64,000 nucleotides of DNA, taken from NCBI RefSeq assembly GCF_002979775.1, contig NZ_PCPR01000003.1, forward strand, positions 124,001-188,000, read 5' to 3'. A program made the position numbers and the translations under genes. Under the pieces are notes generated by a model, which saw nothing but the letters and a program-made list of their open reading frames with translations, searched no databases and had not been told where the DNA came from. The stretch is from Arthrobacter sp. MYb23 (GTDB lineage: Bacteria > Actinomycetota > Actinomycetes > Actinomycetales > Micrococcaceae). This document shows, one piece after another, positions 1-64,000 of this stretch. Numbering within the stretch: position 1 is the first letter of the stretch; every line of letters begins with the position of its first letter.

Positions 1-1
1 G

Positions 2-439
2 TTGGATGAGGCCGGAGAACAGATCGTTGCCCAGGTTTCCACGGAATCGGTACCGGTGGCCCAGATCCGTTCAGTGGTCCTCAGCTACATGTATTCGCAG
101 CCCCAGGATTACAAGCCGTCTGATCCTGTCCGTGAAATGACGGTATCCATCGCCTGGTCCGGTGGCCAACGACTGGACATGGGCCCCGCAAGCTGCGGGG
201 ATCCCCAGTGTGAAGCCGATCATGGTTACAGCGGAACCATCGCCCAGGAAGACATTGTCCTGCGGATCAGCGCCGAGGCAGACGGGCTCCAGGCTGTTCA
301 GGACGCCAAGATTTTTGCCCGCGCACTGCGGGCAGTAAATACGGGCAACCCAACACCCGCCCAGCATGCCAGCATCCCTGCGCCGAGGCCGCGTTCGGGC
401 GTCTTCAGCAACCGCCTCAGCCGCGGACACCAGCGTTGA
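2..439 (+). CDS. DUF5998-like protein, 5'-truncated by window edge
   Basis: The reading frame is open from the first bases, so only the C-terminal part (about 145 residues) is visible and the true start lies upstream. The end of the protein is rich in Pro, Arg and Ser and looks disordered. It resembles the actinobacterial DUF5998 family, usually found just before an alkaline-phosphatase-family gene, as here. The stop codon overlaps a TTG that can start the next gene, suggesting co-transcription and coupled translation. Function unknown; the family name is recalled from context and not from a search. Confidence 0.6.
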   Translation: MDEAGEQIVAQVSTESVPVAQIRSVVLSYMYSQPQDYKPSDPVREMTVSIAWSGGQRLDMGPASCGDPQCEADHGYSGTIAQEDIVLRISAEADGLQAVQDAKIFARALRAVNTGNPTPAQHASIPAPRPRSGVFSNRLSRGHQR

Positions 440-1665
440 GGGAAACCGCACAGAACCCGGTGAACACCTCTGCGGGGAACACCCCGGCCGCAGACCTCCC
501 ATCGCCCCCGCTGTTCGGGAGCAAGTCCATAGCGGAAGTCCTTACCAGTTCGGCCGCATCCCTGGGCATGCCCGGCTTCACCAACCACCTTCACTTGCCA
601 CCAGCGCAGCGTGTCTGTGTGGTCCTCGCCGATGGCCTGGGCCGTAGCCTGTTGAAGCAGAAGTCTTCCCACACACCCTTCCTTCGATCGGTCATTGCGG
701 GCGGACAACGCAACGTCCCCACGTGGATCGACGCCGCCTTCCCCACCACCACTGCGGCTTCCCTCGCCAGCCTCGGCACAGGTCTGCCTGCCGGACAGCA
801 CGGAATGGTGGGCTACGACGTCCTCGACCCCGACCAAGACAAGGTAGTCAACCTCCTGGGAAACTGGGATTCGCACGTTGACCCCGCGCAGTGGCAGCCT
901 CACGCCACGGTCTTCGAAAGGCTGGCCGGGGAGCTGGACGTGGTTACGGTAAGCCTGCCGCAGTTCGCAAACTCACCGATGACCCAGGCTGCACTCCGGG
1001 GAAGCCGCTTTGTCGGCGGGACCACGCTGCATGCGCGGACCGCCGCGGCCGCTGAGGCAATGTCCGGCGGCGGCCGTTCGCTGATGTACTTCTACGCCAA
1101 CGAGCTGGACAAGGCCGGCCACCGCTACGGCTGCCAGTCGGACCGCTGGGAGCACCAACTCGAAGAACTCGACTCCACAGTGAAAAGGCTCTCCACCACT
1201 CTGCCTGCCGGGACCACCATCCTGCTGACCGGCGACCACGGCATGTTGGACGTGCCTGAATCCCAGAGGATCGACTACTCCGCTGATGAAGCTCTGGTGG
1301 CCGGAGTCCGTCACACTGCCGGGGAGCCCCGCATGGTGCATCTCTATCTTGAACCGGATGCCACCCCTGCACACACGGAATCTTTGATTGAAGCCTGGCG
1401 TTCGCGCTTTGGTGAAAGAATCTGGGCCTTTACCCGGGAGCAGGCCGTTGACGCAGGCTTGTTCGGCGCGGTGCGGCCCGAGGTCGCTCCCCGGATTGGC
1501 GATGTCATGATTGCGGCTCGGGACACCTTGGCCCTTTATGACACGCGGCGGGCCCGGCCGGCTTCACTGGAAGTGGTGGGCCAGCACGGATCGCTGACCA
1601 AAGCCGAACGCGAAGTACCGTTGCTGTGTTTCGCCGCGGCAGGTAAAAAGGGCAAACGTGGCTGA
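436..1665 (+). CDS. Alkaline-phosphatase-superfamily nucleotide pyrophosphatase/phosphodiesterase
   Basis: About 409 residues of the alkaline phosphatase superfamily, NPP-like branch. The metal-binding pattern is visible: Asp in LADGLG (about residue 66), a candidate nucleophile Thr in FPTTTAAS (104-106), Asp/His in ANELDKAGH, Asp-His in TGDHGM and a final His in VGQHGSLT. It likely hydrolyses phosphodiesters or phosphomonoesters with two divalent metals; the substrate cannot be read from sequence. No signal peptide is visible, so it is probably cytoplasmic. The start used is TTG at 436, overlapping the previous stop; GTG at 460 is an in-frame alternative. It overlaps the thymidine kinase start by 8 bases. 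Confidence 0.85.
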   Translation: MRETAQNPVNTSAGNTPAADLPSPPLFGSKSIAEVLTSSAASLGMPGFTNHLHLPPAQRVCVVLADGLGRSLLKQKSSHTPFLRSVIAGGQRNVPTWIDAAFPTTTAASLASLGTGLPAGQHGMVGYDVLDPDQDKVVNLLGNWDSHVDPAQWQPHATVFERLAGELDVVTVSLPQFANSPMTQAALRGSRFVGGTTLHARTAAAAEAMSGGGRSLMYFYANELDKAGHRYGCQSDRWEHQLEELDSTVKRLSTTLPAGTTILLTGDHGMLDVPESQRIDYSADEALVAGVRHTAGEPRMVHLYLEPDATPAHTESLIEAWRSRFGERIWAFTREQAVDAGLFGAVRPEVAPRIGDVMIAARDTLALYDTRRARPASLEVVGQHGSLTKAEREVPLLCFAAAGKKGKRG

Positions 1666-2419
1666 GCTGGTCTTCTTCTCAGGCACCATGGACTGCGGCA
1701 AGTCCACCCTGGCTCTCCAAATGGACCATAACCACCGTGCACGTGGACGGGGAGGTGTCCGGTTCAGCTGTAACGACCGAGCAGGTGATTCAACCATCTC
1801 CAGCAGGCTGGGCCTTCAAACCGATGCCGTGGAAGTTGTGGACAGCACCGATTTCTGGGACGAAGTGGTGGCCCGGCGAACCAACGGGCTCCGCGTGGAC
1901 TACCTGATTTGTGACGAGGCCCAGTTCTACTCGCCCGTCCAAGTTGAGCAGTTGGCCCGGGTGGTGGATGAGATGGAGGTGGACGTCTTCGCCTTCGGCA
2001 TCACATCAGACTTCCGCACCCGCTTGTTTCCCGGTTCACAGCGGCTCATTGAACTTGCAGACAAAGTGCAGGTGCTCCAGGTTGAAGCTTTGTGCTGGTG
2101 CGGCCGACGTGCAACCCAAAACGCCCGCACCGTGAACGGCATCATGGTGGTGGAAGGTGATCAAGTGATGGTGGGCGACGTCGCACCCCAAAACGGCGGC
2201 GACGACGCCGTACACATGGAGGCGGTGCACGTGCAGGACACCCTGCCCATGGAGACAGTGCCCGCGCAGGTGGTGGGGTACGAGACGCTGTGCCGCCGCC
2301 ACTACATGAGGCGTGTAACGGCCCATGGCGCTCATCTGATGGCCGGAGCAGACCAGCTGCTGCCGTTCGACATCGATGCCTGCCTCTGGCCCGGCGCAGG
2401 GGCTCTTCGGCAAAGCTAG
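1658..2419 (+). CDS. tdk: Thymidine kinase (type II)
   Basis: Salvage enzyme phosphorylating thymidine with ATP. The Walker A motif GTMDCGKST is at residues 9-17, the DEAQF motif at 86-90, and zinc-ligand cysteines occur in CWCGR (146-148) with a second set in CRRH near 218. At 253 residues it is longer than the roughly 190-200 of classical enzymes, with an acidic insert near 170-190 between the cysteine pairs. The start is GTG at 1658, inside the end of the preceding phosphodiesterase gene. The stop is followed by a hairpin shared with the convergent sepH. Confidence 0.88.
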   Translation: MAELVFFSGTMDCGKSTLALQMDHNHRARGRGGVRFSCNDRAGDSTISSRLGLQTDAVEVVDSTDFWDEVVARRTNGLRVDYLICDEAQFYSPVQVEQLARVVDEMEVDVFAFGITSDFRTRLFPGSQRLIELADKVQVLQVEALCWCGRRATQNARTVNGIMVVEGDQVMVGDVAPQNGGDDAVHMEAVHVQDTLPMETVPAQVVGYETLCRRHYMRRVTAHGAHLMAGADQLLPFDIDACLWPGAGALRQS

Positions 2420-2424
2420 CCGAT

Positions 2425-2453
2425 CCTGCCCCGCCGGGATCCAGCGGGGCAGG
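2425..2453. terminator. Bidirectional hairpin between tdk and sepH
   Basis: Perfect 10-bp stem (CCTGCCCCGC / GCGGGGCAGG) with a 9-nt loop, lying between the convergent stops of tdk and sepH. There is no U-run, as is common for high-GC terminators. Confidence 0.6.
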
Positions 2454-2488
2454 TGACTAGCCAGCCGGTTTTCCACCAGCCGGTGAAG

Positions 2489-3829
2489 TCAGTCGCCGCG
2501 GGCTCCGAACACGATCTCATCCCAGCTGGGGATGCTGGACCGCTTGGGGCGGGAAGGCTGGCGTTCCGCAGGGGCATCAATGTCCTTGCGAGTCTCTGCG
2601 TCTTTCTGATCCTCCGACGGCGTCTCATCCCGGCTGACGTCATGGGCCGATGGCGCGCCGGCGGCTTCCTCGTCGGCCTGTGGCCTCGGTTTGCCACTGC
2701 CGCCCAGAAGTTCGTCAAGACCCGCAGGTTTACGGCCCGTCAGCGAAGTGACAGGCCGCAGTGGGCTGGCTACCACCGTTATTTCACGGGTGTCGGTGCT
2801 CACTCCATTGTGGAGCTTGAGGGAGTCATCATCAGCGTCGTGGGATTCGACGTGCTGCGGAGCAAGGCTCAGCCGCGACAACATTGAAGGGCGGCCGTCT
2901 TTACGTGCTGGCTCTTCAGCGCTGGTGGCCACCGGCTTGGCATCTTCGAGGCCGGTATCTTCGGCCGCCTCGTCAAGTTCTTCACCGGGCCGGGGGTGGG
3001 CGGCGGGGACGTTGCTCAGCAGTACAGCCAAGGCGTCGTCGCCGTCTTCGTCCACGCCCAGGCGTTGGCCACGCCGTGAACGGAGCATTTCAAGGAGGCT
3101 GTCAGATTCTTTCGCGGACGCGCGTGCGGCTGATTCGGCGTCGGACTCGAAATCGAACGGCCTGTCCGAGACGGCAGCAAGCCGCCGGGCGGGGACCGGG
3201 CCGTCCATCGGCTCAAGTTCACTGAGTTGCTGTGCCCAACGGTTGGCGTTCTGCAGCGACTTGCGTTGGGGACTGAAGGTCCACATGGCAGGCGGTTCTT
3301 CGCCGATGCTTCCGTGAGCGCCGGGAACAGTTTCGAAACGTGCGACCACTGTCCAAGTGCCGTCCGGACGTCGCCATGAATCCCAGTCCACCGTGGAGGA
3401 ATCAATGCCGTGCGCCGAGAGCCGGTAGTCAACCATCTCGCCGAGAGTGGCCGGGTTATCGCCAAAAGCGGAGCGGTAGATCTCATGACCGGGAGCAGGG
3501 GAGGCAACCTCGATGTTGCGGGCCTGGCGGACGACGTACTCGCGCTCTGCAAGGACAGGGCCTTCATAGCGTTGGACGTTGGCAAGGGGGAGGCCGGACA
3601 GTTCGGCAACTTCGGTGGCCGTGGCACCGCTGCGGATCCTGGCCTGGATGTCGCGGGGCGACATGGCAATAGCCGTGTTGGAGGCGCGCGCCGCCACCTG
3701 GGCAGGGGTGCGGCTCGCCGCGGCCCTGAGGGCTTCGTCGATCGGAAGCTGGAACATCGCACCACCCGGGCCGCTCAAGAGCAGATGCCCGCCGTCGTCG
3801 TGGACGCCTACCAGTCGTAGATCCTGCAT
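2489..3829 (-). CDS. sepH: Septation protein SepH
   Basis: About 446 residues, starting MQDLRLVGVHDDG as in the actinobacterial SepH family (formerly DUF3071). SepH binds FtsZ and helps assemble Z-rings at the septum. The N-terminal part carries a helix-turn-helix-like stretch (DIQARIRSGATATEVAELSG); the middle and C-terminal half is long, acidic and low-complexity; the C-terminus ends with the conserved SIPSWDEIVFG segment. The ATG at 3829 is chosen because GGAGGG sits just upstream and the family begins here; the frame stays open upstream, but that extension is not family-like. Confidence 0.92.
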   Translation of the reverse strand: MQDLRLVGVHDDGGHLLLSGPGGAMFQLPIDEALRAAASRTPAQVAARASNTAIAMSPRDIQARIRSGATATEVAELSGLPLANVQRYEGPVLAEREYVVRQARNIEVASPAPGHEIYRSAFGDNPATLGEMVDYRLSAHGIDSSTVDWDSWRRPDGTWTVVARFETVPGAHGSIGEEPPAMWTFSPQRKSLQNANRWAQQLSELEPMDGPVPARRLAAVSDRPFDFESDAESAARASAKESDSLLEMLRSRRGQRLGVDEDGDDALAVLLSNVPAAHPRPGEELDEAAEDTGLEDAKPVATSAEEPARKDGRPSMLSRLSLAPQHVESHDADDDSLKLHNGVSTDTREITVVASPLRPVTSLTGRKPAGLDELLGGSGKPRPQADEEAAGAPSAHDVSRDETPSEDQKDAETRKDIDAPAERQPSRPKRSSIPSWDEIVFGARGD

Positions 3830-4129
3830 AACACCCTCCACCACATGGCATAACTGACATTCGAAACTCTGCCACCCGCGGGGGTCTTTTCCTACTAGGA
3901 CAAAGGGCGTGCCGTGATATTCCGCTGAAAACAGTTCGATTCCGACGGGCTTTCCAGCCAACATTCACCCAAAACAACGCCTATGGACATTCGGGGCAGG
4001 GGGGAGGACAATCTGGCCGATATCGGGCACAAATCCGGGGCGTCCGGCGTTTCCCCGTTAAACCGGATGCAGGCAACTTCCAGCATCCGCTTTCCCACCC
4101 GGAACTGGTAAGGAGGACGAAGAAGGACC
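3830..4129. other. Divergent intergenic region sepH / DUF4193 gene
   Basis: About 300 bases separate the two divergent starts. The sepH side has a good Shine-Dalgarno directly before its ATG. The DUF4193 side has TAAGGAGG about 17 bases upstream and a second purine tract GAAGAAGGA close to ATG. I see no further gene, repeat or clear operator. Confidence 0.5.
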
Positions 4130-4429
4130 ATGGCCACGGACTACGATGCCCCTCGAAAAACAGAGGAAGACGTCAGCGAGGATTCCCTGGAAGAGCTCAA
4201 GAATAGCCAATCAGGGAAGCAGTCCTCAGCGGTGGACGTCGATGAGACCGACCTTGCCGAAGGCTTTGAGTTACCGGGCGCGGATCTCTCCGGTGAAGAA
4301 CTCCTCATTCAGGTGATGCCACCGCAGCCGGACGAATTTACGTGCTTCAACTGTTTCCTGGTCAAACACAAGTCCCAGATCGCCGCGGAAAGGGGCGGTC
4401 ACCAATATTGCTACGAGTGTGAGAGCTAG
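4130..4429 (+). CDS. DUF4193 domain protein, small acidic zinc-ribbon-like
   Basis: 99-residue acidic protein of the DUF4193 family found throughout Actinobacteria. The N-terminal two thirds are Glu/Asp/Ser-rich; the C-terminus has CFNCF (residues about 74-77) and CYEC near the end, a CxxC pair typical of a small zinc ribbon. The fold suggests a nucleic-acid or protein-binding accessory factor, but no function is established. It ends in a 4-base tail-to-tail overlap with the DUF3093 gene. Confidence 0.88.
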   Translation: MATDYDAPRKTEEDVSEDSLEELKNSQSGKQSSAVDVDETDLAEGFELPGADLSGEELLIQVMPPQPDEFTCFNCFLVKHKSQIAAERGGHQYCYECES

Positions 4430-4923
4430 CTCTTGGAAGGAGTCAGTGCCGAAACGAGCTCATCCGGACGTCGGGATGACGCCAACCAGTAAGGGGTCCG
4501 GTCTGCGGGGTCGGTGATTTCAATCTTGACCACCGGGTCAATCCACCCGCGGAAGCACATAAAGGCCAACCCATTCAGGCGGGGGCCGCGCTCGGCGGTG
4601 GCCTCGGCTTTTGTGAACGCCTGGACCGAGCCTACGAATTTGCGGTCAATGCTCGCCCGGCCCACCCTGACGGTGTCAGTGGTGACGGTGATGGTGGGAG
4701 TGGACAGCACCAGCATGATGGTCATGATGGCCAGCAGGACAACGGCAGCGATGATGCCGGTGGCTGCACTGATGGGACCAAACATCAGGACGCCCGCGCC
4801 GGACAGGCCAACAACCACAATCCAGATCCACACGGACGGCCACAGCTTCTCGGTGTACAGGACCTCGGAGGCCGATGGGGTGTTCCGGGCAGGAACGGGG
4901 GAGGACTGGTCAGGCGTAGGCAT
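4426..4923 (-). CDS. DUF3093 domain membrane protein
   Basis: 165-residue protein with two adjacent hydrophobic helices (about residues 28-72) and a soluble C-terminal domain ([13 protein letters not shown], then [12 protein letters not shown]), matching actinobacterial DUF3093 proteins that sit next to dut. Function unknown; likely inner-membrane with a cytoplasmic C-terminal domain. The ATG at 4923 is preceded 6 nt upstream by a TAAGCT box, suggesting a leaderless mRNA. It is divergent from dut with a gap of about 106 bases. Confidence 0.85.
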
Positions 4924-4929
4924 GGATCC

Positions 4930-4935
4930 AGCTTA
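4930..4935 (-). promoter_or_regulatory. Putative -10 box, leaderless start of DUF3093 gene
   Basis: TAAGCT on the minus strand, with 6 nt between the box and the ATG; too close for a normal leader or Shine-Dalgarno site. Confidence 0.5.
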
Positions 4936-5015
4936 TCGGGCGTTGGCCCCCGGCTGCGCCCTCCTGCGCGGTCGGTCCCGGGTGGCTGGACCGGCTCAGG
5001 AGAATCAAGTCCCGG

Positions 5016-5021
5016 TAGAAT
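5016..5021 (+). promoter_or_regulatory. Putative -10 box, leaderless start of dut
   Basis: TAGAAT followed by 8 nt and then GTG. Transcription would begin at or next to the start codon. Confidence 0.55.
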
Positions 5022-5029
5022 GGACCACT

Positions 5030-5569
5030 GTGAGTAACGAGACCGCAGTATTCAGTAAAGATGCCGCTTCCGCAGTCGCGGACAGCAGCGAAACCACCGC
5101 AGCATATGGCGCCCCCACTCTGGAGGTGCAGTTGAAAATGCTCGACGCCGGCCTGGAGGCCCCGTCGTATGCCCACCCTGGAGATGCTGGTGCCGATCTC
5201 CGCTCGCGTGAGGATGTTCACCTTGCCCCCGGTGAACGCAAACTCGTTCCAACAGGTGTCTCCATTGCACTGCCGGACGGATTCGTGGCTCTGATCCACC
5301 CCCGTTCCGGACTCGCAACCAAACACGGGCTGACGGTTGTCAATGCTCCCGGGACCGTGGATGCCGGGTACCGTGGCGAAATTGCCGTCACGCTCCTGAA
5401 TACCGACCAAAACCATGCCATTGACCTCAAGCGCGGCGATAGAATTGCACAGATGGTGATTCAGCGCGTCGAATACGCGCAGTTTGTTGCTGTTGACCAA
5501 CTGTCCGATTCCGTTCGGGGAACCGGCGGCTTCGGCTCGACGGGCGGCTTCAACGCACCGAAGGCCTGA
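5030..5569 (+). CDS. dut: dUTP diphosphatase (dUTPase)
   Basis: Hydrolyses dUTP to dUMP and pyrophosphate, keeping uracil out of DNA and supplying dUMP for dTMP synthesis. The five trimeric dUTPase motifs are present in order: [34 protein letters not shown], and C-terminal [10 protein letters not shown]. About 179 residues, including an N-terminal extension of about 35 residues. The GTG at 5030 is chosen because the frame upstream runs antisense through DUF3093 and the TAGAAT box lies 8 nt before it. Confidence 0.95.
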
Positions 5570-5685
5570 GAAACTACTGAACCTTGCGTACCGCACGCCG
5601 ACGCTTGACGCATGGGAGCGGTTTAGCGAGGTTTAACGTGGTTGCGGTTTACTTGGGGATAGACCACTACTAAGGAGAAAACCCA

Positions 5686-6444
5686 ATGCTTTTTGGGCGC
5701 GGCAAAAAGTCCAAGGACGGGCAACCGGAAACCGCCGGCACCGTCGAGGAATCCGGTACCGAGGCACCAAGTTCTGAACCAGGTGGTTCCGGCACTCCCG
5801 GTGACTTCCGGCTCGGCAAGGGTCCCTTGGACATCGACGAAATCGAAAGCCGCGATGGCTATGTGGACCTCGGTGCACTGCTGATCGCACCGGCCGAGGG
5901 TCTCCAGCTGCGGCTTGAGGTGGAAGAAGCCACCCAGCGCGTAGTCGCCGTGACCATGGACCTCAACGGTTCCAGCCTGCAGCTCCAGGCGTTTGCGGCA
6001 CCACGTTCCGAGGGACTGTGGGATGAGATCCGTGAACAGATCACCCAATCGGTGGCGAGCCAAGGCGGGGAGACCGAAGAAGTTTCCGGAACTTTCGGCA
6101 CTGAACTCGTGGCCAAACTGCCTGCCGAAGCGGCAGACGGCAGCAAAGGCTTCCGGGCAGCCCGTTTCATGGGTGTTGACGGGCCGCGGTGGTTCCTCCG
6201 CGGTGTCCTGGGCGGACAGGCTGCCTTGGAGCGTGATGCCGCAGCAGGACTGGAAGAGCTCTTCCGCAAGGTGGTAGTGATCCGTGGCGATAATCCGATG
6301 CCTCCGCGCGAGCTGCTGCAGCTGCGGTTGCCCAAGGATGCTGCGGTACCCGGCCAGGCCGGCGCTCCCCAAGGTTCGGTTCCTCCTGCAGATCCCGCCT
6401 TGCAGCAGCCGGAGCGAGGGCCGGAGATCACCCAGATTGGCTGA
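5686..6444 (+). CDS. DUF3710 domain protein
   Basis: 252-residue soluble protein of the DUF3710 family, found beside dut in Actinobacteria. It opens with a basic patch (MLFGRGKKSKDG), then an acidic low-complexity stretch, then the conserved domain from about residue 43 (FRLGKGPLDIDEI) including RWFLRGVLGG near 170. AAGGAG sits 7 bases before ATG. It overlaps the following OB-fold gene and likely heads an operon with it and the DUF3159 gene. Function unknown. Confidence 0.88.
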   Translation: MLFGRGKKSKDGQPETAGTVEESGTEAPSSEPGGSGTPGDFRLGKGPLDIDEIESRDGYVDLGALLIAPAEGLQLRLEVEEATQRVVAVTMDLNGSSLQLQAFAAPRSEGLWDEIREQITQSVASQGGETEEVSGTFGTELVAKLPAEAADGSKGFRAARFMGVDGPRWFLRGVLGGQAALERDAAAGLEELFRKVVVIRGDNPMPPRELLQLRLPKDAAVPGQAGAPQGSVPPADPALQQPERGPEITQIG

Positions 6445-6814
6445 TGAATCGGGCCGCAACGGGGTGGCCGGCCAAGGTCCCGAACGGCAGGGAGTGCGTG
6501 ATCTCCCTGCCAGGGGCCGGGCAACGTGCACCGGCTTCATCGAGTCGGTCACACACCAGCCACCCAGCGAGCAGCCATTTTTCTCCGCTGTGGTGGTCGA
6601 CTCCGTGCGTCAAGGACCTGTGCCGGACACAGGGGCTGGCAGAGTCAGGAAGCCCTACGACCGCCTCCGCGTGATTTGGCTGGGCAGGACCCGCGTTCCA
6701 GGCATTGAAGCCGGCGTGGAACTCCGCTTGGACGGCATGGTGACCCAGGTTGATGGCCTTCCGGCCATGTTCAATCCCCGCTACGAAATACTTTCCCGTC
6801 AGGAGCACCTATGA
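6437..6814 (+). CDS. OB-fold nucleic-acid-binding domain protein
   Basis: About 125 residues. The first 25 are variable; the rest (CTGFIESVTHQ ... RLRVIWLGRTRVPGIEAGVELRLDGMV) reads as the short OB-fold protein that Actinobacteria carry between DUF3710 and DUF3159 genes. TTG at 6437 is the most likely start: it overlaps the end of DUF3710 and gives the expected length, while the frame further upstream lies within that gene. It ends in an ATGA overlap with the next gene. Probable single-stranded nucleic-acid binder; target unknown. Confidence 0.75.
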   Translation: MADESGRNGVAGQGPERQGVRDLPARGRATCTGFIESVTHQPPSEQPFFSAVVVDSVRQGPVPDTGAGRVRKPYDRLRVIWLGRTRVPGIEAGVELRLDGMVTQVDGLPAMFNPRYEILSRQEHL

Positions 6815-7593
6815 CCGTGGCCAACGGTTCAGAACCGAAGGACGCGGGGCGCGATACGCCCCGCGAGAACGAAGAACTGCCCATGGATGCGCCAAAATCC
6901 GGCACGGAAGGGCCCACCGTGTCCGATCTCGCTGCCGGGTATGCCGAAAAAGCCGGACTGCACCGGAACAGCGCAGGCCACGTGGACATGCTGAAGTCCG
7001 CCGGCGGTGTGCAGGGCATTGCCGAGAGCATCCTCCCGGGATTAGTGTTCCTGGTGGTTTTCACCATCACGCGGGATCTCACGCCGGCCCTCATCGCGGC
7101 CTTGGCTGCGGCCGCCGTCTTCACTGTGGTCCGCCTGATCCAGCGCCGTCCCTTGACTCAAGCGTTGGCGGGCGTGGTGGGGGTGGGTATTTCTGCCTGG
7201 CTGGCAAACACCACCGGCAAGGCCGAGGACTTCTACGTGCTGGGCTTCTTCACCAACATCGCGTACATCGCAGCCATGGTGCTGTCCATCGCCTTCAAAT
7301 GGCCGGTGGCCGGACTCCTCTTCGGCTTCGTACGGAACGAAGGACTGGAGTGGCGCAAAGATCCTGAGCGGCTCCGGGCCTACTCTTTGGGTACGTGGAT
7401 CGTGGTGGCTGTGCTGGCCCTGCGCCTTGTGGTGCAGGTCCCCTTGTACTTCATGGGCGAGCCCGGCCTGACAGCGTTGGCTACCACCAGGCTCCTGATG
7501 GGCGCCCCGCTGTACATACTGGGACTCTGGGTGGCTTGGCTGGTCACCAAGCCGGCACCTCAGCCGTCGAAGCCGTCGTCCTCAGCGGACTGA
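6811..7593 (+). CDS. DUF3159 domain integral membrane protein
   Basis: 260 residues: a hydrophilic N-terminal tail of about 75 residues, then about six hydrophobic helices (about residues 78-245) typical of DUF3159. The segment FGFVRNEGLEWRKDP between helices is the conserved family signature. Starts with an ATGA overlap with the OB-fold gene and ends overlapping by 34 bases, tail to tail, with a TrkA gene. Transport is possible but unproven. Confidence 0.87.
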   Translation: MTVANGSEPKDAGRDTPRENEELPMDAPKSGTEGPTVSDLAAGYAEKAGLHRNSAGHVDMLKSAGGVQGIAESILPGLVFLVVFTITRDLTPALIAALAAAAVFTVVRLIQRRPLTQALAGVVGVGISAWLANTTGKAEDFYVLGFFTNIAYIAAMVLSIAFKWPVAGLLFGFVRNEGLEWRKDPERLRAYSLGTWIVVAVLALRLVVQVPLYFMGEPGLTALATTRLLMGAPLYILGLWVAWLVTKPAPQPSKPSSSAD

Positions 7594-8297
7594 TCCACTG
7601 ATTCGGAAGACCCCTCACGCGGTTCCTGTCCGTCGTCGGACGTTGGTGACAACAGGGACCGCAAGCCGTCCTCGGCAGCGATGGTGGTGACAAAGAAGAG
7701 CTCGTCACCGCCGTCCAGGACATCATCACGCGTGGGCGTAATGGGCGCCTGATCACGCAGGATGGCAACCAGGGTGGCATCCTCGGGCCACTGAATTTCA
7801 CCCACCGTGCTGCCAATGACGTGGGAGTCATGCGGAACGGTGAATTCCACGATCGAGGCCACGCCCGTCTGCAAGGTCAACAGGCGCACGATGTCGCCGA
7901 TTTCGACGGCTTCTTCGACCAACGCCGTCATGAGCTGTGGAGTATTTACTGCTACGTCCACACCCCAGGAGTCGTTGAACATCCAGTCGTTCTTGGGGTT
8001 GTTCACGCGTCCCACAGTGCGGCCCACGCCGAATTCCGTCTTGGCCAGCAGGGACACCACCAGGTTAACTTTGTCGTCGCCGGTGGCAGAAACCACGACG
8101 TCGGCATCCTCGAGTTTTGCGTCCTGAAGGGTGCTGAGTTCGCAGGCATCGCCCACCAGCCAGCGGGCGCCACGCAAGCCGCTGCGTCCAATCACTTCGG
8201 GCTTCAGGTCAATGAGGAGGATCTGGTGCTTGTGGGCCAGCAGCTCACGCGCAATGGACGAGCCGACGCTGCCCGCGCCAACGATGACAACTTTCAC
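7560..8297 (-). CDS. TrkA-family potassium uptake regulatory protein (downstream copy)
   Basis: 245 residues with an N-terminal Rossmann RCK domain (VVIVGAGSVGSSIA at residues 3-16, acidic LLIDLKPE at the second strand) and a C-terminal TrkA-C domain. Such proteins bind NAD(H) or nucleotides and gate K+ channels or transporters from the cytoplasmic side. The last 25 residues are acidic and probably disordered. Its start overlaps the stop of the upstream TrkA gene by one base, so the two form an operon and probably a heteromeric gating ring. Confidence 0.9.
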   Translation of the reverse strand: MKVVIVGAGSVGSSIARELLAHKHQILLIDLKPEVIGRSGLRGARWLVGDACELSTLQDAKLEDADVVVSATGDDKVNLVVSLLAKTEFGVGRTVGRVNNPKNDWMFNDSWGVDVAVNTPQLMTALVEEAVEIGDIVRLLTLQTGVASIVEFTVPHDSHVIGSTVGEIQWPEDATLVAILRDQAPITPTRDDVLDGGDELFFVTTIAAEDGLRSLLSPTSDDGQEPREGSSESVDQSAEDDGFDG

Positions 8298-8971
8298 TAA
8301 GACTCCTTGGCGGGTGCTTTGGCGAGAATCCGGCTGATCTCGGACGTTCGGTCCAGGCTCACCATCGCGTGGACGGTATCACCCTCCTGGTATGCGGTGC
8401 CGGTTTGGGGCAACAGGCCTTCACCGAACCTGGTGAGGAAAGCGATGCGGATTCCGGCGGCGGACTCGATGGAGTCCAGGCTGTGTCCGATCCACGCTTC
8501 GTGCAGATCCACTTCGGCCAATACCAGTCGGCCGGAGGGCTCGCGGTAGTCGCCGGCGAGATGCTGCTCGGGAAGAATGCGCCGGAGTACCTGGTCAGCA
8601 CTCCAGCGCACTGCTGCCACCGTGGGGATTCCGAGCCGCTGGTAGATTTCGGCACGGCCGGGATCGTAGATCCGTGCCACCACATGGGCAACATGGAAGG
8701 TCTCCCGGGCAACCCGCGTGGCCAGGATGTTTGAATTGTCGCCGCTGGAGACGGCGGCGAAGGCGTAGGCCTCTTCCACACCCGCCTGCTTGAGGGTGTC
8801 GCGGTCGAAGCCGACTCCGGTGACTTTGCGTCCCGTAAAAGTGTTGCGCAATCGGCGGAAAGCCCGCTCGTCCTGGTCGATGATGGCCACGGAGTGACCG
8901 GCATCCTCCAAAGTGTGTGCCAGGGTTGCGCCAACACGGCCGCAACCCATGATCACGAAGTGAGCCACCAT
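8297..8971 (-). CDS. TrkA-family potassium uptake regulatory protein (upstream copy)
   Basis: 224 residues: RCK-N Rossmann domain (VIMGCGRVGATLA at residues 6-18, AIIDQDERAF) plus TrkA-C. It is distinct in sequence from the downstream copy. AGGAGAC lies just before ATG. It is divergent from the KimA-like permease across about 110 bases, the arrangement expected for a coordinately controlled potassium module. No Trk/Ktr pore subunit is in the window. Confidence 0.9.
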   Translation of the reverse strand: MVAHFVIMGCGRVGATLAHTLEDAGHSVAIIDQDERAFRRLRNTFTGRKVTGVGFDRDTLKQAGVEEAYAFAAVSSGDNSNILATRVARETFHVAHVVARIYDPGRAEIYQRLGIPTVAAVRWSADQVLRRILPEQHLAGDYREPSGRLVLAEVDLHEAWIGHSLDSIESAAGIRIAFLTRFGEGLLPQTGTAYQEGDTVHAMVSLDRTSEISRILAKAPAKES

Positions 8972-9070
8972 GTCTCCTAATGTCCGTCGTCCGTCCCGCT
9001 CGGTATGACTTTACCTTTGCGGCGGGCTTATCCCTGCGACGACCGTCATGACATCCCTGGGGATTCAGAG

Positions 9071-9076
9071 TAGCTT
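9071..9076 (+). promoter_or_regulatory. Putative -10 box, leaderless start of KimA-like permease
   Basis: TAGCTT with 6 nt to the GTG at 9083; no Shine-Dalgarno site fits in the gap. Confidence 0.45.
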
Positions 9077-9082
9077 TGCGGA

Positions 9083-11056
9083 GTGCTGACAATTCTGAAT
9101 GCCGCGAAGCGGGTGTTGGTGGGCAGGCCGGTCCGGAATGACCGACTGGCCCACACTTTGTTGCCCAAACGCATCGCTTTGCCGATCTTCGCCTCGGACG
9201 CCCTGTCCTCAGTGGCTTATGCCCCGGACGAAATCCTCTTAACCTTGGCCCTTGCAGGCGTCAGCGCGGTGGCATTTTCCCCGTTGGTCGGCCTCGCCGT
9301 CATGGTGGTATTGCTCACAGTGGTGGCTTCTTACCGCCAAAATGTCCACGCTTATCCGTCCGGCGGTGGCGACTATGAGATTGCCAATGTCAATCTGGGC
9401 AAGTACGCCGGCCTCACTGTCGCTTCCGCCCTGTTGGTGGATTACGTCCTGACTGTTGCCGTGTCCATGTCCTCGGCGGCCACGTACCTCACCACCGCCA
9501 TGCCCGCTCTGCACGGCCAGCAGGCTTTGATCGCTACGGTCGGCGTCATCATCCTTGCGCTGGTCAACCTCCGGGGTGTCAAGGAAGCCGGGACTGTCTT
9601 CGCCATTCCCACCTATATCTTCATGGCATCCATTCTGGGCATGACTGTGGTGGGCATCTTCCAAGCCATCAGCGGCACGTTGGGGGAGGCTCCGTCCGCG
9701 AACTTCACCATAGTGCCCGAGCCTGGATTCGATGAGGGCCTGGTGGGGCTGGCCGGGGCATTCCTCCTGCTGCGTGCCTTTTCCTCCGGGGCCGCCGCAC
9801 TCACTGGTGTTGAAGCCATCAGCAACGGGGTGCCCAATTTCCAGAAGCCCAAGAGCAAGAATGCGGCAACAACCCTTCTGCTGCTCGGCGTCATAGCGGC
9901 TTCCATGCTGGCAGGCATCCTCTATCTGGCCAACGCCACCAAGGTGCACATCGTCCTCGACCCGGCCCGTGAGTTCCTGGTGGACGGCAAACCGTTGCCC
10001 GAGGGTTACATCCAGACTCCCGCCATCAGCCAGATAGCCGACACCATCTTCGGTTCCGGCTCCATTCTTTTCTACGTCGTAGTTGCGGCCACGGGCATCA
10101 TCCTGGTGTTTGCTTCCAACACGGCGTTCAACGGATTCCCCGTGCTGGGTTCCATCCTGGCCCAGGACGGGTACCTGCCCCGACAACTCCGTACGCGCGG
10201 CGACAGGCTGGCGTTCAGCAACGGCGTCCTTGCCTTGGCGGCAGGCGCTTTGGTCCTGATTCTCGCGTTCAACGCAGACGTCACCAAGCTGATCCAGCTT
10301 TATATCGTGGGCGTTTTTATTTCCTTCACCGCCAGCCAATTGGGGATGATCCGGCACTGGGGCCGCGAACTGAAACTTGCCAAGGACAAAGCTGTCCGTC
10401 GGCGCATCATCAAATCGCGGACCATCAATATGCTGGGTTTCGGGATGACGGCACTGGTCCTCGTCATTGTCCTCATCACCAAGTTCGAGCAAGGCGCGTG
10501 GATAGCGCTGCTCGCGATGTTCGTTCTCTTCCTCATCATGTGGAGCATCCGCGCGCACTATGACAATGTGGCCAGGGAGTTGGCGGTGGACGAGGACTCC
10601 TCGCCCCGCGCACTGCCCACCAGGGTTCACGCAGTCCTCCTTGTTTCACATGTCCGCAAGCCAGTCCTTCGGGCACTGGCCTACGCCCGGGCATCGAGGC
10701 CTTCGCGCTTGGATGCCGTCACCGTGGACATCAGTACTGAAGAGACGGCCCAGACCGTGCGGGATTGGGAGAAGCTGGAAATTCCGGTTCCCCTGACGGT
10801 GTTGGCCAGCCCCTACCGTGAAACCGTGACGCCCATCATGGACTACATCAAGAACATGCGCCGCGACTCACCGCGGGACCTGATTGTGGTGTACATCCCC
10901 GAATATGTGGTGGGCAAGTGGTGGGAGCAACTCGTGCATAACCAGACAGCACTCAGAATCAAGACGAGGCTCCACTTCGAACCTGGAGTCATGGTTGCCA
11001 GCGTTCCGTGGCAGTTGAAATCGTCCGAAGAAGCAAAGGCACTGCAGGATACCTAA
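9083..11056 (+). CDS. APC-superfamily permease, KimA-like potassium importer candidate
   Basis: 657 residues: about 12 hydrophobic helices through residue 495, then a cytoplasmic C-terminal domain of about 150 residues containing VHAVLLVSHVRKPVLRALAYAR. This layout (long APC core plus soluble tail) and the early motif FASDALSSVAYAPDE match the KimA-type family, whose Bacillus member imports K+ with protons and is inhibited by c-di-AMP. The divergent TrkA pair supports a potassium role; the exact substrate is inference. GTG start with an immediate TAGCTT box. It ends directly against the ATG of the methyltransferase gene, with no spacer. Confidence 0.8.
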   Translation: MLTILNAAKRVLVGRPVRNDRLAHTLLPKRIALPIFASDALSSVAYAPDEILLTLALAGVSAVAFSPLVGLAVMVVLLTVVASYRQNVHAYPSGGGDYEIANVNLGKYAGLTVASALLVDYVLTVAVSMSSAATYLTTAMPALHGQQALIATVGVIILALVNLRGVKEAGTVFAIPTYIFMASILGMTVVGIFQAISGTLGEAPSANFTIVPEPGFDEGLVGLAGAFLLLRAFSSGAAALTGVEAISNGVPNFQKPKSKNAATTLLLLGVIAASMLAGILYLANATKVHIVLDPAREFLVDGKPLPEGYIQTPAISQIADTIFGSGSILFYVVVAATGIILVFASNTAFNGFPVLGSILAQDGYLPRQLRTRGDRLAFSNGVLALAAGALVLILAFNADVTKLIQLYIVGVFISFTASQLGMIRHWGRELKLAKDKAVRRRIIKSRTINMLGFGMTALVLVIVLITKFEQGAWIALLAMFVLFLIMWSIRAHYDNVARELAVDEDSSPRALPTRVHAVLLVSHVRKPVLRALAYARASRPSRLDAVTVDISTEETAQTVRDWEKLEIPVPLTVLASPYRETVTPIMDYIKNMRRDSPRDLIVVYIPEYVVGKWWEQLVHNQTALRIKTRLHFEPGVMVASVPWQLKSSEEAKALQDT

Positions 11057-12430
11057 ATGACCTCCCACAGCAATTCCCCACAACACCAAGCCCACCACAC
11101 CAGGGACCAGGGCATGCCCGGTACTGAACTGGTGGTGGACATCGGTCCCATCGCCCATGGAGGGCACTTCGTCGCGCGGCACGAAGGGCGCGTCATTTTC
11201 GTCCGGCACGCCATCCCGGGCGAGAAAGTCCGCATCCGCCTGACCGATTCCGGCGACTCGTCGCGCTTCTGGCGTGCCGACGTCGTCGAGGTCCTTGAAG
11301 GTTCAGCGGACCGTGTTCCGCACTTTTGGAAGCAGGCGGATTCGCTGGGCTCGTGGAGCCGCGGCACGGCGCCGGTGGGCGGCGCGGAGCTTGGACACAT
11401 TTCCTTGCAGCGCCAGCGAGCATTGAAATCCGAAGTGCTGGCAGAACAGCTCAAGCGGCTTGCCGGCCTGGACCTCGCCGCCGAAGTGGAAGCTGTGGGA
11501 AACAATCACGACGGCGGACTCGGCTGGCGTACGCGCGCCAGCTTCGCTGTGACCCTCAAAGGCCGGTTAGGCATGCACGCGCACCGGTCAGATGTGGTGC
11601 TTCCCATCAAGGAGATGCCGTTGGCGCTGGCGAGTCTCAACGAGCTGAAGCTGTGGGACCTGGACCTGTCCGGCATCGCACGTGTGGAAGTGGCCGTCCC
11701 CGCCAACGGTTCACGGCCCTTGATCCTGCTGGCCCCCGAAGAATCCACGAGTCCCAAGCGCTTGCACAGCATCGTGTCTCAGTTACCGCCCGACGTTTCC
11801 GTTGCAAGCTTCGATCCCGGCAAGGGGGAGGTCCTGCAGCTACGGGGGAGGACCTGGGTGCAGGAAACTGCAGCGGGCCACGACTACCGGGTGACCGGCG
11901 AGGGTTTTTGGCAGATCCACAAGGACGCCCCGGACACACTGGTGGGCGCCGTGACGGGCTATCTTTCTCAAGGCGGGTACTTGCAGCCCGGCGCTTCTGT
12001 TGCTGATCTCTACGCCGGTGCCGGGCTGTTTACGGCACCTCTGGCGGACGCCGTCGGAGTGACCGGTTCGGTCCTGTCCGTGGAAGGCGCGCCAGGCACC
12101 AGCCGGGACGCCCGCAAAAACCTGCATGGTCAGTCCCAGGTGGAAATCGTTCAGGGGCGCGTCGAACGGGTCCTGCACCAACGCGCCCGCAGCTTCGACT
12201 CGCTGGTGTTGGATCCACCCCGCGCTGGAGCCGGCAAGGCTGTGGTGAAGCAACTGATGGCCACGGGGCCCCGCGCAATCGCCTATGTGTCGTGTGATCC
12301 GGCATCCTTCGCACGTGATCTGGGTTACTTCCATCAAGGTGGCTGGCGTCTGGAATCCCTGCGGGCCTTCGACCTTTACCCGCACACGCACCACCTGGAG
12401 ACCGTCGGACTGATTGTCCCCGCGGCCTAA
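11057..12430 (+). CDS. Class I SAM-dependent RNA methyltransferase (TrmA/RlmD-type, uracil C5)
   Basis: 457 residues: an N-terminal TRAM domain (about residues 20-85, VVDIGPIAHGGHFVARHEGR) and a C-terminal Rossmann methyltransferase with SAM motif ADLYAGAGLFTAPLAD, LDPPRAGAG and the catalytic cysteine in AYVSCDPASFARDL. It probably makes 5-methyluridine in rRNA or tRNA; which site cannot be read. An iron-sulfur cysteine set like that of RlmD is not obvious. Start codon abuts the permease stop, so the two are probably co-transcribed, although the functions look unrelated. Confidence 0.88.
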   Translation: MTSHSNSPQHQAHHTRDQGMPGTELVVDIGPIAHGGHFVARHEGRVIFVRHAIPGEKVRIRLTDSGDSSRFWRADVVEVLEGSADRVPHFWKQADSLGSWSRGTAPVGGAELGHISLQRQRALKSEVLAEQLKRLAGLDLAAEVEAVGNNHDGGLGWRTRASFAVTLKGRLGMHAHRSDVVLPIKEMPLALASLNELKLWDLDLSGIARVEVAVPANGSRPLILLAPEESTSPKRLHSIVSQLPPDVSVASFDPGKGEVLQLRGRTWVQETAAGHDYRVTGEGFWQIHKDAPDTLVGAVTGYLSQGGYLQPGASVADLYAGAGLFTAPLADAVGVTGSVLSVEGAPGTSRDARKNLHGQSQVEIVQGRVERVLHQRARSFDSLVLDPPRAGAGKAVVKQLMATGPRAIAYVSCDPASFARDLGYFHQGGWRLESLRAFDLYPHTHHLETVGLIVPAA

Positions 12431-12523
12431 CCGCCGCACAGTCCGCGTTCCATGGTGCAGAAGGCGGAACCGCGTGTTTCCGCAGCTACGCCTGATCAGT
12501 GACGCAACACCGGAGTATGCCAC

Positions 12524-12529
12524 TACGAT
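12524..12529 (+). promoter_or_regulatory. Putative -10 box upstream of acnA
   Basis: TACGAT with a weak TGACGC 18 nt upstream. It would give a 5' leader of roughly 135-140 nt containing the hairpin at 12541-12575 and the iron-box-like site. Confidence 0.35.
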
Positions 12530-12540
12530 GGCAGTAGTAG

Positions 12541-12575
12541 CCCCGGTCAACGGAAATCAACGCCGCTGACCGGGG
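12541..12575 (+). other. Inverted repeat in acnA leader / end of methyltransferase operon
   Basis: Nine-bp perfect arms CCCCGGTCA / TGACCGGGG with a 17-nt loop. It may be the terminator of the preceding operon or a structure in the acnA 5' leader; there is no U-run. Confidence 0.45.
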
Positions 12576-12603
12576 TGACCAAGAGAGATGCCGCCCGGCT
12601 AAG

Positions 12604-12622
12604 TAAGGTGCGCCTAACTGGC
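12604..12622 (+). promoter_or_regulatory. DtxR/IdeR-like iron box before acnA
   Basis: TAAGGTGCGCCTAACTGGC matches the 19-bp consensus TWAGGTWAGSCTWACCTWA at 13 positions, all within its first 15. It lies 52 bases before the aconitase ATG. Site assignment is by eye. Confidence 0.4.
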
Positions 12623-12673
12623 TAGCGGCCAACCACGCGACAAAGATGAAACTGTTGCGAGAGGAGTCCTGCC

Positions 12674-15481
12674 ATGAGCACTGTGGACAGCTTCGGTTCC
12701 AAAGGCGTACTGAATGTAGCCGGCACCGACTATGAAATTTTCCGGTTGAACTCCGTAGAGGGCGCAGACAGCCTTCCGTTCAGCCTTAAGGTATTGCTTG
12801 AAAACCTCCTGCGGACTGAGGATGGCGCCAATATTACGGCTGACCATGTCCGCGCCCTGGCCGGTTGGGATCCCAATGCGGAGCCCGACACGGAAATCCA
12901 GTTCACCCCGGCCCGCGTCATCATGCAGGACTTCACGGGCGTTCCCTGCGTCGTGGACCTGGCTACCATGCGTGAAGCCGTCAAGGAGCTCGGCGGTGAC
13001 CCCAAGCGCGTCAACCCGTTGGCGCCTGCGGAAATGGTCATCGACCACTCCGTCCAGATCGATGCCTTCGGTAACTCCGGCGCACTGGAGCGCAACATGG
13101 AGATCGAATACCAGCGCAACGGTGAGCGCTACCAGTTCCTTCGCTGGGGCCAGACCGCGTTCGACGACTTCAAGGTTGTCCCCCCGGGAACCGGCATCGT
13201 CCACCAGGTCAACATCGAATACCTGGCACGCACGGTCATGACCCGCGAGGTAGACGGCGTTGTCCGCGCCTACCCCGACACCTGTGTTGGCACCGACTCG
13301 CACACCACCATGGTCAACGGCCTCGGCATCCTGGGTTGGGGCGTTGGCGGCATTGAAGCCGAAGCTGCAATGCTTGGCCAGCCCGTCTCCATGCTGATTC
13401 CCCGTGTTGTGGGCTTCAAGCTCAAGGGCAGCATCCCCGCCGGCGCCACCGCTACCGACGTCGTGCTGACCATCACCGAAATGCTGCGCAAGCACGGTGT
13501 TGTTGGCAAGTTCGTTGAGTTCTACGGCGAAGGCGTTGCCGCTGTGCCGCTGGCCAACCGCGCCACCATCGGCAACATGAGCCCGGAATTCGGTTCCACG
13601 GCTGCAATGTTCCCCATTGATGACGTCACCTTGGACTACCTGCGCCTGACCGGCCGCTCCGAAGCAAACGTGGCCCTCGTGGAGGCATACAGCAAGGAAC
13701 AGGGCCTCTGGCACGATCCTTCCCGCGAACTGCGCTTCTCCGAGTTCCTTGAGCTGGACCTGTCCACCGTTGTTCCTTCCATCTCCGGCCCCAAGCGTCC
13801 CCAGGACCGCATTGAGCTCACGGACGCCAAGGAGCAGTTCCGCAAGGACATCCACAACTACGTCTCCATTGAAGACGGCAGCGTGGATGAGTCCCTGGAC
13901 GAGTCCTTCCCGGCCTCCGATTCGCCGTCCTTCACGCACGCCGATTCGCACACCACGGAAACGGACCGCGTTTACTCCGCCGCCAACGGTGCCCATGGCC
14001 GCCCGTCCTCGCCGGTCAAGGTCAAGACTGCCGATGGCCGCGAGTTCGAGCTGGACCACGGCGCAGTGTCGATCGCTTCGATCACGTCCTGCACCAACAC
14101 GTCCAACCCGTCCGTCATGCTGGCTGCGGCCCTCCTTGCACGCAACGCCGTGGATAAGGGCCTGACCTCCAAGCCGTGGGTAAAGACCTCCGTGGCACCG
14201 GGCTCAAAGGTTGTCACTGACTACTACGAGAAGTCCGGCCTCACCCCTTACCTGGAGAAGCTTGGCTTCTACATTGTGGGTTATGGCTGCGCCACCTGCA
14301 TCGGTAACTCCGGCCCGCTTGAGCCGGAAATCTCCGAGGCAATCCAGGCAAATGACCTCTCAGTCACTGCTGTCCTCTCCGGTAACCGCAACTTCGAAGG
14401 CCGCATCAACCCGGACGTGAAGATGAACTACCTGGCGTCGCCGCCACTGGTCATCGCCTACGCCCTGGCAGGCTCCATGGACTTCGACTTCGAAGCCGAT
14501 GCCCTGGGCACGGACTCCGAGGGCAACGAGGTCTTCCTCAAGGACATCTGGCCGAACCCCACTGAGGTGCAGGAAGTCATTGACTCCTCCATTGACGAGG
14601 CAATGTTCGCCAAGGGCTATGAGGGCGTCTTCGACGGCGACGACCGCTGGAAGGCCCTCGACACCCCCGCAGGCGATACTTTCGCCTGGGCCGAGGACTC
14701 CACCTACGTGCGGAAGCCCCCATACTTCGAAGGCATGAAGGCTCAGCCGGATCCCGTCAAGGACATCTCGGGCGCCCGGGTTCTCCTGAAGCTTGGCGAT
14801 TCCGTCACCACGGACCACATCTCGCCGGCCGGTTCCTTCAAGTCGGACACTCCTGCGGGCCAATACCTTCTGGCCAACGGTGTGGAGCGCAAGGACTTCA
14901 ACTCCTACGGTTCACGCCGTGGCAACCACGAAGTCATGATCCGCGGCACCTTTGCCAACATCCGTATCAAGAACCAGCTCCTGGACAACGTTGAGGGTGG
15001 CTTCACCCGCGACTTCAGCCAGGAAGGTGCACCCCAGGCCTACGTTTACGACGCAGCCCAGAACTACCAGGCAGCAGGAACGCCGCTGGTTGTCCTGGCA
15101 GGCAAGGAATACGGCTCCGGCTCGTCCCGCGACTGGGCAGCCAAGGGCACGGCGCTCCTGGGTGTCAAGGCCGTCGTCGCCGAAAGCTACGAGCGCATCC
15201 ACCGCTCCAACCTCATTGGCATGGGCGTCCTTCCGCTGCAGTACCCCGCTGGCGAGTCCGCAGCCACGCTGGGCCTGACCGGTACGGAAACGTTTGCAGT
15301 AGAAGGCGTTACCCAGCTCAACAACGGCACCACGCCGAAGACGCTCAAGGTAACTGCAACTGCTGAAGACGGCACCGCCAAGTCCTTCGATGCCGTTCTG
15401 CGCATCGATACCCCGGGCGAAGCGGACTACTACCGCAACGGTGGCATCCTGCAGTACGTTCTGCGCCAGATCTCGGCATAA
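12674..15481 (+). CDS. acnA: Aconitate hydratase
   Basis: TCA-cycle enzyme isomerising citrate to isocitrate through cis-aconitate. 935 residues, typical for AcnA-type actinobacterial aconitases. The [4Fe-4S] ligands are Cys473 in SCTNTSNPS and Cys539/Cys542 in [10 protein letters not shown]. The swivel domain has [18 protein letters not shown] Ser/Asp-rich segment near residues 400-425 ([13 protein letters not shown]) is an insert also seen in relatives. GAGAGGAG precedes ATG. The long leader carries a hairpin and an iron-box-like site, and a strong terminator follows. Confidence 0.97.
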
Positions 15482-15517
15482 GGAAGCGGCTGGTTTACAG
15501 CTGATTCAGTAGCCGGA

Positions 15518-15551
15518 CAGCCCCGGCTGGTCGCCCGACCAGCCGGGGCTG
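15518..15551 (+). terminator. acnA terminator
   Basis: Sixteen-bp perfect stem (CAGCCCCGGCTGGTCG and its complement) with a 2-nt loop, followed by TTGG, 37 bases after the acnA stop. Confidence 0.85.
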
Positions 15552-15691
15552 TTGGCGTCCGGGGATCAGTCAGGGGACCAGCCAGGGGACCTCCCCGAAG
15601 AACAAAGCCAAGGCTCGAGGCCGCGGCGCATCGCGCGGGCCCGGGCACGCGCTAAAGTTAACAAGCACGTCATTCACCCTAAGGAGGGCCG

Positions 15692-17665
15692 TTGGGACTT
15701 TTGGAAACCGTCAAGGATCCACGGGACCTGGCCACATTGTCCGGCTCGGAGCTGGAACAACTGGCCGGGGAAATCAGGGAATTCCTGATCACCAACGTAG
15801 CCGCAACGGGTGGACACCTTGGGCCCAACCTGGGCGTTGTGGAACTCACTCTCGCTGTCCACCGGAACTTTGAGTCTCCACGGGACAGCGTCATCTTCGA
15901 TACCGGCCACCAGTCCTATGTGCACAAGCTGCTGACCGGACGCCAGGACTTCACCACGCTCCGCCAGCAGGGCGGCCTTTCCGGCTATCCGGACCGTGCC
16001 GAGTCTGAGCACGACATCGTGGAGAGTTCACATGCGTCCTCCTCCCTGTCCTGGGCTGATGGCATCTCGCGCGCCCGGCAGCTGACCGGTGAAGGCGACC
16101 GGTTCGTCGTCGCTGTCGTTGGCGATGGCGCCCTGACCGGTGGCATGGCGTGGGAGGCCATCAACAACATTGCTGCCGACAAACGGCGCCGCGTGGTGAT
16201 CGTTGTCAACGACAACGGCCGCTCCTACGCCCCGACGGTCGGCGGGTTTGCTGATTATCTGGCGTCATTGCGTCCCACCATTGACTCCCTGCGCACCACT
16301 CCGGCCTACGAACGCATGCTGGACTGGTGGAAGAAGAAGCTTCAGGACGGCGGCCCCGCCGGTCAGTTCACCTATAAGAGCCTGCATGCCATGAAGAAGG
16401 GCATCAAGGATTGGTGGGCCCCGCAGGGTATGTTCGAGGACCTTGGCATGAAGTACATCGGCCCGGTTGACGGACATAACCTCCAAGCCATGGAGCATGC
16501 ACTCAACACCGCCAAGGCCTACGGCGGACCCGTCATTGTCCATGCCATGACGGAAAAGGGCCACGGTTATGCTCCCGCCCTGGCCAACGAAGCAGACCAG
16601 TTCCACGCGGTGGGAATCATCGACCCCGAGACGGGCGAGCCCACGGAAATGCCCGGAGCAAGGTCCTGGACCTCGGTGTTCGCTGAGGAAATCGCTGACA
16701 TTGCCGATGAACGCCCGGACATTGTGGGTATCACCGGCGCAATGCTCATCCCCGTGGGATTGCACAAGTTTGCTGAACGCCACCCCGAAAGGGTGATCGA
16801 CGTCGGTATTGCAGAGCAGCATGCCCTGACGTCCGCCGCCGGGATGGCCTTCGGTGGCCTCCACCCTGTGGTGGCGGTTTATGCCACGTTCCTGAACCGC
16901 GCCTTTGACCAGCTCCTGATGGATGTGGCCCTGCATAAAGCCGGTGTGACCATCGTCCTGGACCGTGCCGGCGTGACCGGCCCGGATGGGCCCAGCCACC
17001 ATGGCATGTGGGACATGGCGATGGTTCAGATCGTGCCCGGTCTTCATTTGGCCGCTCCCCGTGACGCCACCAGGCTCCGCGAAGAACTGCGTGAGGCCGT
17101 GGCCATTGACGACGCCCCCACTGTGGTTCGGTTCTCCAAGGGCAGTGTTGGTTCCGAGATTGAAGCCATCGACCGGCTCCATGACGGTGTGGACATCCTC
17201 GCACGGCGACCGGAGGGTTCCACCGAAAACGATGTCCTGATTGTCAGCGTCGGAGCGATGTCCGAACTCGCACTCGATGTCGCCGCCCGCCTGGGCGCCC
17301 AGGGCATCAGTTCCACGGTGGTGGACCCGCGGTGGGTCCTTCCCGTCCGTAAGTCCATCATTGCCCTTGCTGCCCGTCACCGCCTGGTGATCTGCATTGA
17401 AGACGGAGTGCGGGCAGGGGGTGTGGGGTCCCGTATCCGTCAGGAGATGCGGGCTGCCGGTGTGGACACAGCATTGAACGAAGTGGGCCTGCCAGTGGAG
17501 TTCCTGGTGCACGGCTCCCGCAGCCAGGTCCTGGAGCGCGTTGGCCTGACGGCCCAGAAAATAACGCACGACGTCGTAGCCCAGGTTTTGGGGACGAAGG
17601 TCCCGTTCGCCAGGCCCCTCCCGGGCCAGGAACACCCGACCACCGGCAGCCTGCCAACGCTGTGA
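15692..17665 (+). CDS. dxs: 1-deoxy-D-xylulose-5-phosphate synthase
   Basis: First enzyme of the MEP isoprenoid pathway, condensing pyruvate and glyceraldehyde 3-phosphate with thiamine diphosphate. 657 residues. Visible motifs: [14 protein letters not shown] (about 71-84), ThDP/Mg site [16 protein letters not shown] (about 147-162), and [15 protein letters not shown] in the pyrimidine domain, followed by the transketolase C-terminal domain. The TTG at 15692 is supported by AAGGAGGG 5 bases upstream. Its stop overlaps the GTG of the DUF402 gene. Confidence 0.96.
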
Positions 17666-18231
17666 CGGACGAGCGCGCGCCGGGCGAATTGCAGCCCGGT
17701 GACCTCGTGGTGTCGAGGAACAGGAAATGGGACGGCAAGGCCCACTGGGTGGTGCCTGGCCGCTACCTTGGCGAAGACATTCACGGGTGGTGGATATTTC
17801 AGGGCGCCGGCGAGTTCTGCGCACGCCCTGGCGCAGCTTTCTACACGGCGTCGGATGCAATTTTGTTGGTTCCGCGGACTGGTGAGTTTGTGGCCACCTT
17901 CTACGACGACAGCTATCCGGGCGACTTCAGGATCTACGTTGACCTGGCCACCGGCCATGACTGGAATCCCATCAAGCCGGGCGTTACTGAATTCCACATG
18001 ATTGATATGGATCTGGATGTTATCCGTTCCACCAAGCATGGGGTGTTCGTGGACGATGAGGACGAATTTGAGCAGCATCGGATGGTCATGGGCTATCCGC
18101 AACAGACGGTGGACGCTATGCGCGCAGAATGCGCGGCCCTTTTTGAGGCAGTGAACACCATGAAAGCGCCCTTCGACGTCAATGGAGCCACCAGCACCAG
18201 CGCCGAGTGGTTCAGGAAAGGACGAGCATGA
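17662..18231 (+). CDS. DUF402 domain protein
   Basis: 189 residues of the DUF402 family: [19 protein letters not shown], then [22 protein letters not shown] and the acidic metal-site-like [10 protein letters not shown]. Relatives include nucleoside di/triphosphatases such as Staphylococcus Ntdp and RNase-like FAU-1 domains, so a metal-dependent phosphatase or RNA role is possible. GTG overlaps the dxs stop and the end overlaps the next gene by ATGA, so it is translationally coupled on both sides. Confidence 0.82.
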
Positions 18232-18788
18232 GCGGAATCATCCGAGCGTACAAGCGCGACGACGACGGAGTACTTCACTTCCGGGAGGCGTGGTACGACG
18301 AGGAAGACCAGCAGTTCGTCGTGAACCACGGTGCAGTGGGCCACCAGAGCAAGACTGACGAAGCAGACGTTGACGACGAATCTGCCGTGGATGGCCTGAT
18401 GACAGCTTTTGCTGCGCAGTGCGAGGAAGATGGCTATGCCGAGATTCCCGAGTCTGAGCAGTTCTGGGTAGTTGCCCAGATTGCGTTGAAGTCCAAGGAC
18501 GGCACTGAACGTGACCGGCACCTTGAGCGGAAAGCCAAAGCCGCCCTCACCGGCGAATTGGCGTGGCGTGGGCTGGGAATCGTGGATCGCTCGGAAATCG
18601 GCAACGGCCACCTGAATATCTTCTGCCTCTGCCCGGACGTCAACAAGGCTGTGAATGCCATCAAGATCTGTGTCCGCGGTGAGGATCTGGACTTCACCAA
18701 GCTCACGGTCGCAGCAGCGCCCCACAGTGACCCCACGGCATTCCGGGTGAAGCACTCGCCCAAGCAGGGTGTGGGCTTTACTCTCTAA
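18228..18788 (+). CDS. Conserved hypothetical protein in the dxs-DUF402 operon
   Basis: 186-residue soluble, acidic protein with no motif I recognise. The N-terminal segment is GIIRAYKRDDDGVLHFREAWYDEE; the middle contains EQFWVVAQIALKSKDGT; the C-terminal part has NGHLNIFCLCPDVNKAVNAI. No signal peptide or membrane helix. ATG at 18228 is chosen for its ATGA overlap with DUF402; an in-frame start at 18207 would lie inside that gene. Function unknown. Confidence 0.75.
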   Translation: MSGIIRAYKRDDDGVLHFREAWYDEEDQQFVVNHGAVGHQSKTDEADVDDESAVDGLMTAFAAQCEEDGYAEIPESEQFWVVAQIALKSKDGTERDRHLERKAKAALTGELAWRGLGIVDRSEIGNGHLNIFCLCPDVNKAVNAIKICVRGEDLDFTKLTVAAAPHSDPTAFRVKHSPKQGVGFTL

Positions 18789-18819
18789 GTAGCACCCCAA
18801 CGCACCAGAAGGGATCCCC

Positions 18820-19038
18820 ATGGCGTCCAAGAGCAACTGGCCCGGACATACGCCCCTGCCCAAAGGTCTCGCCGCTCCGGCGAGACGGGCTCTGGCGCAT
18901 GAGGGGATAGAGACGCTGGAGCAGTTGGCCGAGTTCGGCGAGGCCGGGCTGTCCAAGCTCCACGGGATGGGTCCGGTGGCTGTAGCGCAGCTTGAGGATG
19001 CCATGGAGGAATCAGGGATCTCGTACGGAACCAGCTAA
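18820..19038 (+). CDS. Small helix-hairpin-helix protein, RNA polymerase alpha-CTD-like
   Basis: 72 residues made almost entirely of one domain: LPKGLAAPARRALAHEGI, then LEQLAEFGEAGLSKLHGMGP and VAQLEDAMEESG. The pattern of helix, helix-hairpin-helix (LSKLHGMGP) and final helix resembles the alpha-CTD of RNA polymerase and small DNA-binding relatives. It lies 31 bases after the preceding hypothetical gene with a weak AGAAGGGA ribosome site. Probably binds DNA; partners unknown. Confidence 0.75.
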   Translation: MASKSNWPGHTPLPKGLAAPARRALAHEGIETLEQLAEFGEAGLSKLHGMGPVAVAQLEDAMEESGISYGTS

Positions 19039-19094
19039 CTGTTCTGCCGAGGGAGTTTGTTGCCTTGGGTGACAATCATTGCCGGGACGCGTAT

Positions 19095-19100
19095 TAGGCT
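19095..19100 (+). promoter_or_regulatory. Putative -10 box, leaderless start of aldo/keto reductase
   Basis: TAGGCT with 6 nt to ATG at 19107. Confidence 0.45.
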
Positions 19101-19106
19101 GAATTC

Positions 19107-20084
19107 ATGACTGAATACCGACGCCTTGGCCATTCCGGACTGACTGTCTCAGCTGTAGGGCTGGGCTGCAATAACCTGGGCCGCGCCAATACTCCCACGG
19201 AGTCCCAGGAAGGCACGGACGCTGTTGTCCACGCCGCGCTTGATGCCGGGGTGACCTTCTTCGACGTCGCCGATGTTTACGGCCGCGAGCCCGGCCTGAG
19301 CGAAGTCATGCTGGGCAAGGCGCTGAAAGGCCGCCGTGATGATGTGGTCATCGGCACCAAGTTCGGCATGGACATGCGCGGAGTCAACGGCAACGATTTC
19401 GATGCCCGTGGTTCGCGCAGATACATCGTCCAGGCCGTGGAAGCTTCCCTCCGCCGTTTGGATACTGAGTGGATTGACCTCTACCAGTTCCACACCCCGG
19501 ATCCGCGCACGCCTATCGAGGAGACGCTGGCAGCCTTGGATGACCTGGTATCCAGCGGCAAGGTCCGGTACATCGGCCACTCCAACTTTGCCGGCTGGCA
19601 GATCGCCGAAGCCGAGTATGTTGGCCGGCAATCAGGTGGCGTCCGCTTCATTTCGACCCAGAACCACTACAACCTCCTGGACCGCCGCGCCGAGCTCGAA
19701 GTGCTGCCGGCGGCAGGAGCTTTCTCCCTGGGCGTCCTTCCGTACTTCCCCTTGGCCAACGGGCTGCTCACCGGAAAATACTCAGCGGGCAAGGCTCCCG
19801 AAGGTTCCCGTTTGAGCCACACGCGCACCAACCTGGTGCACGACGCCGATTGGGAGCAGCTGGGCCGCTTCGGCCAGTTTGCCAAGGAACGGGATATCAG
19901 CGAGCTTCAGTTGGCCTTCTCCTGGTTGGCCGCACAGCCGGGAGTCAGCAGCGTCATCGCGGGAGCCACCCGTCCCGAGCAGATCCGCGAGAACGCCGGG
20001 GCAGTGTGCTGGGTACCTACTCAGGAGGATCGCGCGGAACTGGATGAGATCTTCCCGCGGGCACCGAAGGTCGCTCTCTTCTAG
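19107..20084 (+). CDS. Aldo/keto reductase
   Basis: 325-residue (beta/alpha)8 NADPH oxidoreductase. The catalytic tetrad is present: Asp53 and Tyr58 in FFDVADVYG, Lys85 in VIGTKFG, His129 in LYQFHTPD. The NADP-binding loop near the C-terminus reads SSVIAGATRPEQIREN. The physiological carbonyl substrate is not deducible. It is a single-gene unit with its own -10 box and a 17-bp terminator hairpin. Confidence 0.93.
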   Translation: MTEYRRLGHSGLTVSAVGLGCNNLGRANTPTESQEGTDAVVHAALDAGVTFFDVADVYGREPGLSEVMLGKALKGRRDDVVIGTKFGMDMRGVNGNDFDARGSRRYIVQAVEASLRRLDTEWIDLYQFHTPDPRTPIEETLAALDDLVSSGKVRYIGHSNFAGWQIAEAEYVGRQSGGVRFISTQNHYNLLDRRAELEVLPAAGAFSLGVLPYFPLANGLLTGKYSAGKAPEGSRLSHTRTNLVHDADWEQLGRFGQFAKERDISELQLAFSWLAAQPGVSSVIAGATRPEQIRENAGAVCWVPTQEDRAELDEIFPRAPKVALF

Positions 20085-20111
20085 CCCTCTCTCACACAAC
20101 AGCCCTTAAAC

Positions 20112-20152
20112 CGGAACGCTCTCTCACCAAGGTGAGAGAGCGTTCCGTTTTA
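20112..20152. terminator. Terminator between aldo/keto reductase and fatty-acid operon
   Basis: Seventeen-bp perfect stem CGGAACGCTCTCTCACC / GGTGAGAGAGCGTTCCG with a 2-nt loop, followed by TTTTA on the plus strand. Its right arm is also the first unit of the tandem repeat that follows. Confidence 0.85.
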
Positions 20153-20277
20153 GGCCGCGGGACGTGAGAGAGCGTTCCGTTTTAGGCCGCGGGACGTGAG
20201 AGAGGGACGGTTTAGGCCGCGGGACGTGAGAGAGGGACGGTTTAGGCCGCGGGACGTGAGAGAGGGACGGTTTAGGC
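20132..20277. repeat. Tandem array of 30-32-bp units ending at a stop codon
   Basis: Five head-to-tail units: two of 32 bp (20132-20163, 20164-20195) starting GTGAGAGAGCGTTCCG, two of 30 bp (20196-20225, 20226-20255) starting GTGAGAGAGGGACGG, and a partial fifth (20256-20277). Each full unit ends TTTAGGCCGCGGGAC. The last partial unit contains, on the minus strand, the TAA stop of the fatty-acid oxidation gene. Confidence 0.9.
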
Positions 20278-22416
20278 AGGTGCGGATGCGACGCCAGGGG
20301 CGAGGAACCGCTTGCCGTTGACCCGCTCGGAAGCTCCCACTCTGTCCAGGTACGGGGTGATGCCGCCCAGGAACATAGGCCATCCGGCTCCCATGATGAC
20401 GCAGAGGTCAATGTCTTCAGGACCGGCTACGACGCCTTCTTCCAGCATCAGCCCGATTTCCTCGGCCAAGGCGTCCTGGGTGCGCCGGAGGACTTCCTCG
20501 CCAGCGGACGGGCTGTTGCCGAAGGACAGGAGGGCCAGCGTCTCGGCCGGGATGACGGGAGTTCCGTCCGGTCCCGGAGCCCAGAGGCTCTTCACGCCGT
20601 TGTCTATGAGTTTCTGGAGGTTTTGCGAGACAGGGAACCGTTCGCCGAACGCAGCATGCAGTGACTCCTGGACGTGTTGTGCCACCGGCAGGCCAACCAT
20701 GGCACTCAAGGTGAAGGGCGACATTGGCAGGCCCATGGGACGCAGGGCGCTGTCCGCAACCTCTGCCGGGGTGCCTTCGTCGAACGCAGCGATGACTTCT
20801 CCCATGAGACGGAGAAGGATGCGGTTGACCACAAAGGCCGCAGCATCCTTGACCAGCACGGCGGTCTTCTTGAGTCCCTTGGCCAGCTCGAAGGCGGTGG
20901 CGAGGACGGCGTCATCGGTCTTGGGTGCCCGAACGATCTCCAGGAGCGGCATGACAGCTACGGGGTTGAAGAAGTGGAAGCCCACCAGGCGTTCGGGGTG
21001 CTTCAGGTCTTCTGCCATAGCCGTTACGGACAGTGAGGACGTGTTGGTGGCCAGGATGCATTCGGGGGAAACGATCGCTTCAACCTCGGCGAAGACTTGT
21101 TTCTTGATGTGCAACTCTTCGAAGACGGCTTCGATGACGAAGTCGGCGTCGGCAAAAGCCTCCTTGGAGACCGAACCTGTGATGAGCGCTTTGGTCCTGT
21201 TGGCAGCGTCCTGTTTGATGCGATTCTTCGCCAACATCTTGTCGACTTCGGCGTGGACATAGGCCACGCCCTTGTCCACGCGTGCCTGGTCGATGTCCGT
21301 CATGACCACGGGGACTTTCAGCTGCCGGGCGAACAGCAGTGCCAGCTGGCTGGCCATGAGCCCTGCACCCACCACGCCGATTTTGGTGACCGGGCGGGCC
21401 AGCTTACGGTCAGGCGCGCCTGCGGGGCGCTTGGAGCGTTTCTGGACGAGGTCAAGGAACGCGTACACCGTTGAGCGGAACTCGTCAGTCTGCATGAGAC
21501 CTGCGAGGGTCTCGCACTCGAGTTCGGCGGACTCGGCTTGGGTCATGGTGCGGTTGGCTTCCATGACATCCAGGACCTTGCCGGGAGCGGGGGAGGCGTT
21601 GGAGGTCTTGGACTCCACAAATGCCCGTCCTGCAGCGACCGCGGCTGCCCATCGGTCCCTGACTGCTTCATCAGTGACATCAACCGAGTTCTTCCGCTCA
21701 GGCTTTACGTGGCCGGAGATGACCCGGGCTGCCCATGCGAGCGACTGTTCCACGAAGTCGGCGGGTTCGAACATGGCATCCGCTACGCCGAGCTTGTAGG
21801 CCTCCGGCCCGGTGAGGGTCCGGTTGTTGCTGAGGGGATTCTCGATCATGACCTTGACGGCATTCTCCGGGCCGATGAGGCGGGGCAGGATGTAGACGCC
21901 GCCCCAGCCTGGTACCAGGCCAATGAACGCTTCAGGGAGGGCAAGTGCGCCAGCGCCCGTGGAGACGGTGCGATACGTGGACTGCAGGGCGATCTCCAGC
22001 CCGCCACCCAAAGCAAGCCCGTTGATGAAGGCGAAGCTCGGAACACCCAGGTTGGCCAAGGTGCTGTAGACGGCATGGCCAAGCTGCGCCATCCAGAGCC
22101 CATGCTCGCGTTCCTTGAGTGTTTTCACTGCCGAAAGGTCTGCGCCAGCCACCAGGAAGTAGGGCTTGCCCGTGACGCCGACACCCACAATCTCTCCACG
22201 TGCAGCCCGCGTCTTCAGGTCCTCCAGGACGCTGCCGAGTTCCACCAGAGTGTTGGGGCCCAGTGTTGTGGGCTTGGAGTGGTCCAGGCCGTTGTCCAGG
22301 GTGATCAGCGCAAAGGTTCCGGTACCGCCCGGCAGCTGGATGTCCTGAACGTAGGAGTGGGTCACCACTTCATCCGGGAAAAGGGCGGCAAGTTTTTGGA
22401 ATTCGGCGGCGCTCAT
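20272..22416 (-). CDS. Fatty-acid oxidation complex alpha subunit (enoyl-CoA hydratase / 3-hydroxyacyl-CoA dehydrogenase)
   Basis: 714 residues. An N-terminal crotonase domain carries NGLALGGGLE and LPEAFIGLVPGWGG with the two catalytic glutamates; from about residue 345 a 3-hydroxyacyl-CoA dehydrogenase follows, with the NAD site IGVVGAGLMASQLA and VGFHFFNPVAVMPLLE around the catalytic His. It performs hydration and dehydrogenation of the beta-oxidation spiral and pairs with the adjacent thiolase. ATG overlaps the thiolase stop (ATGA). It could be named fadB or fadJ. A repeat array overlaps its stop. Confidence 0.93.
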   Translation of the reverse strand: MSAAEFQKLAALFPDEVVTHSYVQDIQLPGGTGTFALITLDNGLDHSKPTTLGPNTLVELGSVLEDLKTRAARGEIVGVGVTGKPYFLVAGADLSAVKTLKEREHGLWMAQLGHAVYSTLANLGVPSFAFINGLALGGGLEIALQSTYRTVSTGAGALALPEAFIGLVPGWGGVYILPRLIGPENAVKVMIENPLSNNRTLTGPEAYKLGVADAMFEPADFVEQSLAWAARVISGHVKPERKNSVDVTDEAVRDRWAAAVAAGRAFVESKTSNASPAPGKVLDVMEANRTMTQAESAELECETLAGLMQTDEFRSTVYAFLDLVQKRSKRPAGAPDRKLARPVTKIGVVGAGLMASQLALLFARQLKVPVVMTDIDQARVDKGVAYVHAEVDKMLAKNRIKQDAANRTKALITGSVSKEAFADADFVIEAVFEELHIKKQVFAEVEAIVSPECILATNTSSLSVTAMAEDLKHPERLVGFHFFNPVAVMPLLEIVRAPKTDDAVLATAFELAKGLKKTAVLVKDAAAFVVNRILLRLMGEVIAAFDEGTPAEVADSALRPMGLPMSPFTLSAMVGLPVAQHVQESLHAAFGERFPVSQNLQKLIDNGVKSLWAPGPDGTPVIPAETLALLSFGNSPSAGEEVLRRTQDALAEEIGLMLEEGVVAGPEDIDLCVIMGAGWPMFLGGITPYLDRVGASERVNGKRFLAPGVASAPA

Positions 22417-23684
22417 GCGGCGGCTCCTTCGGTGGTGGCTGTGGTGGCCTGGTCAGCGGTGAAAGATTGGTAGGCGGCGTGGTGGGGGTTTTCCCAGATC
22501 ACCGTGGCACCCATGCCCAATCCAATGCACATGGTGGTGATGCCGTAACGGACCGAGTGATCTTCCTCGAACTGCCGCGCGAGCTGGTTCATCAGGCGCA
22601 CACCTGAGGAGGCAAGCGGATGTCCGACGGCGATCGCCCCGCCGTAGCGGTTGACCCGGGAATCGTCATCGGCGATGCCGAAGTGGTCCAGGAAGCTGAG
22701 GACCTGGACGGCGAAGGCTTCGTTGATTTCGAAGAGTCCGATGTCCTCGATGCCCAGGCCTGCGTTCCTGAGAGCCTTTTCGGTGGCTGGAACCGGACCG
22801 ATGCCCATGACTTCGGGCTCAACGCCGGCGAAGGCGTAGGAGACCAGGCGCATTTTGACCGGGAGGCCCAGTTCCTCAGCGGCTTCGGCGGAGGCAAGAA
22901 CAGCGGCAGTGGCGCCGTCGTTCAATCCTGCGGCATTGCCCGCGGTCACCCGGCCATGGGCGCGGAAGGGGGTCCGCAATTCGGCGAGGTCGGCAACAGT
23001 GGTGCCGGGGCGCGGCGGCTCATCGGTGGTGTGCAGTGCCCAGCCCTGGCCGGGCTTCATGGTGGCGACAGGGACGAGGTCTTGCTGGATTTGCTCTTTG
23101 GCGTACGCTGCGGCGAGCTTGGCCTGGGAGGCTGCAGCATAGGAGTCCGTGCGGTCCTTGGTGATGGCCGGGAAGCGATCATGCAGGTTCTCCGCTGTGT
23201 TGCCCATGTTCAAGGCAGCAGGGTCCACCAGGCGCTCGGACATGAAACGGGGATTGGGATCGGCACCGGCGCCCATGGGGTGGTTGCCCATGTGCTCCAC
23301 GCCGCCTGCAATGACCACGTCATAGGCGCCGAAACCGATGCCGCTGGCCGTCGTCGTAACTGCCGTCATGGCACCTGCGCACATGCGGTCGATGGCGAAG
23401 CCGGGTACCGTGCGGGGGAGTCCGGCCAACAGTGCCGCTGTGCGGCCGATGGTGAGGCCCTGGTCCCCGGTTTGGGTGGTGGCGGCGATGGCAACCTCGT
23501 CGATTCGCTCCGGGGGAAGTGAGGGGTTCCGCCGCATCAGTTCGCGGATACACTTCACCACGAGGTCATCGGCACGGGTGCCAGCGTAGATGCCTTTTTC
23601 GCCGGCCTTGCCGAAGGGTGTGCGAACACCATCCACAAAGACGACGTCGCGGACGTTCCTCTGGGCACTGCGTGATGGACTCAT
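22413..23684 (-). CDS. fadA: Acetyl-CoA C-acyltransferase (thiolase, beta subunit)
   Basis: 423 residues; cleaves 3-ketoacyl-CoA with CoA to acetyl-CoA and a shortened acyl-CoA. The acyl-enzyme cysteine is in IDRMCAGAMTAV (about residue 101), the catalytic His in AIAVGHPLASSGVR and the second Cys in TMCIGLGMGA. First gene of a two-gene beta-oxidation operon. GAGGAG lies about 10 bases before ATG. Upstream, a 16-bp palindrome sits against the -10 element, as expected for a TetR- or GntR-type fatty-acid regulator. Confidence 0.95.
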   Translation of the reverse strand: MSPSRSAQRNVRDVVFVDGVRTPFGKAGEKGIYAGTRADDLVVKCIRELMRRNPSLPPERIDEVAIAATTQTGDQGLTIGRTAALLAGLPRTVPGFAIDRMCAGAMTAVTTTASGIGFGAYDVVIAGGVEHMGNHPMGAGADPNPRFMSERLVDPAALNMGNTAENLHDRFPAITKDRTDSYAAASQAKLAAAYAKEQIQQDLVPVATMKPGQGWALHTTDEPPRPGTTVADLAELRTPFRAHGRVTAGNAAGLNDGATAAVLASAEAAEELGLPVKMRLVSYAFAGVEPEVMGIGPVPATEKALRNAGLGIEDIGLFEINEAFAVQVLSFLDHFGIADDDSRVNRYGGAIAVGHPLASSGVRLMNQLARQFEEDHSVRYGITTMCIGLGMGATVIWENPHHAAYQSFTADQATTATTEGAAA

Positions 23685-23743
23685 GTATTAACTCCTCGTT
23701 GAGACATGGCGCCGAATCCCGCGTCGCGGGAGCTTCGGCTGGC

Positions 23744-23770
23744 ATTGATACAATGTTACTCGTGGGTAAC
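23744..23770 (-). promoter_or_regulatory. fadA promoter with operator-like palindrome
   Basis: The imperfect palindrome GTTACTCGTGGGTAAC (23755-23770) has 5-bp arms and directly abuts a minus-strand TATCAAT (-10-like, 23744-23750). A repressor bound here would block fadA transcription. Regulator not in the window. Confidence 0.5.
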
Positions 23771-23819
23771 TTAGCTTGCAAGATCCGTGCCGCGCCTGGT
23801 GTCCGTGTCTCTCGGGACG

Positions 23820-23867
23820 CAAAAGGCCTGCCTCCACGAACCATGGTTCGCAGGGACAGGCCTCAAC
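23820..23867 (-). terminator. Terminator of rnd
   Basis: On the minus strand, arms AGGCCTG / CAGGCCT enclose an inner palindrome CGAACCATGGTTCG and are followed by TTTT, just after the RNase D stop. Confidence 0.75.
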
Positions 23868-23877
23868 GCGGGGGTGC

Positions 23878-25239
23878 TTAGCCGGCATCGCCGGAAGCTT
23901 GCCCGTCCTTGGCTGCTTTGGCTTCCTTCGCCTTGGACTCTTTGGCGGGAAGCGGAGCGGGGTTCAGGCACGCTTCGGTGAGTATGGGAGCTGCGAAGGA
24001 GATCTGCCACTCGCGGGCACCCAGCGACCGCAGTTCCGCAGCCACTGATTCGAGGGAAACCTCGGCCGGGGGCCGCCAGGCCACCCGCCGTAAGTAATCC
24101 GGCGTCAGCAGGTTCTCCACCGGCAGCTTCAGCTCATCCGCTGTTGCCTGCAGCGCCGGCCTGGCGGTGGCCAGGCGTGCCGCAGCCTCCGGATCCCGGT
24201 CCACCCATACCCTGGGCGGTGGCGGCGCATTGGTGGGCAAGTGAAGGGGTGGGAGATCCGTGAGGGTCCGGGCGTTGGTGATGCAGCGCAGCCAACGTGG
24301 GGCTTCCCTTTGGGCGGAGCGTCCGTGGAATCCTTTGGTGGCCAGCAACTGAGGCACCGTGGTGGGCATGGCCTTGGCGGCGGCTACCAGCGCTGAGTCG
24401 GGGATGAGGCGGCCAGGTGCTACGTCCCGTTTGCGGGCCAGCTGATCCCGTTCGAGCCACAACTCACGAACGGCTGCCAGCTGGCGGCGGTCGCGTATCT
24501 GGTGAAGCCCGGAGGTCTTCCGCCAAGGATCCACCCGCGGGGCCGAGAGGCCTGCGGCGAGTATCCCGGCAAACTCCTGTTCGGCGTATTCGAGTTTGCC
24601 GTCGGCTTCCAGCAGCTCCATGAGTTCCTCGCGGAGCTCCGCAAGGACTTCGACGTCGAGGGCTGCGTAACGCAGCCAGGGCTCCGGCAGCGGGCGCGTG
24701 GACCAATCAGCCGCGGAGTGTTCCTTGGCCAGGCCAAAGCCGAGGAGTTGTTCAATCACTGCTGCAAGGCCAACCCGGGGGAGTCCCGCGAGGCGGGCCG
24801 CAAGTTCGGTGTCGAAGAGTTTGTCCGGCCACATGCCCAGCTCGGAGAGGCAAGGGAGGTCTTGCGAGGCAGCGTGCAGGATCCATTCGACGCCGCGGAG
24901 GGCGTCATTGATGATGTCCAGGTTCTCGAAGGGTTCGGGATCGATCAGCCAGGTTCCGGCACCTTCGCGCCGGATCTGAACCAGGAAGGCCCGCTGGCCG
25001 TAGCGGAACCCGGACGCGCGTTCCGCGTCCACTCCGGCCGGCCCTGTTCCGGCGGCAATGGCGGCTGCGCACCGCTCCAGCCCGGACGGGGTGTCGATGA
25101 CCTGGGGTACTCCTTCACGGGGAGTATCGAGATCGATGATTTCAGGGACGTGACTATCGAAGCCGTCTACCTTGATGTGGGTGGTGGGATCAGCAACCGG
25201 GTCGCCGGCCGTGGTGTTTTCCGGATATTCAGGGGTCAT
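23878..25239 (-). CDS. rnd: Ribonuclease D-like 3'-5' exonuclease with HRDC domain
   Basis: 453 residues. DEDD exonuclease motifs: GVDAERASG (Exo I, D-x-E), HAASQDLPCL (Exo II) and YAALDVEVL (Exo III, Y-x3-D). An HRDC domain follows from about residue 230, then a C-terminal extension unique to actinobacterial proteins, ending in a Lys/Ala-rich tail. Likely trims the 3' ends of tRNA and other structured RNAs. A TAAGCT box 9 nt before ATG suggests a nearly leaderless mRNA. It lies 80 bases downstream of the DUF3000 gene on the same strand. Confidence 0.9.
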   Translation of the reverse strand: MTPEYPENTTAGDPVADPTTHIKVDGFDSHVPEIIDLDTPREGVPQVIDTPSGLERCAAAIAAGTGPAGVDAERASGFRYGQRAFLVQIRREGAGTWLIDPEPFENLDIINDALRGVEWILHAASQDLPCLSELGMWPDKLFDTELAARLAGLPRVGLAAVIEQLLGFGLAKEHSAADWSTRPLPEPWLRYAALDVEVLAELREELMELLEADGKLEYAEQEFAGILAAGLSAPRVDPWRKTSGLHQIRDRRQLAAVRELWLERDQLARKRDVAPGRLIPDSALVAAAKAMPTTVPQLLATKGFHGRSAQREAPRWLRCITNARTLTDLPPLHLPTNAPPPPRVWVDRDPEAAARLATARPALQATADELKLPVENLLTPDYLRRVAWRPPAEVSLESVAAELRSLGAREWQISFAAPILTEACLNPAPLPAKESKAKEAKAAKDGQASGDAG

Positions 25240-25248
25240 GGTGGCTTA

Positions 25249-25254
25249 AGCTTA
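25249..25254 (-). promoter_or_regulatory. Putative -10 box near rnd start
   Basis: TAAGCT on the minus strand with 9 nt to the ATG; no Shine-Dalgarno is apparent in the gap. Confidence 0.4.
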
Positions 25255-25319
25255 CCGATTCCGGCCGCAGCGGGGTGTTTCCAGTGCTTTGCGGGTACCC
25301 GCCGACGCATTTCTCATAC

Positions 25320-25979
25320 TCAATTGAGTCTCCTGTTGGGTAGCCCTGTTACCCCTGGTGGCAGAGGTGGCAGGCCCGCGAAGGTGCACACCATGTCAGA
25401 CCAGGCTTCGAGGTGGGCTTGTACATCCTGGCTGGCCGGCGTCCAGGACGCCCGGAGCTCGATGTCTATGGTGTCCGGCCGTTCGGCCAGAGTTCCGAAG
25501 CTCTCGGAAAGGATCCTTGTTGCTGTTCCACCGGCAGCGCGGTAGGGGGCTGCATGGTTCTCCAATGCATCCACGAGCCAGGTCCAGGCAACAGAGCCGA
25601 GCATGGAGTCGTTCCCCATCTCTGCGTCCATTTGGGCCCGAATGTAGGTGACGATGCGGAACTCACCTTCCCAGACGGCCGAGCCGTCGGGGTCGTAAAG
25701 GAGGATGAAGCGGCCGGTTGCGAGTTCGTCGTCCTCTTCGCTTGAAGGACTGCTGCCTTGGTTCGCGGCGAAGGCCTTGGCTGCAGGACCATGGACGGGA
25801 ACCTGGCGGGTTGCTGCCGTGGGGCTGAAAACCTCAGCTCCCAAGGCGACCGCATAGGGGGCAAGCCGGGCAGGAGCGGGGATCTCGTCAAGGCGCAGCT
25901 CGCTGCGGCACTGTGCTTTTCGGAGTGATCCCAAGGCGAAGAGAAACTCCGAGGGAACCTGTGCGAGGGCGTTCACCAT
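25320..25979 (-). CDS. DUF3000 domain protein
   Basis: 219-residue soluble protein of the DUF3000 family, which typically sits directly upstream of RNase D in Actinobacteria. Visible conserved parts: RFILLYDPDGSAVWEGEFRIVTY in the middle (split here: RFILLYDPDGS, then WEGEFRIVTYI) and SVAWTWLVDALENH, then RASWTPASQDVQAHLEAW. The genomic pairing suggests an RNA-processing link, but no function is known. CATAAT lies 5 nt before the ATG. Confidence 0.87.
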   Translation of the reverse strand: MVNALAQVPSEFLFALGSLRKAQCRSELRLDEIPAPARLAPYAVALGAEVFSPTAATRQVPVHGPAAKAFAANQGSSPSSEEDDELATGRFILLYDPDGSAVWEGEFRIVTYIRAQMDAEMGNDSMLGSVAWTWLVDALENHAAPYRAAGGTATRILSESFGTLAERPDTIDIELRASWTPASQDVQAHLEAWSDMVCTFAGLPPLPPGVTGLPNRRLN

Positions 25980-26046
25980 CGCAGATTATGCGTCCGGGGC
26001 GGCGAATCTGTGCAGGCTCGCCGCCCCGGGGTGCACGTCTTATGTG

Positions 26047-27153
26047 TTAGGCCAACTCGCGCTTGATGGCCGCTACGAAGGCATCGATGTCTTCCTCCGT
26101 GGTGTCGAAGGAGCACATCCACCGGACTTCGCGGCGGGCAGCATCCCAGTCGTAGAAAGCGAAGGACTCCCGCAGCTTGTCCGCCGCTCCTTCGGGAAGG
26201 ATGGCGAAGACCCCGTTGGACTGCGTTGCCTGGGTAGGCTCCACGCCGTCGATTCCCTCGATGGCCGTCCGCAGGCGAGCGGCCATGGCGTTGGCGTGGG
26301 CGGCGGAACGCAACCACAGGCCATCCTCAAGGAGGGCGATGAACTGGGCTGAGATGAAGCGCATCTTCGAGGCGAGCTGCATGTTCATCTTGCGCAGGAA
26401 TTTCAGGCCATCAGCTGCTTCCGGGTTCAGCGCCACCACGACTTCGCCAAAGAGAAGCCCGTTCTTGGTGCCGCCGAAGGACAGGATGTCCACCCCGGCG
26501 TCGCGGGTGAAGACCCGCAGGGGTACGTCCAGGTGCGCGGCGGCGTTCGCCAGCCGGGCGCCGTCCATGTGAAGCTTCATGCCCTTGGAATGGGCGTGGT
26601 CTGCGATGGCCCGCACTTCATCCGGCGTGTAGCAGGTCCCGAGTTCAGTGGTTTGGGTGATGGAGACAACCAGTGGCTGCGCGCGGTGCTCATCGCCCCA
26701 GCCCCAGGCCTCGCGATCGATCAGCTCAGGTGTGAGCTTGCCGTCCTCGGTGGGAACCTGCAGGAGTTTGATCCCGCCTACCCGTTCCGGCGCGCCGTTC
26801 TCATCCATATTGATGTGTGCCGTGGAGGCGCAGATCACCGCTCCCCAACGGGGAAGGAGGGATTGCAGGGCTAGGACGTTGGCGCCAGTGCCGTTGAAGA
26901 CCGGAAAGGTCTCGATGCCCGGGCCGAACTGCTGCTCCAGCACCTCCTGCAGCCGCGCGGTGTACACGTCCTCGCCGTAGGAGACCTGATGCCCGCCATT
27001 GGCCGTTGCCAGTGCCGCAAGGATCTCCGGGTGCACGCCGGAGTAGTTGTCGGATGCGAACCCGCGAACCGCAGGGTTATGCAGTTGGCCCGCGCCCGGG
27101 GTGTCCGTGGCGCTGTGGATTGCCTCTGTTGTGCTCGTCACTTGTTCATTCAC
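26047..27153 (-). CDS. Low-specificity L-threonine aldolase family protein
   Basis: 368 residues of PLP fold-type I. It starts the core with FASDNYSGVHPEILAAL, as in threonine aldolases; the PLP Lys is in SFGGTKNGLL (about residue 225), the cofactor Asp/His region is KLHMDGARLANA, and GTGANVLAL binds phosphate. It would split threonine or allo-threonine to glycine and acetaldehyde; related beta-eliminating lyases share the fold. A TAGACT box lies 11 nt before ATG. Confidence 0.9.
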   Translation of the reverse strand: MNEQVTSTTEAIHSATDTPGAGQLHNPAVRGFASDNYSGVHPEILAALATANGGHQVSYGEDVYTARLQEVLEQQFGPGIETFPVFNGTGANVLALQSLLPRWGAVICASTAHINMDENGAPERVGGIKLLQVPTEDGKLTPELIDREAWGWGDEHRAQPLVVSITQTTELGTCYTPDEVRAIADHAHSKGMKLHMDGARLANAAAHLDVPLRVFTRDAGVDILSFGGTKNGLLFGEVVVALNPEAADGLKFLRKMNMQLASKMRFISAQFIALLEDGLWLRSAAHANAMAARLRTAIEGIDGVEPTQATQSNGVFAILPEGAADKLRESFAFYDWDAARREVRWMCSFDTTEEDIDAFVAAIKRELA

Positions 27154-27182
27154 GCTTTCAAGTCTATTTGGGCGGCAGGAGT

Positions 27183-27920
27183 CTATGTGGCCAGCAGGAT
27201 GCGCTGGCCGTTAAGAGCGGCGGCCGGTTGTTCAAAGAGCCCGACGGCGGCGGCGGCCACTTCTTCGACGTCAGTGAAGCCGGGGAATCGCCGTTCAGGA
27301 TGGGCCTTCCGCATGGCTGCGTCGACGAGAGCTTTCACCACGAAAATCACCGCCGCGCTGTGCTGCTCAGTGGGAGCATCTGGGTTTCCGGCGTTGCCGG
27401 ATTGCGCCCGGCTGAAACCGTCGGCTACGGCCAAGGTCCAGGCCTCCGCGGCAGCCTTTGCAGCAGCGTAGCTGGCGGCCGCAGCCGTCGGGGCAGCTGC
27501 AGTGGTTGAGGACACCATGGCCAGCCGGCCGTGCGGAGATGCTTCGAGTTGGCTGTAGAAGACCCGGGAGACGTTTCGGAGTGTGGTGACAGCGCTGCGT
27601 TCCATGGCCTCCCAATCCTCGTCCGTTTGGTCTTCAATGCCCTTCGCGCCCCGCCAGCCGCCCACCAGGTGGATCACGCCGTCAATGCCCTCAATGCCGA
27701 GGCCATTCACAGTGGCAGCAAGCTCGCGGACAGACTCCAGGCTGCTGAGATCGCAGAGCAAAGGAGTTGCTCCGTGGCCGGCCTCGCTCGCAGCCGCCTT
27801 GATCCGGACGTCATCCGAGCCCACCGTGAGCACCCTGTGACCGGCGGCCCCCAACGCGCGCGTCACGGCGATGCCGGAAGCGCTGCTTCCGCCGGTCACG
27901 AGGATAGTCAGTGTGCTCAT
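27183..27920 (-). CDS. Short-chain dehydrogenase/reductase
   Basis: 245 residues, Rossmann fold. Cofactor loop is TGGSSASGIA (residues 9-18), a variant of TGxxxGIG; the catalytic Ser lies in MVSSTTAAA and Tyr/Lys in SYAAAKAA. The C-terminus ends NGQRILLAT. The ATG at 27920 overlaps the TGA of the DUF6421 gene by one base; the frame is open further upstream but that is antisense-like sequence within DUF6421. Substrate unknown. Confidence 0.87.
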   Translation of the reverse strand: MSTLTILVTGGSSASGIAVTRALGAAGHRVLTVGSDDVRIKAAASEAGHGATPLLCDLSSLESVRELAATVNGLGIEGIDGVIHLVGGWRGAKGIEDQTDEDWEAMERSAVTTLRNVSRVFYSQLEASPHGRLAMVSSTTAAAPTAAAASYAAAKAAAEAWTLAVADGFSRAQSGNAGNPDAPTEQHSAAVIFVVKALVDAAMRKAHPERRFPGFTDVEEVAAAAVGLFEQPAAALNGQRILLAT

Positions 27921-29287
27921 CAGGCGGCAGTCGCGCCCGTGATGCCGGTGGTGGACTCGATGACGGGACGCATTTTCTTCTCCAGTGCTTCGTAGAACAT
28001 GGACAGGGGGAATTCGTCGTCCAGCACCTGGTCCGTCAGGCCGCGGGGCGGACCGTCCAGGGGTAGTGCCTCGGGGCCCTTGGCCCAAACAGATGCCGGG
28101 TGCGGAGTCACCGTGCTCGAAATGAGCTCGTATGCGGCCAGCCAGTGGGCAGCCTTGGGGCGGTCGATCGAGCGCCAGTACAGTTCTTCGATTTTGGCGC
28201 CGAGTTCCACCACAACCGCGGCAGCTTCGTCCCAATCAATGGAGAGCTTGCTGTCCGTCCAGTGGAGGACGTGGTGCTGGTGCATCCAGGCGAACAGCAG
28301 CTGGCCGCCCAGGCCGTCGTAGTTGCGGACACGGTTGCCGGTGATGGCGAACCGGAAAATGCGGTCGAAAATCACCGCATACTGAACCAGCTTTGCATGC
28401 TTGCGGGCATCGGGATCGGCTTCTTCGTCCTTTTCAATGCGCACCGACTCGCGGAACGCGGTCAGATCACAGCGCAGCTCCTCCAGCGAGTACAGGAAGA
28501 ACGGCATGCGCTGCTTGATCATGAATGGATCGAACGGAAGATCCCCGCGCATGTGGGTGCGGTCGTGGATCAAGTCCCACATGACAAACGTGCGCTGGGT
28601 CAGTTCCTGGTCCTCGATCAGCTGCGCCGCGTCGTCGGGCAGTTCCAGGGATGTGGTTGCCGCCGCTGCCTTGAGGACGCGGCGGAAGCGGGCGGCCTCA
28701 CGGTCGGCGAAGATGGCGCCCCACGTGAATGTGGGTGTCTCGCGGACTGCCACCGTCTCCGGAAAGAGCACGGCCGAGTTGGTGTCGTATCCGGGCGTGA
28801 AGTCCACAAAGCGGATGGGGACGAACAGCTTGTTGGAGTACTCGCCTGCCTCCAGGCCGCCTATGAACTCAGGCCAGATGACCTCGATCAGGACTGCTTC
28901 CACCAACCTGCTGGTGCTGCCGTTCTGCGTGTACATGGGGAAAACCACAAGGTGCTGCAGACCGTCAACGCGCTGCTCCTGGGGCTGGAACGCTTGAAGG
29001 GAGTCCAGGAAGTCCGGTACTCCGAAGCCTCCCTGAACCCAGCGGCCAAAGTCTTCCACCAGGAGCTCCAAGTAGCGGGCATCGTGAGGGAAGTGCGGCG
29101 CCAGCGCCGTGATGGCGTCAGTCACCGTGGACACCAGAGTTGCCGCCTCGGCATGAACGTCAGAATCGGCAATGGAGCCGTCCTGTTCCTGATGTGCCTG
29201 GAGGGCGGTGGCTGCAGCCTTCAAGGACATCCACTCAGCGTTGTCGGCAGTGACACGCTGGGAGATAGCGGTGGTGATAGTGGTCAT
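27920..29287 (-). CDS. DUF6421 family protein
   Basis: 455-residue soluble protein that I associate with the DUF6421 family of Actinobacteria. Recognisable segments are FVPIRFVDFTPGYD, FVMWDLIHDRTHMRGDLPFD and LFAWMHQHHVLHWTD, rich in His/Asp, which could form a metal site. No signal peptide. The ATG at 29287 is chosen because GAAAGGG precedes it and the upstream extension is atypical. Translationally coupled to the SDR gene, so a joint oxidoreductase pathway is possible. Function unknown. Confidence 0.7.
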   Translation of the reverse strand: MTTITTAISQRVTADNAEWMSLKAAATALQAHQEQDGSIADSDVHAEAATLVSTVTDAITALAPHFPHDARYLELLVEDFGRWVQGGFGVPDFLDSLQAFQPQEQRVDGLQHLVVFPMYTQNGSTSRLVEAVLIEVIWPEFIGGLEAGEYSNKLFVPIRFVDFTPGYDTNSAVLFPETVAVRETPTFTWGAIFADREAARFRRVLKAAAATTSLELPDDAAQLIEDQELTQRTFVMWDLIHDRTHMRGDLPFDPFMIKQRMPFFLYSLEELRCDLTAFRESVRIEKDEEADPDARKHAKLVQYAVIFDRIFRFAITGNRVRNYDGLGGQLLFAWMHQHHVLHWTDSKLSIDWDEAAAVVVELGAKIEELYWRSIDRPKAAHWLAAYELISSTVTPHPASVWAKGPEALPLDGPPRGLTDQVLDDEFPLSMFYEALEKKMRPVIESTTGITGATAA

Positions 29288-29434
29288 GGAGCTCGGCCCT
29301 TTCGAAGGAGGATTGCTTCTGGGCCGAGCGTAGCAAGCAAAAAGCATCGCTAATCCAAAATTGCCTCGAGCATAAGAAACTCTTGGCCATTGGGTGAGTG
29401 GAGGCCGTTCGAGGTCCAGTCCCGGCATATGAAA

Positions 29435-29477
29435 CCTTCCGGACGGGCGGGGCCAAGCCCCTGCCCGCCCAGGAAGG
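29435..29477 (-). terminator. Terminator of msrB
   Basis: Nested stem CCTTCC/GGAAGG and GGGCGGG/CCCGCCC directly after the msrB stop, followed on the minus strand by TTTC. Confidence 0.65.
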
Positions 29478-29478
29478 C

Positions 29479-29937
29479 CTAGTTCTCTTCGGGCTTCACC
29501 AGACGCAGTGAAACAGAGTTAATGCAGAACCGCTGGTCCGTGGGCGTTCCATAGCCTTCGCCCTCAAAAACGTGCCCCAAATGGGAATCACAGTTCGCGC
29601 AGCGCACCTCCACACGATCCATTCCCATGGTGCGGTCATGAAGGTACCGCACAGTGCCCTCTGCAAGCGGCGCCCAGAACGACGGCCAGCCACAGTGGGA
29701 ATCGAACTTCTCCCGGCTGGTGAACAACTGGCTGCCACAGGCGCGACACTGGTAGACGCCCTCTGTGTGGGTGTCCCAGTACTCACCTGTGTACGGCCGC
29801 TCAGTGCCTGCCTGCCGTAGCACCCGGTACTCCTCGGGCGTCAACTCCTCGCGCCACTGAGCATCGCTCTTTTCCACGGGAACGGCAGCCCCCTCGGGCG
29901 CAGAAGTCGTCTTGCTGGTGTTATCAGGAGTGTTCAT
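29479..29937 (-). CDS. msrB: Peptide-methionine (R)-S-oxide reductase
   Basis: 152 residues; repairs methionine-R-sulfoxide in proteins. Zinc-binding CRAC and CANC pairs, the signature FDSHCGWPSFW, and the catalytic cysteine in RFCINSVSL are all present. A 25-residue polar N-terminal extension (Thr/Ser/Ala-rich) precedes the core. It is downstream of an uncharacterised gene by 14 bases and probably co-transcribed with it. Confidence 0.95.
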   Translation of the reverse strand: MNTPDNTSKTTSAPEGAAVPVEKSDAQWREELTPEEYRVLRQAGTERPYTGEYWDTHTEGVYQCRACGSQLFTSREKFDSHCGWPSFWAPLAEGTVRYLHDRTMGMDRVEVRCANCDSHLGHVFEGEGYGTPTDQRFCINSVSLRLVKPEEN

Positions 29938-29951
29938 GTCTACTGCAACGC

Positions 29952-30443
29952 TTACGAGTCGCCGATAAATCCCGAGCCCGCATACAGGTGCAAGACCGGA
30001 AGCCCCAGCTGATCCTGTGCCTTATTGGCCCAGTCAGTATGGAACGTGTCCGCAATGGCATGGGGGCGGGTGATAACCACAGCTTGGGCAGCATCCACTG
30101 CCCGGACCTTCGCCACCAGGCCGGCCACGGCACCGCCGTCGAAAACTTCCCCCGTCACGCCTCCACCCAAGCCAGCCAACGCCGCCAGCGACGCGGCCAG
30201 GGTCTCGGAGGCCTCCGCACGCTCAGCCTCAGGGTCCGGATGCTGCGCAGTGAGCTCCCGGAACGCCTTCGCAATATCAAGCAACGACAGATTCTCCAGG
30301 AAATCCACCAGAAGGTGTCGTTCAGTGTTGGACGGAACCAGAACAATAAGGGGAGCATCACCGCCGTCGAGAAGTTTGGCGATGTTAACGCGGTCGTCGG
30401 GGCCAAGGGGCTCTTCAGTCAGGATGACGATGGGATCACTCAT
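29952..30443 (-). CDS. Conserved hypothetical protein upstream of msrB
   Basis: 163-residue soluble protein with no motif I recognise. It begins MSDPIVILTEEPLGPDD; the pattern of hydrophobic strands (PLIVLVPS, AVVITRP, LGLPVLHLYAG) alternating with helices suggests an alpha/beta Rossmann-like or universal-stress-like fold. No membrane segment. The TACGCT box 6 nt before ATG suggests a leaderless start. The much longer open frame in this register upstream is antisense to the hydrolase gene and is not coding. Confidence 0.7.
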   Translation of the reverse strand: MSDPIVILTEEPLGPDDRVNIAKLLDGGDAPLIVLVPSNTERHLLVDFLENLSLLDIAKAFRELTAQHPDPEAERAEASETLAASLAALAGLGGGVTGEVFDGGAVAGLVAKVRAVDAAQAVVITRPHAIADTFHTDWANKAQDQLGLPVLHLYAGSGFIGDS

Positions 30444-30449
30444 GGCTAC

Positions 30450-30455
30450 AGCGTA
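30450..30455 (-). promoter_or_regulatory. Putative -10 box, leaderless start of hypothetical gene before msrB
   Basis: TACGCT on the minus strand with 6 nt to ATG. Confidence 0.45.
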
Positions 30456-30578
30456 GTCCCGGCCAAGGGCAGTCCGCAGACTTTTGGGAGCTGAACCGCG
30501 CGTCAGGATTCCCGGGCGAGTGCGCCGCGCGGCCCACGCCTGCACCAGCCAGTGCCAGGGAGCAGCAACAATGGAACC

Positions 30579-31850
30579 ATGGCATCGACTACCCCGCCAG
30601 CGAGCGACGCTGCAGACAAGAAACTCTCCCTCCGCACCAAGTGGGCCATCGCCGGCTTCCTGGCAGGCGGCACCATCGCCGGTTTGGTGGGGGCAGGGTC
30701 CTCGGCGCTCGCCGTGTATTTTGCCCGCCGTGTCATTACCCCTGCTGCCAGGCACGAGGACCAGGAAGTCCTCGCCGTGATCCGCGGCGACAAGGGACCG
30801 CAGGTGATTCTGGCGGCCACCCCGGACAGCACCATTGACGGCGTGTTCAGCCTGTTCTTCTCGGGCGGCAAAGGTCACGCCAGGATCGGGCGGATTGTGT
30901 CGTATTCGCCCGCCGAGCAGACAGTACTGCGCGAAGTTGAGGAGGTCTACAGCGGAGACCTCTCCGAGGCCCGCCGCGCATGGTGGAGCGGGGCAACGTA
31001 CCCGGATCCTGCTGCGATCGGCCTGGCTGCCGAGGACGTGGACATCGTGGTGGACGGCGGGAAGGCGCCTGCGTGGTTGATCCGGGCCGAAGCATCGGCT
31101 GCATCGCCGGTCTGCGCCATCATGGTCCATGGCCGTGGCGCGACGCGCCTGGAAGGGCTGCGGGCAGTCCGCACCGCACGCGAGCTGGGGATGGACAGCC
31201 TGCTGATCTCCTATCGCAACGACGGTCTGGCACCCTCCGCGCCGGATGGACGGTATGGGCTGGGATCCACGGAATGGCGCGACGTGGAGGCCGCGATCGA
31301 ATACGCAGTGGACCACGGCGCCCAGGAGATCGTGCTGTTCGGCTGGTCCATGGGCGGGGCCATCAGCCTGCAAACAGCTGATCTGTCCAAGCACCGCCAC
31401 CTTATCCGGGCCTTGGTCCTGGATGCCCCGGTCATAAATTGGGTCAACGTGATGGCCCATCACGCTGAGATGAACAGAATTCCCTACAACGTGGGGCGCT
31501 ACGGGCAGATGATGCTGAGCCATCCGCTGGGGCGCAGGCTGACCGGACTGTCCGCGCCTGTGGACCTGAAGGCCATGGACTGGGAAGCCCGCGCCGTTGA
31601 ATTGCGGACACCCACCTTGCTGATCCACAGCGTGGACGACGACTACGTGCCCTTCGGGCCCTCCGCCAGCCTGGCGGAAAAGAACCCTGAGATGGTCACG
31701 TTTGAACCCTTCGACGGCGCCCGGCACACCAAAGAGTGGAACGTCGATCCGGAACGCTGGGAGCGCCTCGTCCGCGCCTGGTTGCAGCGGCAACTGGCTC
31801 CGCGGAACAACCCGGGACAGGCGGGCGCCGCCGGGGTGCAGGCTGGCTGA
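30579..31850 (+). CDS. Membrane-anchored alpha/beta hydrolase
   Basis: About 423 residues. An N-terminal hydrophobic helix (about residues 22-50, IAGFLAGGTIAGLVGAG) probably anchors it. The hydrolase domain has the oxyanion stretch MVHGRGATRLEG, nucleophile elbow GWSMGG, acid Asp in HSVDDDYV and His in GARHTKEW. Substrate unknown; similar proteins are annotated as esterases or peptidases. The ATG at 30579 is preferred over an in-frame ATG 27 bases upstream; an AACAAT box ends 6 nt before it. Confidence 0.87.
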   Translation: MASTTPPASDAADKKLSLRTKWAIAGFLAGGTIAGLVGAGSSALAVYFARRVITPAARHEDQEVLAVIRGDKGPQVILAATPDSTIDGVFSLFFSGGKGHARIGRIVSYSPAEQTVLREVEEVYSGDLSEARRAWWSGATYPDPAAIGLAAEDVDIVVDGGKAPAWLIRAEASAASPVCAIMVHGRGATRLEGLRAVRTARELGMDSLLISYRNDGLAPSAPDGRYGLGSTEWRDVEAAIEYAVDHGAQEIVLFGWSMGGAISLQTADLSKHRHLIRALVLDAPVINWVNVMAHHAEMNRIPYNVGRYGQMMLSHPLGRRLTGLSAPVDLKAMDWEARAVELRTPTLLIHSVDDDYVPFGPSASLAEKNPEMVTFEPFDGARHTKEWNVDPERWERLVRAWLQRQLAPRNNPGQAGAAGVQAG

Positions 31851-31902
31851 GCAATTCCATTGCGCAGGCCGGTTGAGCAGTCCGGTCCCAGGTGGTTCGA
31901 GG

Positions 31903-32409
31903 TCAGCCTCGGCGCTTGTCGTTGGTGCCGATGGGAGCAGTGAGGGCCTTGGTGAGCCGGATGAGGTCTGCCGGGGCCAGCTCAATATCCAGGCCGCGGC
32001 GGCCTCCTGAAACGAGGATGGTGCTGAAAGCCAAGGCGGACTCGTCGACCACCGTGGACGAGGCCTGCCGCTGTCCCAGCGGCGATATGCCTCCCACAAC
32101 GTAACCGGTGCGTCGTTCCGCAGCCTTGGGGTCCGCCATGACGGCTTTCTTGACTCCGAGAGCTGCAGCAACCGACTTCAGATCCAGGTTTCCGGATACC
32201 GGAACAATCGCCACTGCCAAGTGGCCCTCAACCTCCACCATGAGGGTCTTAAAAACCCGTTGGGGTTCGATGCCAAGGACTTCTGCTGCTTCCAGTCCGT
32301 AACTGGCTGTCCCGGGATCATGGGCGTAGGGGTGCAGCACGAAGGAAACGCCGGCCGCTGCAAGTGCTGCAGTTGCCGGCGTTCCCTGTGAAGCTGTCTT
32401 TTTGGCCAT
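31903..32409 (-). CDS. ybaK: Cys-tRNA(Pro)/Cys-tRNA(Cys) deacylase YbaK
   Basis: 168 residues of the YbaK/ProX editing domain, which removes mischarged Cys from tRNA(Pro). Signature residues: RVFKTLMVEV with the key Lys, VSGNLDLKSVAAALG, and GYVVGGISPLGQ. Convergent with the hydrolase gene. It follows the SufE gene with a 45-base gap on the same strand. Confidence 0.93.
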   Translation of the reverse strand: MAKKTASQGTPATAALAAAGVSFVLHPYAHDPGTASYGLEAAEVLGIEPQRVFKTLMVEVEGHLAVAIVPVSGNLDLKSVAAALGVKKAVMADPKAAERRTGYVVGGISPLGQRQASSTVVDESALAFSTILVSGGRRGLDIELAPADLIRLTKALTAPIGTNDKRRG

Positions 32410-32454
32410 CTCCGTGGTGCCCTTCGGTTTCCAACCAGTCAGTTTCGCAACCGG

Positions 32455-32916
32455 TCAGCTTTCCAGCCGGGTGGCTGCTGCGACTTTCCGCTTGATCCGG
32501 CCAAGCATGGCCGTCATTCCCCGCATGCGCAGGGGAGTGATGGCCCGGGTCAGGCCCAGCAGCTCCGGCATGTCGTCAGGAACGGCAAGGATTTCCTCGG
32601 CCGTCAACCCATCCAAGCCCTCGTGCAACACCCCTGCGAAGCCCCGGGTTGTGGGTGCTTCCGGAGGAGCTTTGAAGTAGAGCCGGTAGGCGCGGGCGCC
32701 GCCGTCGGGATTTTTCTCGGACTCGATAGTCAGAAACAGCGGTGACTGGCATTCCACAACCTGTTCCAGCAGCTCAGGGTGGTCCTTCAAGCGCTCCGGA
32801 AGCTCCGGCAGGCCCTTCGAGAATTCGAGAAGGAGTTGCAGGCGGTCAGGCTCCGTCAGTGCTTGGAAGTCATCGACGATTTCCGCCAGGGCGGTGGGCA
32901 AGGTGTTGGTACTCAT
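32455..32916 (-). CDS. SufE family protein
   Basis: 153 residues. SufE proteins accept persulfide sulfur from a cysteine desulfurase and pass it on for Fe-S cluster assembly. The acceptor cysteine is in VVECQSPLFL (about residue 59). The start at 32916 is chosen because a TAAGCT box sits 7 nt upstream; an in-frame start 30 bases further up would lie beyond that box. It lies next to a rhodanese gene, a pairing also known in mycobacteria. Confidence 0.9.
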   Translation of the reverse strand: MSTNTLPTALAEIVDDFQALTEPDRLQLLLEFSKGLPELPERLKDHPELLEQVVECQSPLFLTIESEKNPDGGARAYRLYFKAPPEAPTTRGFAGVLHEGLDGLTAEEILAVPDDMPELLGLTRAITPLRMRGMTAMLGRIKRKVAAATRLES

Positions 32917-32923
32917 CACTTCC

Positions 32924-32929
32924 AGCTTA
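32924..32929 (-). promoter_or_regulatory. Putative -10 box, leaderless start of sufE-like gene
   Basis: TAAGCT on the minus strand with 7 nt to ATG. It implies that the sufE-like gene can be transcribed separately from the upstream sulfurtransferase. Confidence 0.5.
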
Positions 32930-33007
32930 CGCACAACAGCGGCCAATGCAGCTTGTGTGCCGGAACACTACGGACGCCATTTACGTGCGGACTGGACGCG
33001 ACTGAAG

Positions 33008-33934
33008 CTAGCTGCGGACGAGGGAAGCCGGAACGGAACCGCGATCAGCGCCCTTGACGATGGGAACCCGCACAGCGTTGCCCCACTCGGTCCATGAGCC
33101 GTCGTAGTTACGGACGGAGTCAAAGCCCAACAAGTACTTCAGTGCGAACCAGGTGTGGCTGGAACGTTCGCCGATGCGGCAGTAAGCCACCACGTCAGCG
33201 CCGGGCTCCAAGCCGGCCTCGCCCAAGTAGAGCGCCTCCAGCTCTTCACGGCTCCGGTACGTACCGTCTTCAGCAGCGGCGCGTGCCCACGGGATGGACG
33301 CGGCCGTGGGAATGTGGCCGCCACGCAGTGCGCCCTCTTCCGGGTAGGCCGGCATGTGCGTGCGCTGTCCGGTGTATTCCTCAGGGGAGCGGACGTCAAC
33401 AAGGGGGTTTCCCAGGTGGGCCAGGACGTCTTCCTTGAAGGCGCGGATCGGAGCATCGTTGCGCTCCACTTCCGGGTACTCACCCACGGCGGGCCGGGAA
33501 ACGTCGGTGGTCAGCTCGCGGCCTTCGGCGATCCACTTGTCGCGGCCGCCATCGAGGAGACGCACATCCTCGTGGCCGAACAACGTAAAGACCCACAGAG
33601 CGTAGGCAGCCCACCAGTTGGACTTGTCACCGTAGATGACCACGGTGCTGTCGCGGGAGATGCCCTTGGAGGCAGCGAGGGCGGCAAAGGCGGCGCCGTC
33701 CACGTAGTCGCGGGTGACCTCGTCATTCAGGTCGGTGTGCCAGTCAATCTTGACCGCGCCCGGGATGTGGCCTGTTTCGTAGAGGAGAACGTCTTCGTCG
33801 GACTCCACAACCACAAGCTTGCCGTCGGAAATGGCGCCGTCGGCAATGGCTGCCGCGAGCCACTCAGTGGACACAAGGCGTTCTGGGCTTGCATACGCTG
33901 CAAACTTTTCGTTCTGTTCAACTGGGTAGGACAT
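33008..33934 (-). CDS. sseA: Thiosulfate sulfurtransferase (tandem rhodanese)
   Basis: 308 residues with two rhodanese domains. The N-terminal one is inactive ([14 protein letters not shown], no cysteine); the C-terminal one carries the active-site loop [13 protein letters not shown] with Cys near residue 260. It transfers sulfane sulfur from thiosulfate or 3-mercaptopyruvate to acceptors. Neighbouring SufE suggests a sulfur-relay role. The symbol follows the mycobacterial sseA-sufE pair and is inferred. Confidence 0.88.
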
Positions 33935-34103
33935 GGTGATGGCCTTTCACTGACAACGGTCGGAGCCAGGCCGTAGATAAGTAGTGCAGGTGCCGGCCGG
34001 GCGTGCTTCAACACTAACCACGGGCGGCGGGGAATGCTTCCCGGCGGTCATACGGTGAAACATGGGCTTGGTCACGTGAAGGTTTCCGGGCGTCAGATGC
34101 CGG

Positions 34104-34109
34104 TATTCT
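34104..34109 (+). promoter_or_regulatory. zapE -10 box
   Basis: TATTCT about 34 nt before the GTG, leaving room for the ribosome site GAAGGAAC. This is a conventional leadered promoter, unlike many others in the window. Confidence 0.45.
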
Positions 34110-34143
34110 TGCTGGGGACCTAAAACCGAAGGAACGGACCACC

Positions 34144-35184
34144 GTGGTAAAGATCGAACAACTGGCTGCCCGCACACCGGCAGTCTCTGTGGAGGAACTC
34201 CTCAAGGGTTTCTACCCGTCTCCGCGATTCGGAGAGGTATCATTCGACAGCTACCGGCCCGACCCTTCGCAGCCGAGCCAGGCCAACGCCGTGAAGCTGC
34301 TGTCGGCTTTCGCTGATGGTGTGGGCTCCGATGACGGCGGCGGTCTTTTCAAGAAGTTGTTCGCCAAGAAGGCCCCGGCAACAAGGGCGGGAATCTACCT
34401 CGACGGTGGCTTCGGTGTGGGCAAGACCCACCTTCTGGCATCTCTCTGGCACAGGTCGCCGGGGCCCAAGGCATTCGGCACGTTCGTCGAATACACCAAC
34501 CTCGTGGGTGCACTGTCCTTCCGCAAGACCGTGGAAGCCCTGAGCAGCTACAAGCTGGTGTGCATCGATGAGTTCGAACTTGATGATCCGGGCGACACCG
34601 TGCTCATGTCCCGGCTCATGCGTGAACTGGCCGACGCCGGCGTAAAGCTGGCAGCGACGTCCAATACCCTTCCCGGTTCACTGGGTGAAGGGCGTTTCGC
34701 TGCCGTGGACTTCCAGCGCGAAATACAGGTCCTCGCTGACCAGTTCGACGTCGTCAGGATCGACGGCGAAGACTTCCGTCACCGAGGCTTGCCCGCGGCC
34801 CCCGCGCCGCTCAAGACTGAAGAGCTCAAGCACCGGATGCGTGCTGAGTTCGACGGGAAGACCGTAGCTGTTGATGATTTCGGCACTCTCGTCAACCACC
34901 TGGCCGCAGTCCACCCCAGCCGCTACCGGCAGCTCATTTCCGGCGTGGAGGCTGTGGTGTGGAGCGACGTTGAAACCATTACCGAGCAGGCTGTCGCGCT
35001 CCGCTTCGTGGTTCTCGCGGACAGGCTCTACGACAAAGATGTGCCGATCCTGGCCAGCGGCGTACCCTTCGACAAACTCTTCACCGATGAGATGATGACC
35101 GGCGGCTACACCAAGAAGTACTTCCGGGCTGTTTCCAGGTTGACGGCGTTGGCACGCGAGGCCCAAAACCACGAGCCCGCCTGA
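34144..35184 (+). CDS. zapE: Cell division protein ZapE (AFG1-type ATPase)
   Basis: 346-residue P-loop ATPase. Walker A is GGFGVGKTHLL (about residues 82-92), Walker B CIDEFELDD, sensor-like ATSNTLPGSLGEG, and C-terminal signature ASGVPFDKLFTDEMMTGGYTKK in two parts. The Proteobacterial homologue modulates Z-ring constriction and is related to mitochondrial AFG1; the role in Actinobacteria is less clear. GTG start with GAAGGAAC upstream. Confidence 0.92.
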   Translation: MVKIEQLAARTPAVSVEELLKGFYPSPRFGEVSFDSYRPDPSQPSQANAVKLLSAFADGVGSDDGGGLFKKLFAKKAPATRAGIYLDGGFGVGKTHLLASLWHRSPGPKAFGTFVEYTNLVGALSFRKTVEALSSYKLVCIDEFELDDPGDTVLMSRLMRELADAGVKLAATSNTLPGSLGEGRFAAVDFQREIQVLADQFDVVRIDGEDFRHRGLPAAPAPLKTEELKHRMRAEFDGKTVAVDDFGTLVNHLAAVHPSRYRQLISGVEAVVWSDVETITEQAVALRFVVLADRLYDKDVPILASGVPFDKLFTDEMMTGGYTKKYFRAVSRLTALAREAQNHEPA

Positions 35185-35219
35185 ACTATGCCCCGCCTGA
35201 ACTACGCGGCCCGCCTGAT

Positions 35220-36449
35220 TCAGGGCTTCTGAAGGGGCTCGCGGCTCTTCAGCATCCAGCGAACCAGGATGCCACCGGCCAGAGCCCAGAAAGCAGCGCC
35301 GACACCGGCGAAGCTCAAGCCTGATGCTGCCAGCAGGAAGGTAATGCAGGCGGGAATACGCTCCTCGGCCACCGCCAATGCTGACGAGATCGACGACGCC
35401 AGGGTTCCCAGAAGGGCCAGCCCTGCCACCGCTTCAAGGAGCCCCGACGGGGCCGCGGCAACTAATGTAACAAGCGCTGCTGAGAGCGCTGCGAGTACCA
35501 GGTACGCCAGGCCGGAGACGAACGCAGCGATCCATCGCCGGCTGTGATCCTTGCCTGCCTCCTCACCCGCGGCCAGTGCCGCACTGAGGGCAGCCAGGTT
35601 GATTGCGTGGCCTCCGAACGGTGCACCCACCATGGTTCCAGCCCCCGTGACCAGCATTGATGACCGCCACGGAGTGGTGTATCCGAAGGACTTGAGCACT
35701 GCGACCCCGGGAATGTTTTGCGAGGCCATGGTGACGATGAACAAGGGCAGGGCCAGCCCTACCGCAGCCTCCACGGTAAATATGGGCGTGGTCCACTCCA
35801 GCCTGGGCAGGAGGCTGTCACTGGGGACATGGACTCCGTTGGACACGATGTGGATGCCGATGGCGGCCAAAGCCACCAACAGTGACGCTGGGACGGACCA
35901 ACGGGGTGCGAATTTCATCAGGACAACCCAGCACACCACCACGGGGGCAACAAACAATGGCGCTGAGCCCAACGACTTGAAGGGTGCCAGGCACAGGGGG
36001 AGAAGGACACCGGCCAGCATGGCCTGCGCCAAGGCGGTGGGTATCTTCGCCATGAGGCGTCCCAGAACAGGCAACAAGCCCGTCAGGACGATCAGGGCCC
36101 CCACCATCAGGAACGCCCCGACGGCGGCCGGCCAACCGCCGTCGACCATTCCGGCGGAGGCCAGAAGAGCCGCTCCAGGGGTGGACCACGCCAGCGTTAC
36201 CGGCATCCTGGACCGCCACGCCAGCCAGAGGATACCCAAGCCAAAAGTGAGGGTGAGCGCCAGCAAGCCACTGGATGCCTGAGTCTGATTGGCGCCTACA
36301 GCCTGCAATCCGGCAAGGACTACGGCGAACGAGGACGTGAACCCCACCAGCGCTGTGACAATCCCCGCCGTGATCGGTGGCCCCAGCGTCTCGCGGGTGG
36401 CACGGTTTCGGGTGGCCCGGTTGCGGGTAGACGGGGAGGCGGAAGGCAT
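35220..36449 (-). CDS. BenE-family benzoate/H+ symporter-like transporter
   Basis: About 409 residues with about 12 hydrophobic helices. Family signatures: FTSSFAVVLAGLQAVGA near the start, LAWSTPGAALLA, MASQNIPGVAVLKSFGY and GAPFGGHAINLAALSAAL. BenE imports benzoate in Acinetobacter, but there are no aromatic-catabolism genes nearby, so the substrate is open. ATG at 36449 is chosen over the in-frame TTG at 36458 because the latter overlaps the TATTTT box that lies 7 nt before this ATG. Confidence 0.88.
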   Translation of the reverse strand: MPSASPSTRNRATRNRATRETLGPPITAGIVTALVGFTSSFAVVLAGLQAVGANQTQASSGLLALTLTFGLGILWLAWRSRMPVTLAWSTPGAALLASAGMVDGGWPAAVGAFLMVGALIVLTGLLPVLGRLMAKIPTALAQAMLAGVLLPLCLAPFKSLGSAPLFVAPVVVCWVVLMKFAPRWSVPASLLVALAAIGIHIVSNGVHVPSDSLLPRLEWTTPIFTVEAAVGLALPLFIVTMASQNIPGVAVLKSFGYTTPWRSSMLVTGAGTMVGAPFGGHAINLAALSAALAAGEEAGKDHSRRWIAAFVSGLAYLVLAALSAALVTLVAAAPSGLLEAVAGLALLGTLASSISSALAVAEERIPACITFLLAASGLSFAGVGAAFWALAGGILVRWMLKSREPLQKP

Positions 36450-36456
36450 AGGGTCC

Positions 36457-36462
36457 AAAATA
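36457..36462 (-). promoter_or_regulatory. Putative -10 box, leaderless start of BenE-type gene
   Basis: TATTTT on the minus strand with 7 nt to ATG at 36449. Confidence 0.5.
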
Positions 36463-36545
36463 CCTGACCAGGCAGGGCTTCCTGCGACGGTGGGGATGCC
36501 TATGGAGCCGAACCTCCATTAACGCGGGTATCCCGTTAAACGCCA

Positions 36546-36582
36546 AGGGCACCGGTGGCGCCTCGCGGCGGGACCGGTGCCC
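36546..36582 (-). terminator. Hairpin after antitoxin-like gene
   Basis: Perfect 10-bp arms GGGCACCGGT / ACCGGTGCCC with a 17-nt loop, between the antitoxin-like gene and the BenE-type gene. Confidence 0.6.
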
Positions 36583-36614
36583 CCTTGACGTATCTGGTAC
36601 GGCGGCTCAGGCAG

Positions 36615-36842
36615 CTACGGCTGCTTCGGCTCATCCGTGACGGGAGCCTCTGCAGGCTTGCCGTCGTTCTTGGCCACGAAGTCGGAAGCGGCGTTCTGGA
36701 CTTTGTCGACGTGACCGGCGTACTTGCCGCCCGTCTTCTGGTCCACAAAATCCCCGGCTTTGTCGATGCCATTCTTGATGGCTTCTTCGTTGCCTTGAAT
36801 GAGACCCTGAGCCTTGCCCTTCAGGTCGTCAATTAAACCCAC
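36615..36842 (-). CDS. Rv0909/MT0933-type antitoxin-like small protein
   Basis: 75 residues starting GLIDDLKGKAQGLIQGNEE, then AIKNGIDKAGDFVDQKTGGKYAGHVDKV, the repeated amphipathic helix pattern of the MT0933 antitoxin family; it ends in a Pro/Glu tail. In M. tuberculosis the homologue is paired with a SRPBCC-like toxin; none is next to this gene. GTG at 36842 is preferred because GGGAGGT lies 5 bases upstream, whereas the GTG 6 bases earlier is part of that ribosome site. It may be a general CsbD-like stress protein rather than an antitoxin. Confidence 0.75.
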   Translation of the reverse strand: MGLIDDLKGKAQGLIQGNEEAIKNGIDKAGDFVDQKTGGKYAGHVDKVQNAASDFVAKNDGKPAEAPVTDEPKQP

Positions 36843-36943
36843 GGGCACCTCCCTTCCATCGCGGAGCCAGTTCGCTCCTCCGCGTCAGACACTAACACCA
36901 GTTTTCCGAGGTGCCAAGAGGTCAGCGGAGGCTTGTGGACAAA

Positions 36944-38398
36944 CTACGCCAAGGGCTTACTTTCCACCGCGTGGCGCGGGCTGTTCGGGTTCATGAGGGA
37001 GTGCCGGCGACCGTAGGCAAAGTAGATGATCAGGCCGATGACCAGCCATGCGCCGAACCGGACCCAGGTTTCCCAATGGAGCTGGAACATGAGGAAGGCC
37101 GATGCCAGGACGCCGAACGCGGGGACCACAGGCATGAATGGCAGGCGGAACGTGCGCGGCGCATTGGGCTTGGTGTAGCGGAACACGATCACGGAGATGC
37201 AGACCACCACAAAGGCGGCCAGGATGCCGATGTTCGTGAGGTCGGCAACTTCCTTGATGGGGAAGACGCCGGCAAGGAACGCCGAGGCAACACCGGCGAT
37301 CCACGTGACGCGCTGCGGAGTGCCATGCTTGTCAGTCTTGGCAAACCAGCCCGGGAGCAGGCCGTCACGGCTCATGGAGAACCACACGCGGGTGACGCCG
37401 AGCAGGAAGGTCAGCATCACGGTGAGGATGGACAGGACCGCGAACACCGAAATGATGGTGGCGATGACGGGCAATCCGACGCCGGTGAACGCAGAAGCGA
37501 AACCTGCGGTGGGATCGATGTCCTTGTAGTTCTGCATGCCGGTGAGCACCAGTGTCGCGGCTACGTAAAGCAGCATGGCCACGATCAGCGACAAGATGAT
37601 GGCCTTGGGCATGTGCTTCTTGCCGTCCTTGGCCTCTTCCGCGGCGGTGCTCATGGCGTCGTACCCGAAGACTGCGAAGAAGACGGTTGCTGCACCGGCC
37701 AGGACCGGGCCGAAGCCGCTGGGCATGAACGGGTTGTAGTTCTCGGTGTTGATGTAGAAAATGCCCAGGCCGATGATGAACAGGATCAGAACCACCTTGA
37801 TGGCAACGGCCACCAGTTCAAAGCGGCCAAACGCCTTGGTGCCACGGCTGAGGATCCAGGTCACCAGGAGGCAGACGAGGATGGCGGGGAGGTTGATGAT
37901 GCCGCCTTTGCCCTCATCCGCGGTGGAAGTCATCCATGTGGGCATGTGGATTCCGATTCCGGAAAGGAAGGCATCGAAATAGCCTGAGATGCCGATTGCC
38001 ACCACAGCCACGATCGCGATGTATTCAAGCAGGAGGTCCCAGCCGATGAACCAGCCGATGATTTCGCCCAGGGCCACATAGCCGTAGGTATAGGCAGAAC
38101 CGGCCCGGGGAATCATGCCCGCAAACTCGGCGTAGGACAACGCTGCTGCAGCCGAAGCGAGGCCGGCGATCAGGAAGGAGAAGAGAACAGCGGGACCCAC
38201 GCCCGGGCTGCTGTCACTGCCGTGGGCAACCAGCCCTGCCAGCGAAAAGATGCCGACGCCGATAATTCCGCCCACACCAATCGCTGTCAGTTGCCAGAGG
38301 CCAAGACTTTTAAAAAGCCCGCTGTGTTTGTTTTCTTCCTCAATATCGTCGATGGGCTTGCGCCTTAGGACAGACTGGGAAGCAATCTGTTGGTTCAT
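36944..38398 (-). CDS. APC-family amino acid permease (CAT-like)
   Basis: 484 residues, about 12 transmembrane helices. The first helix carries the substrate-binding GVGGIIGVGIFSLAG; SYAEFAGMIPRAGSAYTY and FFAVFGYDAMSTAAEEAK are typical of cationic-amino-acid-like permeases. Exact amino acid unknown. CAGGAGT is 6 bases before ATG. The promoter contains a 22-bp inverted repeat covering the -10 box. Confidence 0.93.
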   Translation of the reverse strand: MNQQIASQSVLRRKPIDDIEEENKHSGLFKSLGLWQLTAIGVGGIIGVGIFSLAGLVAHGSDSSPGVGPAVLFSFLIAGLASAAAALSYAEFAGMIPRAGSAYTYGYVALGEIIGWFIGWDLLLEYIAIVAVVAIGISGYFDAFLSGIGIHMPTWMTSTADEGKGGIINLPAILVCLLVTWILSRGTKAFGRFELVAVAIKVVLILFIIGLGIFYINTENYNPFMPSGFGPVLAGAATVFFAVFGYDAMSTAAEEAKDGKKHMPKAIILSLIVAMLLYVAATLVLTGMQNYKDIDPTAGFASAFTGVGLPVIATIISVFAVLSILTVMLTFLLGVTRVWFSMSRDGLLPGWFAKTDKHGTPQRVTWIAGVASAFLAGVFPIKEVADLTNIGILAAFVVVCISVIVFRYTKPNAPRTFRLPFMPVVPAFGVLASAFLMFQLHWETWVRFGAWLVIGLIIYFAYGRRHSLMNPNSPRHAVESKPLA

Positions 38399-38435
38399 GG
38401 GGGTACTCCTGCCGGTTGGCGTGGAACGGTGATGA

Positions 38436-38475
38436 GCTCGCAGTACATTATGCGAGCCGAATCACATGAGATAAA
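38436..38475 (-). promoter_or_regulatory. Permease promoter with operator-like inverted repeat
   Basis: Minus strand -35 TTTATC (38470-38475), 17-nt spacer, -10 CATAAT (38447-38452). The inverted repeat GCTCGCA-8 nt-TGCGAGC (38436-38457) overlaps the -10 box, a good repressor site. Confidence 0.55.
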
Positions 38476-38540
38476 GCGATTTCTTCCGAGGGGTACCGGT
38501 TACTTCCTTGAATGAATTGAGAATTCGCCGTATCCGGGCA

Positions 38541-38570
38541 TAAAAAAAGCAGCTCCGGGGAGCTGCTTTC
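38541..38570 (-). terminator. Terminator of the minus-strand tRNA operon
   Basis: On the minus strand a GC-rich hairpin AAGCAGCTCC / GGAGCTGCTT is followed by seven Ts, the clearest Rho-independent terminator in the window. Confidence 0.9.
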
Positions 38571-38577
38571 TTTATTT

Positions 38578-38653
<76 letters not shown>

Positions 38654-38710
38654 ACATGCTGCCAGCCGGGCATATGCCTGGCTAACAACTTCAAACAAGT
38701 TGCCTTGTTC

Positions 38711-38785
38711 TGGTGGGCGATACTGGGATCGAACCAGTGACCTCTTCCGTGTCAGGGAAGCGCGCTACCGCTGCGCCAATCGCCC
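38711..38785 (-). tRNA. tRNA-Val(GAC), copy 1
   Basis: Acceptor GGGCGAT/ATCGCCC, anticodon loop CTGACAC (GAC), T-loop GGTTCGATCC, discriminator A and encoded CCA. Confidence 0.97.
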
Positions 38786-38808
38786 GTTACCGGGTCCTTC
38801 AATAGGAG

Positions 38809-38881
<73 letters not shown>

Positions 38882-38938
38882 ACATGCTGCTTGCCAGGCA
38901 TATGCCTGGCCCTCAACAACAAACAAGTTGCCTTGTTC

Positions 38939-39013
38939 TGGTGGGCGATACTGGGATCGAACCAGTGACCTCTTCCGTGTCAGGGAAGCGCGCTACCGCT
39001 GCGCCAATCGCCC
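38939..39013 (-). tRNA. tRNA-Val(GAC), copy 2
   Basis: Identical to the first Val(GAC) copy, with encoded CCA. Forms the second Gly-Val module of the operon. Confidence 0.97.
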
Positions 39014-39052
39014 ATGCATCCAGCAAAGAGCTGGAAGACATGGTTTTCACCG

Positions 39053-39123
39053 AGGTGGGTACGGGATTCGAACCCGTGTATACGGCTTTGCAGGCCGCTG
39101 CCTCGCCTCTCGGCCAACCCACC
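39053..39123 (-). tRNA. tRNA-Cys(GCA)
   Basis: 71-nt tRNA with acceptor GGTGGGT/ACCCACC, anticodon loop CTGCAAA (GCA), T-loop GGTTCGAATCC. No CCA encoded. Confidence 0.96.
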
Positions 39124-39169
39124 GTGTAAGCAGATTTCCGAAGAATTCGTGCCTTGACAGTGCCTTGCG

Positions 39170-39242
<73 letters not shown>

Positions 39243-39300
39243 AGTGTCGTTTCGGCGGGCAGCCTTGCAGGCATTCCGTCGCTTTCCGACGAGTAAAAAC

Positions 39301-39328
39301 TCTATAGGAGGTTGCTGCAAACTCCAAA
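39301..39328 (-). promoter_or_regulatory. Promoter of the minus-strand tRNA operon
   Basis: Minus strand -35 TTTGGA (39323-39328), 16-nt spacer, -10 TATAGA (39301-39306), about 60 nt before the first tRNA. Confidence 0.6.
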
Positions 39329-39501
39329 TCGGTAGCTTGCCTTTGAATGCGGAGGTGGCTGGATCCTTGTATTTACGCGGTTCCGGCGAAGTTTCATCGC
39401 TGTAATTCCACTGTTGTAGTTCTCCCGGACTTCGGTGCCGGGCCGGAGGCCGCGATCCGTTTTGTATTCCGGCGATGGTCCGTTAGTGTTTTCTATGCAC
39501 C

Positions 39502-39576
39502 GGGCGATTGGCGCAGTGGTAGCGCGCTTCGTTCACACCGAAGAGGTCACTGGTTCGAACCCAGTATCGCCCACCA
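39502..39576 (+). tRNA. tRNA-Val(CAC)
   Basis: Acceptor GGGCGAT/ATCGCCC, anticodon loop TTCACAC (CAC), T-loop GGTTCGAACCC, encoded CCA. It is divergent from the six-tRNA operon and shares much of its body with the Val(GAC) genes. Confidence 0.97.
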
Positions 39577-39592
39577 CCGGTTTGCAAAGATG

Positions 39593-39636
39593 AACCCCGT
39601 TGGGACTGATTGAGTCAGTTCAAACGGGGTTTTTCT
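39593..39636 (+). terminator. tRNA-Val(CAC) terminator
   Basis: Stem AACCCCGTT / AACGGGGTT with a 21-nt loop and a T-run, just downstream of the tRNA. Confidence 0.8.
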
Positions 39637-39725
39637 TTTGCCCCTGGCCGGCTTGAAGGTCCTGTGGTGACCTTCAGGATGACGGGTTTCGCGTCACGAA
39701 CCACGTGGACGCCGCACCCATCAGC

Positions 39726-39893
39726 ATGCACGAACTCAACGAATCGGAAGAGCCTCCAGCTTCCACCATCCCTGCCGCGTCTTTGGTGGCGCTGTCCGTG
39801 ACCGCCCCGATCCTCGCAGGCAAGCTCGCCAGGCTCTCCCCGGAGCAGCTGGCCCTGATCTTTCCGCGGATGAATTCTGTCGGTCCTCTGTGA
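39726..39893 (+). CDS. Possible small protein, 55 residues
   Basis: A short frame MHELNESEEPPAS followed by a hydrophobic stretch VALSVTAPILAGKLARL and LSPEQLALIFPR. It has a plausible composition but no clear ribosome site and no family I know. It ends 12 bases before the nuclease-like gene. It may be real and co-transcribed or may be chance; if not real, 39577-39905 holds only the tRNA terminator. Confidence 0.35.
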   Translation: MHELNESEEPPASTIPAASLVALSVTAPILAGKLARLSPEQLALIFPRMNSVGPL

Positions 39894-39905
39894 CACAGTC
39901 TTTGT

Positions 39906-40799
39906 ATGACTGCTCCACTGCTTGCCCACGCTACTGACTACGGCCGGATGTACGCCCGCTCCACTACCGAGCACTTTTCCGTGCCGTCCATCACCACAGT
40001 GATCGGACAACAGGCACATGCCTTGGATGGGTGGTTCAGTTACATGGGAGCAAGCAGCCTGGCCGCAGATCCTGAACTTGCTTCCATCCTTGGAAGTCCG
40101 GCCAAAATCCGCCAGGCAATCAACAAGGCTTCCAAAGCTGCCGAGATATACCGTGACGCTGCGGCAGCACGCGGTGACCGCGTGCATACCTACTGCGAAC
40201 AGGTGGCATTGCGTGCCATGGGGCGGCCGCACCGCGTGGAGGAGTGCAGGGATGATCTCGCATCCCACGGAGAGCAGGCCTTTGCTGCCCGCTTTGACGA
40301 GTGGTGGGAGCTCTACCGAGTGGAGCCCCTCGCGCCGGAGATCACTGTTTGGAACAAGACGGTGGGGTATGCCGGGACATTGGACCTCGTGGCACGGATC
40401 AACGGCCGCATCTGCCTGATTGACTACAAAACCAAGGGCACTACCCGGGACGGCACAGTGAAAGCCCTGGATGACAAAGTGGTTATGCAGCTCGCGGCCG
40501 GGATGAAGGCCGAAGAAAGCCTGGTGGATCCGGTCGCGGGTGACTGGGAACCGTGGAAATACGGCGATAGCCCGATGCTGCTGGCCGTGGCCATCGGCGA
40601 GACCGAAGTCAGGCCGCAGCGGGCCAACCCGGAGATACTCAAACATCATTGGTGGAAGTTCTGCGCCCTTCGGAGGGTGTGGGAGATGTCCGCGGACGTC
40701 GTGGCGGCCGGGCAGCCGCTGCTGCCTGTTGCTCCTCCGGTCTTCGCGTCCGCCGGCGCAGCACCTGCGGCGGCCATGACCTCAACTAAACTGGCTTAG
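39906..40799 (+). CDS. PD-(D/E)XK-superfamily nuclease-like protein
   Basis: 297 residues. The core reads VGYAGTLDLVARINGR followed by CLIDYKTKG, which fits the D-x(n)-(D/E)-x-K nuclease active site (Asp in GTLD, then D-Y-K); an upstream E in RVHTYCEQVALRAMG could complete the fold, as in Cas4/RecB/YqaJ-type exonucleases. The N-terminal region (FSVPSITTVIGQQ) and the Ala/Pro-rich tail are unlike known domains. No helicase or recombination partner is adjacent. Probably a DNA repair or processing enzyme; target unknown. Confidence 0.72.
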   Translation: MTAPLLAHATDYGRMYARSTTEHFSVPSITTVIGQQAHALDGWFSYMGASSLAADPELASILGSPAKIRQAINKASKAAEIYRDAAAARGDRVHTYCEQVALRAMGRPHRVEECRDDLASHGEQAFAARFDEWWELYRVEPLAPEITVWNKTVGYAGTLDLVARINGRICLIDYKTKGTTRDGTVKALDDKVVMQLAAGMKAEESLVDPVAGDWEPWKYGDSPMLLAVAIGETEVRPQRANPEILKHHWWKFCALRRVWEMSADVVAAGQPLLPVAPPVFASAGAAPAAAMTSTKLA

Positions 40800-40849
40800 G
40801 CTCCGCAACAACCGGAACCTGGTTTGACGATCGTGAGGACTGACAGCAG

Positions 40850-41422
40850 ATGGCAATTTTGAGTATCCGAATCATCGGGGACCCGGTGCTGCGCACCGTA
40901 GCTGACCCCGTCACCGATTTCGGTCCGGAGCTCGCCAAGCTGGTAGCGGACATGACGGAAACCATGGAAGATGTTGACGGCGCCGGCCTTGCTGCGCCCC
41001 AGGTGGGTGTCAGCCAGCGTGTGTTTACCTACCGGATCGGGGGAGTGGAAGGCCACATCATCAACCCGGTCCTGGAAAACAGTGAAGATTTCCAGCCGGA
41101 CGAAGTGGAGGGTTGCCTCTCCATCCCCGGTTTGGGTTTCCCCGTGCGCCGCTTTCAGGCGACCAAGGCCACTGGCGTGGACCTGAACGGAAATCCGGTT
41201 TCGGTGGAGGCAGAGGGCATGCTGGCCCGCTGCTTCCAACACGAGACAGATCACCTTGACGGGGTCCTCTATACGGACAGGCTGGAAGGCGATGACCGTA
41301 AGGCCGCCCTCCGCGCCATCCGGAACGCCAATTACCACGACATTACGGAGCAAACCACCTCCAAGCGCGCTCATTCCGTAGGATCCAGCTTCGGGGGCGG
41401 CAGCTTCGGAGTTCCCGAGTGA
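40850..41422 (+). CDS. def: Peptide deformylase
   Basis: 190 residues; removes the formyl group from nascent protein N-termini using a metal ion. The three motifs are GAGLAAPQVG (about 43-52), EGCLSIPG and QHETDHLDG. The C-terminal tail beyond residue 165 is Gly/Ser-rich. The stop overlaps the GTG of fmt, coupling deformylase and formyltransferase synthesis. Confidence 0.97.
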   Translation: MAILSIRIIGDPVLRTVADPVTDFGPELAKLVADMTETMEDVDGAGLAAPQVGVSQRVFTYRIGGVEGHIINPVLENSEDFQPDEVEGCLSIPGLGFPVRRFQATKATGVDLNGNPVSVEAEGMLARCFQHETDHLDGVLYTDRLEGDDRKAALRAIRNANYHDITEQTTSKRAHSVGSSFGGGSFGVPE

Positions 41423-42339
41423 GGGTCCTCTTCGCAGGAACGCCTGCTGTGGCTGTGCCGTCGTTGAACGTGCTGGTTCAAGCGGGATTTGAGATCGTTG
41501 CTGTCCTCACCCGGCCGGATGCCCCCGTGGGGCGCAAACGCGTCCTGACTCCTTCGCCGGTGGCGGCACGTGCCATGGAACTCGGTATCGAGGTCATCCG
41601 AGCAGCTAAGGTTGACACCGGGACCACAGCCAAAATCGCGGAATTCGACCCCGACGTCGCCGCGATCGTTGCCTACGGCGGCATTGTTCCCAGGGCTGCA
41701 TTGGGTGTCCCGACGCACGGCTGGGTCAACCTGCACTTTTCTCTTCTGCCCGCCTGGCGCGGTGCTGCCCCTGTACAGCGATCCATCATCGCTGGGGACG
41801 ACGTCACCGGGGCCGCTACGTTCCAGCTTGAAGAAGGCCTGGACACCGGTCCTGTGTTCGGGACACTTACTGAAACTGTTCGCCCAGGGGATACCGCTGG
41901 GGATCTCCTGGAGCGGTTGTCCATCAGCGGCGCAGTTCTGCTAAGCCAGACACTTTCGGCAATCGACGCCGGTCAGGCTGCTCCAGTGCCGCAGCAGGGG
42001 GAGATTTCCCTGGCCCCCAAGCTGACGCTCGACGACGGACGCCTGGACTGGCAGCAGCCGGCCCTTGCCTTGAACCGCCGCGCGCGCGGCGTTACCCCTG
42101 AACCCGGGGCCTGGACCACCTTGGAGGGCCAGAGGATCAAACTCGAACCAGTAGCGCTTCGGCCCGACATCAAGGATCTTCCGCCGGGAAATATTCGGGT
42201 GGATGGCAAGTCAGTCCTGGTGGGCACCGGGTCCCATGCAGTGGAGCTTGGCCGGATCCAACCGGCCGGTAAGAAAATGATGTCGTCCGCCGATTGGGCG
42301 CGCGGCTTGGCAACACCCGAGAGAGTGGTATTCGAATGA
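41419..42339 (+). CDS. fmt: Methionyl-tRNA formyltransferase
   Basis: 306 residues; formylates initiator Met-tRNA with 10-formyl-THF. The N-terminal formyltransferase core has VNLHFSLLPAWRGAAPVQRSI, split here as LHFSLLPAWRG and APVQRSI, with catalytic Asn/His/Asp pattern, followed by an OB-type C-terminal domain. GTG start overlaps def; ATGA overlap joins it to rsmB. Confidence 0.97.
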   Translation: MRVLFAGTPAVAVPSLNVLVQAGFEIVAVLTRPDAPVGRKRVLTPSPVAARAMELGIEVIRAAKVDTGTTAKIAEFDPDVAAIVAYGGIVPRAALGVPTHGWVNLHFSLLPAWRGAAPVQRSIIAGDDVTGAATFQLEEGLDTGPVFGTLTETVRPGDTAGDLLERLSISGAVLLSQTLSAIDAGQAAPVPQQGEISLAPKLTLDDGRLDWQQPALALNRRARGVTPEPGAWTTLEGQRIKLEPVALRPDIKDLPPGNIRVDGKSVLVGTGSHAVELGRIQPAGKKMMSSADWARGLATPERVVFE

Positions 42340-43904
42340 GCGAGTCCGGCCGGCGAGGCCCCAACAACAGCGGGAGCCGGGACGGTGGCGGGGCGGGAAA
42401 CCGCGGCTCACAAGGCAACCGTGGAGGCGGCGGCGAGAGCAAACGCAACGCCCAGGGCCGGGAGCGGAACAGAGGACCTCAGAGGGGCTTCACCAATAAC
42501 GCTCCCTCGCAGCGTACGCGTCGCGCTGATCCAGCCCGACTCGTGGCTTTCGAAGTTCTCCGCGCGGTTGCTTCCGAAGATGCTTACGCAAACCTGGTCT
42601 TGCCGGCTCGTATCCGGGAGCACCGCCTGGACCGTCGGGACGCCGGCTTCGCCACTGAATTGAGCTACGGGGCCTTGCGTGGGCAAGGAACCTATGATGC
42701 CATCCTGGCCCGTTGCGTGGACCGCCCTCTGGAGCAACTTGATCCCGCCATCCTGGATGCCTTGCGGATTGGCGCGCACCAGCTGCTTTCCATGCGTGTT
42801 CCCGCGCATGCGGCGCTGGACCAGACTGTCGGCCTGGCACGCGCGGTCATCGGAGCCGGCCCCTCCGCCCTCATCAACGCCGTACTTCGCAAGGTGACTG
42901 CCCACAGCATGGGGGAGTGGCTGGAGATTCTTCTGGATGGCGAAACCGACGAGACCAAGATCGCTGCCCTGCGCCACGCCCACCCGGAATGGATAGTCCG
43001 GGCACTACGTCAATCGCTGGTGAACCACGGGCGCCCCAAGACCGAGATTGATGCCCTCCTTGAGGCCGATAACGCGGCTCCGGTGGTTAACCTGGTGGCT
43101 TTGCCTGGCCTGGGTAACCTGGACGAGGCCTTCGACCATGGGGCCACAGCAGGTGAGTTGGTGGAGGATTCAGCTCTTTCTGCCGGTGGGGACCTTGGAC
43201 GTTTTGAATCGGTCCGACGCGGCACCACGCGCGTTCAGGACGTGGGATCCCAACTTGTGGCCCGGGCTTTGGCAGGAGTCGAGCTGGGTGGCTCGCCTGC
43301 GCAGGGTGAGCGATGGTTGGACTTGTGCGCGGGCCCTGGTGGCAAGGCGGCGCTCCTGGCTGCCTTGGCATACCGCGACGGTGCAACCCTCCTGGCCAAT
43401 GAGCCCGCCCCGCACCGGGCGAAACTTGTCCAGCAAGCCCTATCGGCTGTGCCGGATGAGGCTTGGACTGTACGGACAGGCGACGGCCGTGAAGTGGGTG
43501 CGGAGCAGCCTGAAACTTTTGACCGCGTCCTGGTGGACGTACCTTGCAGTGGTCTTGGTGCCTTGCGGAGGCGGCCGGAATCCCGGTGGCGCCGCTCTCC
43601 GAAGGACATCGGAGACTTGGGCCCCTTGCAGCGTGACTTGTTGAAGTCCGCGCTGGATGCCGTTAAGCCCGGTGGAGTGGTGGCCTACGTGACGTGTTCG
43701 CCGCATCCGGCCGAAACCACAGCGGTCGTTACCGACGTGCTGGCCAAGCGTGAGGACCTTGTACTGCTGGACGCCGGGCAAGCACTGGACAACGTCAGCC
43801 TTACCGGCAATCTAGACGCTGGTCACGAGCTCACGGCCCAGTTGTGGCCGCACGTTCACCAGACGGATGCCATGTTCATGGCGATCATCCGCAAGAAGCC
43901 GTAG
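42336..43904 (+). CDS. rsmB: 16S rRNA m5C methyltransferase, RsmB/Sun family
   Basis: About 522 residues. A basic, Gly/Asn/Arg-rich N-terminal tail of about 60 residues, then a NusB-like domain (RLVAFEVLRAVASEDAYANL), then the methyltransferase with SAM motif LDLCAGPGGKAALLA and catalytic cysteines in DVPCSGLGALRRRPE and VTCSPHPAET. Makes m5C967 in 16S rRNA in E. coli. The ATG at 42336 overlaps the fmt stop; the def-fmt-rsmB order is widely conserved. Confidence 0.94.
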   Translation: MSESGRRGPNNSGSRDGGGAGNRGSQGNRGGGGESKRNAQGRERNRGPQRGFTNNAPSQRTRRADPARLVAFEVLRAVASEDAYANLVLPARIREHRLDRRDAGFATELSYGALRGQGTYDAILARCVDRPLEQLDPAILDALRIGAHQLLSMRVPAHAALDQTVGLARAVIGAGPSALINAVLRKVTAHSMGEWLEILLDGETDETKIAALRHAHPEWIVRALRQSLVNHGRPKTEIDALLEADNAAPVVNLVALPGLGNLDEAFDHGATAGELVEDSALSAGGDLGRFESVRRGTTRVQDVGSQLVARALAGVELGGSPAQGERWLDLCAGPGGKAALLAALAYRDGATLLANEPAPHRAKLVQQALSAVPDEAWTVRTGDGREVGAEQPETFDRVLVDVPCSGLGALRRRPESRWRRSPKDIGDLGPLQRDLLKSALDAVKPGGVVAYVTCSPHPAETTAVVTDVLAKREDLVLLDAGQALDNVSLTGNLDAGHELTAQLWPHVHQTDAMFMAIIRKKP

Positions 43905-44003
43905 CCGCGAAGGCCACGCTGCAGGGGTTCGTCTCCTTCGGCGCGGCCCACTCGTTCCCACCTCACCGACTCTTCCGACCATCACCGATCCCAAGGGGCT
44001 GCT

Positions 44004-44678
44004 TTGTCTCAGTGCTGTATCAACCCGAGCATTCTGTCAGCGGATTTCGTCAACCTTGAGGCGGAACTGCAGCGAATCAGCAATGCAGATGCTGTCCACG
44101 TGGACGTCATGGACAACCATTTCGTGCCCAACCTGACGCTGGGCCTGCCCGTGGTGCAAAGGATTCAAGCAGTCAGCCCGGTTCCGCTGGACGCGCATTT
44201 GATGATCTCCGACGCCGACCGCTGGGCTCCTGCCTACGCAGACGCGGGTGTCGCTTCGGTGACGTTCCATGCCGAAGCTGCCATGGCGCCAGTCAAGCTG
44301 GCGCGCGAACTGCGCGCCAGAGGCTCCAAGGCCGGCATGGCGCTGCGTCCGGCCACACCCGTGGAGCCGTACCTGGACATGCTCAGCGAACTGGACATGC
44401 TGTTGATCATGACGGTGGAGCCCGGATTTGGGGGACAGTCATTCTTGGACATCACCTTGCCCAAGATCCGGCGTGCCAGGGCAGCAATCGAGGGTTCGGG
44501 CATCGGTGTCGCCATCCAGGTGGATGGCGGCATTACCGAGGAGACCATTGCGCGGGCGGCTGAAGCCGGAGCGAACGTCTTCGTTGCGGGCTCGGCAGTT
44601 TACGGGCACCAGGATCCCGCGGCGGCGATCGATCGGCTCCGTGCAGCGGGTCAGGCCGCTGCTCGAACAACCGCCTGA
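44004..44678 (+). CDS. rpe: Ribulose-phosphate 3-epimerase
   Basis: 224 residues, TIM-barrel enzyme of the pentose phosphate pathway. The first strand is [11 protein letters not shown], metal ligands occur in [13 protein letters not shown] and DAHLMI, and [10 protein letters not shown] plus [10 protein letters not shown] close the barrel. The TTG at 44004 is the only sensible start; AAGGGG lies about 8 bases upstream. Riboflavin biosynthesis follows, whose substrate ribulose 5-phosphate is the same sugar pool. Confidence 0.96.
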
Positions 44679-44757
44679 AAGTCGTCACCACATGTTACGA
44701 AAATGGCCCGGGAATAGCCGGGGCACCTTCGTAGTTGTGGCAGAATAACAACACACA

Positions 44758-44911
44758 TACGTGCTCCGGGGTCGGTGTAAGTCCGAACCGGCGGTTATAG
44801 TCCGCGACCCGCGAGCCATTGGCTTCCAAGAAATTGGATGTTCGGTGGCAGACGGTTGAACTGGTGAAATTCCGGTACCGACAGTTAAAGTCTGGATGGG
44901 AGAAGCACGTA
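44758..44911 (+). promoter_or_regulatory. FMN riboswitch (RFN element)
   Basis: Canonical conserved blocks are present: GGGGTCGGTGTAAGTCCGAA and CCGGCGGTTATAGTCCGCGACC near the 5' side (the second in two parts), then CTGGTGAAATTCCGGTACCG, ACAGT and AGTCTGGATGGGAGAAG. The closing P1 stem is TACGTGCT (44758-44765) with AGCACGTA (44904-44911). It senses FMN and normally turns off riboflavin synthesis or uptake. Confidence 0.97.
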
Positions 44912-44916
44912 CAGTC

Positions 44917-44950
44917 ATGCCTTGGGCGTTCCTTTTGCGACGCCCGGCAT
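44917..44950 (+). other. Candidate expression platform of the FMN riboswitch
   Basis: Hairpin with arms ATGCC..GGGCGT / ACGCCC..GGCAT and a 10-nt loop, right after the aptamer and before the ribosome site of the transporter gene. No T-run, so it may act in translation or as a high-GC terminator. Confidence 0.5.
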
Positions 44951-45001
44951 TGCGCTGTCGTACACCCCCGGAGTCATCGCGGCTTACTGGGAAGGAACGG
45001 C

Positions 45002-45709
45002 ATGGACTTTCTGCGATGGCTCTTCGAAGCACAGATCCCCGTTGGAGGATCTGCTCTTGTCTTACGCGAAGTGCTTGGAAACATCTTTGGGCTACTCAGC
45101 GCCCTCGGCGGAATGCGCCGTAAAGTCTGGGCATGGCCAATCGGCATCGTCGGCAACATCCTCCTGCTCACGGTCTTCCTGGGCAACGTCTTTGGTGCAG
45201 CAGCGCCAGCCACGCTGTGGGGGCAGGCCGCGCGACAAATCATGTTCATCGCAGTGGCCGTGTATGGCTGGTACCGCTGGCAGCAGGGCCGGCAACCGAG
45301 CACCCAAGGGCGGGCAATCGTCCCGGGTTGGGCCAGCAACAAGGTTCGGATCGCACTGATTGCTGCGATGGTGGCGGGCACAGCGGCATTGACGCCCTTG
45401 TTCGATGCCTTGGGTTCCTACCCGCCGGTCTGGGCCGATGCCTGGACGTTCATGGGATCCCTGCTGGCAACCTACGGAATGGCACGCGGGTGGACAGAGT
45501 TCTGGCTCATCTGGGTAGCCGTGGACATTGTCGGCGTGCCCCTCTTGTTCAGCGCCGGCTACTACGCCAGTGCGGTCATGTACCTGTTCTACGGCTTCTT
45601 CACGCTCACCGGGTTCTTTGTATGGTGGCGCGCCGAAAAGCGTGAGCGGGGCAGTCGTGACGGCAGCGGTCCGGCCGGCGTCGCCGCACCTGTGGGAGCT
45701 GTCCAGTGA
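45002..45709 (+). CDS. ribM: RibM/PnuX-type riboflavin transporter (PnuC superfamily)
   Basis: 235 residues, about seven hydrophobic helices, PnuC fold. Motifs include REVLGNIFGLLSALGG, WPIGIVGNILLL and YGWYRWQQG. PnuC proteins import nicotinamide riboside or other vitamins; members behind an FMN riboswitch and ahead of ribD correspond to RibM/PnuX of Corynebacterium and Streptomyces, which import riboflavin by facilitated diffusion. ATG at 45002 is chosen because GGAAGGA precedes it; the open frame upstream runs through the riboswitch. Overlaps the ribD GTG. Confidence 0.88.
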   Translation: MDFLRWLFEAQIPVGGSALVLREVLGNIFGLLSALGGMRRKVWAWPIGIVGNILLLTVFLGNVFGAAAPATLWGQAARQIMFIAVAVYGWYRWQQGRQPSTQGRAIVPGWASNKVRIALIAAMVAGTAALTPLFDALGSYPPVWADAWTFMGSLLATYGMARGWTEFWLIWVAVDIVGVPLLFSAGYYASAVMYLFYGFFTLTGFFVWWRAEKRERGSRDGSGPAGVAAPVGAVQ

Positions 45710-46845
45710 GCTCCGCCAACACGTCCTATACGGCAGCAGAAATTACTGCCATGGAAGCCGCACTGACGGCTGCCCTTGCCGGTCCCCGAGGAGCCAATCC
45801 GTTGGTAGGGGCGGTAATCCTCAGTCCGCAGGGCGAGCAACTGGCAACCGGTTATCACCGGGGGGCCGGGACGGCCCATGCTGAAGCCGATGCGATTTCC
45901 GAAGCCCGGAAGAAGGGCATCGACACAGTCGGAACCACCATGGTGGTCACTTTGGAGCCCTGCAACCACGTGGGCAGAACCGGGCCCTGCGCCCAAGCCA
46001 TTATTGACGCGGGAATCGCCAGGGTGATTTACGCCGTCGACGATCCCCATGACCCCGCCGCGGGCGGTGCGCGCACGCTCACTGACGCAGGTGTTGTGGT
46101 CAGGTCCGGGCTGGAAGGCTGGAAGGCGCTGGATCTGAACCGTGACTGGTTCGACGCCGTTGCGGCAAAGCGTCCTTTCGTTACCTTGCATATCGCGCAG
46201 ACACTGGACAGCAGGATTGCCGCTGTGGACGGCACCAGCCAGTGGATCTCCTGCCCGGAGTCACTTGCCGACAATCACGGACTGCGGGGACTCATCGACG
46301 CAATCCTCGTGGGTACCGGCACCGTGCTGATCGACAACCCGCGCCTCACGGCCCGGACGCCGGACGGCGAACTTTCGGCTCACCAGCCCCTGCGTGCGGT
46401 CATGGGCCTGCGGGAAGTCCCTGAAGATGCTGCAGTCCGTGGCACCGACGGGCTTTTCGTTCACCTGCCAACCCGGGATCCTGCGGAAGCCCTGGACTCC
46501 CTGTTCGAACAGGGAGTCCGGCACCTCATGGTGGAAGGCGGCTCATCGATTCTGAGTACCTTCCTTGCAGCAGAGCTGGTGGACGAACTGATCGTCTACG
46601 TCGCCCCCACGTTGCTCGGATCCGGAACGCCGGCACTCAACGACCTCGGTATCACCACACTGGCAGAGGCCCAGCGCTGGTCCTGGGACGACGCCGGTGG
46701 CGGCGCCGTCCGGGTTCTCGGCAACGACCTTCGGCTGCACCTGCGTTCCCCTCGGGGCGCCGCCAGCACCATCACGAATTCGGTTTCGCAGAAGAATTTG
46801 ATTTCTCACAGTGAAGCTGCGGAATATCTCACAGGAGGAAACTGA
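45706..46845 (+). CDS. ribD: Bifunctional diaminohydroxyphosphoribosylaminopyrimidine deaminase / reductase
   Basis: 379 residues. The N-terminal deaminase domain has the zinc motif HAEADAISEA and EPCNHVGRTGPC; the reductase domain from about residue 160 has HIAQTLDSRIA and the NADPH-binding VEGGSSILS. Catalyses steps two and three of riboflavin synthesis. GTG overlaps the transporter stop. Confidence 0.96.
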   Translation: MSSANTSYTAAEITAMEAALTAALAGPRGANPLVGAVILSPQGEQLATGYHRGAGTAHAEADAISEARKKGIDTVGTTMVVTLEPCNHVGRTGPCAQAIIDAGIARVIYAVDDPHDPAAGGARTLTDAGVVVRSGLEGWKALDLNRDWFDAVAAKRPFVTLHIAQTLDSRIAAVDGTSQWISCPESLADNHGLRGLIDAILVGTGTVLIDNPRLTARTPDGELSAHQPLRAVMGLREVPEDAAVRGTDGLFVHLPTRDPAEALDSLFEQGVRHLMVEGGSSILSTFLAAELVDELIVYVAPTLLGSGTPALNDLGITTLAEAQRWSWDDAGGGAVRVLGNDLRLHLRSPRGAASTITNSVSQKNLISHSEAAEYLTGGN

Positions 46846-47474
46846 TGTTTACGGGAATCATTGCCGAGCAAGGCACTGTGCTGGGCATTGAACATGACGG
46901 CGATGCCAGCGCAACACTGCGTCTCAAAGCACCCACCACGGCGGAGGGATTGCCGTTGGGCGGTTCCATCGCCGTCAATGGGGTGTGCCTGACAGCCACT
47001 GAGATTGATGGCCAGGACTTCAGTGTGGATGTCATGGGCGAAACCTTGGTCCGCACCACCATCGGCGGACTGGCGCCGGGAGATGCCGTCAACCTGGAAC
47101 GCTGCGTACCCGCCGGTGGACGGCTGGACGGGCATGTTGTCCAGGGCCATGTGGACGGTGTTGGTGAGTTGCTGGAGCGTGAGCCGCTGGGAAACTGGGA
47201 TCGGCTCCGGTTTGGAGTGCCGGCCACGCTGGCGCGCTACATCGCCGAGAAGGGGTCGATCGCCGTCGACGGTGTCTCACTGACCGTGACCGCCGTCAGC
47301 CCTGCCGCCGAAGCGGCACCGTGGTTTGAAGTGGGGTTGATCCCCACCACGCTCGAAGAAACAGGCCTGGGTGCCAAGGAAGCGGGAGGCCGGGTGAACA
47401 TCGAAGTTGATGTGCTGGCCAAGTACACCGAACGCCTTCTGTCCTTCGCGCCTCAGCAGGGAGGCACCCGATGA
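46845..47474 (+). CDS. ribE: Riboflavin synthase alpha subunit
   Basis: 209 residues with two similar lumazine-binding beta barrels, beginning [10 protein letters not shown]. Converts two 6,7-dimethyl-8-ribityllumazine molecules to riboflavin. A strong AGGAGG lies upstream and the ATG overlaps the ribD stop by one base. Confidence 0.96.
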
Positions 47475-48166
47475 GTGCTCCTGCCAAGACAACTCCGGCC
47501 GGCGCGGGACGTACCGGGCTGGATCCTGTTGAATCAGCCATCGCTGCCATGGCCGCAGGCCAAGCCGTGATCGTGGTGGACAACGAGGATCGCGAGAACG
47601 AAGGCGACATCATCTTCGCTGCCGAACACGCAACGCCGGCCCTGATGGGATGGACCATCCGCTATTCATCCGGCGTCATCTGTGTTCCCTTGGATAGAGA
47701 GCGTGCGGACGCCCTCATTCTGCCGCCCATGGTAGAGATCAACGAAGACGCCAAGGGCACCGCTTACACTGTTTCCTGCGATGCCGCGATCGGCGTCAGC
47801 ACCGGAATCTCGGCCACTGACCGTGCGTTGACGGCCCGGATCCTGGCGGATCCAAGCAGCACTCCGGCCTCGATCACCCGCCCCGGGCATATTTTCCCGT
47901 TGCGGGCGGTTAACGGGGGAGTGCGTGAACGCCCAGGTCACACGGAGGCTGCTGTGGACCTGTGTCGTCTTGCCGGGCTGGCCCCGGTGGGCGTGATCGC
48001 AGAGTTGGTACATGACGACGGTGAAATGATGCGGCTGGACAGCCTGCGCGATTTCGCCGCTGAACATGGATGCCCCCTCATCTCCATTGAGGATTTGGTG
48101 TCATATGTTGAGGCGGTAGAGTCCCGGGCGGCACATATTTCCCAGGAGGACGAGGAGAAGCGATGA
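47471..48166 (+). CDS. ribB: 3,4-dihydroxy-2-butanone-4-phosphate synthase
   Basis: 231 residues. Motif [16 protein letters not shown] holds catalytic acidic residues, and [18 protein letters not shown] and [14 protein letters not shown] are typical (the first split as [10 protein letters not shown]). Makes the four-carbon unit from ribulose 5-phosphate. It is a separate protein here, with an ATGA overlap on each side, where many bacteria have a fused RibBA. Confidence 0.95.
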
Positions 48167-48882
48167 CCGCATCGACCACACGCAGCAGTGACCACACCGG
48201 TCCCGGACCGCACCCCGTCAGTGGTGGGCCGATCGTGCAACTGCCTACGGCTTTTGGTGACTTCGTGGCACAGGCGTGGACGGACCTCGAGACCGGCCAC
48301 GAGCACCTTGCCGTGAGTTCCCCCAACCCGCCCAAGGGTGGCCGCGCGCCGCTGGTACGGCTGCATTCGGAGTGCCTGACCGGTGACGTGTTCGGTTCCT
48401 ATCGCTGCGACTGCGGAGAGCAGCTGGCGTTTGCCCTGGAGCTCATCCATGCAGAGGGCGGGACACTGCTCTACCTGCGTGGCCAAGAGGGCCGCGGCAT
48501 CGGGCTGGCCAATAAGATCAAGGCGTATGCGCTGCAGGAAGCCGGCTTTGACACCGTGGAGGCCAACGAGCAACTCGGCTTGCCTGTTGATGCGCGTTCC
48601 TACACTGCGGCAGGCCAGATCCTGGCGGAAATGGGACTGCATGAGGTCCGGTTGCTGAGCAACAACCCCGACAAGCAGAACCGCCTTGCCCAAGCCGGAG
48701 TCACGGTTGTGGAGATGGTGCCCACCGAGGTTCCTTCCCGCGAACAGAACCTCCGGTATCTGCAGACCAAGAAAGACCGGATGGACCACCGGCTGGCGCT
48801 CGACGTCGAGCCCGTCAGCAACGGCAAATCGCCGGCACCCCACCCCTTTGACAACAACCAAGACCGAACGGATTCCCAGTAA
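48163..48882 (+). CDS. ribA: GTP cyclohydrolase II
   Basis: 239 residues; first committed step of riboflavin synthesis, opening GTP with loss of formate and pyrophosphate. Zinc cysteines lie in [31 protein letters not shown] binds GTP. A 20-residue polar N-terminal tail and a polar C-terminal tail flank the core. Confidence 0.96.
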
Positions 48883-48884
48883 CC

Positions 48885-49370
48885 ATGAGCGGACACGGCG
48901 CGCCCACCATTGACCTCACCACCCTCAACCCCGAGGAAACTTCTCAGCTGAAGCTCGCCATTGTGGCCGCGAGCTGGCACACACAGATCATGGATGGTCT
49001 GGTTGACGGCGCCCTCCGCGCAGCCAAGGAAGCCGGGATCGCCGAACCAACGTTGCTCCGGGTTCCGGGCAGCTTTGAGCTTCCGGTTGCCGCGGCCAGG
49101 CTCGCGCCGCACTTTGACGCCGTCGTAGCCCTCGGTGTGGTCATCCGTGGTGGAACGCCTCACTTCGACTACGTCTGCCAGGCTGCGACGTCGGGCCTTA
49201 CCGACGTTAGCGTCCGCACCGGCGTGCCGGTTGGTTTCGGCGTCCTCACTTGCGACACCGAACAGCAGGGGATTGACCGGGCCGGCCTTCCGGGTTCCAA
49301 AGAAGACAAGGGCCACGAAGCAGTGACCGCTGCCCTTGCCACAGCTGTGACACTCAAGCACTTCAGCTAG
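48885..49370 (+). CDS. ribH: 6,7-dimethyl-8-ribityllumazine synthase
   Basis: 161 residues; joins the pyrimidine and butanone phosphate to lumazine, usually as a 60-mer capsid. Signatures are [28 protein letters not shown] with the catalytic His, and [14 protein letters not shown]. Begins 2 bases after the ribA stop and ends before a strong terminator, closing the operon. Confidence 0.96.
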
Positions 49371-49385
49371 ACGCCCTTGGTGTCC

Positions 49386-49421
49386 AAGGGGATGTGAGTG
49401 TGTCTTCACTCACATCCCCTT
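49386..49421 (+). terminator. Riboflavin operon terminator
   Basis: Fifteen-bp perfect stem AAGGGGATGTGAGTG / CACTCACATCCCCTT with a 6-nt loop, 16 bases after the ribH stop. Confidence 0.85.
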
Positions 49422-49464
49422 CGTCATGCAACGCCCCAACAAGCGGTGGTCGCCCCGGAGCAAG

Positions 49465-49470
49465 TAGTCT
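49465..49470 (+). promoter_or_regulatory. Putative -10 box, leaderless start of hisE
   Basis: TAGTCT with 7 nt to GTG. GGAGG also lies in that gap but is too close to the start for a good ribosome site. Confidence 0.5.
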
Positions 49471-49477
49471 GGAGGGC

Positions 49478-49741
49478 GTGAAGAATTTCGAGACGCTGTT
49501 CGCAGAACTGAGTGAGAAAGCAGCGACCCGCCCGGCAGGTTCGCGCACGGTTGCCGAACTGGACTCCGGAATCCATGGCATCGGCAAGAAGGTGGTCGAA
49601 GAGGCCGCCGAAGTCTGGATGGCCGCGGAGTACGAATCGGACGAAGCCGCCGCTGAGGAGATCTCCCAGTTGCTGTACCACCTGCAGGTCCTCATGCTCG
49701 CCAAGGGCCTCACCCTGGAAGACGTTTACAAGCATCTTTAG
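49478..49741 (+). CDS. hisE: Phosphoribosyl-ATP diphosphatase
   Basis: 87 residues, all-alpha MazG-like fold, second step of histidine synthesis. [17 protein letters not shown] carries the metal-binding Glu residues, then [18 protein letters not shown]. The start is GTG at 49478, giving [10 protein letters not shown] at the N-terminus; the frame extends upstream over the riboflavin terminator but that is not coding. Confidence 0.94.
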
Positions 49742-49781
49742 CCACGCCACTCCGCATGCCTGTTGCGGAGCCCCCTGCGTG
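49742..49781 (+). other. Nested hairpin between hisE and hisG
   Basis: Arms CCACGC/GCGTGG and CTCCGC/GCGGAG form a nested stem immediately after the hisE stop. It could terminate a fraction of transcripts or protect the hisE mRNA end. Confidence 0.45.
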
Positions 49782-49825
49782 GCCAAGGTGCCTGAAAACT
49801 TCCATTCCAACAAGAAAGTCTCCCA

Positions 49826-50686
49826 ATGCTCCGTGTAGCAGTCCCCAACAAGGGATCCCTGTCCGAAGCCGCCTCGGCAATGTTGTCCGAGGCCGGTTAC
49901 CGCCAGCGCCGCGACACCCGCGAACTGGTCATGGTTGATCCGGACAATGAAATTGAGTTCTTCTTCCTCCGTCCCCGCGACATCGCCGTCTATGTAGGCC
50001 AGGGCACCCTGGACGTAGGCATCACCGGCCGCGACCTCTTGCTGGACGCAAAGGTGGAAGCCGAAGAACTGCTTCCCCTGGGCTTCGCGCCCTCCACGTT
50101 CCGTTTCGCAGGCCCCGTAGGTGACTTCACCGGCGTCGAGCAGCTCGAAGGCAAGCGCCTCGCCACCAGTTACGACGGACTTCTTCGGGACTACCTTTCC
50201 GAGCGGGGCGTGAACGCCACAGTGGTCCGCTTGGACGGTGCCGTGGAATCTTCGGTCCGTCTCGGCGTGGCGGATGCAATCGCCGACGTCGTTGAAACGG
50301 GTAACACCCTCAAGGCTGCCGGTATGGAGATCTTTGGCGATCCCATCCTGAAGTCCGAGGCCGTGCTGATCCGGCGCTCCGGCTCAGGTGGAGCCGCCAA
50401 CGGAACTGCCAAGGAAATTGAGATTCTCATCCGACGCCTGCAGGGTGTCCTCGTGGCACGCCAGTACGTCCTGATGGACTATGACATCCGCAAGGACCTG
50501 GTGGAAGACGCGGCAGCACTGACTCCGGGCCTTGAATCGCCCACGGTTTCACCGCTGCGGGATTCCGAGTGGGTTGCCGTGCGGTCCATGGTTCCCAAGA
50601 AGGAAACCAACCGCATCATGGACGAGCTGTACGATCTCGGTGCGCGCGCCATCCTGGTCAGCAGCATCCACGCCTGCCGTATCTGA
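49826..50686 (+). CDS. hisG: ATP phosphoribosyltransferase, long form
   Basis: 286 residues; first, feedback-inhibited step of histidine synthesis. Starts LRVAVPNKGSLSE, with VGITGRDLL and the PRPP site DAIADVVETGNTLKAAG. The C-terminal 75 residues (EWVAVRSMVPKK..., ILVSSIHACRI) form the regulatory domain that binds histidine, so no HisZ is needed. Confidence 0.96.
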   Translation: MLRVAVPNKGSLSEAASAMLSEAGYRQRRDTRELVMVDPDNEIEFFFLRPRDIAVYVGQGTLDVGITGRDLLLDAKVEAEELLPLGFAPSTFRFAGPVGDFTGVEQLEGKRLATSYDGLLRDYLSERGVNATVVRLDGAVESSVRLGVADAIADVVETGNTLKAAGMEIFGDPILKSEAVLIRRSGSGGAANGTAKEIEILIRRLQGVLVARQYVLMDYDIRKDLVEDAAALTPGLESPTVSPLRDSEWVAVRSMVPKKETNRIMDELYDLGARAILVSSIHACRI

Positions 50687-50750
50687 TCCGGCGCAGCACC
50701 TTCACGCCGCGCATCAAACTGCAGAGTTCAGAAATGTTTAGGAGCAGCAC

Positions 50751-51527
50751 ATGGCCGTAGCCGTACGCGTCATCCCTTGCCTGGATGTCGATGCAGGCCG
50801 CGTCGTCAAGGGCGTCAACTTTGAAGGCCTCCGCGACGCCGGTGATCCGGTGGAACTGGCGCACCGGTACGACAATGGCGGGGCCGACGAACTGACGTTC
50901 CTGGACGTCACTGCGTCGTCCGGTAACCGGGAAACCACGTTCGACGTCGTTCGCCGCACCGCGGAGGAAGTATTCATTCCCCTCACCGTGGGCGGAGGCG
51001 TCCGAGGTGTTGCCGAGGTGGACAAGCTCCTGCGTTTCGGTGCGGACAAGGCGTCCATCAATACCGCAGCCGTTGCCCGGCCTGATGTCATTGATGAGAT
51101 CACCCGTCACTTTGGCTCGCAGGTGCTGGTGCTCTCCGTGGATGCGCGCCGGACCCGCGAAGGTGACGTCCCGACGTCGTCCGGTTTTGAAGTCACCACC
51201 CATGGTGGCCGCACAGGGACCGGGATCGATGCCATCGCCTGGGCCAAAGAAGCCGCCGACCGGGGCGTGGGAGAAATCCTGCTCAACTCCATTGATGCCG
51301 ACGGCACCAAGGACGGGTTCGATCTCGAGCTGATCCGCCTGGTTCGTGCCGCCGTGAACATTCCGATCATCGCTTCAGGCGGGGCCGGGGTGCCTGCGCA
51401 TTTCCCGCCCGCCGTACAGGCAGGCGCAGATGCCGTACTGGCGGCGTCGGTGTTCCACTTCGGGCCGGACGACATGATCGCCCAGGTCAAGACCGCGATC
51501 CGCGAGGCGGGCTTCGAGGTTCGCTAG
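50751..51527 (+). CDS. hisF: Imidazole glycerol phosphate synthase cyclase subunit
   Basis: 258-residue TIM barrel, working with HisH to form imidazole glycerol phosphate and AICAR. Catalytic Asp in [14 protein letters not shown] and in [13 protein letters not shown]; phosphate loops TVGGGV and [17 protein letters not shown] precedes ATG. Followed by a long hairpin terminator; hisH, hisA, hisB, hisC and hisD are not in the window. Confidence 0.96.
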
Positions 51528-51534
51528 CAACTAC

Positions 51535-51593
51535 GCCTTTAAAGCAGTAATGGAGGGTCACCGCGCGGTGGCTCTCCATTACTGATTAAAGGC
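51535..51593. terminator. Shared hairpin between hisF and the TIGR03085 gene
   Basis: Long stem built from GCCTTTAA/TTAAAGGC, CAGTAATGGAG/CTCCATTACTG and an inner GC-rich part. It lies between convergent genes and can end transcripts from both sides. Confidence 0.85.
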
Positions 51594-51604
51594 ATCTGAA
51601 AGAG

Positions 51605-52249
51605 TTACAGCCCGATGTCCGCTGACTGCAACAGCGCGACGGCGTCCGGCTGGCCTTCGAAGGTGACGAGGGCCTGGCTGGTGCGGCCATGCGCGTGCAT
51701 GAGCAGCTCGCCGGGCTCACCGACGATTGCCACTGAAACGGGGGCGCGCTTGGCTACGTGCCGAGGGCCTGTGGGCCGCACAAGCACTATGCCGAGGTCC
51801 ACGCCACGGTAAAGGAAGGCAGCTCGTTTGATGAGTTCGTCCCAGAGGGCGTCCGAATAGGCCTCATCCAGGGCGCGGGGCGCCCAACGGTCACCTGCGC
51901 GGCGAATGTCCTCGGTGTGCACGAAGTACTCAATGAGGTTTGACGTCTCATCCAAGGCTTTGATCTTCAAGGGGGACAGGGCCGGTGGGCCGCCGCGGAA
52001 GGTTCTGACGAGCTCCGCGTAGGCGTCCGAGCTCTTCAGCTTCTCTGCCAGCTTGGCGGTGGCCTTTTCGGAGGCCTTGCCCAAACTGGGAATCAGGAGG
52101 CCCAAGCCCACCGCGATCTTCCGTTCCCGCAGGTATAAGTGCGCGGCAAGATCCCGGGTCAACCACCCTTCGCAGAGCGTGGGGGAGTCAGGCCCGGCCG
52201 CCAAGAGGGTTTCGGCCAGTACTTCTCGGGAAGGATCGACGAAATGCAT
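51605..52249 (-). CDS. TIGR03085-family metal-binding protein (DinB/maleylpyruvate-isomerase-like fold)
   Basis: 214 residues. The N-terminus resembles mycothiol-dependent maleylpyruvate isomerase proteins: [19 protein letters not shown] and later [15 protein letters not shown], both with His residues of a four-helix metal site. Probably a mycothiol-linked enzyme; reaction unknown. ATG at 52249 is chosen because a TAGTTT box lies 8 nt upstream and the family begins there. It is sandwiched head-to-head with hisI. Confidence 0.85.
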
Positions 52250-52257
52250 CACTTGTG

Positions 52258-52263
52258 AAACTA
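52258..52263 (-). promoter_or_regulatory. Putative -10 box, leaderless start of TIGR03085 gene
   Basis: TAGTTT on the minus strand with 8 nt to ATG. Confidence 0.5.
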
Positions 52264-52325
52264 GCACGATCGGAGCACTCTTGCGCACTGGAACCGCCGC
52301 AGAATCCGGCTCCCGTCAAAGGCAC

Positions 52326-52331
52326 TAGACT
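52326..52331 (+). promoter_or_regulatory. Putative -10 box, leaderless start of hisI
   Basis: TAGACT with 7 nt to ATG at 52339; this also selects the start. Confidence 0.55.
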
Positions 52332-52338
52332 TGATCTG

Positions 52339-52755
52339 ATGTCAGAGCAGTCCGCCCCCAGCCCAACTCCTGCCGCGGAGCTCTCAAGCGACCCCGCGAG
52401 CCCCTTGCCGCAGGAGATCGCCAGCGCCCTGAAGCGGGATTCTTCCGGCCTCGTTGCAGCTATCGTGCAACAACACGATACCAACGAGGTCCTCATGCTC
52501 GGCTGGATGGATGACGAGGCGCTCCACCGCACCATGACATCCGGCAGGGTCACGTTCTACTCCCGCTCCCGCCAGGAGTACTGGCGCAAGGGCGACACCT
52601 CCGGACACGTACAGTTCGTGAAGTCTGTTGCCCTTGACTGCGACGGCGATGCCCTTTTGATCCGTGTGGACCAGATTGGCGCAGCCTGCCACACCGGAAC
52701 CCGGACCTGCTTCGATGGTCGCGACTTCGCCGTCGTCACGGGTCACCGCGACTAA
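52339..52755 (+). CDS. hisI: Phosphoribosyl-AMP cyclohydrolase
   Basis: 138 residues; third step of histidine synthesis. [18 protein letters not shown] is followed by the metal site [15 protein letters not shown] and zinc cysteines in [12 protein letters not shown]. An N-terminal Ser/Pro/Ala tail of about 30 residues precedes the domain. It is 58 bases upstream of trpE, so histidine and tryptophan genes probably share a transcript here. Confidence 0.95.
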
Positions 52756-52813
52756 GGCACCCACTACTTTCCACTGACGCACCACCTCAGACAATAAGGC
52801 GGAGAACATAGCC

Positions 52814-54397
52814 ATGCAGGACCTTGGAATCATCAGCCCGGGCCTGGAAGAGTTCCGCGAACTCGCCGTCCACAGCCGTGTCATCCCTGTCCGACTCAAG
52901 GTTTTGGCGGACGCCGAGACTCCTATCGGCTTGTACCGGAAGCTGGCCAAAGGACAACCGGGCACCTTCCTCCTGGAATCAGCAGCGGTTGGCGGTGCCT
53001 GGTCCCGCTATTCCTTCATTGGTTCGAAGTCCCGCGCAACGCTGACCACCAAGGACGGGGAAGCTCACTGGATTGGTGAGCCGCCCGTGGGGGTTCCCGT
53101 CTCGGGTAACCCCGTTGACGCGGTGCGGGACACCATTGCGGCACTCCAAACTGACCGCTTTGATGGGTTGCCGCCGTTCACGTCCGGCTTGGTTGGTTTC
53201 CTTGGCTGGGAAGCGGTCCGTCACTGGGAGCGGCTGACGTCCCCGCCAGAGGATGATCTGCAGCTGCCCGAAATGGCACTGAACCTGGTCACGGACATGG
53301 CCGTGCACGACAACATGGACGGCACGGTCCTCCTCATCGCCAATGCCATCAACTTTGATGACAGCTCTGAGCGCGTGGACGATGCCTGGCACGACGCCGT
53401 GGCCCGCGTGAAGGGCTTGCTGGACCAGATCAGCACACCGGTTGCCCAACCCGTGTCCGTACTTGAAACGGCTGCCCTGGACTTCGCCTCCAGCGTCCAG
53501 GAACGCTGGGACGAGGCCAAGTACTTGGAGGCAATCGACCGCGGCAAGGAAGCCATTGTTGACGGCGAAGTTTTCCAGGTAGTCATCTCCCGGCGATTCG
53601 AGATGGAGTGCGCCGCGGACCCCTTGGATGTTTACCGCGTCCTGCGCAACACCAACCCCAGCCCGTACATGTACCTCTTCAGCCTGGAGGACGCAGACGG
53701 CCGCGAGTACTCGATCGTAGGCTCTTCGCCGGAAGCTCTGGTCACCGTCACCGGTGAGGAAGTCATCACCCACCCCATTGCCGGTTCGCGGCCCCGTGGC
53801 AAGACCGTGGAGGGGGATAAGGCGTTGGCAACCGAGCTGCTGGCCGACCAGAAAGAACGCGCAGAGCACCTGATGCTGGTGGATCTTTCACGCAACGACC
53901 TCTCCAAGGTCTGCGTGGCCGGAACCGTGGACGTTACACAGTTCATGGAAGTGGAGAGGTTTAGCCACATCATGCACCTGGTGTCCACCGTGGTCGGCGA
54001 GCTGGCACCCCACGCCAAGGCCTATGACGTCCTCAAAGCCACGTTCCCGGCAGGCACCCTATCCGGTGCGCCCAAGCCGCGTGCGCTGAGGCTGCTCGAT
54101 GAACTCGAACCGCACAGGCGCGGCATCTACGGTGGCGTGGTTGGCTACCTGGACTTCGCCGGAGACATGGACATGGCTATTGCCATCCGGTCCGCACTTC
54201 TCCGCGAGGGACGCGCCTACGTACAGGCCGGCGGTGGAATTGTGGCTGATTCCCATAAGCCCTCGGAAGCTCTGGAGACGGTGAACAAGGCCGCTGCGCC
54301 CCTCCGTGCCGTGCACACAGCCGGGTCGCTGCAGAACATTTCCGCGAACGCCCTGCGGAACGTGGACGGATCCGACGACGGGACGTCGGCCTCATGA
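52814..54397 (+). CDS. trpE: Anthranilate synthase component I
   Basis: 527 residues; makes anthranilate from chorismate with the TrpG glutaminase. The N-terminal Trp feedback site is near LLESAAVGGAWSRYSFIG; chorismate-binding motifs include GSSPEALV, PIAGSRPRGKT, VDLSRNDL and TFPAGTLSGAPKPRAL. TrpG and TrpD are not in this region. Ends with an ATGA overlap to the next gene. Confidence 0.96.
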   Translation: MQDLGIISPGLEEFRELAVHSRVIPVRLKVLADAETPIGLYRKLAKGQPGTFLLESAAVGGAWSRYSFIGSKSRATLTTKDGEAHWIGEPPVGVPVSGNPVDAVRDTIAALQTDRFDGLPPFTSGLVGFLGWEAVRHWERLTSPPEDDLQLPEMALNLVTDMAVHDNMDGTVLLIANAINFDDSSERVDDAWHDAVARVKGLLDQISTPVAQPVSVLETAALDFASSVQERWDEAKYLEAIDRGKEAIVDGEVFQVVISRRFEMECAADPLDVYRVLRNTNPSPYMYLFSLEDADGREYSIVGSSPEALVTVTGEEVITHPIAGSRPRGKTVEGDKALATELLADQKERAEHLMLVDLSRNDLSKVCVAGTVDVTQFMEVERFSHIMHLVSTVVGELAPHAKAYDVLKATFPAGTLSGAPKPRALRLLDELEPHRRGIYGGVVGYLDFAGDMDMAIAIRSALLREGRAYVQAGGGIVADSHKPSEALETVNKAAAPLRAVHTAGSLQNISANALRNVDGSDDGTSAS

Positions 54398-54999
54398 GCA
54401 CGCCATCATCAGCGCCTTCCGTCAGGCAGTCGCCGCGTTGGGCACGAAAGTCCACTCTTGTCCTGGCCACCACCATCCTTGCCCTGGCAGTTTTTGGAGC
54501 GACCACTCAGACCTGGATCGAGGTCCGGCTGGACCCCACGGGTGCCTCGAACAGCGACCTCCATGTCCAAGGAAGCAAAGCGGCCACTGCGGTCACGGCA
54601 CTGGCCGTCGTCGCTCTGGCGGGCGGCTTGGCTGCATCCATCGCCGGAAAGATAGCGCGCTGGATCATCGCAGTGCTCATCGTTTTGTCCGCTGCGGGGA
54701 TCATCCTCGCGGCCGTCACCGTTTTGCTTGATCCTCTGGGAGCCGCACAAGGTTCCATCGCTGCCGCCACGGGAGTCTCGGGCGGGCAGGCTGATGCAGC
54801 AGTAACTGCGTTCCCGGTGATTGCCATCATTGCCGGGTCACTCTTGGCCGTCTGTGCTGTTGTTTTGCCGTTGGCGGGGCGTCATTGGACCTCGCGAACC
54901 AAGTATGACGCCGGCTCGCGGGGCAGGAAGAGCAGCAACGAACCGGTTGACGAGATCGACAGCTGGGACAGCCTCTCGCGCGGTGAAGACCCCACGTAA
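54394..54999 (+). CDS. Trp biosynthesis-associated membrane protein
   Basis: 201 residues with four hydrophobic helices (LVLATTILALAVFGA, VTALAVVALAGGLAAS, IIAVLIVLSAAGIILAA, VIAIIAGSLLAVCAVVL) and an acidic C-terminal tail, matching the TIGR02234 family placed between trpE and trpC in Actinobacteria. Function unknown; position suggests transport or membrane association linked to tryptophan. ATGA overlap with trpE. Confidence 0.87.
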   Translation: MSTPSSAPSVRQSPRWARKSTLVLATTILALAVFGATTQTWIEVRLDPTGASNSDLHVQGSKAATAVTALAVVALAGGLAASIAGKIARWIIAVLIVLSAAGIILAAVTVLLDPLGAAQGSIAAATGVSGGQADAAVTAFPVIAIIAGSLLAVCAVVLPLAGRHWTSRTKYDAGSRGRKSSNEPVDEIDSWDSLSRGEDPT

Positions 55000-55005
55000 G
55001 CAGTC

Positions 55006-55074
55006 ATGGCGGACTTTTGGGTGGGCCCGGTGCAAGAAACCCGGTGCAAGAAAGCCGGACACCACGTGTCCTGA
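55006..55074 (+). CDS. Candidate Trp leader peptide
   Basis: A 22-codon frame begins MADFW, with one Trp at codon 5, and ends inside a hairpin region. It starts 6 bases after the membrane-protein stop, so it could be translated by re-initiation; no good ribosome site is visible. It includes a 14-bp tandem duplication (55026-55053). A single Trp codon is weak for attenuation; it may be chance. Confidence 0.3.
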   Translation: MADFWVGPVQETRCKKAGHHVS

Positions 55075-55082
55075 GGTCCGGC
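55054..55082 (+). promoter_or_regulatory. Mutually exclusive hairpins ahead of HGxxPAAW-trpCBA
   Basis: GCCGGAC (55054-55060) can pair with GTCCGGC (55076-55082), while GGACAC (55057-55062) can pair with GTGTCC (55066-55071); the two cannot form together. They overlap the end of the small leader frame, an attenuator-like layout. Confidence 0.4.
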
Positions 55083-55146
55083 GATGTCCCGGCCGTCGTC
55101 AATAAATGGCAGAATGTAAGCAGTATTCATCCTGAGGAGATTTCAC

Positions 55147-55419
55147 ATGAGCAAAACCACAGTGTCCGCAAACCAAACTGAATCCACCATGGCCAGCCAC
55201 GCTGACGCCATTGGCCACGGAAACAGCCCGGCTGCCTGGACCTGCGTACTTGTGATGCTGGTCGGCGCCCTGATTTCCTCCATTGCTTTTGTCATCGCCA
55301 GCACCCCGATCTTCGTCGGTGGACTGGTGGTCATGGTTATCGGCCTGATCGTGGGCTTCGTCATGCGCAAGGCAGGCTACGGAGTTGGCGGCAGCAAGCT
55401 GCAGAACAACGGTCACTAA
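55147..55419 (+). CDS. HGxxPAAW family small membrane protein
   Basis: 90 residues with the diagnostic HGNSPAAW motif (about 24-31) followed by two helices (TCVLVMLVGALISSIAF, FVGGLVVMVIGLIVGFV). The family is found in actinobacterial trp operons, between trpE and trpC. Function unknown. GAGGAG precedes ATG; trpC begins 2 bases after its stop. Confidence 0.9.
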   Translation: MSKTTVSANQTESTMASHADAIGHGNSPAAWTCVLVMLVGALISSIAFVIASTPIFVGGLVVMVIGLIVGFVMRKAGYGVGGSKLQNNGH

Positions 55420-55421
55420 TC

Positions 55422-56240
55422 GTGACCGTTCTTGATGACATTATTGTTGGCGTCAAGGAGGACATGGAGGTCCGCCGCGGCCTCGTGTCCCTCGCGGAGC
55501 TGAAGGAGCGCGCCGCAAACGCTGCTCCTGCTCGTGATGCATGGGCAGCCCTTGGTGGCCCGTCATCCATCCGCAACGACCTCAAAGTCATCGCCGAAAT
55601 CAAGCGTCGCAGCCCTTCGAAGGGTGATCTCGCGTCCATCGCCGATCCCGCATCGCTTGCGGTGCAGTATTCCGACGGCGGGGCTTCCGTCATCAGCGTC
55701 CTCACCGAACAGCGCCGTTTCGGCGGTTCGTTGGCGGACCTCGACGCCGTGCGTGCCGCCGTCGAAACGCCGTTGTTGCGCAAGGACTTCACTGTTGACG
55801 AGTACCAGATCTGGGAAGCCCGTGCGCATGGTGCTGACCTCATTCTGTTGATCGTCGCGGCGCTTTCCGACTCGGAGCTTGCTGACTTCAGTGCATTGAG
55901 CCACGAGCTCGGCATGAACGTCCTGGTGGAAACGCACACTGAAGAAGAAATCGAACGCGCAGTGGCAGCGCAGGCCAAGATCATTGGCATTAACGTCCGC
56001 AACCTCAAAACGCTCGACGTCGATCGCTCCGTTTTCGGATCATTGGCCGGTTTGATTCCGGCTGAGTCCGTGATCGTGGCCGAATCCGGCGTCAGGGGTC
56101 CCGCGGACGTCTCGCATTACGCCGAGGGCGGCGCCAACGCCATCCTGGTGGGGGAGGCGCTGGTCAGCGACTCCACGCCGCGCGAACGCATCACTGAATT
56201 CAAGGCAGCCGGAGCTGCCGCCATCGCCGTCAGGAACTGA
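55422..56240 (+). CDS. trpC: Indole-3-glycerol phosphate synthase
   Basis: 272-residue TIM barrel. Core motifs: VIAEIKRRSPSKGDL with the catalytic Lys, LLRKDFTVDEYQI, GINVRNLKTLDVD, and VAESGVRGPADV. Converts CdRP to indole-3-glycerol phosphate. GTG start; a stable hairpin separates it from trpB. Confidence 0.96.
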   Translation: MTVLDDIIVGVKEDMEVRRGLVSLAELKERAANAAPARDAWAALGGPSSIRNDLKVIAEIKRRSPSKGDLASIADPASLAVQYSDGGASVISVLTEQRRFGGSLADLDAVRAAVETPLLRKDFTVDEYQIWEARAHGADLILLIVAALSDSELADFSALSHELGMNVLVETHTEEEIERAVAAQAKIIGINVRNLKTLDVDRSVFGSLAGLIPAESVIVAESGVRGPADVSHYAEGGANAILVGEALVSDSTPRERITEFKAAGAAAIAVRN

Positions 56241-56270
56241 GGCAGTCACTGAATCACGGCGAATAGTTGC

Positions 56271-56303
56271 AAGGCAGCCCAGGCATTGGCCTGCGGCTGC
56301 CTT
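56271..56303 (+). terminator. Intra-operon hairpin between trpC and trpB
   Basis: AAGGCAGCC-CAGGC / GCCTG-C-GGCTGCCTT forms a 14-bp stem with a single bulged base and a 4-nt loop. No U-run follows. It may attenuate or process the trp message. Confidence 0.6.
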
Positions 56304-56355
56304 GTGGCACGTGGAACTACCCAAATGAACTAACTGGAACAGGACGGTGAGACTG

Positions 56356-57732
56356 ATGGTCGACGCGCCAACAGCCGGCTCAGAAGAGAATGCGGCGGAC
56401 GCATTCCTCCAAGGTGGCCCTTCGCTGCGGAATGCATCGGGGCCCTACTTTGGCAGCTATGGCGGACGCTGGATGCCCGAGTCGCTCATTGCCGCCCTTG
56501 ACGAAGTCCAGGACACCTTTGAGAAAGCCAAAGCTGATCCCGATTTCATCGCGCAGCTCAAGGATCTCAACAAGAACTACTCCGGCAGGCCTTCCCTGCT
56601 GACCGAAGCCAAGCGCTTCTCGGAGCATGCCGGCGGGGCGCGCATCTTCCTCAAGCGCGAGGACCTCAACCACACTGGCTCCCACAAGATCAATAACGTC
56701 CTTGGCCAGGCACTCCTCGCCAAGCGCATGGGCAAGACCCGCGTCATCGCTGAGACTGGTGCCGGACAGCATGGCGTAGCCAGCGCCACGGCCGCAGCCC
56801 TGCTGGGCCTCGAGTGCGTGGTCTACATGGGTGCCGAGGACTGCCGGCGGCAGGCCTTGAACGTGGCCCGCATGCAGCTGCTGGGTGCAACGGTGGTTCC
56901 CGTGACCAATGGCAGCCAGACACTTAAGGACGCCATCAACGATGCCCTTCGGGATTGGGTCTCCAATGTGGAGCACACCCACTACCTGCTGGGTACCGCA
57001 GCCGGGGCGCATCCGTTCCCTGCCATGGTGCGCTACTTCCACGAAGTGATCGGTGCAGAGGCCCGCAGCCAGATCCTCGAGCAAACCGGTAAGCTCCCGG
57101 ACGCCATTGCTGCCTGTATCGGTGGCGGTTCCAACGCGATCGGCCTCTTCCACGCTTTCCTCGATGACGCGTCAGTGAAGATCTACGGCTTTGAAGCCGG
57201 AGGCGAAGGCGTCGAAACCGGCCGCCACGCCGCCGCCATCTCCCTGGGCCGCCCCGGCGTGCTTCACGGAGCCCGTTCGTACCTGATGCAGGACGAAGAC
57301 GGCCAGACCATCGAGTCCCACTCCATCTCGGCGGGGCTGGACTACCCAAGCGTCGGTCCGGAGCACTCCTACCTGGCAGACATTGGGCGTGTTACCTACG
57401 AGGCCGTGACGGACACCGAGGCCATGGACGCGTTCAGCCTCCTGTGCCGGACTGAAGGCATCATCCCCGCCATTGAGTCCTCTCACGCCTTGGCCGGTGC
57501 CATCAAGATCGGTAAGCGGCTCACGGAGGGCAAGGAAAACCCTTCGGACGTCACAGTGATCGTCAACCTGTCCGGACGCGGCGATAAAGACGTGGAGACT
57601 GCTGCCGCCTGGTTCAACATGTTGGACGAGGAAGGGCACGTCAAGGGCACCACGCTGTCCACACGGAAGCCGAAGGGGCCCACCGAGCGTACGTCTGAAG
57701 CAGCCGTGGATGTCAACGAGGACCAGAACTGA
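56356..57732 (+). CDS. trpB: Tryptophan synthase beta subunit
   Basis: 458 residues; joins indole and serine with PLP. The PLP Lys is in [10 protein letters not shown], the phosphate loop is [13 protein letters not shown], and EDLNHTGS lies just before the lysine. ATG at 56356 is preferred over an in-frame GTG at 56347, because GGTGAG falls 4 bases before the ATG while the GTG is too near its own AGGA. Ends with one base overlap into trpA. Confidence 0.95.
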
Positions 57733-58544
57733 TGACTGAAGAATTTGCCAGCAAATCCGCTGCCGCCATTGACCGCGCCAAAGCAGAAGGCCGCGCCGCC
57801 CTGGTGGGCTACCTTCCCGCGGGTTACCCCACGGTCCAGGAGAGCATCGAGGCCGGCATAGCCCTGGCCCGCAACGGCGCTGACCTCATCGAAATCGGAA
57901 TCCCGTACTCGGATCCCGTGATGGACGGCCCGGTCATCCAAGCCGCCACCACCGAAGCGATTTCCAACGGATTCCGCGTTGCCAACGTGTTTGACGTGGT
58001 TGCCGGTATCACTGCCGCCACTGATGCGGCAGTCCTGGTCATGACGTACTGGAACCCTGTCATGCGCATGGGTGTGGATGAATTCGCGCGCCGCCTGGCA
58101 GAAGCCGGGGGAGCAGGCCTCATTACACCGGACCTGGTTCCTGACGAGGCTCATGAGTGGTTCGAAGCTTCGGATAGGTACGGCTTGGATCGAGTGTTCC
58201 TTGTGGCGCCTTCCTCCACCCCGGAGCGGCTGGACATGACAGTCAAGGCAAGCCGTGGATTCGTCTACGCTGTCTCCATCATGGGCGTCACCGGAACACG
58301 CACCTCCGTCAGCAGCAGTGCTGAGGACGTGGTGGCCAGGGCACATGCCGCCGGTGCCGAGCGTGTATGTGTCGGATTGGGTGTGTCCAACCCGGATCAC
58401 GTCCGTGAAATCGCTGCCTATGCGGACGGCGTGATCGTCGGCACTGCTTTGGTGGCGGCCCTCCGCGATGGCGGCGTGGACGCCGTCGGACAACTCACCA
58501 AGAACCTCAGCGCCGGCCTGGGCCGCGCAGCTGCAGAAGCCTAG
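57732..58544 (+). CDS. trpA: Tryptophan synthase alpha subunit
   Basis: 270-residue TIM barrel releasing indole from indole-3-glycerol phosphate. Catalytic Glu and Asp lie in LIEIGIPYSDPVMDGPVIQ; the mobile loop is SIMGVTGTRTSVSSS. ATG overlaps the trpB stop. Confidence 0.96.
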   Translation: MTEEFASKSAAAIDRAKAEGRAALVGYLPAGYPTVQESIEAGIALARNGADLIEIGIPYSDPVMDGPVIQAATTEAISNGFRVANVFDVVAGITAATDAAVLVMTYWNPVMRMGVDEFARRLAEAGGAGLITPDLVPDEAHEWFEASDRYGLDRVFLVAPSSTPERLDMTVKASRGFVYAVSIMGVTGTRTSVSSSAEDVVARAHAAGAERVCVGLGVSNPDHVREIAAYADGVIVGTALVAALRDGGVDAVGQLTKNLSAGLGRAAAEA

Positions 58545-58565
58545 GAAAAGGAAACAGCGAAGCGA

Positions 58566-59720
58566 ATGCAGACCGTCCTCCACGCTGCGGCAATGGTCCC
58601 CTTGAGTATCCCGAGCCCATCGTGGTCCGGTTTCGACATTCCGCTGCCGTGGGGGACGTTGCGCATCCACGCTTACGCCCTCTGCATCCTGGCGGGCATC
58701 ATCGTTGGCCTGTGGCTGACCTCGGCACGTTGGAAGCGCCGCGGGGCGCCTGAAGGCAGTCTGTGGGACATCGCCATCTGGGCGATTCCGTTCGGCATCA
58801 TCGGTGGCCGCCTCTACCACGTGTTCTCTTCCCCGGATGCGTACTTCGGCCCCGGTTTTGACGGCACCGGGGACTTGTCGCTGATTCCGCAGATCCAGCG
58901 TGGCGGCTTGGGTATTTGGGGTGCCGTGATCCTCGGCGCCGTGGGTGCGTGGATTGGTTGCCGCCGTGCTGGCCTGAAGCTGACAGCCTTCCTCGACGCA
59001 GCTGCCCCCGGGCTCTTGCTGGCCCAGGCCATTGGGCGCCTGGGAAACTGGTTCAACCAGGAACTTTTCGGGGCACCCACCACGTTGCCTTGGGGACTCG
59101 AAATCGATCCCGCCAACGCCAATTTCCCCCCGGACATGGCTGCGGGCACGCTCTTCCACCCGACGTTCCTCTACGAGATGCTGTGGAACCTGGTTGGTGT
59201 GGCCATCCTCCTGCTGCTGGATAAGAAGTTCGCTTTCCGCTGGGGCCGGCTCTTCTGGCTGTACGCCGTGTACTACACCCTGGGCCGCGTCTGGATTGAG
59301 GCGCTGCGCATCGATGACGCCGAGCAGATCAACCTGTTTGGCATCACCACCAGACTCAATGTTTGGACCAGTATTTTCGTCTTCATTGCGGCGCTGGCTA
59401 TCTTCCTCCTCCTCGGCATGAAGGGTCGCCCAGTCCCTGACACCCCTTATTTGGCGGGGCGTGAGCCGGAAGAAACCAAGGAAAAAGTGCCTGCTTCGGT
59501 GACCAGCGTCACCAGTCATGATGTGGACGCATCTGTCTCAGATAGTGGTTCGCGTGGTAATCTCCCTGATAACCAAAGCGATTCGGGCCACGTTGACGAG
59601 CCGCGGGAAACAGCAGGGAAACCGGAAAAGGACAGCGTGTCCTCCACGGATTCAACTTCTGCTGAACCTGCCGCAAGGAAGGCCCCCGAATCCACACCGA
59701 AGGCAGACGACACCAAGTAG
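58566..59720 (+). CDS. lgt: Prolipoprotein diacylglyceryl transferase, with C-terminal extension
   Basis: 384 residues; transfers diacylglycerol to the lipobox cysteine of prolipoproteins in the membrane. Signatures: RIHAYALCILAGIIVGLWL, YHVFSSPD, QRGGLGIWGAVILGA, and the Lgt signature AIGRLGNWFNQELFG; HPTFLYEMLWN follows. Beyond residue 300 is a disordered Ser/Asp/Glu/Lys tail of about 85 residues, longer than in model Lgt enzymes. 21 bases after trpA. Confidence 0.93.
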   Translation: MQTVLHAAAMVPLSIPSPSWSGFDIPLPWGTLRIHAYALCILAGIIVGLWLTSARWKRRGAPEGSLWDIAIWAIPFGIIGGRLYHVFSSPDAYFGPGFDGTGDLSLIPQIQRGGLGIWGAVILGAVGAWIGCRRAGLKLTAFLDAAAPGLLLAQAIGRLGNWFNQELFGAPTTLPWGLEIDPANANFPPDMAAGTLFHPTFLYEMLWNLVGVAILLLLDKKFAFRWGRLFWLYAVYYTLGRVWIEALRIDDAEQINLFGITTRLNVWTSIFVFIAALAIFLLLGMKGRPVPDTPYLAGREPEETKEKVPASVTSVTSHDVDASVSDSGSRGNLPDNQSDSGHVDEPRETAGKPEKDSVSSTDSTSAEPAARKAPESTPKADDTK

Positions 59721-59875
59721 TCGCCTTCGGTAAAGGGGCAACAGAGTCACCGCTCGTAGGGCCCAGTCCACAGCGTCGTGGCACCCCGGAAACCGGACCG
59801 CAGCATACCGATGTTCACTGGTCAAGCCGGGGCCAGAGGTCTGCGTAACTGTTCGTTGCGCTGGATCGGCTGGCC

Positions 59876-59881
59876 TACAAT
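59876..59881 (+). promoter_or_regulatory. Putative gltB -10 box
   Basis: TACAAT with a weak TTCGTT 18 nt upstream, leaving a leader of about 90-95 nt before the gltB ATG. A small GTAAC/GTTGC inverted repeat (59845-59859) overlaps the -35. Confidence 0.4.
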
Positions 59882-59979
59882 TCCAATTACTAGCGCTTTG
59901 TTGTGCCCGTCACAGGGCAGGCAAGGTGGGGCCAACGTTGTCCCTTCCATACGCACGATTCCGAGGAAGGACGTCTCCC

Positions 59980-62900
59980 ATGACCCATCTTCATAACCCC
60001 GGTTGGTCCGAAAATATCGAACCTCAGGGTGCCATGTCTCCATTCAAGCGCTTTGCCGCGCTCCCGGAGGCTCAGGGTCTTTACAACCCTGACAAGGAGA
60101 AGGACGCCTGCGGCCTGGCCATTATTGCCACGCTCCGCGGGGAACCGGGATACGACATCGTGGAAGCGGCCTTGACCGCCCTCCGCAATCTCGAACACCG
60201 CGGCGCCGTGGGCGCCGACGAAGGAACCGGCGACGGTGCGGGCCTGCTCATGCAGGTTCCGGACGAGTTCTTCCGGGCCGTCACCGAATTCGAACTCCCT
60301 GCTCCGGGCCAGTATGTGGTGGGCACCGCCTTCCTTCCCGCTGAGTCCCGCGAAGCAGAGACGGCCAAGGCCGGCATTGAAGCGCTTGCAGCTGACGAGG
60401 GCCTGACGGTTCTTGGCTGGCGTGAGGTTCCCGTGGTCGCAGACCTCGTGGGTGCCATGGCCCGGGCGTGCATGCCGTACTTCTCCCAGCCGTTCTTTGC
60501 CTCCGCTACCGGTGAGCAGCTTGAGCACAACGAGCTGGACTCCCGCGCCTGGCGCATCCGCAAGCGCGCCCAGAACAAGTTCGGCGTGTACTTCCCGTCG
60601 CTGTCCTCCCGCACCATTGTGTACAAGGGCATGCTGACCACCGCTCAGTTGGAGCCGTTCTACCCGGACCTCTCGGACAAGCGCTTCAAGACGAAGCTCG
60701 CAATCGTCCACTCCCGCTTCTCCACCAATACGTTCCCGTCCTGGCCGTTGGCGCAGCCTTTCCGCACCATCGCCCACAACGGTGAGATCAACACGGTCAA
60801 GGGCAACCGCAACTGGATGCGTGCCCGTCAGTCGCAGCTGGCCAGCCCGCTGCTGGGCCCAGTCCCCGAAGAGCTGTACCCCATCTGCACCCCTGGTGCC
60901 TCGGACTCAGCTTCCTTCGACGAAGTAGCTGAGCTCCTTTGGCTCTCCGGCCGGCCCATCACGCACTCCATCATGATGATGATCCCGGAAGCGTGGGAGA
61001 ACCACGCCACCATGGATCCCGCACGCCGCGCGTTCTACGAATACCACTCCCTGCTCATGGAGCCGTGGGATGGTCCTGCAGCTGTTTCCTTCACTGACGG
61101 CAACCTCGTTGGCGCCACGCTGGACCGCAACGGCCTGCGCCCTGGACGTTACTGGATCACCGAAGACGGCCTCATCATCTTCGCCTCCGAAGTTGGCGTG
61201 ATCGAGGTTGAGCCTTCCAACGTGGTCAAGAAGGGCCGCGTTGCCCCGGGCAAGATGTTCCTGGTGGACACCGAAGCGGGCCGCATCATTGACGACGCCG
61301 AGGTCAAGGCCGAGGTGGCTGCTGCCAATCCCTGGGCTGAATGGCTCAAAGAGAACCTGATCGACATCAACGAGCTCCCCGAGCGCGAGCACGTGGTTCA
61401 CACGGCAGCATCGGTGAACATCCGTCAGCGCACGTTTGGTTACACCACTGAAGAACTGAAGATCCTGCTGGGGCCGATGTCCCGCACAGGTGCCGAGCCT
61501 CTGGGCGCTATGGGATCGGATACTCCGGTGGCTGTGCTCTCCAAGCGCCCGCGTCTCTTGTTCGACTACTTCGTGCAGTCCTTCGCGCAGGTCACCAACC
61601 CGCCGCTGGACGCTATCCGCGAAGAGCTGGTCACTTCGCTGACGTGTGCCATCGGTCCCAACGGCAACCTCCTGGATGGCAAGCAGGTCCGCCAGCCGCA
61701 GATCTCCCTGCCGTTCCCGGTGATCAACAACGATCAGCTCGCCAAGATCGCCAACATCGAAACGCCCGACGGCGATCGCATCGCCATGAAGGTCCGTGGC
61801 CTTTACCGCCCCGAAGGTGGAGAAGCGGCACTGCGTGCACGCCTGACCGAGATCTGCGAGCAGGTCTCCGGTGCGATCAACCGCGGCGTGCAGTACGTTG
61901 TGCTGTCAGACCGTGACTCGAACGCGCAGTGGGCTCCCATTCCGTCGCTCCTGCTGGTCAGCGCAGTCCACCACCACCTGCTCCGCAGTGCCAACCGCAC
62001 CAAGACAGCCCTCGTGGTTGAAGCCGGCGACGTCCGCGAGACGCACCACGTCGCAGTGCTCATCGGTTACGGTGCATCTGCCGTCAACCCGTACCTGGCC
62101 ATGGAATCGGTGGAACAGCTGATCTCCAACGGCGACGTCACAGGCGTTACCGCTGAAGACGGCGTGTACAACCTCATCAAGGGCCTCGGCAAGGGTGTCC
62201 TGAAGATCATGTCCAAGATGGGCATTTCCACTGTGGCTTCCTACACAGGCGCCCAGACCTTCGAGGCCCTTGGCTTGTCCCAGGAGCTCGTGGACGAATT
62301 CTTCTCCGGCACGCACTCCCAGTTGGGCGGCGTAGGCCTGGATGTCATCGCGGCCGAGGTTTCGGCACGCCACCAGATGGCGTACCCGGAAGGCGGCATC
62401 GAGCATCCGCACCAGCCGTTGCTCGGTGGCGGCGAGTACCAATGGCGCCGCGATGGCGAACCGCACCTCTTCAACCCGGAGACGGTGTTCCGCCTGCAGC
62501 ACGCCACGCGTGAACGCCGCTACGACATCTTCAAGTCCTACACCAAGGGCATTGACGATCAGTCCGAGAACCTGATGACCCTCCGCGGGCTCCTCAAGTT
62601 CAAGGACGGCGTCCGTCCGGCCGTTCCGCTTGAAGAAGTGGAACCCGTCTCCAGCATCGTCAAGCGTTTCTCCACGGGTGCCATGAGCTATGGCTCCATC
62701 TCCAAGGAAGCCCACGAGACCCTCGCAATCGCCATGAACCGGCTGGGCGCCAAGTCCAACACAGGTGAAGGTGGCGAGGACGTTGACCGCCTGCTGGATC
62801 CGGAGCGCCGCTCTGCCATCAAGCAGATCGCATCCGGCCGCTTCGGTGTCACCAGCTTGTACCTGACCAACGCCGACGACATCCAGATCAAGATGGCCCA

Positions 62901-64000
62901 AGGTGCCAAGCCCGGCGAGGGTGGCCAGCTGATGGCGCAGAAGGTCTACCCCTGGGTAGCCCGGACACGGCACTCGACCCCCGGCGTCGGACTTATTTCG
63001 CCGCCTCCGCACCACGACATCTACTCGATCGAAGACCTTGCGCAGCTCATCTATGATGCCAAGCGCGCCAACCCTTCGGCCCGTGTTCATGTGAAGCTGG
63101 TTTCGGAAGTCGGGATCGGCACGGTGGCGTCCGGCGTCACCAAGGCGAAGGCCGACGTCGTGCTTGTTTCAGGTCACGACGGCGGTACCGGCGCCTCGCC
63201 GCTGAACTCCCTCAAGCATGCGGGTGTGCCGTGGGAACTTGGCCTCGCCGAGACCCAGCAGACCCTGATGCTCAATGGTCTCCGCGACCGTGTGGTGGTT
63301 CAGGTTGATGGCCAGCTCAAGACCGGCCGCGACGTTGTCATTGCTGCCCTCCTGGGTGGCGAGGAATACGGTTTCGCTACTGCTCCGCTGGTGGTTTCGG
63401 GCTGCATCATGATGCGCGTCTGCCACCTGGACACCTGTCCGGTGGGTGTTGCAACGCAGAACCCTGAACTCCGCTCACGGTTCAACGGCAAGCCCGAGTT
63501 CGTGGTCAACTTCTTCGAGTTCCTGGCAGAAGAAGTCCGCGAAATCCTGGCCGAGCTTGGCTTCCGCACCTTGGAAGAGGCAATCGGTCACGCTGAGGTT
63601 CTGGACACCCGCGAAGCGATCAATCACTGGAAGGCCGAAGGGCTGGACCTGGACCCCATCCTGCACGGGCTGGAGTTCGACGACGACGTGCCGCTGCGCA
63701 ACATGACCGGCCAGAACCACGAGCTGGACAAGCACTTCGACCAGCGCCTGATCACCATGGCACAGGAAGCGCTCAGCGACCGCATGCCGGTCAAGATCAC
63801 CCTGGACGTCATCAACACGGACCGTTCCGTGGGTACGATGCTCGGCCACGTGGTGACCAAGACCTTTGGCATCGATGTTCTGGCCACAGACACCATCGAT
63901 GTCACCCTCAATGGCACCGCGGGCCAGTCCCTGGGCGCGTTCCTGCCTGCCGGCATTACGCTGCGCATGTTCGGCGATTCCAACGACTACGTTGGCAAGG
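59980..64000 (+). CDS. gltB: Glutamate synthase large subunit, 3'-truncated by window edge
   Basis: At least 1340 residues of a protein normally about 1500-1530; makes glutamate from glutamine and 2-oxoglutarate. The N-terminal glutaminase begins, after a 43-residue propeptide, at the catalytic Cys44 in [22 protein letters not shown], the FMN/2-oxoglutarate domain with [19 protein letters not shown] and the [3Fe-4S] cysteines in [15 protein letters not shown] are present; the start of the C-terminal GXGXG beta-helix is cut. GAGGAAGGA precedes ATG. Confidence 0.96.

Follow-up and report, generated by a model that had tools for sequence, protein, structure and literature searches.

The repeats that come nearest in kind to those reported here are the REP/BIME elements (GTAG REPs and RAYT; REPINs). 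Like our arrays, they are short, dispersed extragenic repeats that often lie downstream of genes or between convergent genes; both form head-to-head palindromes, come in species-specific types, occur near stop codons and serve as targets of insertion sequences (IS). The IS elements that target REPs include the IS3-family members IS1397, ISKpn1 and ISPsy8, and ISPsy8 is described as an element with a 3-nt direct repeat that targets REPs (PMC1525189). A second group, the CGTC REPs, is mostly alpha-proteobacterial and has no dedicated transposase known; it resembles our arrays in its head-to-head dimers and in having no known mobiliser. In one study, CGTC REPs are characterised by a terminal motif carried on a stem of 8-9 bp and by a negligible share of head-to-tail dimers (PMC3733652). 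Rho-utilisation sites are similar to the arrays in that their sense strand is C-rich and G-poor soon after the stop codon; to our knowledge, a fixed core, a 32-nt phase and dialects are not features of such sites. MIRU-like VNTRs of mycobacteria, too, are gene-adjacent tandem repeats of variable copy number that overlap stop codons, with units longer than those of the arrays, and we know of no dialects or head-to-head rule among MIRUs. No description of 32-nt arrays was found among the best matches listed from the open-access literature; in the RepRanger study, Arthrobacter livingstonensis is listed in a table, where its figures are 5,512 and 705 (PMC12306157).

The arrays differ from REP/BIME elements in that they consist of in-phase, same-orientation 32-nt units with a conserved core and a diverging spacer. 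REP/BIME is the nearest kind, yet the arrays are neither GTAG REPs nor CGTC REPs. They have the general traits of REPs, being dispersed, extragenic and downstream of genes, and are palindromic only where units face each other (32 of 82 clusters). The GTAG tag is absent from the per-genome consensus strings of 10 genomes, and RAYT (PF01797, E<=0.001) was found in 2 of 198 genus genomes (one over the cut-off) and not in the window genome, G000; in a positive control, PF01797 was found in 5 of 14 reference genomes. Several dialects carry a core flanked by GACG, which is CGTC on the other strand. No unpaired terminal CGTC was found on a stem of 8-9 bp closed by a loop of 4-5, and the gaps between facing cores vary, being most often 13. 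Compared with the CGTC REPs as characterised in PMC3733652, the flanks of our cores mostly pair and vary (RWYS, see below), and same-orientation arrays are common.

The array between the reductase and fadJ-type genes

The window, that is the whole 64,000-nt stretch of Arthrobacter sp. MYb23 DNA that was analysed, contains seven 9-nt cores between an aldo/keto reductase gene and a fadJ-type gene, two facing five (Table 1). The five facing cores read GTGAGAGAG and follow each other in steps of 32, 32, 30 and 30 nt. Exact GTGAGAGAG occurs seven times in the window against 0.46 expected, a number reached in 0 of 100 shuffles, and a chance origin of the window array is excluded.

Table 1. The array and its two neighbouring genes in the window
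Feature	Position	Strand	Remarks
Aldo/keto reductase gene	19107..20084	+	ORF; PF00248, E 2.4e-68; TAG stop, 2 nt before first core
Core CTCTCTCAC, unit 1	20087..20095	+	Sense to reductase gene
Core CTCTCTCAC, unit 2	20119..20127	+	32 nt after unit 1 core; part of left hairpin arm
Head-to-head junction	20112..20147		16-bp hairpin, arms 20112-20127 and 20132-20147, loop CAAG, then TTTT (+ strand)
Facing unit 1	20132..20163	-	32 nt; core 20132-20140; sense to fadJ
Facing unit 2	20164..20195	-	32 nt; core 20164-20172
Facing unit 3	20196..20225	-	30-nt version; core 20196-20204
Facing unit 4	20226..20255	-	30 nt; core 20226-20234
Facing unit 5, partial	20256..20277	-	Core 20256-20264; holds fadJ stop 20272-20274, 7 nt from core
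fadJ-type 3-hydroxyacyl-CoA dehydrogenase / enoyl-CoA hydratase gene, multifunctional	20272..22416	-	ORF; 3HCDH_N (PF02737), 3HCDH (PF00725), ECH_1 (PF00378)

An earlier note on this DNA had described the right arm of a 17-bp terminator as the first of five 30-32-bp direct repeats. The five repeats are evident from their cores and from TRF (20149-20277, score 219, period 30, 94% matches), and they do come in two versions, GTGAGAGAGCGTTCCG in units 1-2 and GTGAGAGAGGGACGG in units 3-5. The array is larger than the note had it: two further cores lie opposite the five, and the left arm of the hairpin is thus a repeat unit as well. The stem of the supposed terminator is real (16 bp, or 17 bp if a 2-nt loop is allowed), and the 59-nt hairpin stretch has a folding energy of -37.8 kcal/mol (z -9.3) on the + strand and -39.8 kcal/mol (z -7.7) on the - strand; a strict terminator scan of 19700-20700 (at least 5 T in 8) found no terminator, the tail of the hairpin being TTTT only. 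Searches with Rfam covariance models yielded no gathering-level match at the array, for which reason a known RNA family was rejected; of the ten matches at E up to 10, all far below gathering scores, nine are to microRNA families and one is to a Bacillus antisense RNA. A CRISPR was dropped as a candidate because the repeated part measures 9-15 nt and adjacent spacers are alike.

When the same junction was compared in 30 genomes (G000 included; G and L numbers denote genomes and loci), the element was present in 8, with 1 to 5 fad-sense units per genome having it. Five fad-sense cores are found in G000, three in G102 and two each in G082, G070 and G008, so that copy number varies between relatives. 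The growth by slippage that the earlier note had proposed is supported by this variation and by a comparison of G000 with G023. The latter covered 35 aligned places, of which 8 were chance single cores and 4 carry an IS in G023; among the 23 left, 9 are of equal length and 14 differ in a rough mapping that ignores gaps. Eight of these 14 differences come to within 2 nt of a multiple of 32, more than an even spread would give (p = 4e-4), and six do not; as the G023 stretches were chosen for their arrays, the comparison cannot measure gain and loss. With copy number varying and dispersed copies present (see below), the opposite picture of an array constant in number and confined to one site fails.

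The stop codon is a different matter. The TAA of the fad gene does lie inside the last unit, as had been noticed, and the further claim that the repeat took it in is contradicted by G023, the nearest relative by fadJ protein: this genome is without the element at the junction and has a fadJ stop TAA at the same residue, and the repeat therefore did not create or capture the stop codon. The close relatives G023, G033, G098 and G061 have an unrelated hairpin here (judged by eye), which indicates that no single site needs the element. In G034, the junction contains a compensated core pair, CTCCCTCAC/GTGAGGGAG, and the same sequence is found in Paenarthrobacter sp. AR 02 (L089). The 3' flanks are shared between L054 and G008, L089 and G034, L055 and G063, L092 and G067, L056 and G076, and L057 and G084. 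Two observations made 3' of fadJ may be added. The G034 locus L142 mixes dialects, its hairpin having CTCCCTCAC/GTGAGGGAG and its outer units GTGAGCGAG, and loci L061, L070 and L135 (G023) carry, by eye, another type of palindrome, GAGTTTTTG... facing ...CAAAAAC, possibly a second dispersed terminator-like family.

A dispersed family with genome-specific core dialects

The search for dispersed copies that the earlier note had proposed found dozens of them in the window genome and a family that is genus-wide. G000 (5.19 Mb in 60 contigs) contains 94 exact GTGAGAGAG against 19 matches of the reversed control, and CTCTCTCACNTCCCNNNNNCTT with up to 3 mismatches gave 149 matches against 23. Five contigs of G000 (1.18 Mb), picked after matches were known there and hence a fair sample for spacing and not for density, yielded 72 units in 24 arrays, a single unit being listed for each of two arrays. 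Pairs of exact cores in these 1.18 Mb are spaced by 32 (19 pairs), 64 (10) and 96 nt (4), with none at any other distance within 10 to 100 nt. Nine other genomes were sampled where CTCNCTCAC dimers were already known, and no density is derivable from them.

Within the genus, the dimer CTCNCTCAC-N23-CTCNCTCAC is present in 147 of 198 genomes, with up to 270 copies per genome and 2 control matches in all, and a looser triple of CNNTCAC at 32-nt phase was detected in 154 of 196, with control counts that are nonzero in array-rich genomes. As counted by eye from the match numbers, the triple occurs in 24 of the 51 genomes that have no exact-core dimer (five or more matches in 16) and is missing from 27; matches exceed the control in G035 (26 vs 3), G074 (28 vs 1) and G130 (30 vs 0), and we infer that these triples belong to the same family. 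Among 245 genomes of the taxonomic family, the dimer is carried by 13 of the 18 that belong to the own genus and by 5 of the 15 of another genus, g45, and by none of the remaining genera. Seven of 394 genomes of the class match, namely G000, G002 and five with single matches that we take as chance. A viral collection of 2.9 million contigs contains the CTCTCTCAC dimer in 6 stretches and the CTCGCTCAC dimer in 0, which is near chance by our own estimate. One record was found in a plasmid collection, a 1.35-Mb replicon of Arthrobacter sp. StoSoilB13 with 76% identity over 57% of the query. This plasmid-classed replicon (L320) carries five in-phase TTCTCTCAC cores; by eye, a separate hairpin adjoins them. 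The array in the window is best explained as one locus of a clade-wide dispersed family of modular 3'-end elements.

From 70 non-redundant units of ten genomes, in which the core is exact by selection and N and the flanks are free, we derived the extended core RWYS-CTCNCTCAC-NT (R = A/G, W = A/T, Y = C/T, S = C/G); in the spacer that follows, the middle is AT-rich (T or A) and lies between two GC-rich stretches. The middle base N of the core is nearly uniform per genome in most genomes sampled and thus constitutes a dialect. It is G in 48 of 49 exact cores of G087, C in 21 of 23 in G032, and T in G165 (20/21), G204 (20/21), G203 (25/26), G200 (21/24), G020 (41/48), G098 (30/34) and G088 (30/36). 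In G000, the 83 exact cores, which include isolated chance cores, are mixed (T 44, G 17, A 11, C 11), and the agreement in N between loci is only 0.64 there and 0.71 in G098. More distant dialects are of the CTCCATCAC, CGCTCTCAC, TTCTCTCAC and CCCGGTCAC types; those seen at IS sites are CTCCATCAC in G158 and CGCTCTCAC in G185.

The spacers are far less uniform, with identities of 34-52% between loci of one genome, 36% between genomes and 27% by chance. In G087, G165, G204 and G020, within-genome identity amounts to 34-37%, and recent whole-unit copying therefore does not explain the dialect in these genomes; in six of the ten genomes, spacers from the same genome resemble each other slightly more than spacers from different genomes do, so that some whole-unit spread is possible.

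Conservation of the core was assessed in the middle units between exact cores 64 nt apart, that is in units not selected on their core. In 53 non-identical, partly overlapping triplets, the core mismatches in 3.8% and the interior in 13.6% of positions; at the RWYS positions, bases are exchanged within their class (25.5%). After exclusion of 17 triplets with identical neighbours, the mismatch counts in units with no facing core within 300 nt are 8 of 208 for the core and 55 of 442 for the interior (p = 3e-4), and those in units with facing cores 8 of 216 and 84 of 459. The core is thus conserved without a facing core, and hairpin pairing is not the only constraint on it.

Placement at gene ends and a putative reader of the core

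Clusters that contain two or more exact cores number 82, of which 32 are facing (CTC then GAG), 47 one-way, one back-to-back and two complex; where both orientations are present, the arrangement is head to head in 32 of 35. No exact facing core lies within 260 bp in 47 of the 82 clusters, and since both arms of the window hairpin are themselves family units, the picture of a single terminator arm that expanded is not supported. The 36 facing gaps are most commonly 13 nt (8 cases), followed by 45 (4), 23 (4) and 37 nt (3).

Relative to genes, whose ends and gap classes come from our own crude ORF caller, the sense strand of the arrays usually carries CTC. The nearest upstream gene is on the same strand in 69 of 94 arrays and on the opposite strand in 25, some of which are halves of facing pairs. 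The start falls exactly at +2 from the stop codon in 14 of the 69 sense arrays; G000 contributes 8 of its 13, and the nine other genomes together 6 of their 56. This is an excess over uniform starts within 29 nt (14/48, p = 3e-10) that also holds for the nine genomes alone (6/39, p = 0.002). The stop codon of these +2 arrays is TAA or TGA in 13 of 14 cases, which fits RW, the exception being the TAG of the window. Owing to its 30-nt units, the fad side of the window was scored in this survey as 3 nt from the stop instead of the true 7, which leaves the count of 14 unaffected. Convergent gaps hold 37 of 91 arrays as compared with 140 of 870 background gaps (odds ratio 3.6, p = 2e-7), and divergent gaps are underrepresented (12 of 91 vs 212 of 870, p = 0.018). 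One-way arrays between co-directional genes are sense in 18 and antisense in 5 cases (p = 0.011). A sense ORF of at least 40 codons ends nearby in 4 of the 17 antisense and divergent cases (14% by chance), and missed ORFs therefore mostly do not explain them.

We assign a probability of about 0.5 to the reading that the arrays are transcript-end or insulating elements whose core would be recognised by a putative, sequence-specific host factor. The sequence features point to a reader of the core that is sensitive to phase and strand, and the position of the arrays suggests a role at transcript ends. Units follow the stop codon in phase, and two arrays that meet face each other and can form a strong hairpin. 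A host factor may recognise the core, its specificity having drifted from one species to another; several in-phase bound sites together with the junction hairpin would end or shield transcripts, and bound arrays may thereby keep neighbouring, especially convergent, genes apart. Slippage or unequal exchange would add and remove units. Against this reading speak the 25 of 94 arrays behind an opposite-strand gene, the 5 antisense among 23 co-directional one-way arrays, the 12 of 91 clusters in divergent gaps, the mixed dialect of G000, the 6 of 14 length changes that are off multiples of 32 and the unrelated hairpins that close relatives have at the window junction. More tentatively, and by analogy, the arrays might form an orientation-dependent transcript-end system in which a putative protein or guide RNA binds tandem sites through the species-dialect core and facing arrays insulate convergent genes. 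Such an action would resemble that of the tandem terminator boxes that lie behind eukaryotic rRNA genes.

The arrays represent a genome-scale regularity in a common soil genus, with a 32-nt phase, a place at gene ends and species dialects, and the conservation of the core together with its dialects points to a putative reader. Hairpins of high-GC Gram-positive bacteria are often without U-tracts, and the arrays could give access to the way in which these bacteria terminate transcripts or keep them apart. Thanks to the dialects, core recognition is testable.

Rho loading, mobility and hairpin growth as alternatives

Sense arrays without facing cores (n = 25) contain 38.7% C and 22.7% G, 23.4 YC dinucleotides per 96 nt, and have a mean MFE of -27.1, compared with 31.6% C, 29.8% G, 15.1 YC and -35.6 at 300 other gene ends sampled from the same genomes. 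These arrays have the composition of Rho sites (C-rich, G-poor, unstructured, about 70-100 nt), and those with facing cores (n = 26; C 32.7%, G 23.8%) have it to a lesser extent. One could thus view the arrays as general Rho loading sites, C-rich, G-poor and weakly folded 3'UTRs that load Rho at the stop without any special factor. Their starts near stops are in keeping with this, as is their length: 134 of the 147 arrays with at least two units have 2-4 units, or 64-128 nt, which is about the size of a rut site. Rho sites are degenerate, however, and would leave the exact 32-nt phase, the dialect base and the head-to-head rule unexplained; moreover, the arrays with facing cores fold strongly (mean MFE -40.5). 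We regard Rho loading as a doubtful explanation of the arrays.

A transposase encoded elsewhere might instead read the core, and the arrays would then be REP-like non-autonomous mobile elements for which gene ends are tolerated sites. Their dispersed and mostly extragenic occurrence, head-to-head palindromes, species dialects and mosaic presence at one site fit this proposal, as does their use by an IS. The IS in question is an IS3-family element of about 1.3 kb with the ends TGCGGTCGTATGG...GACGACCGCA and IS3-type OrfA (PF01527) and OrfB (PF00665); it resembles IS1397, ISKpn1 and ISPsy8 in these proteins and in its 3-nt target duplications, and differs from them in its target, this Arthrobacter family. 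All four G023 copies (L284, L307, L280 and L282) are inserted within arrays. Three of them show a 3-nt duplication of the target next to a core, which is degenerate in one case; the fourth shows none. OrfB relatives at E<=1e-90 are encoded in 23 of 196 genus genomes, and none at this threshold in G000. Of the 14 examined copies whose OrfB identity is 85% or more (nine further close copies fall outside the sample, and locus L296, with no readable motif, was left out), 13 are in arrays, the exception being that of G169, and these close copies adjoin cores of several dialects. None of 10 examined copies with at most 78% identity is in an in-phase array; one of these, L311, has isolated core-like 9-mers about 100 nt away. 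Among partial copies with 81-84% identity, the one in G067 is flanked by arrays, and those in G004, G163 and G032 show none. The IS3-family element targets the arrays and is a user of them, not the array itself, in parallel to the targeting of REPs by ISPsy8 as described in PMC1525189. Mobility of the arrays themselves is disfavoured by the little likeness between spacers of different loci in one genome, by the scarcity of Y1/RAYT proteins given above (PF01797 in 2 of 198 genomes, one over the cut-off, none in G000), on account of which RAYT was rejected as mobiliser, and by the fact that an unsystematic look noticed no target-site duplication of the array element. We consider a REP-like origin unlikely, to about the same degree as Rho loading.

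The junctions of facing arrays have a regular structure. Among facing cores that are exactly complementary, all ten junctions with a gap of 13 were aligned. Pairing amounts to 95.8% in their inner helix, with nine core pairs that are complementary by selection; outside the core, 92 of 100 of its cells pair and 7 of 10 pairs have changed on both sides. In the outer helix, the paired share of cells is 66%. The covariation score of the whole structure is reached in 0 of 500 shuffles and beats all slides, and few pairing intermediates are found; the covariation may reflect palindrome-correcting template switches, which fit as well as selection. Across 28 innermost facing pairs, 96 of the 112 RWYS cells form Watson-Crick pairs. 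A run of at least four T follows 9 of 56 hairpin arms, compared with about 4% of background windows (p = 4e-4), and 47 of 56 arms are without one. The arrays thus possess the stable hairpin of an intrinsic terminator where units face each other only, and generally not the U-tract after the stem. That they are ordinary bidirectional intrinsic terminators, with arms that grow by slippage and a core kept only by arm pairing, is improbable: the 16-bp stem and TTTT of the window, the excess of T runs and the 8 of 14 length changes near multiples of 32 agree with it, and against it stand the arms lacking a T run, the negative strict scan of the window region, the conservation of the core without a facing arm, the one-way arrangement of more than half of the clusters at exact-core level, and the separate hairpins that, by eye, adjoin arrays L005, L007 and L009.

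As for DNA uptake, the density of the arrays is far below that of known uptake sequences (DUS/USS); the ComEC family (PF03772) is near-universal in the genus (192 of 196 genomes) and for this reason uninformative on a link to competence.

Whatever their function, the arrays are natural VNTR markers and an IS landing site. Two other features of the window may be recorded. A 228-bp tandem duplication at 38580-39013 (96% matches) doubles two tRNA genes on the - strand, giving the pairs 38581-38653/38714-38785 and 38809-38881/38942-39013, and an FMN riboswitch (RF00050, 95.7 bits) is located at 44757-44912 on the + strand.
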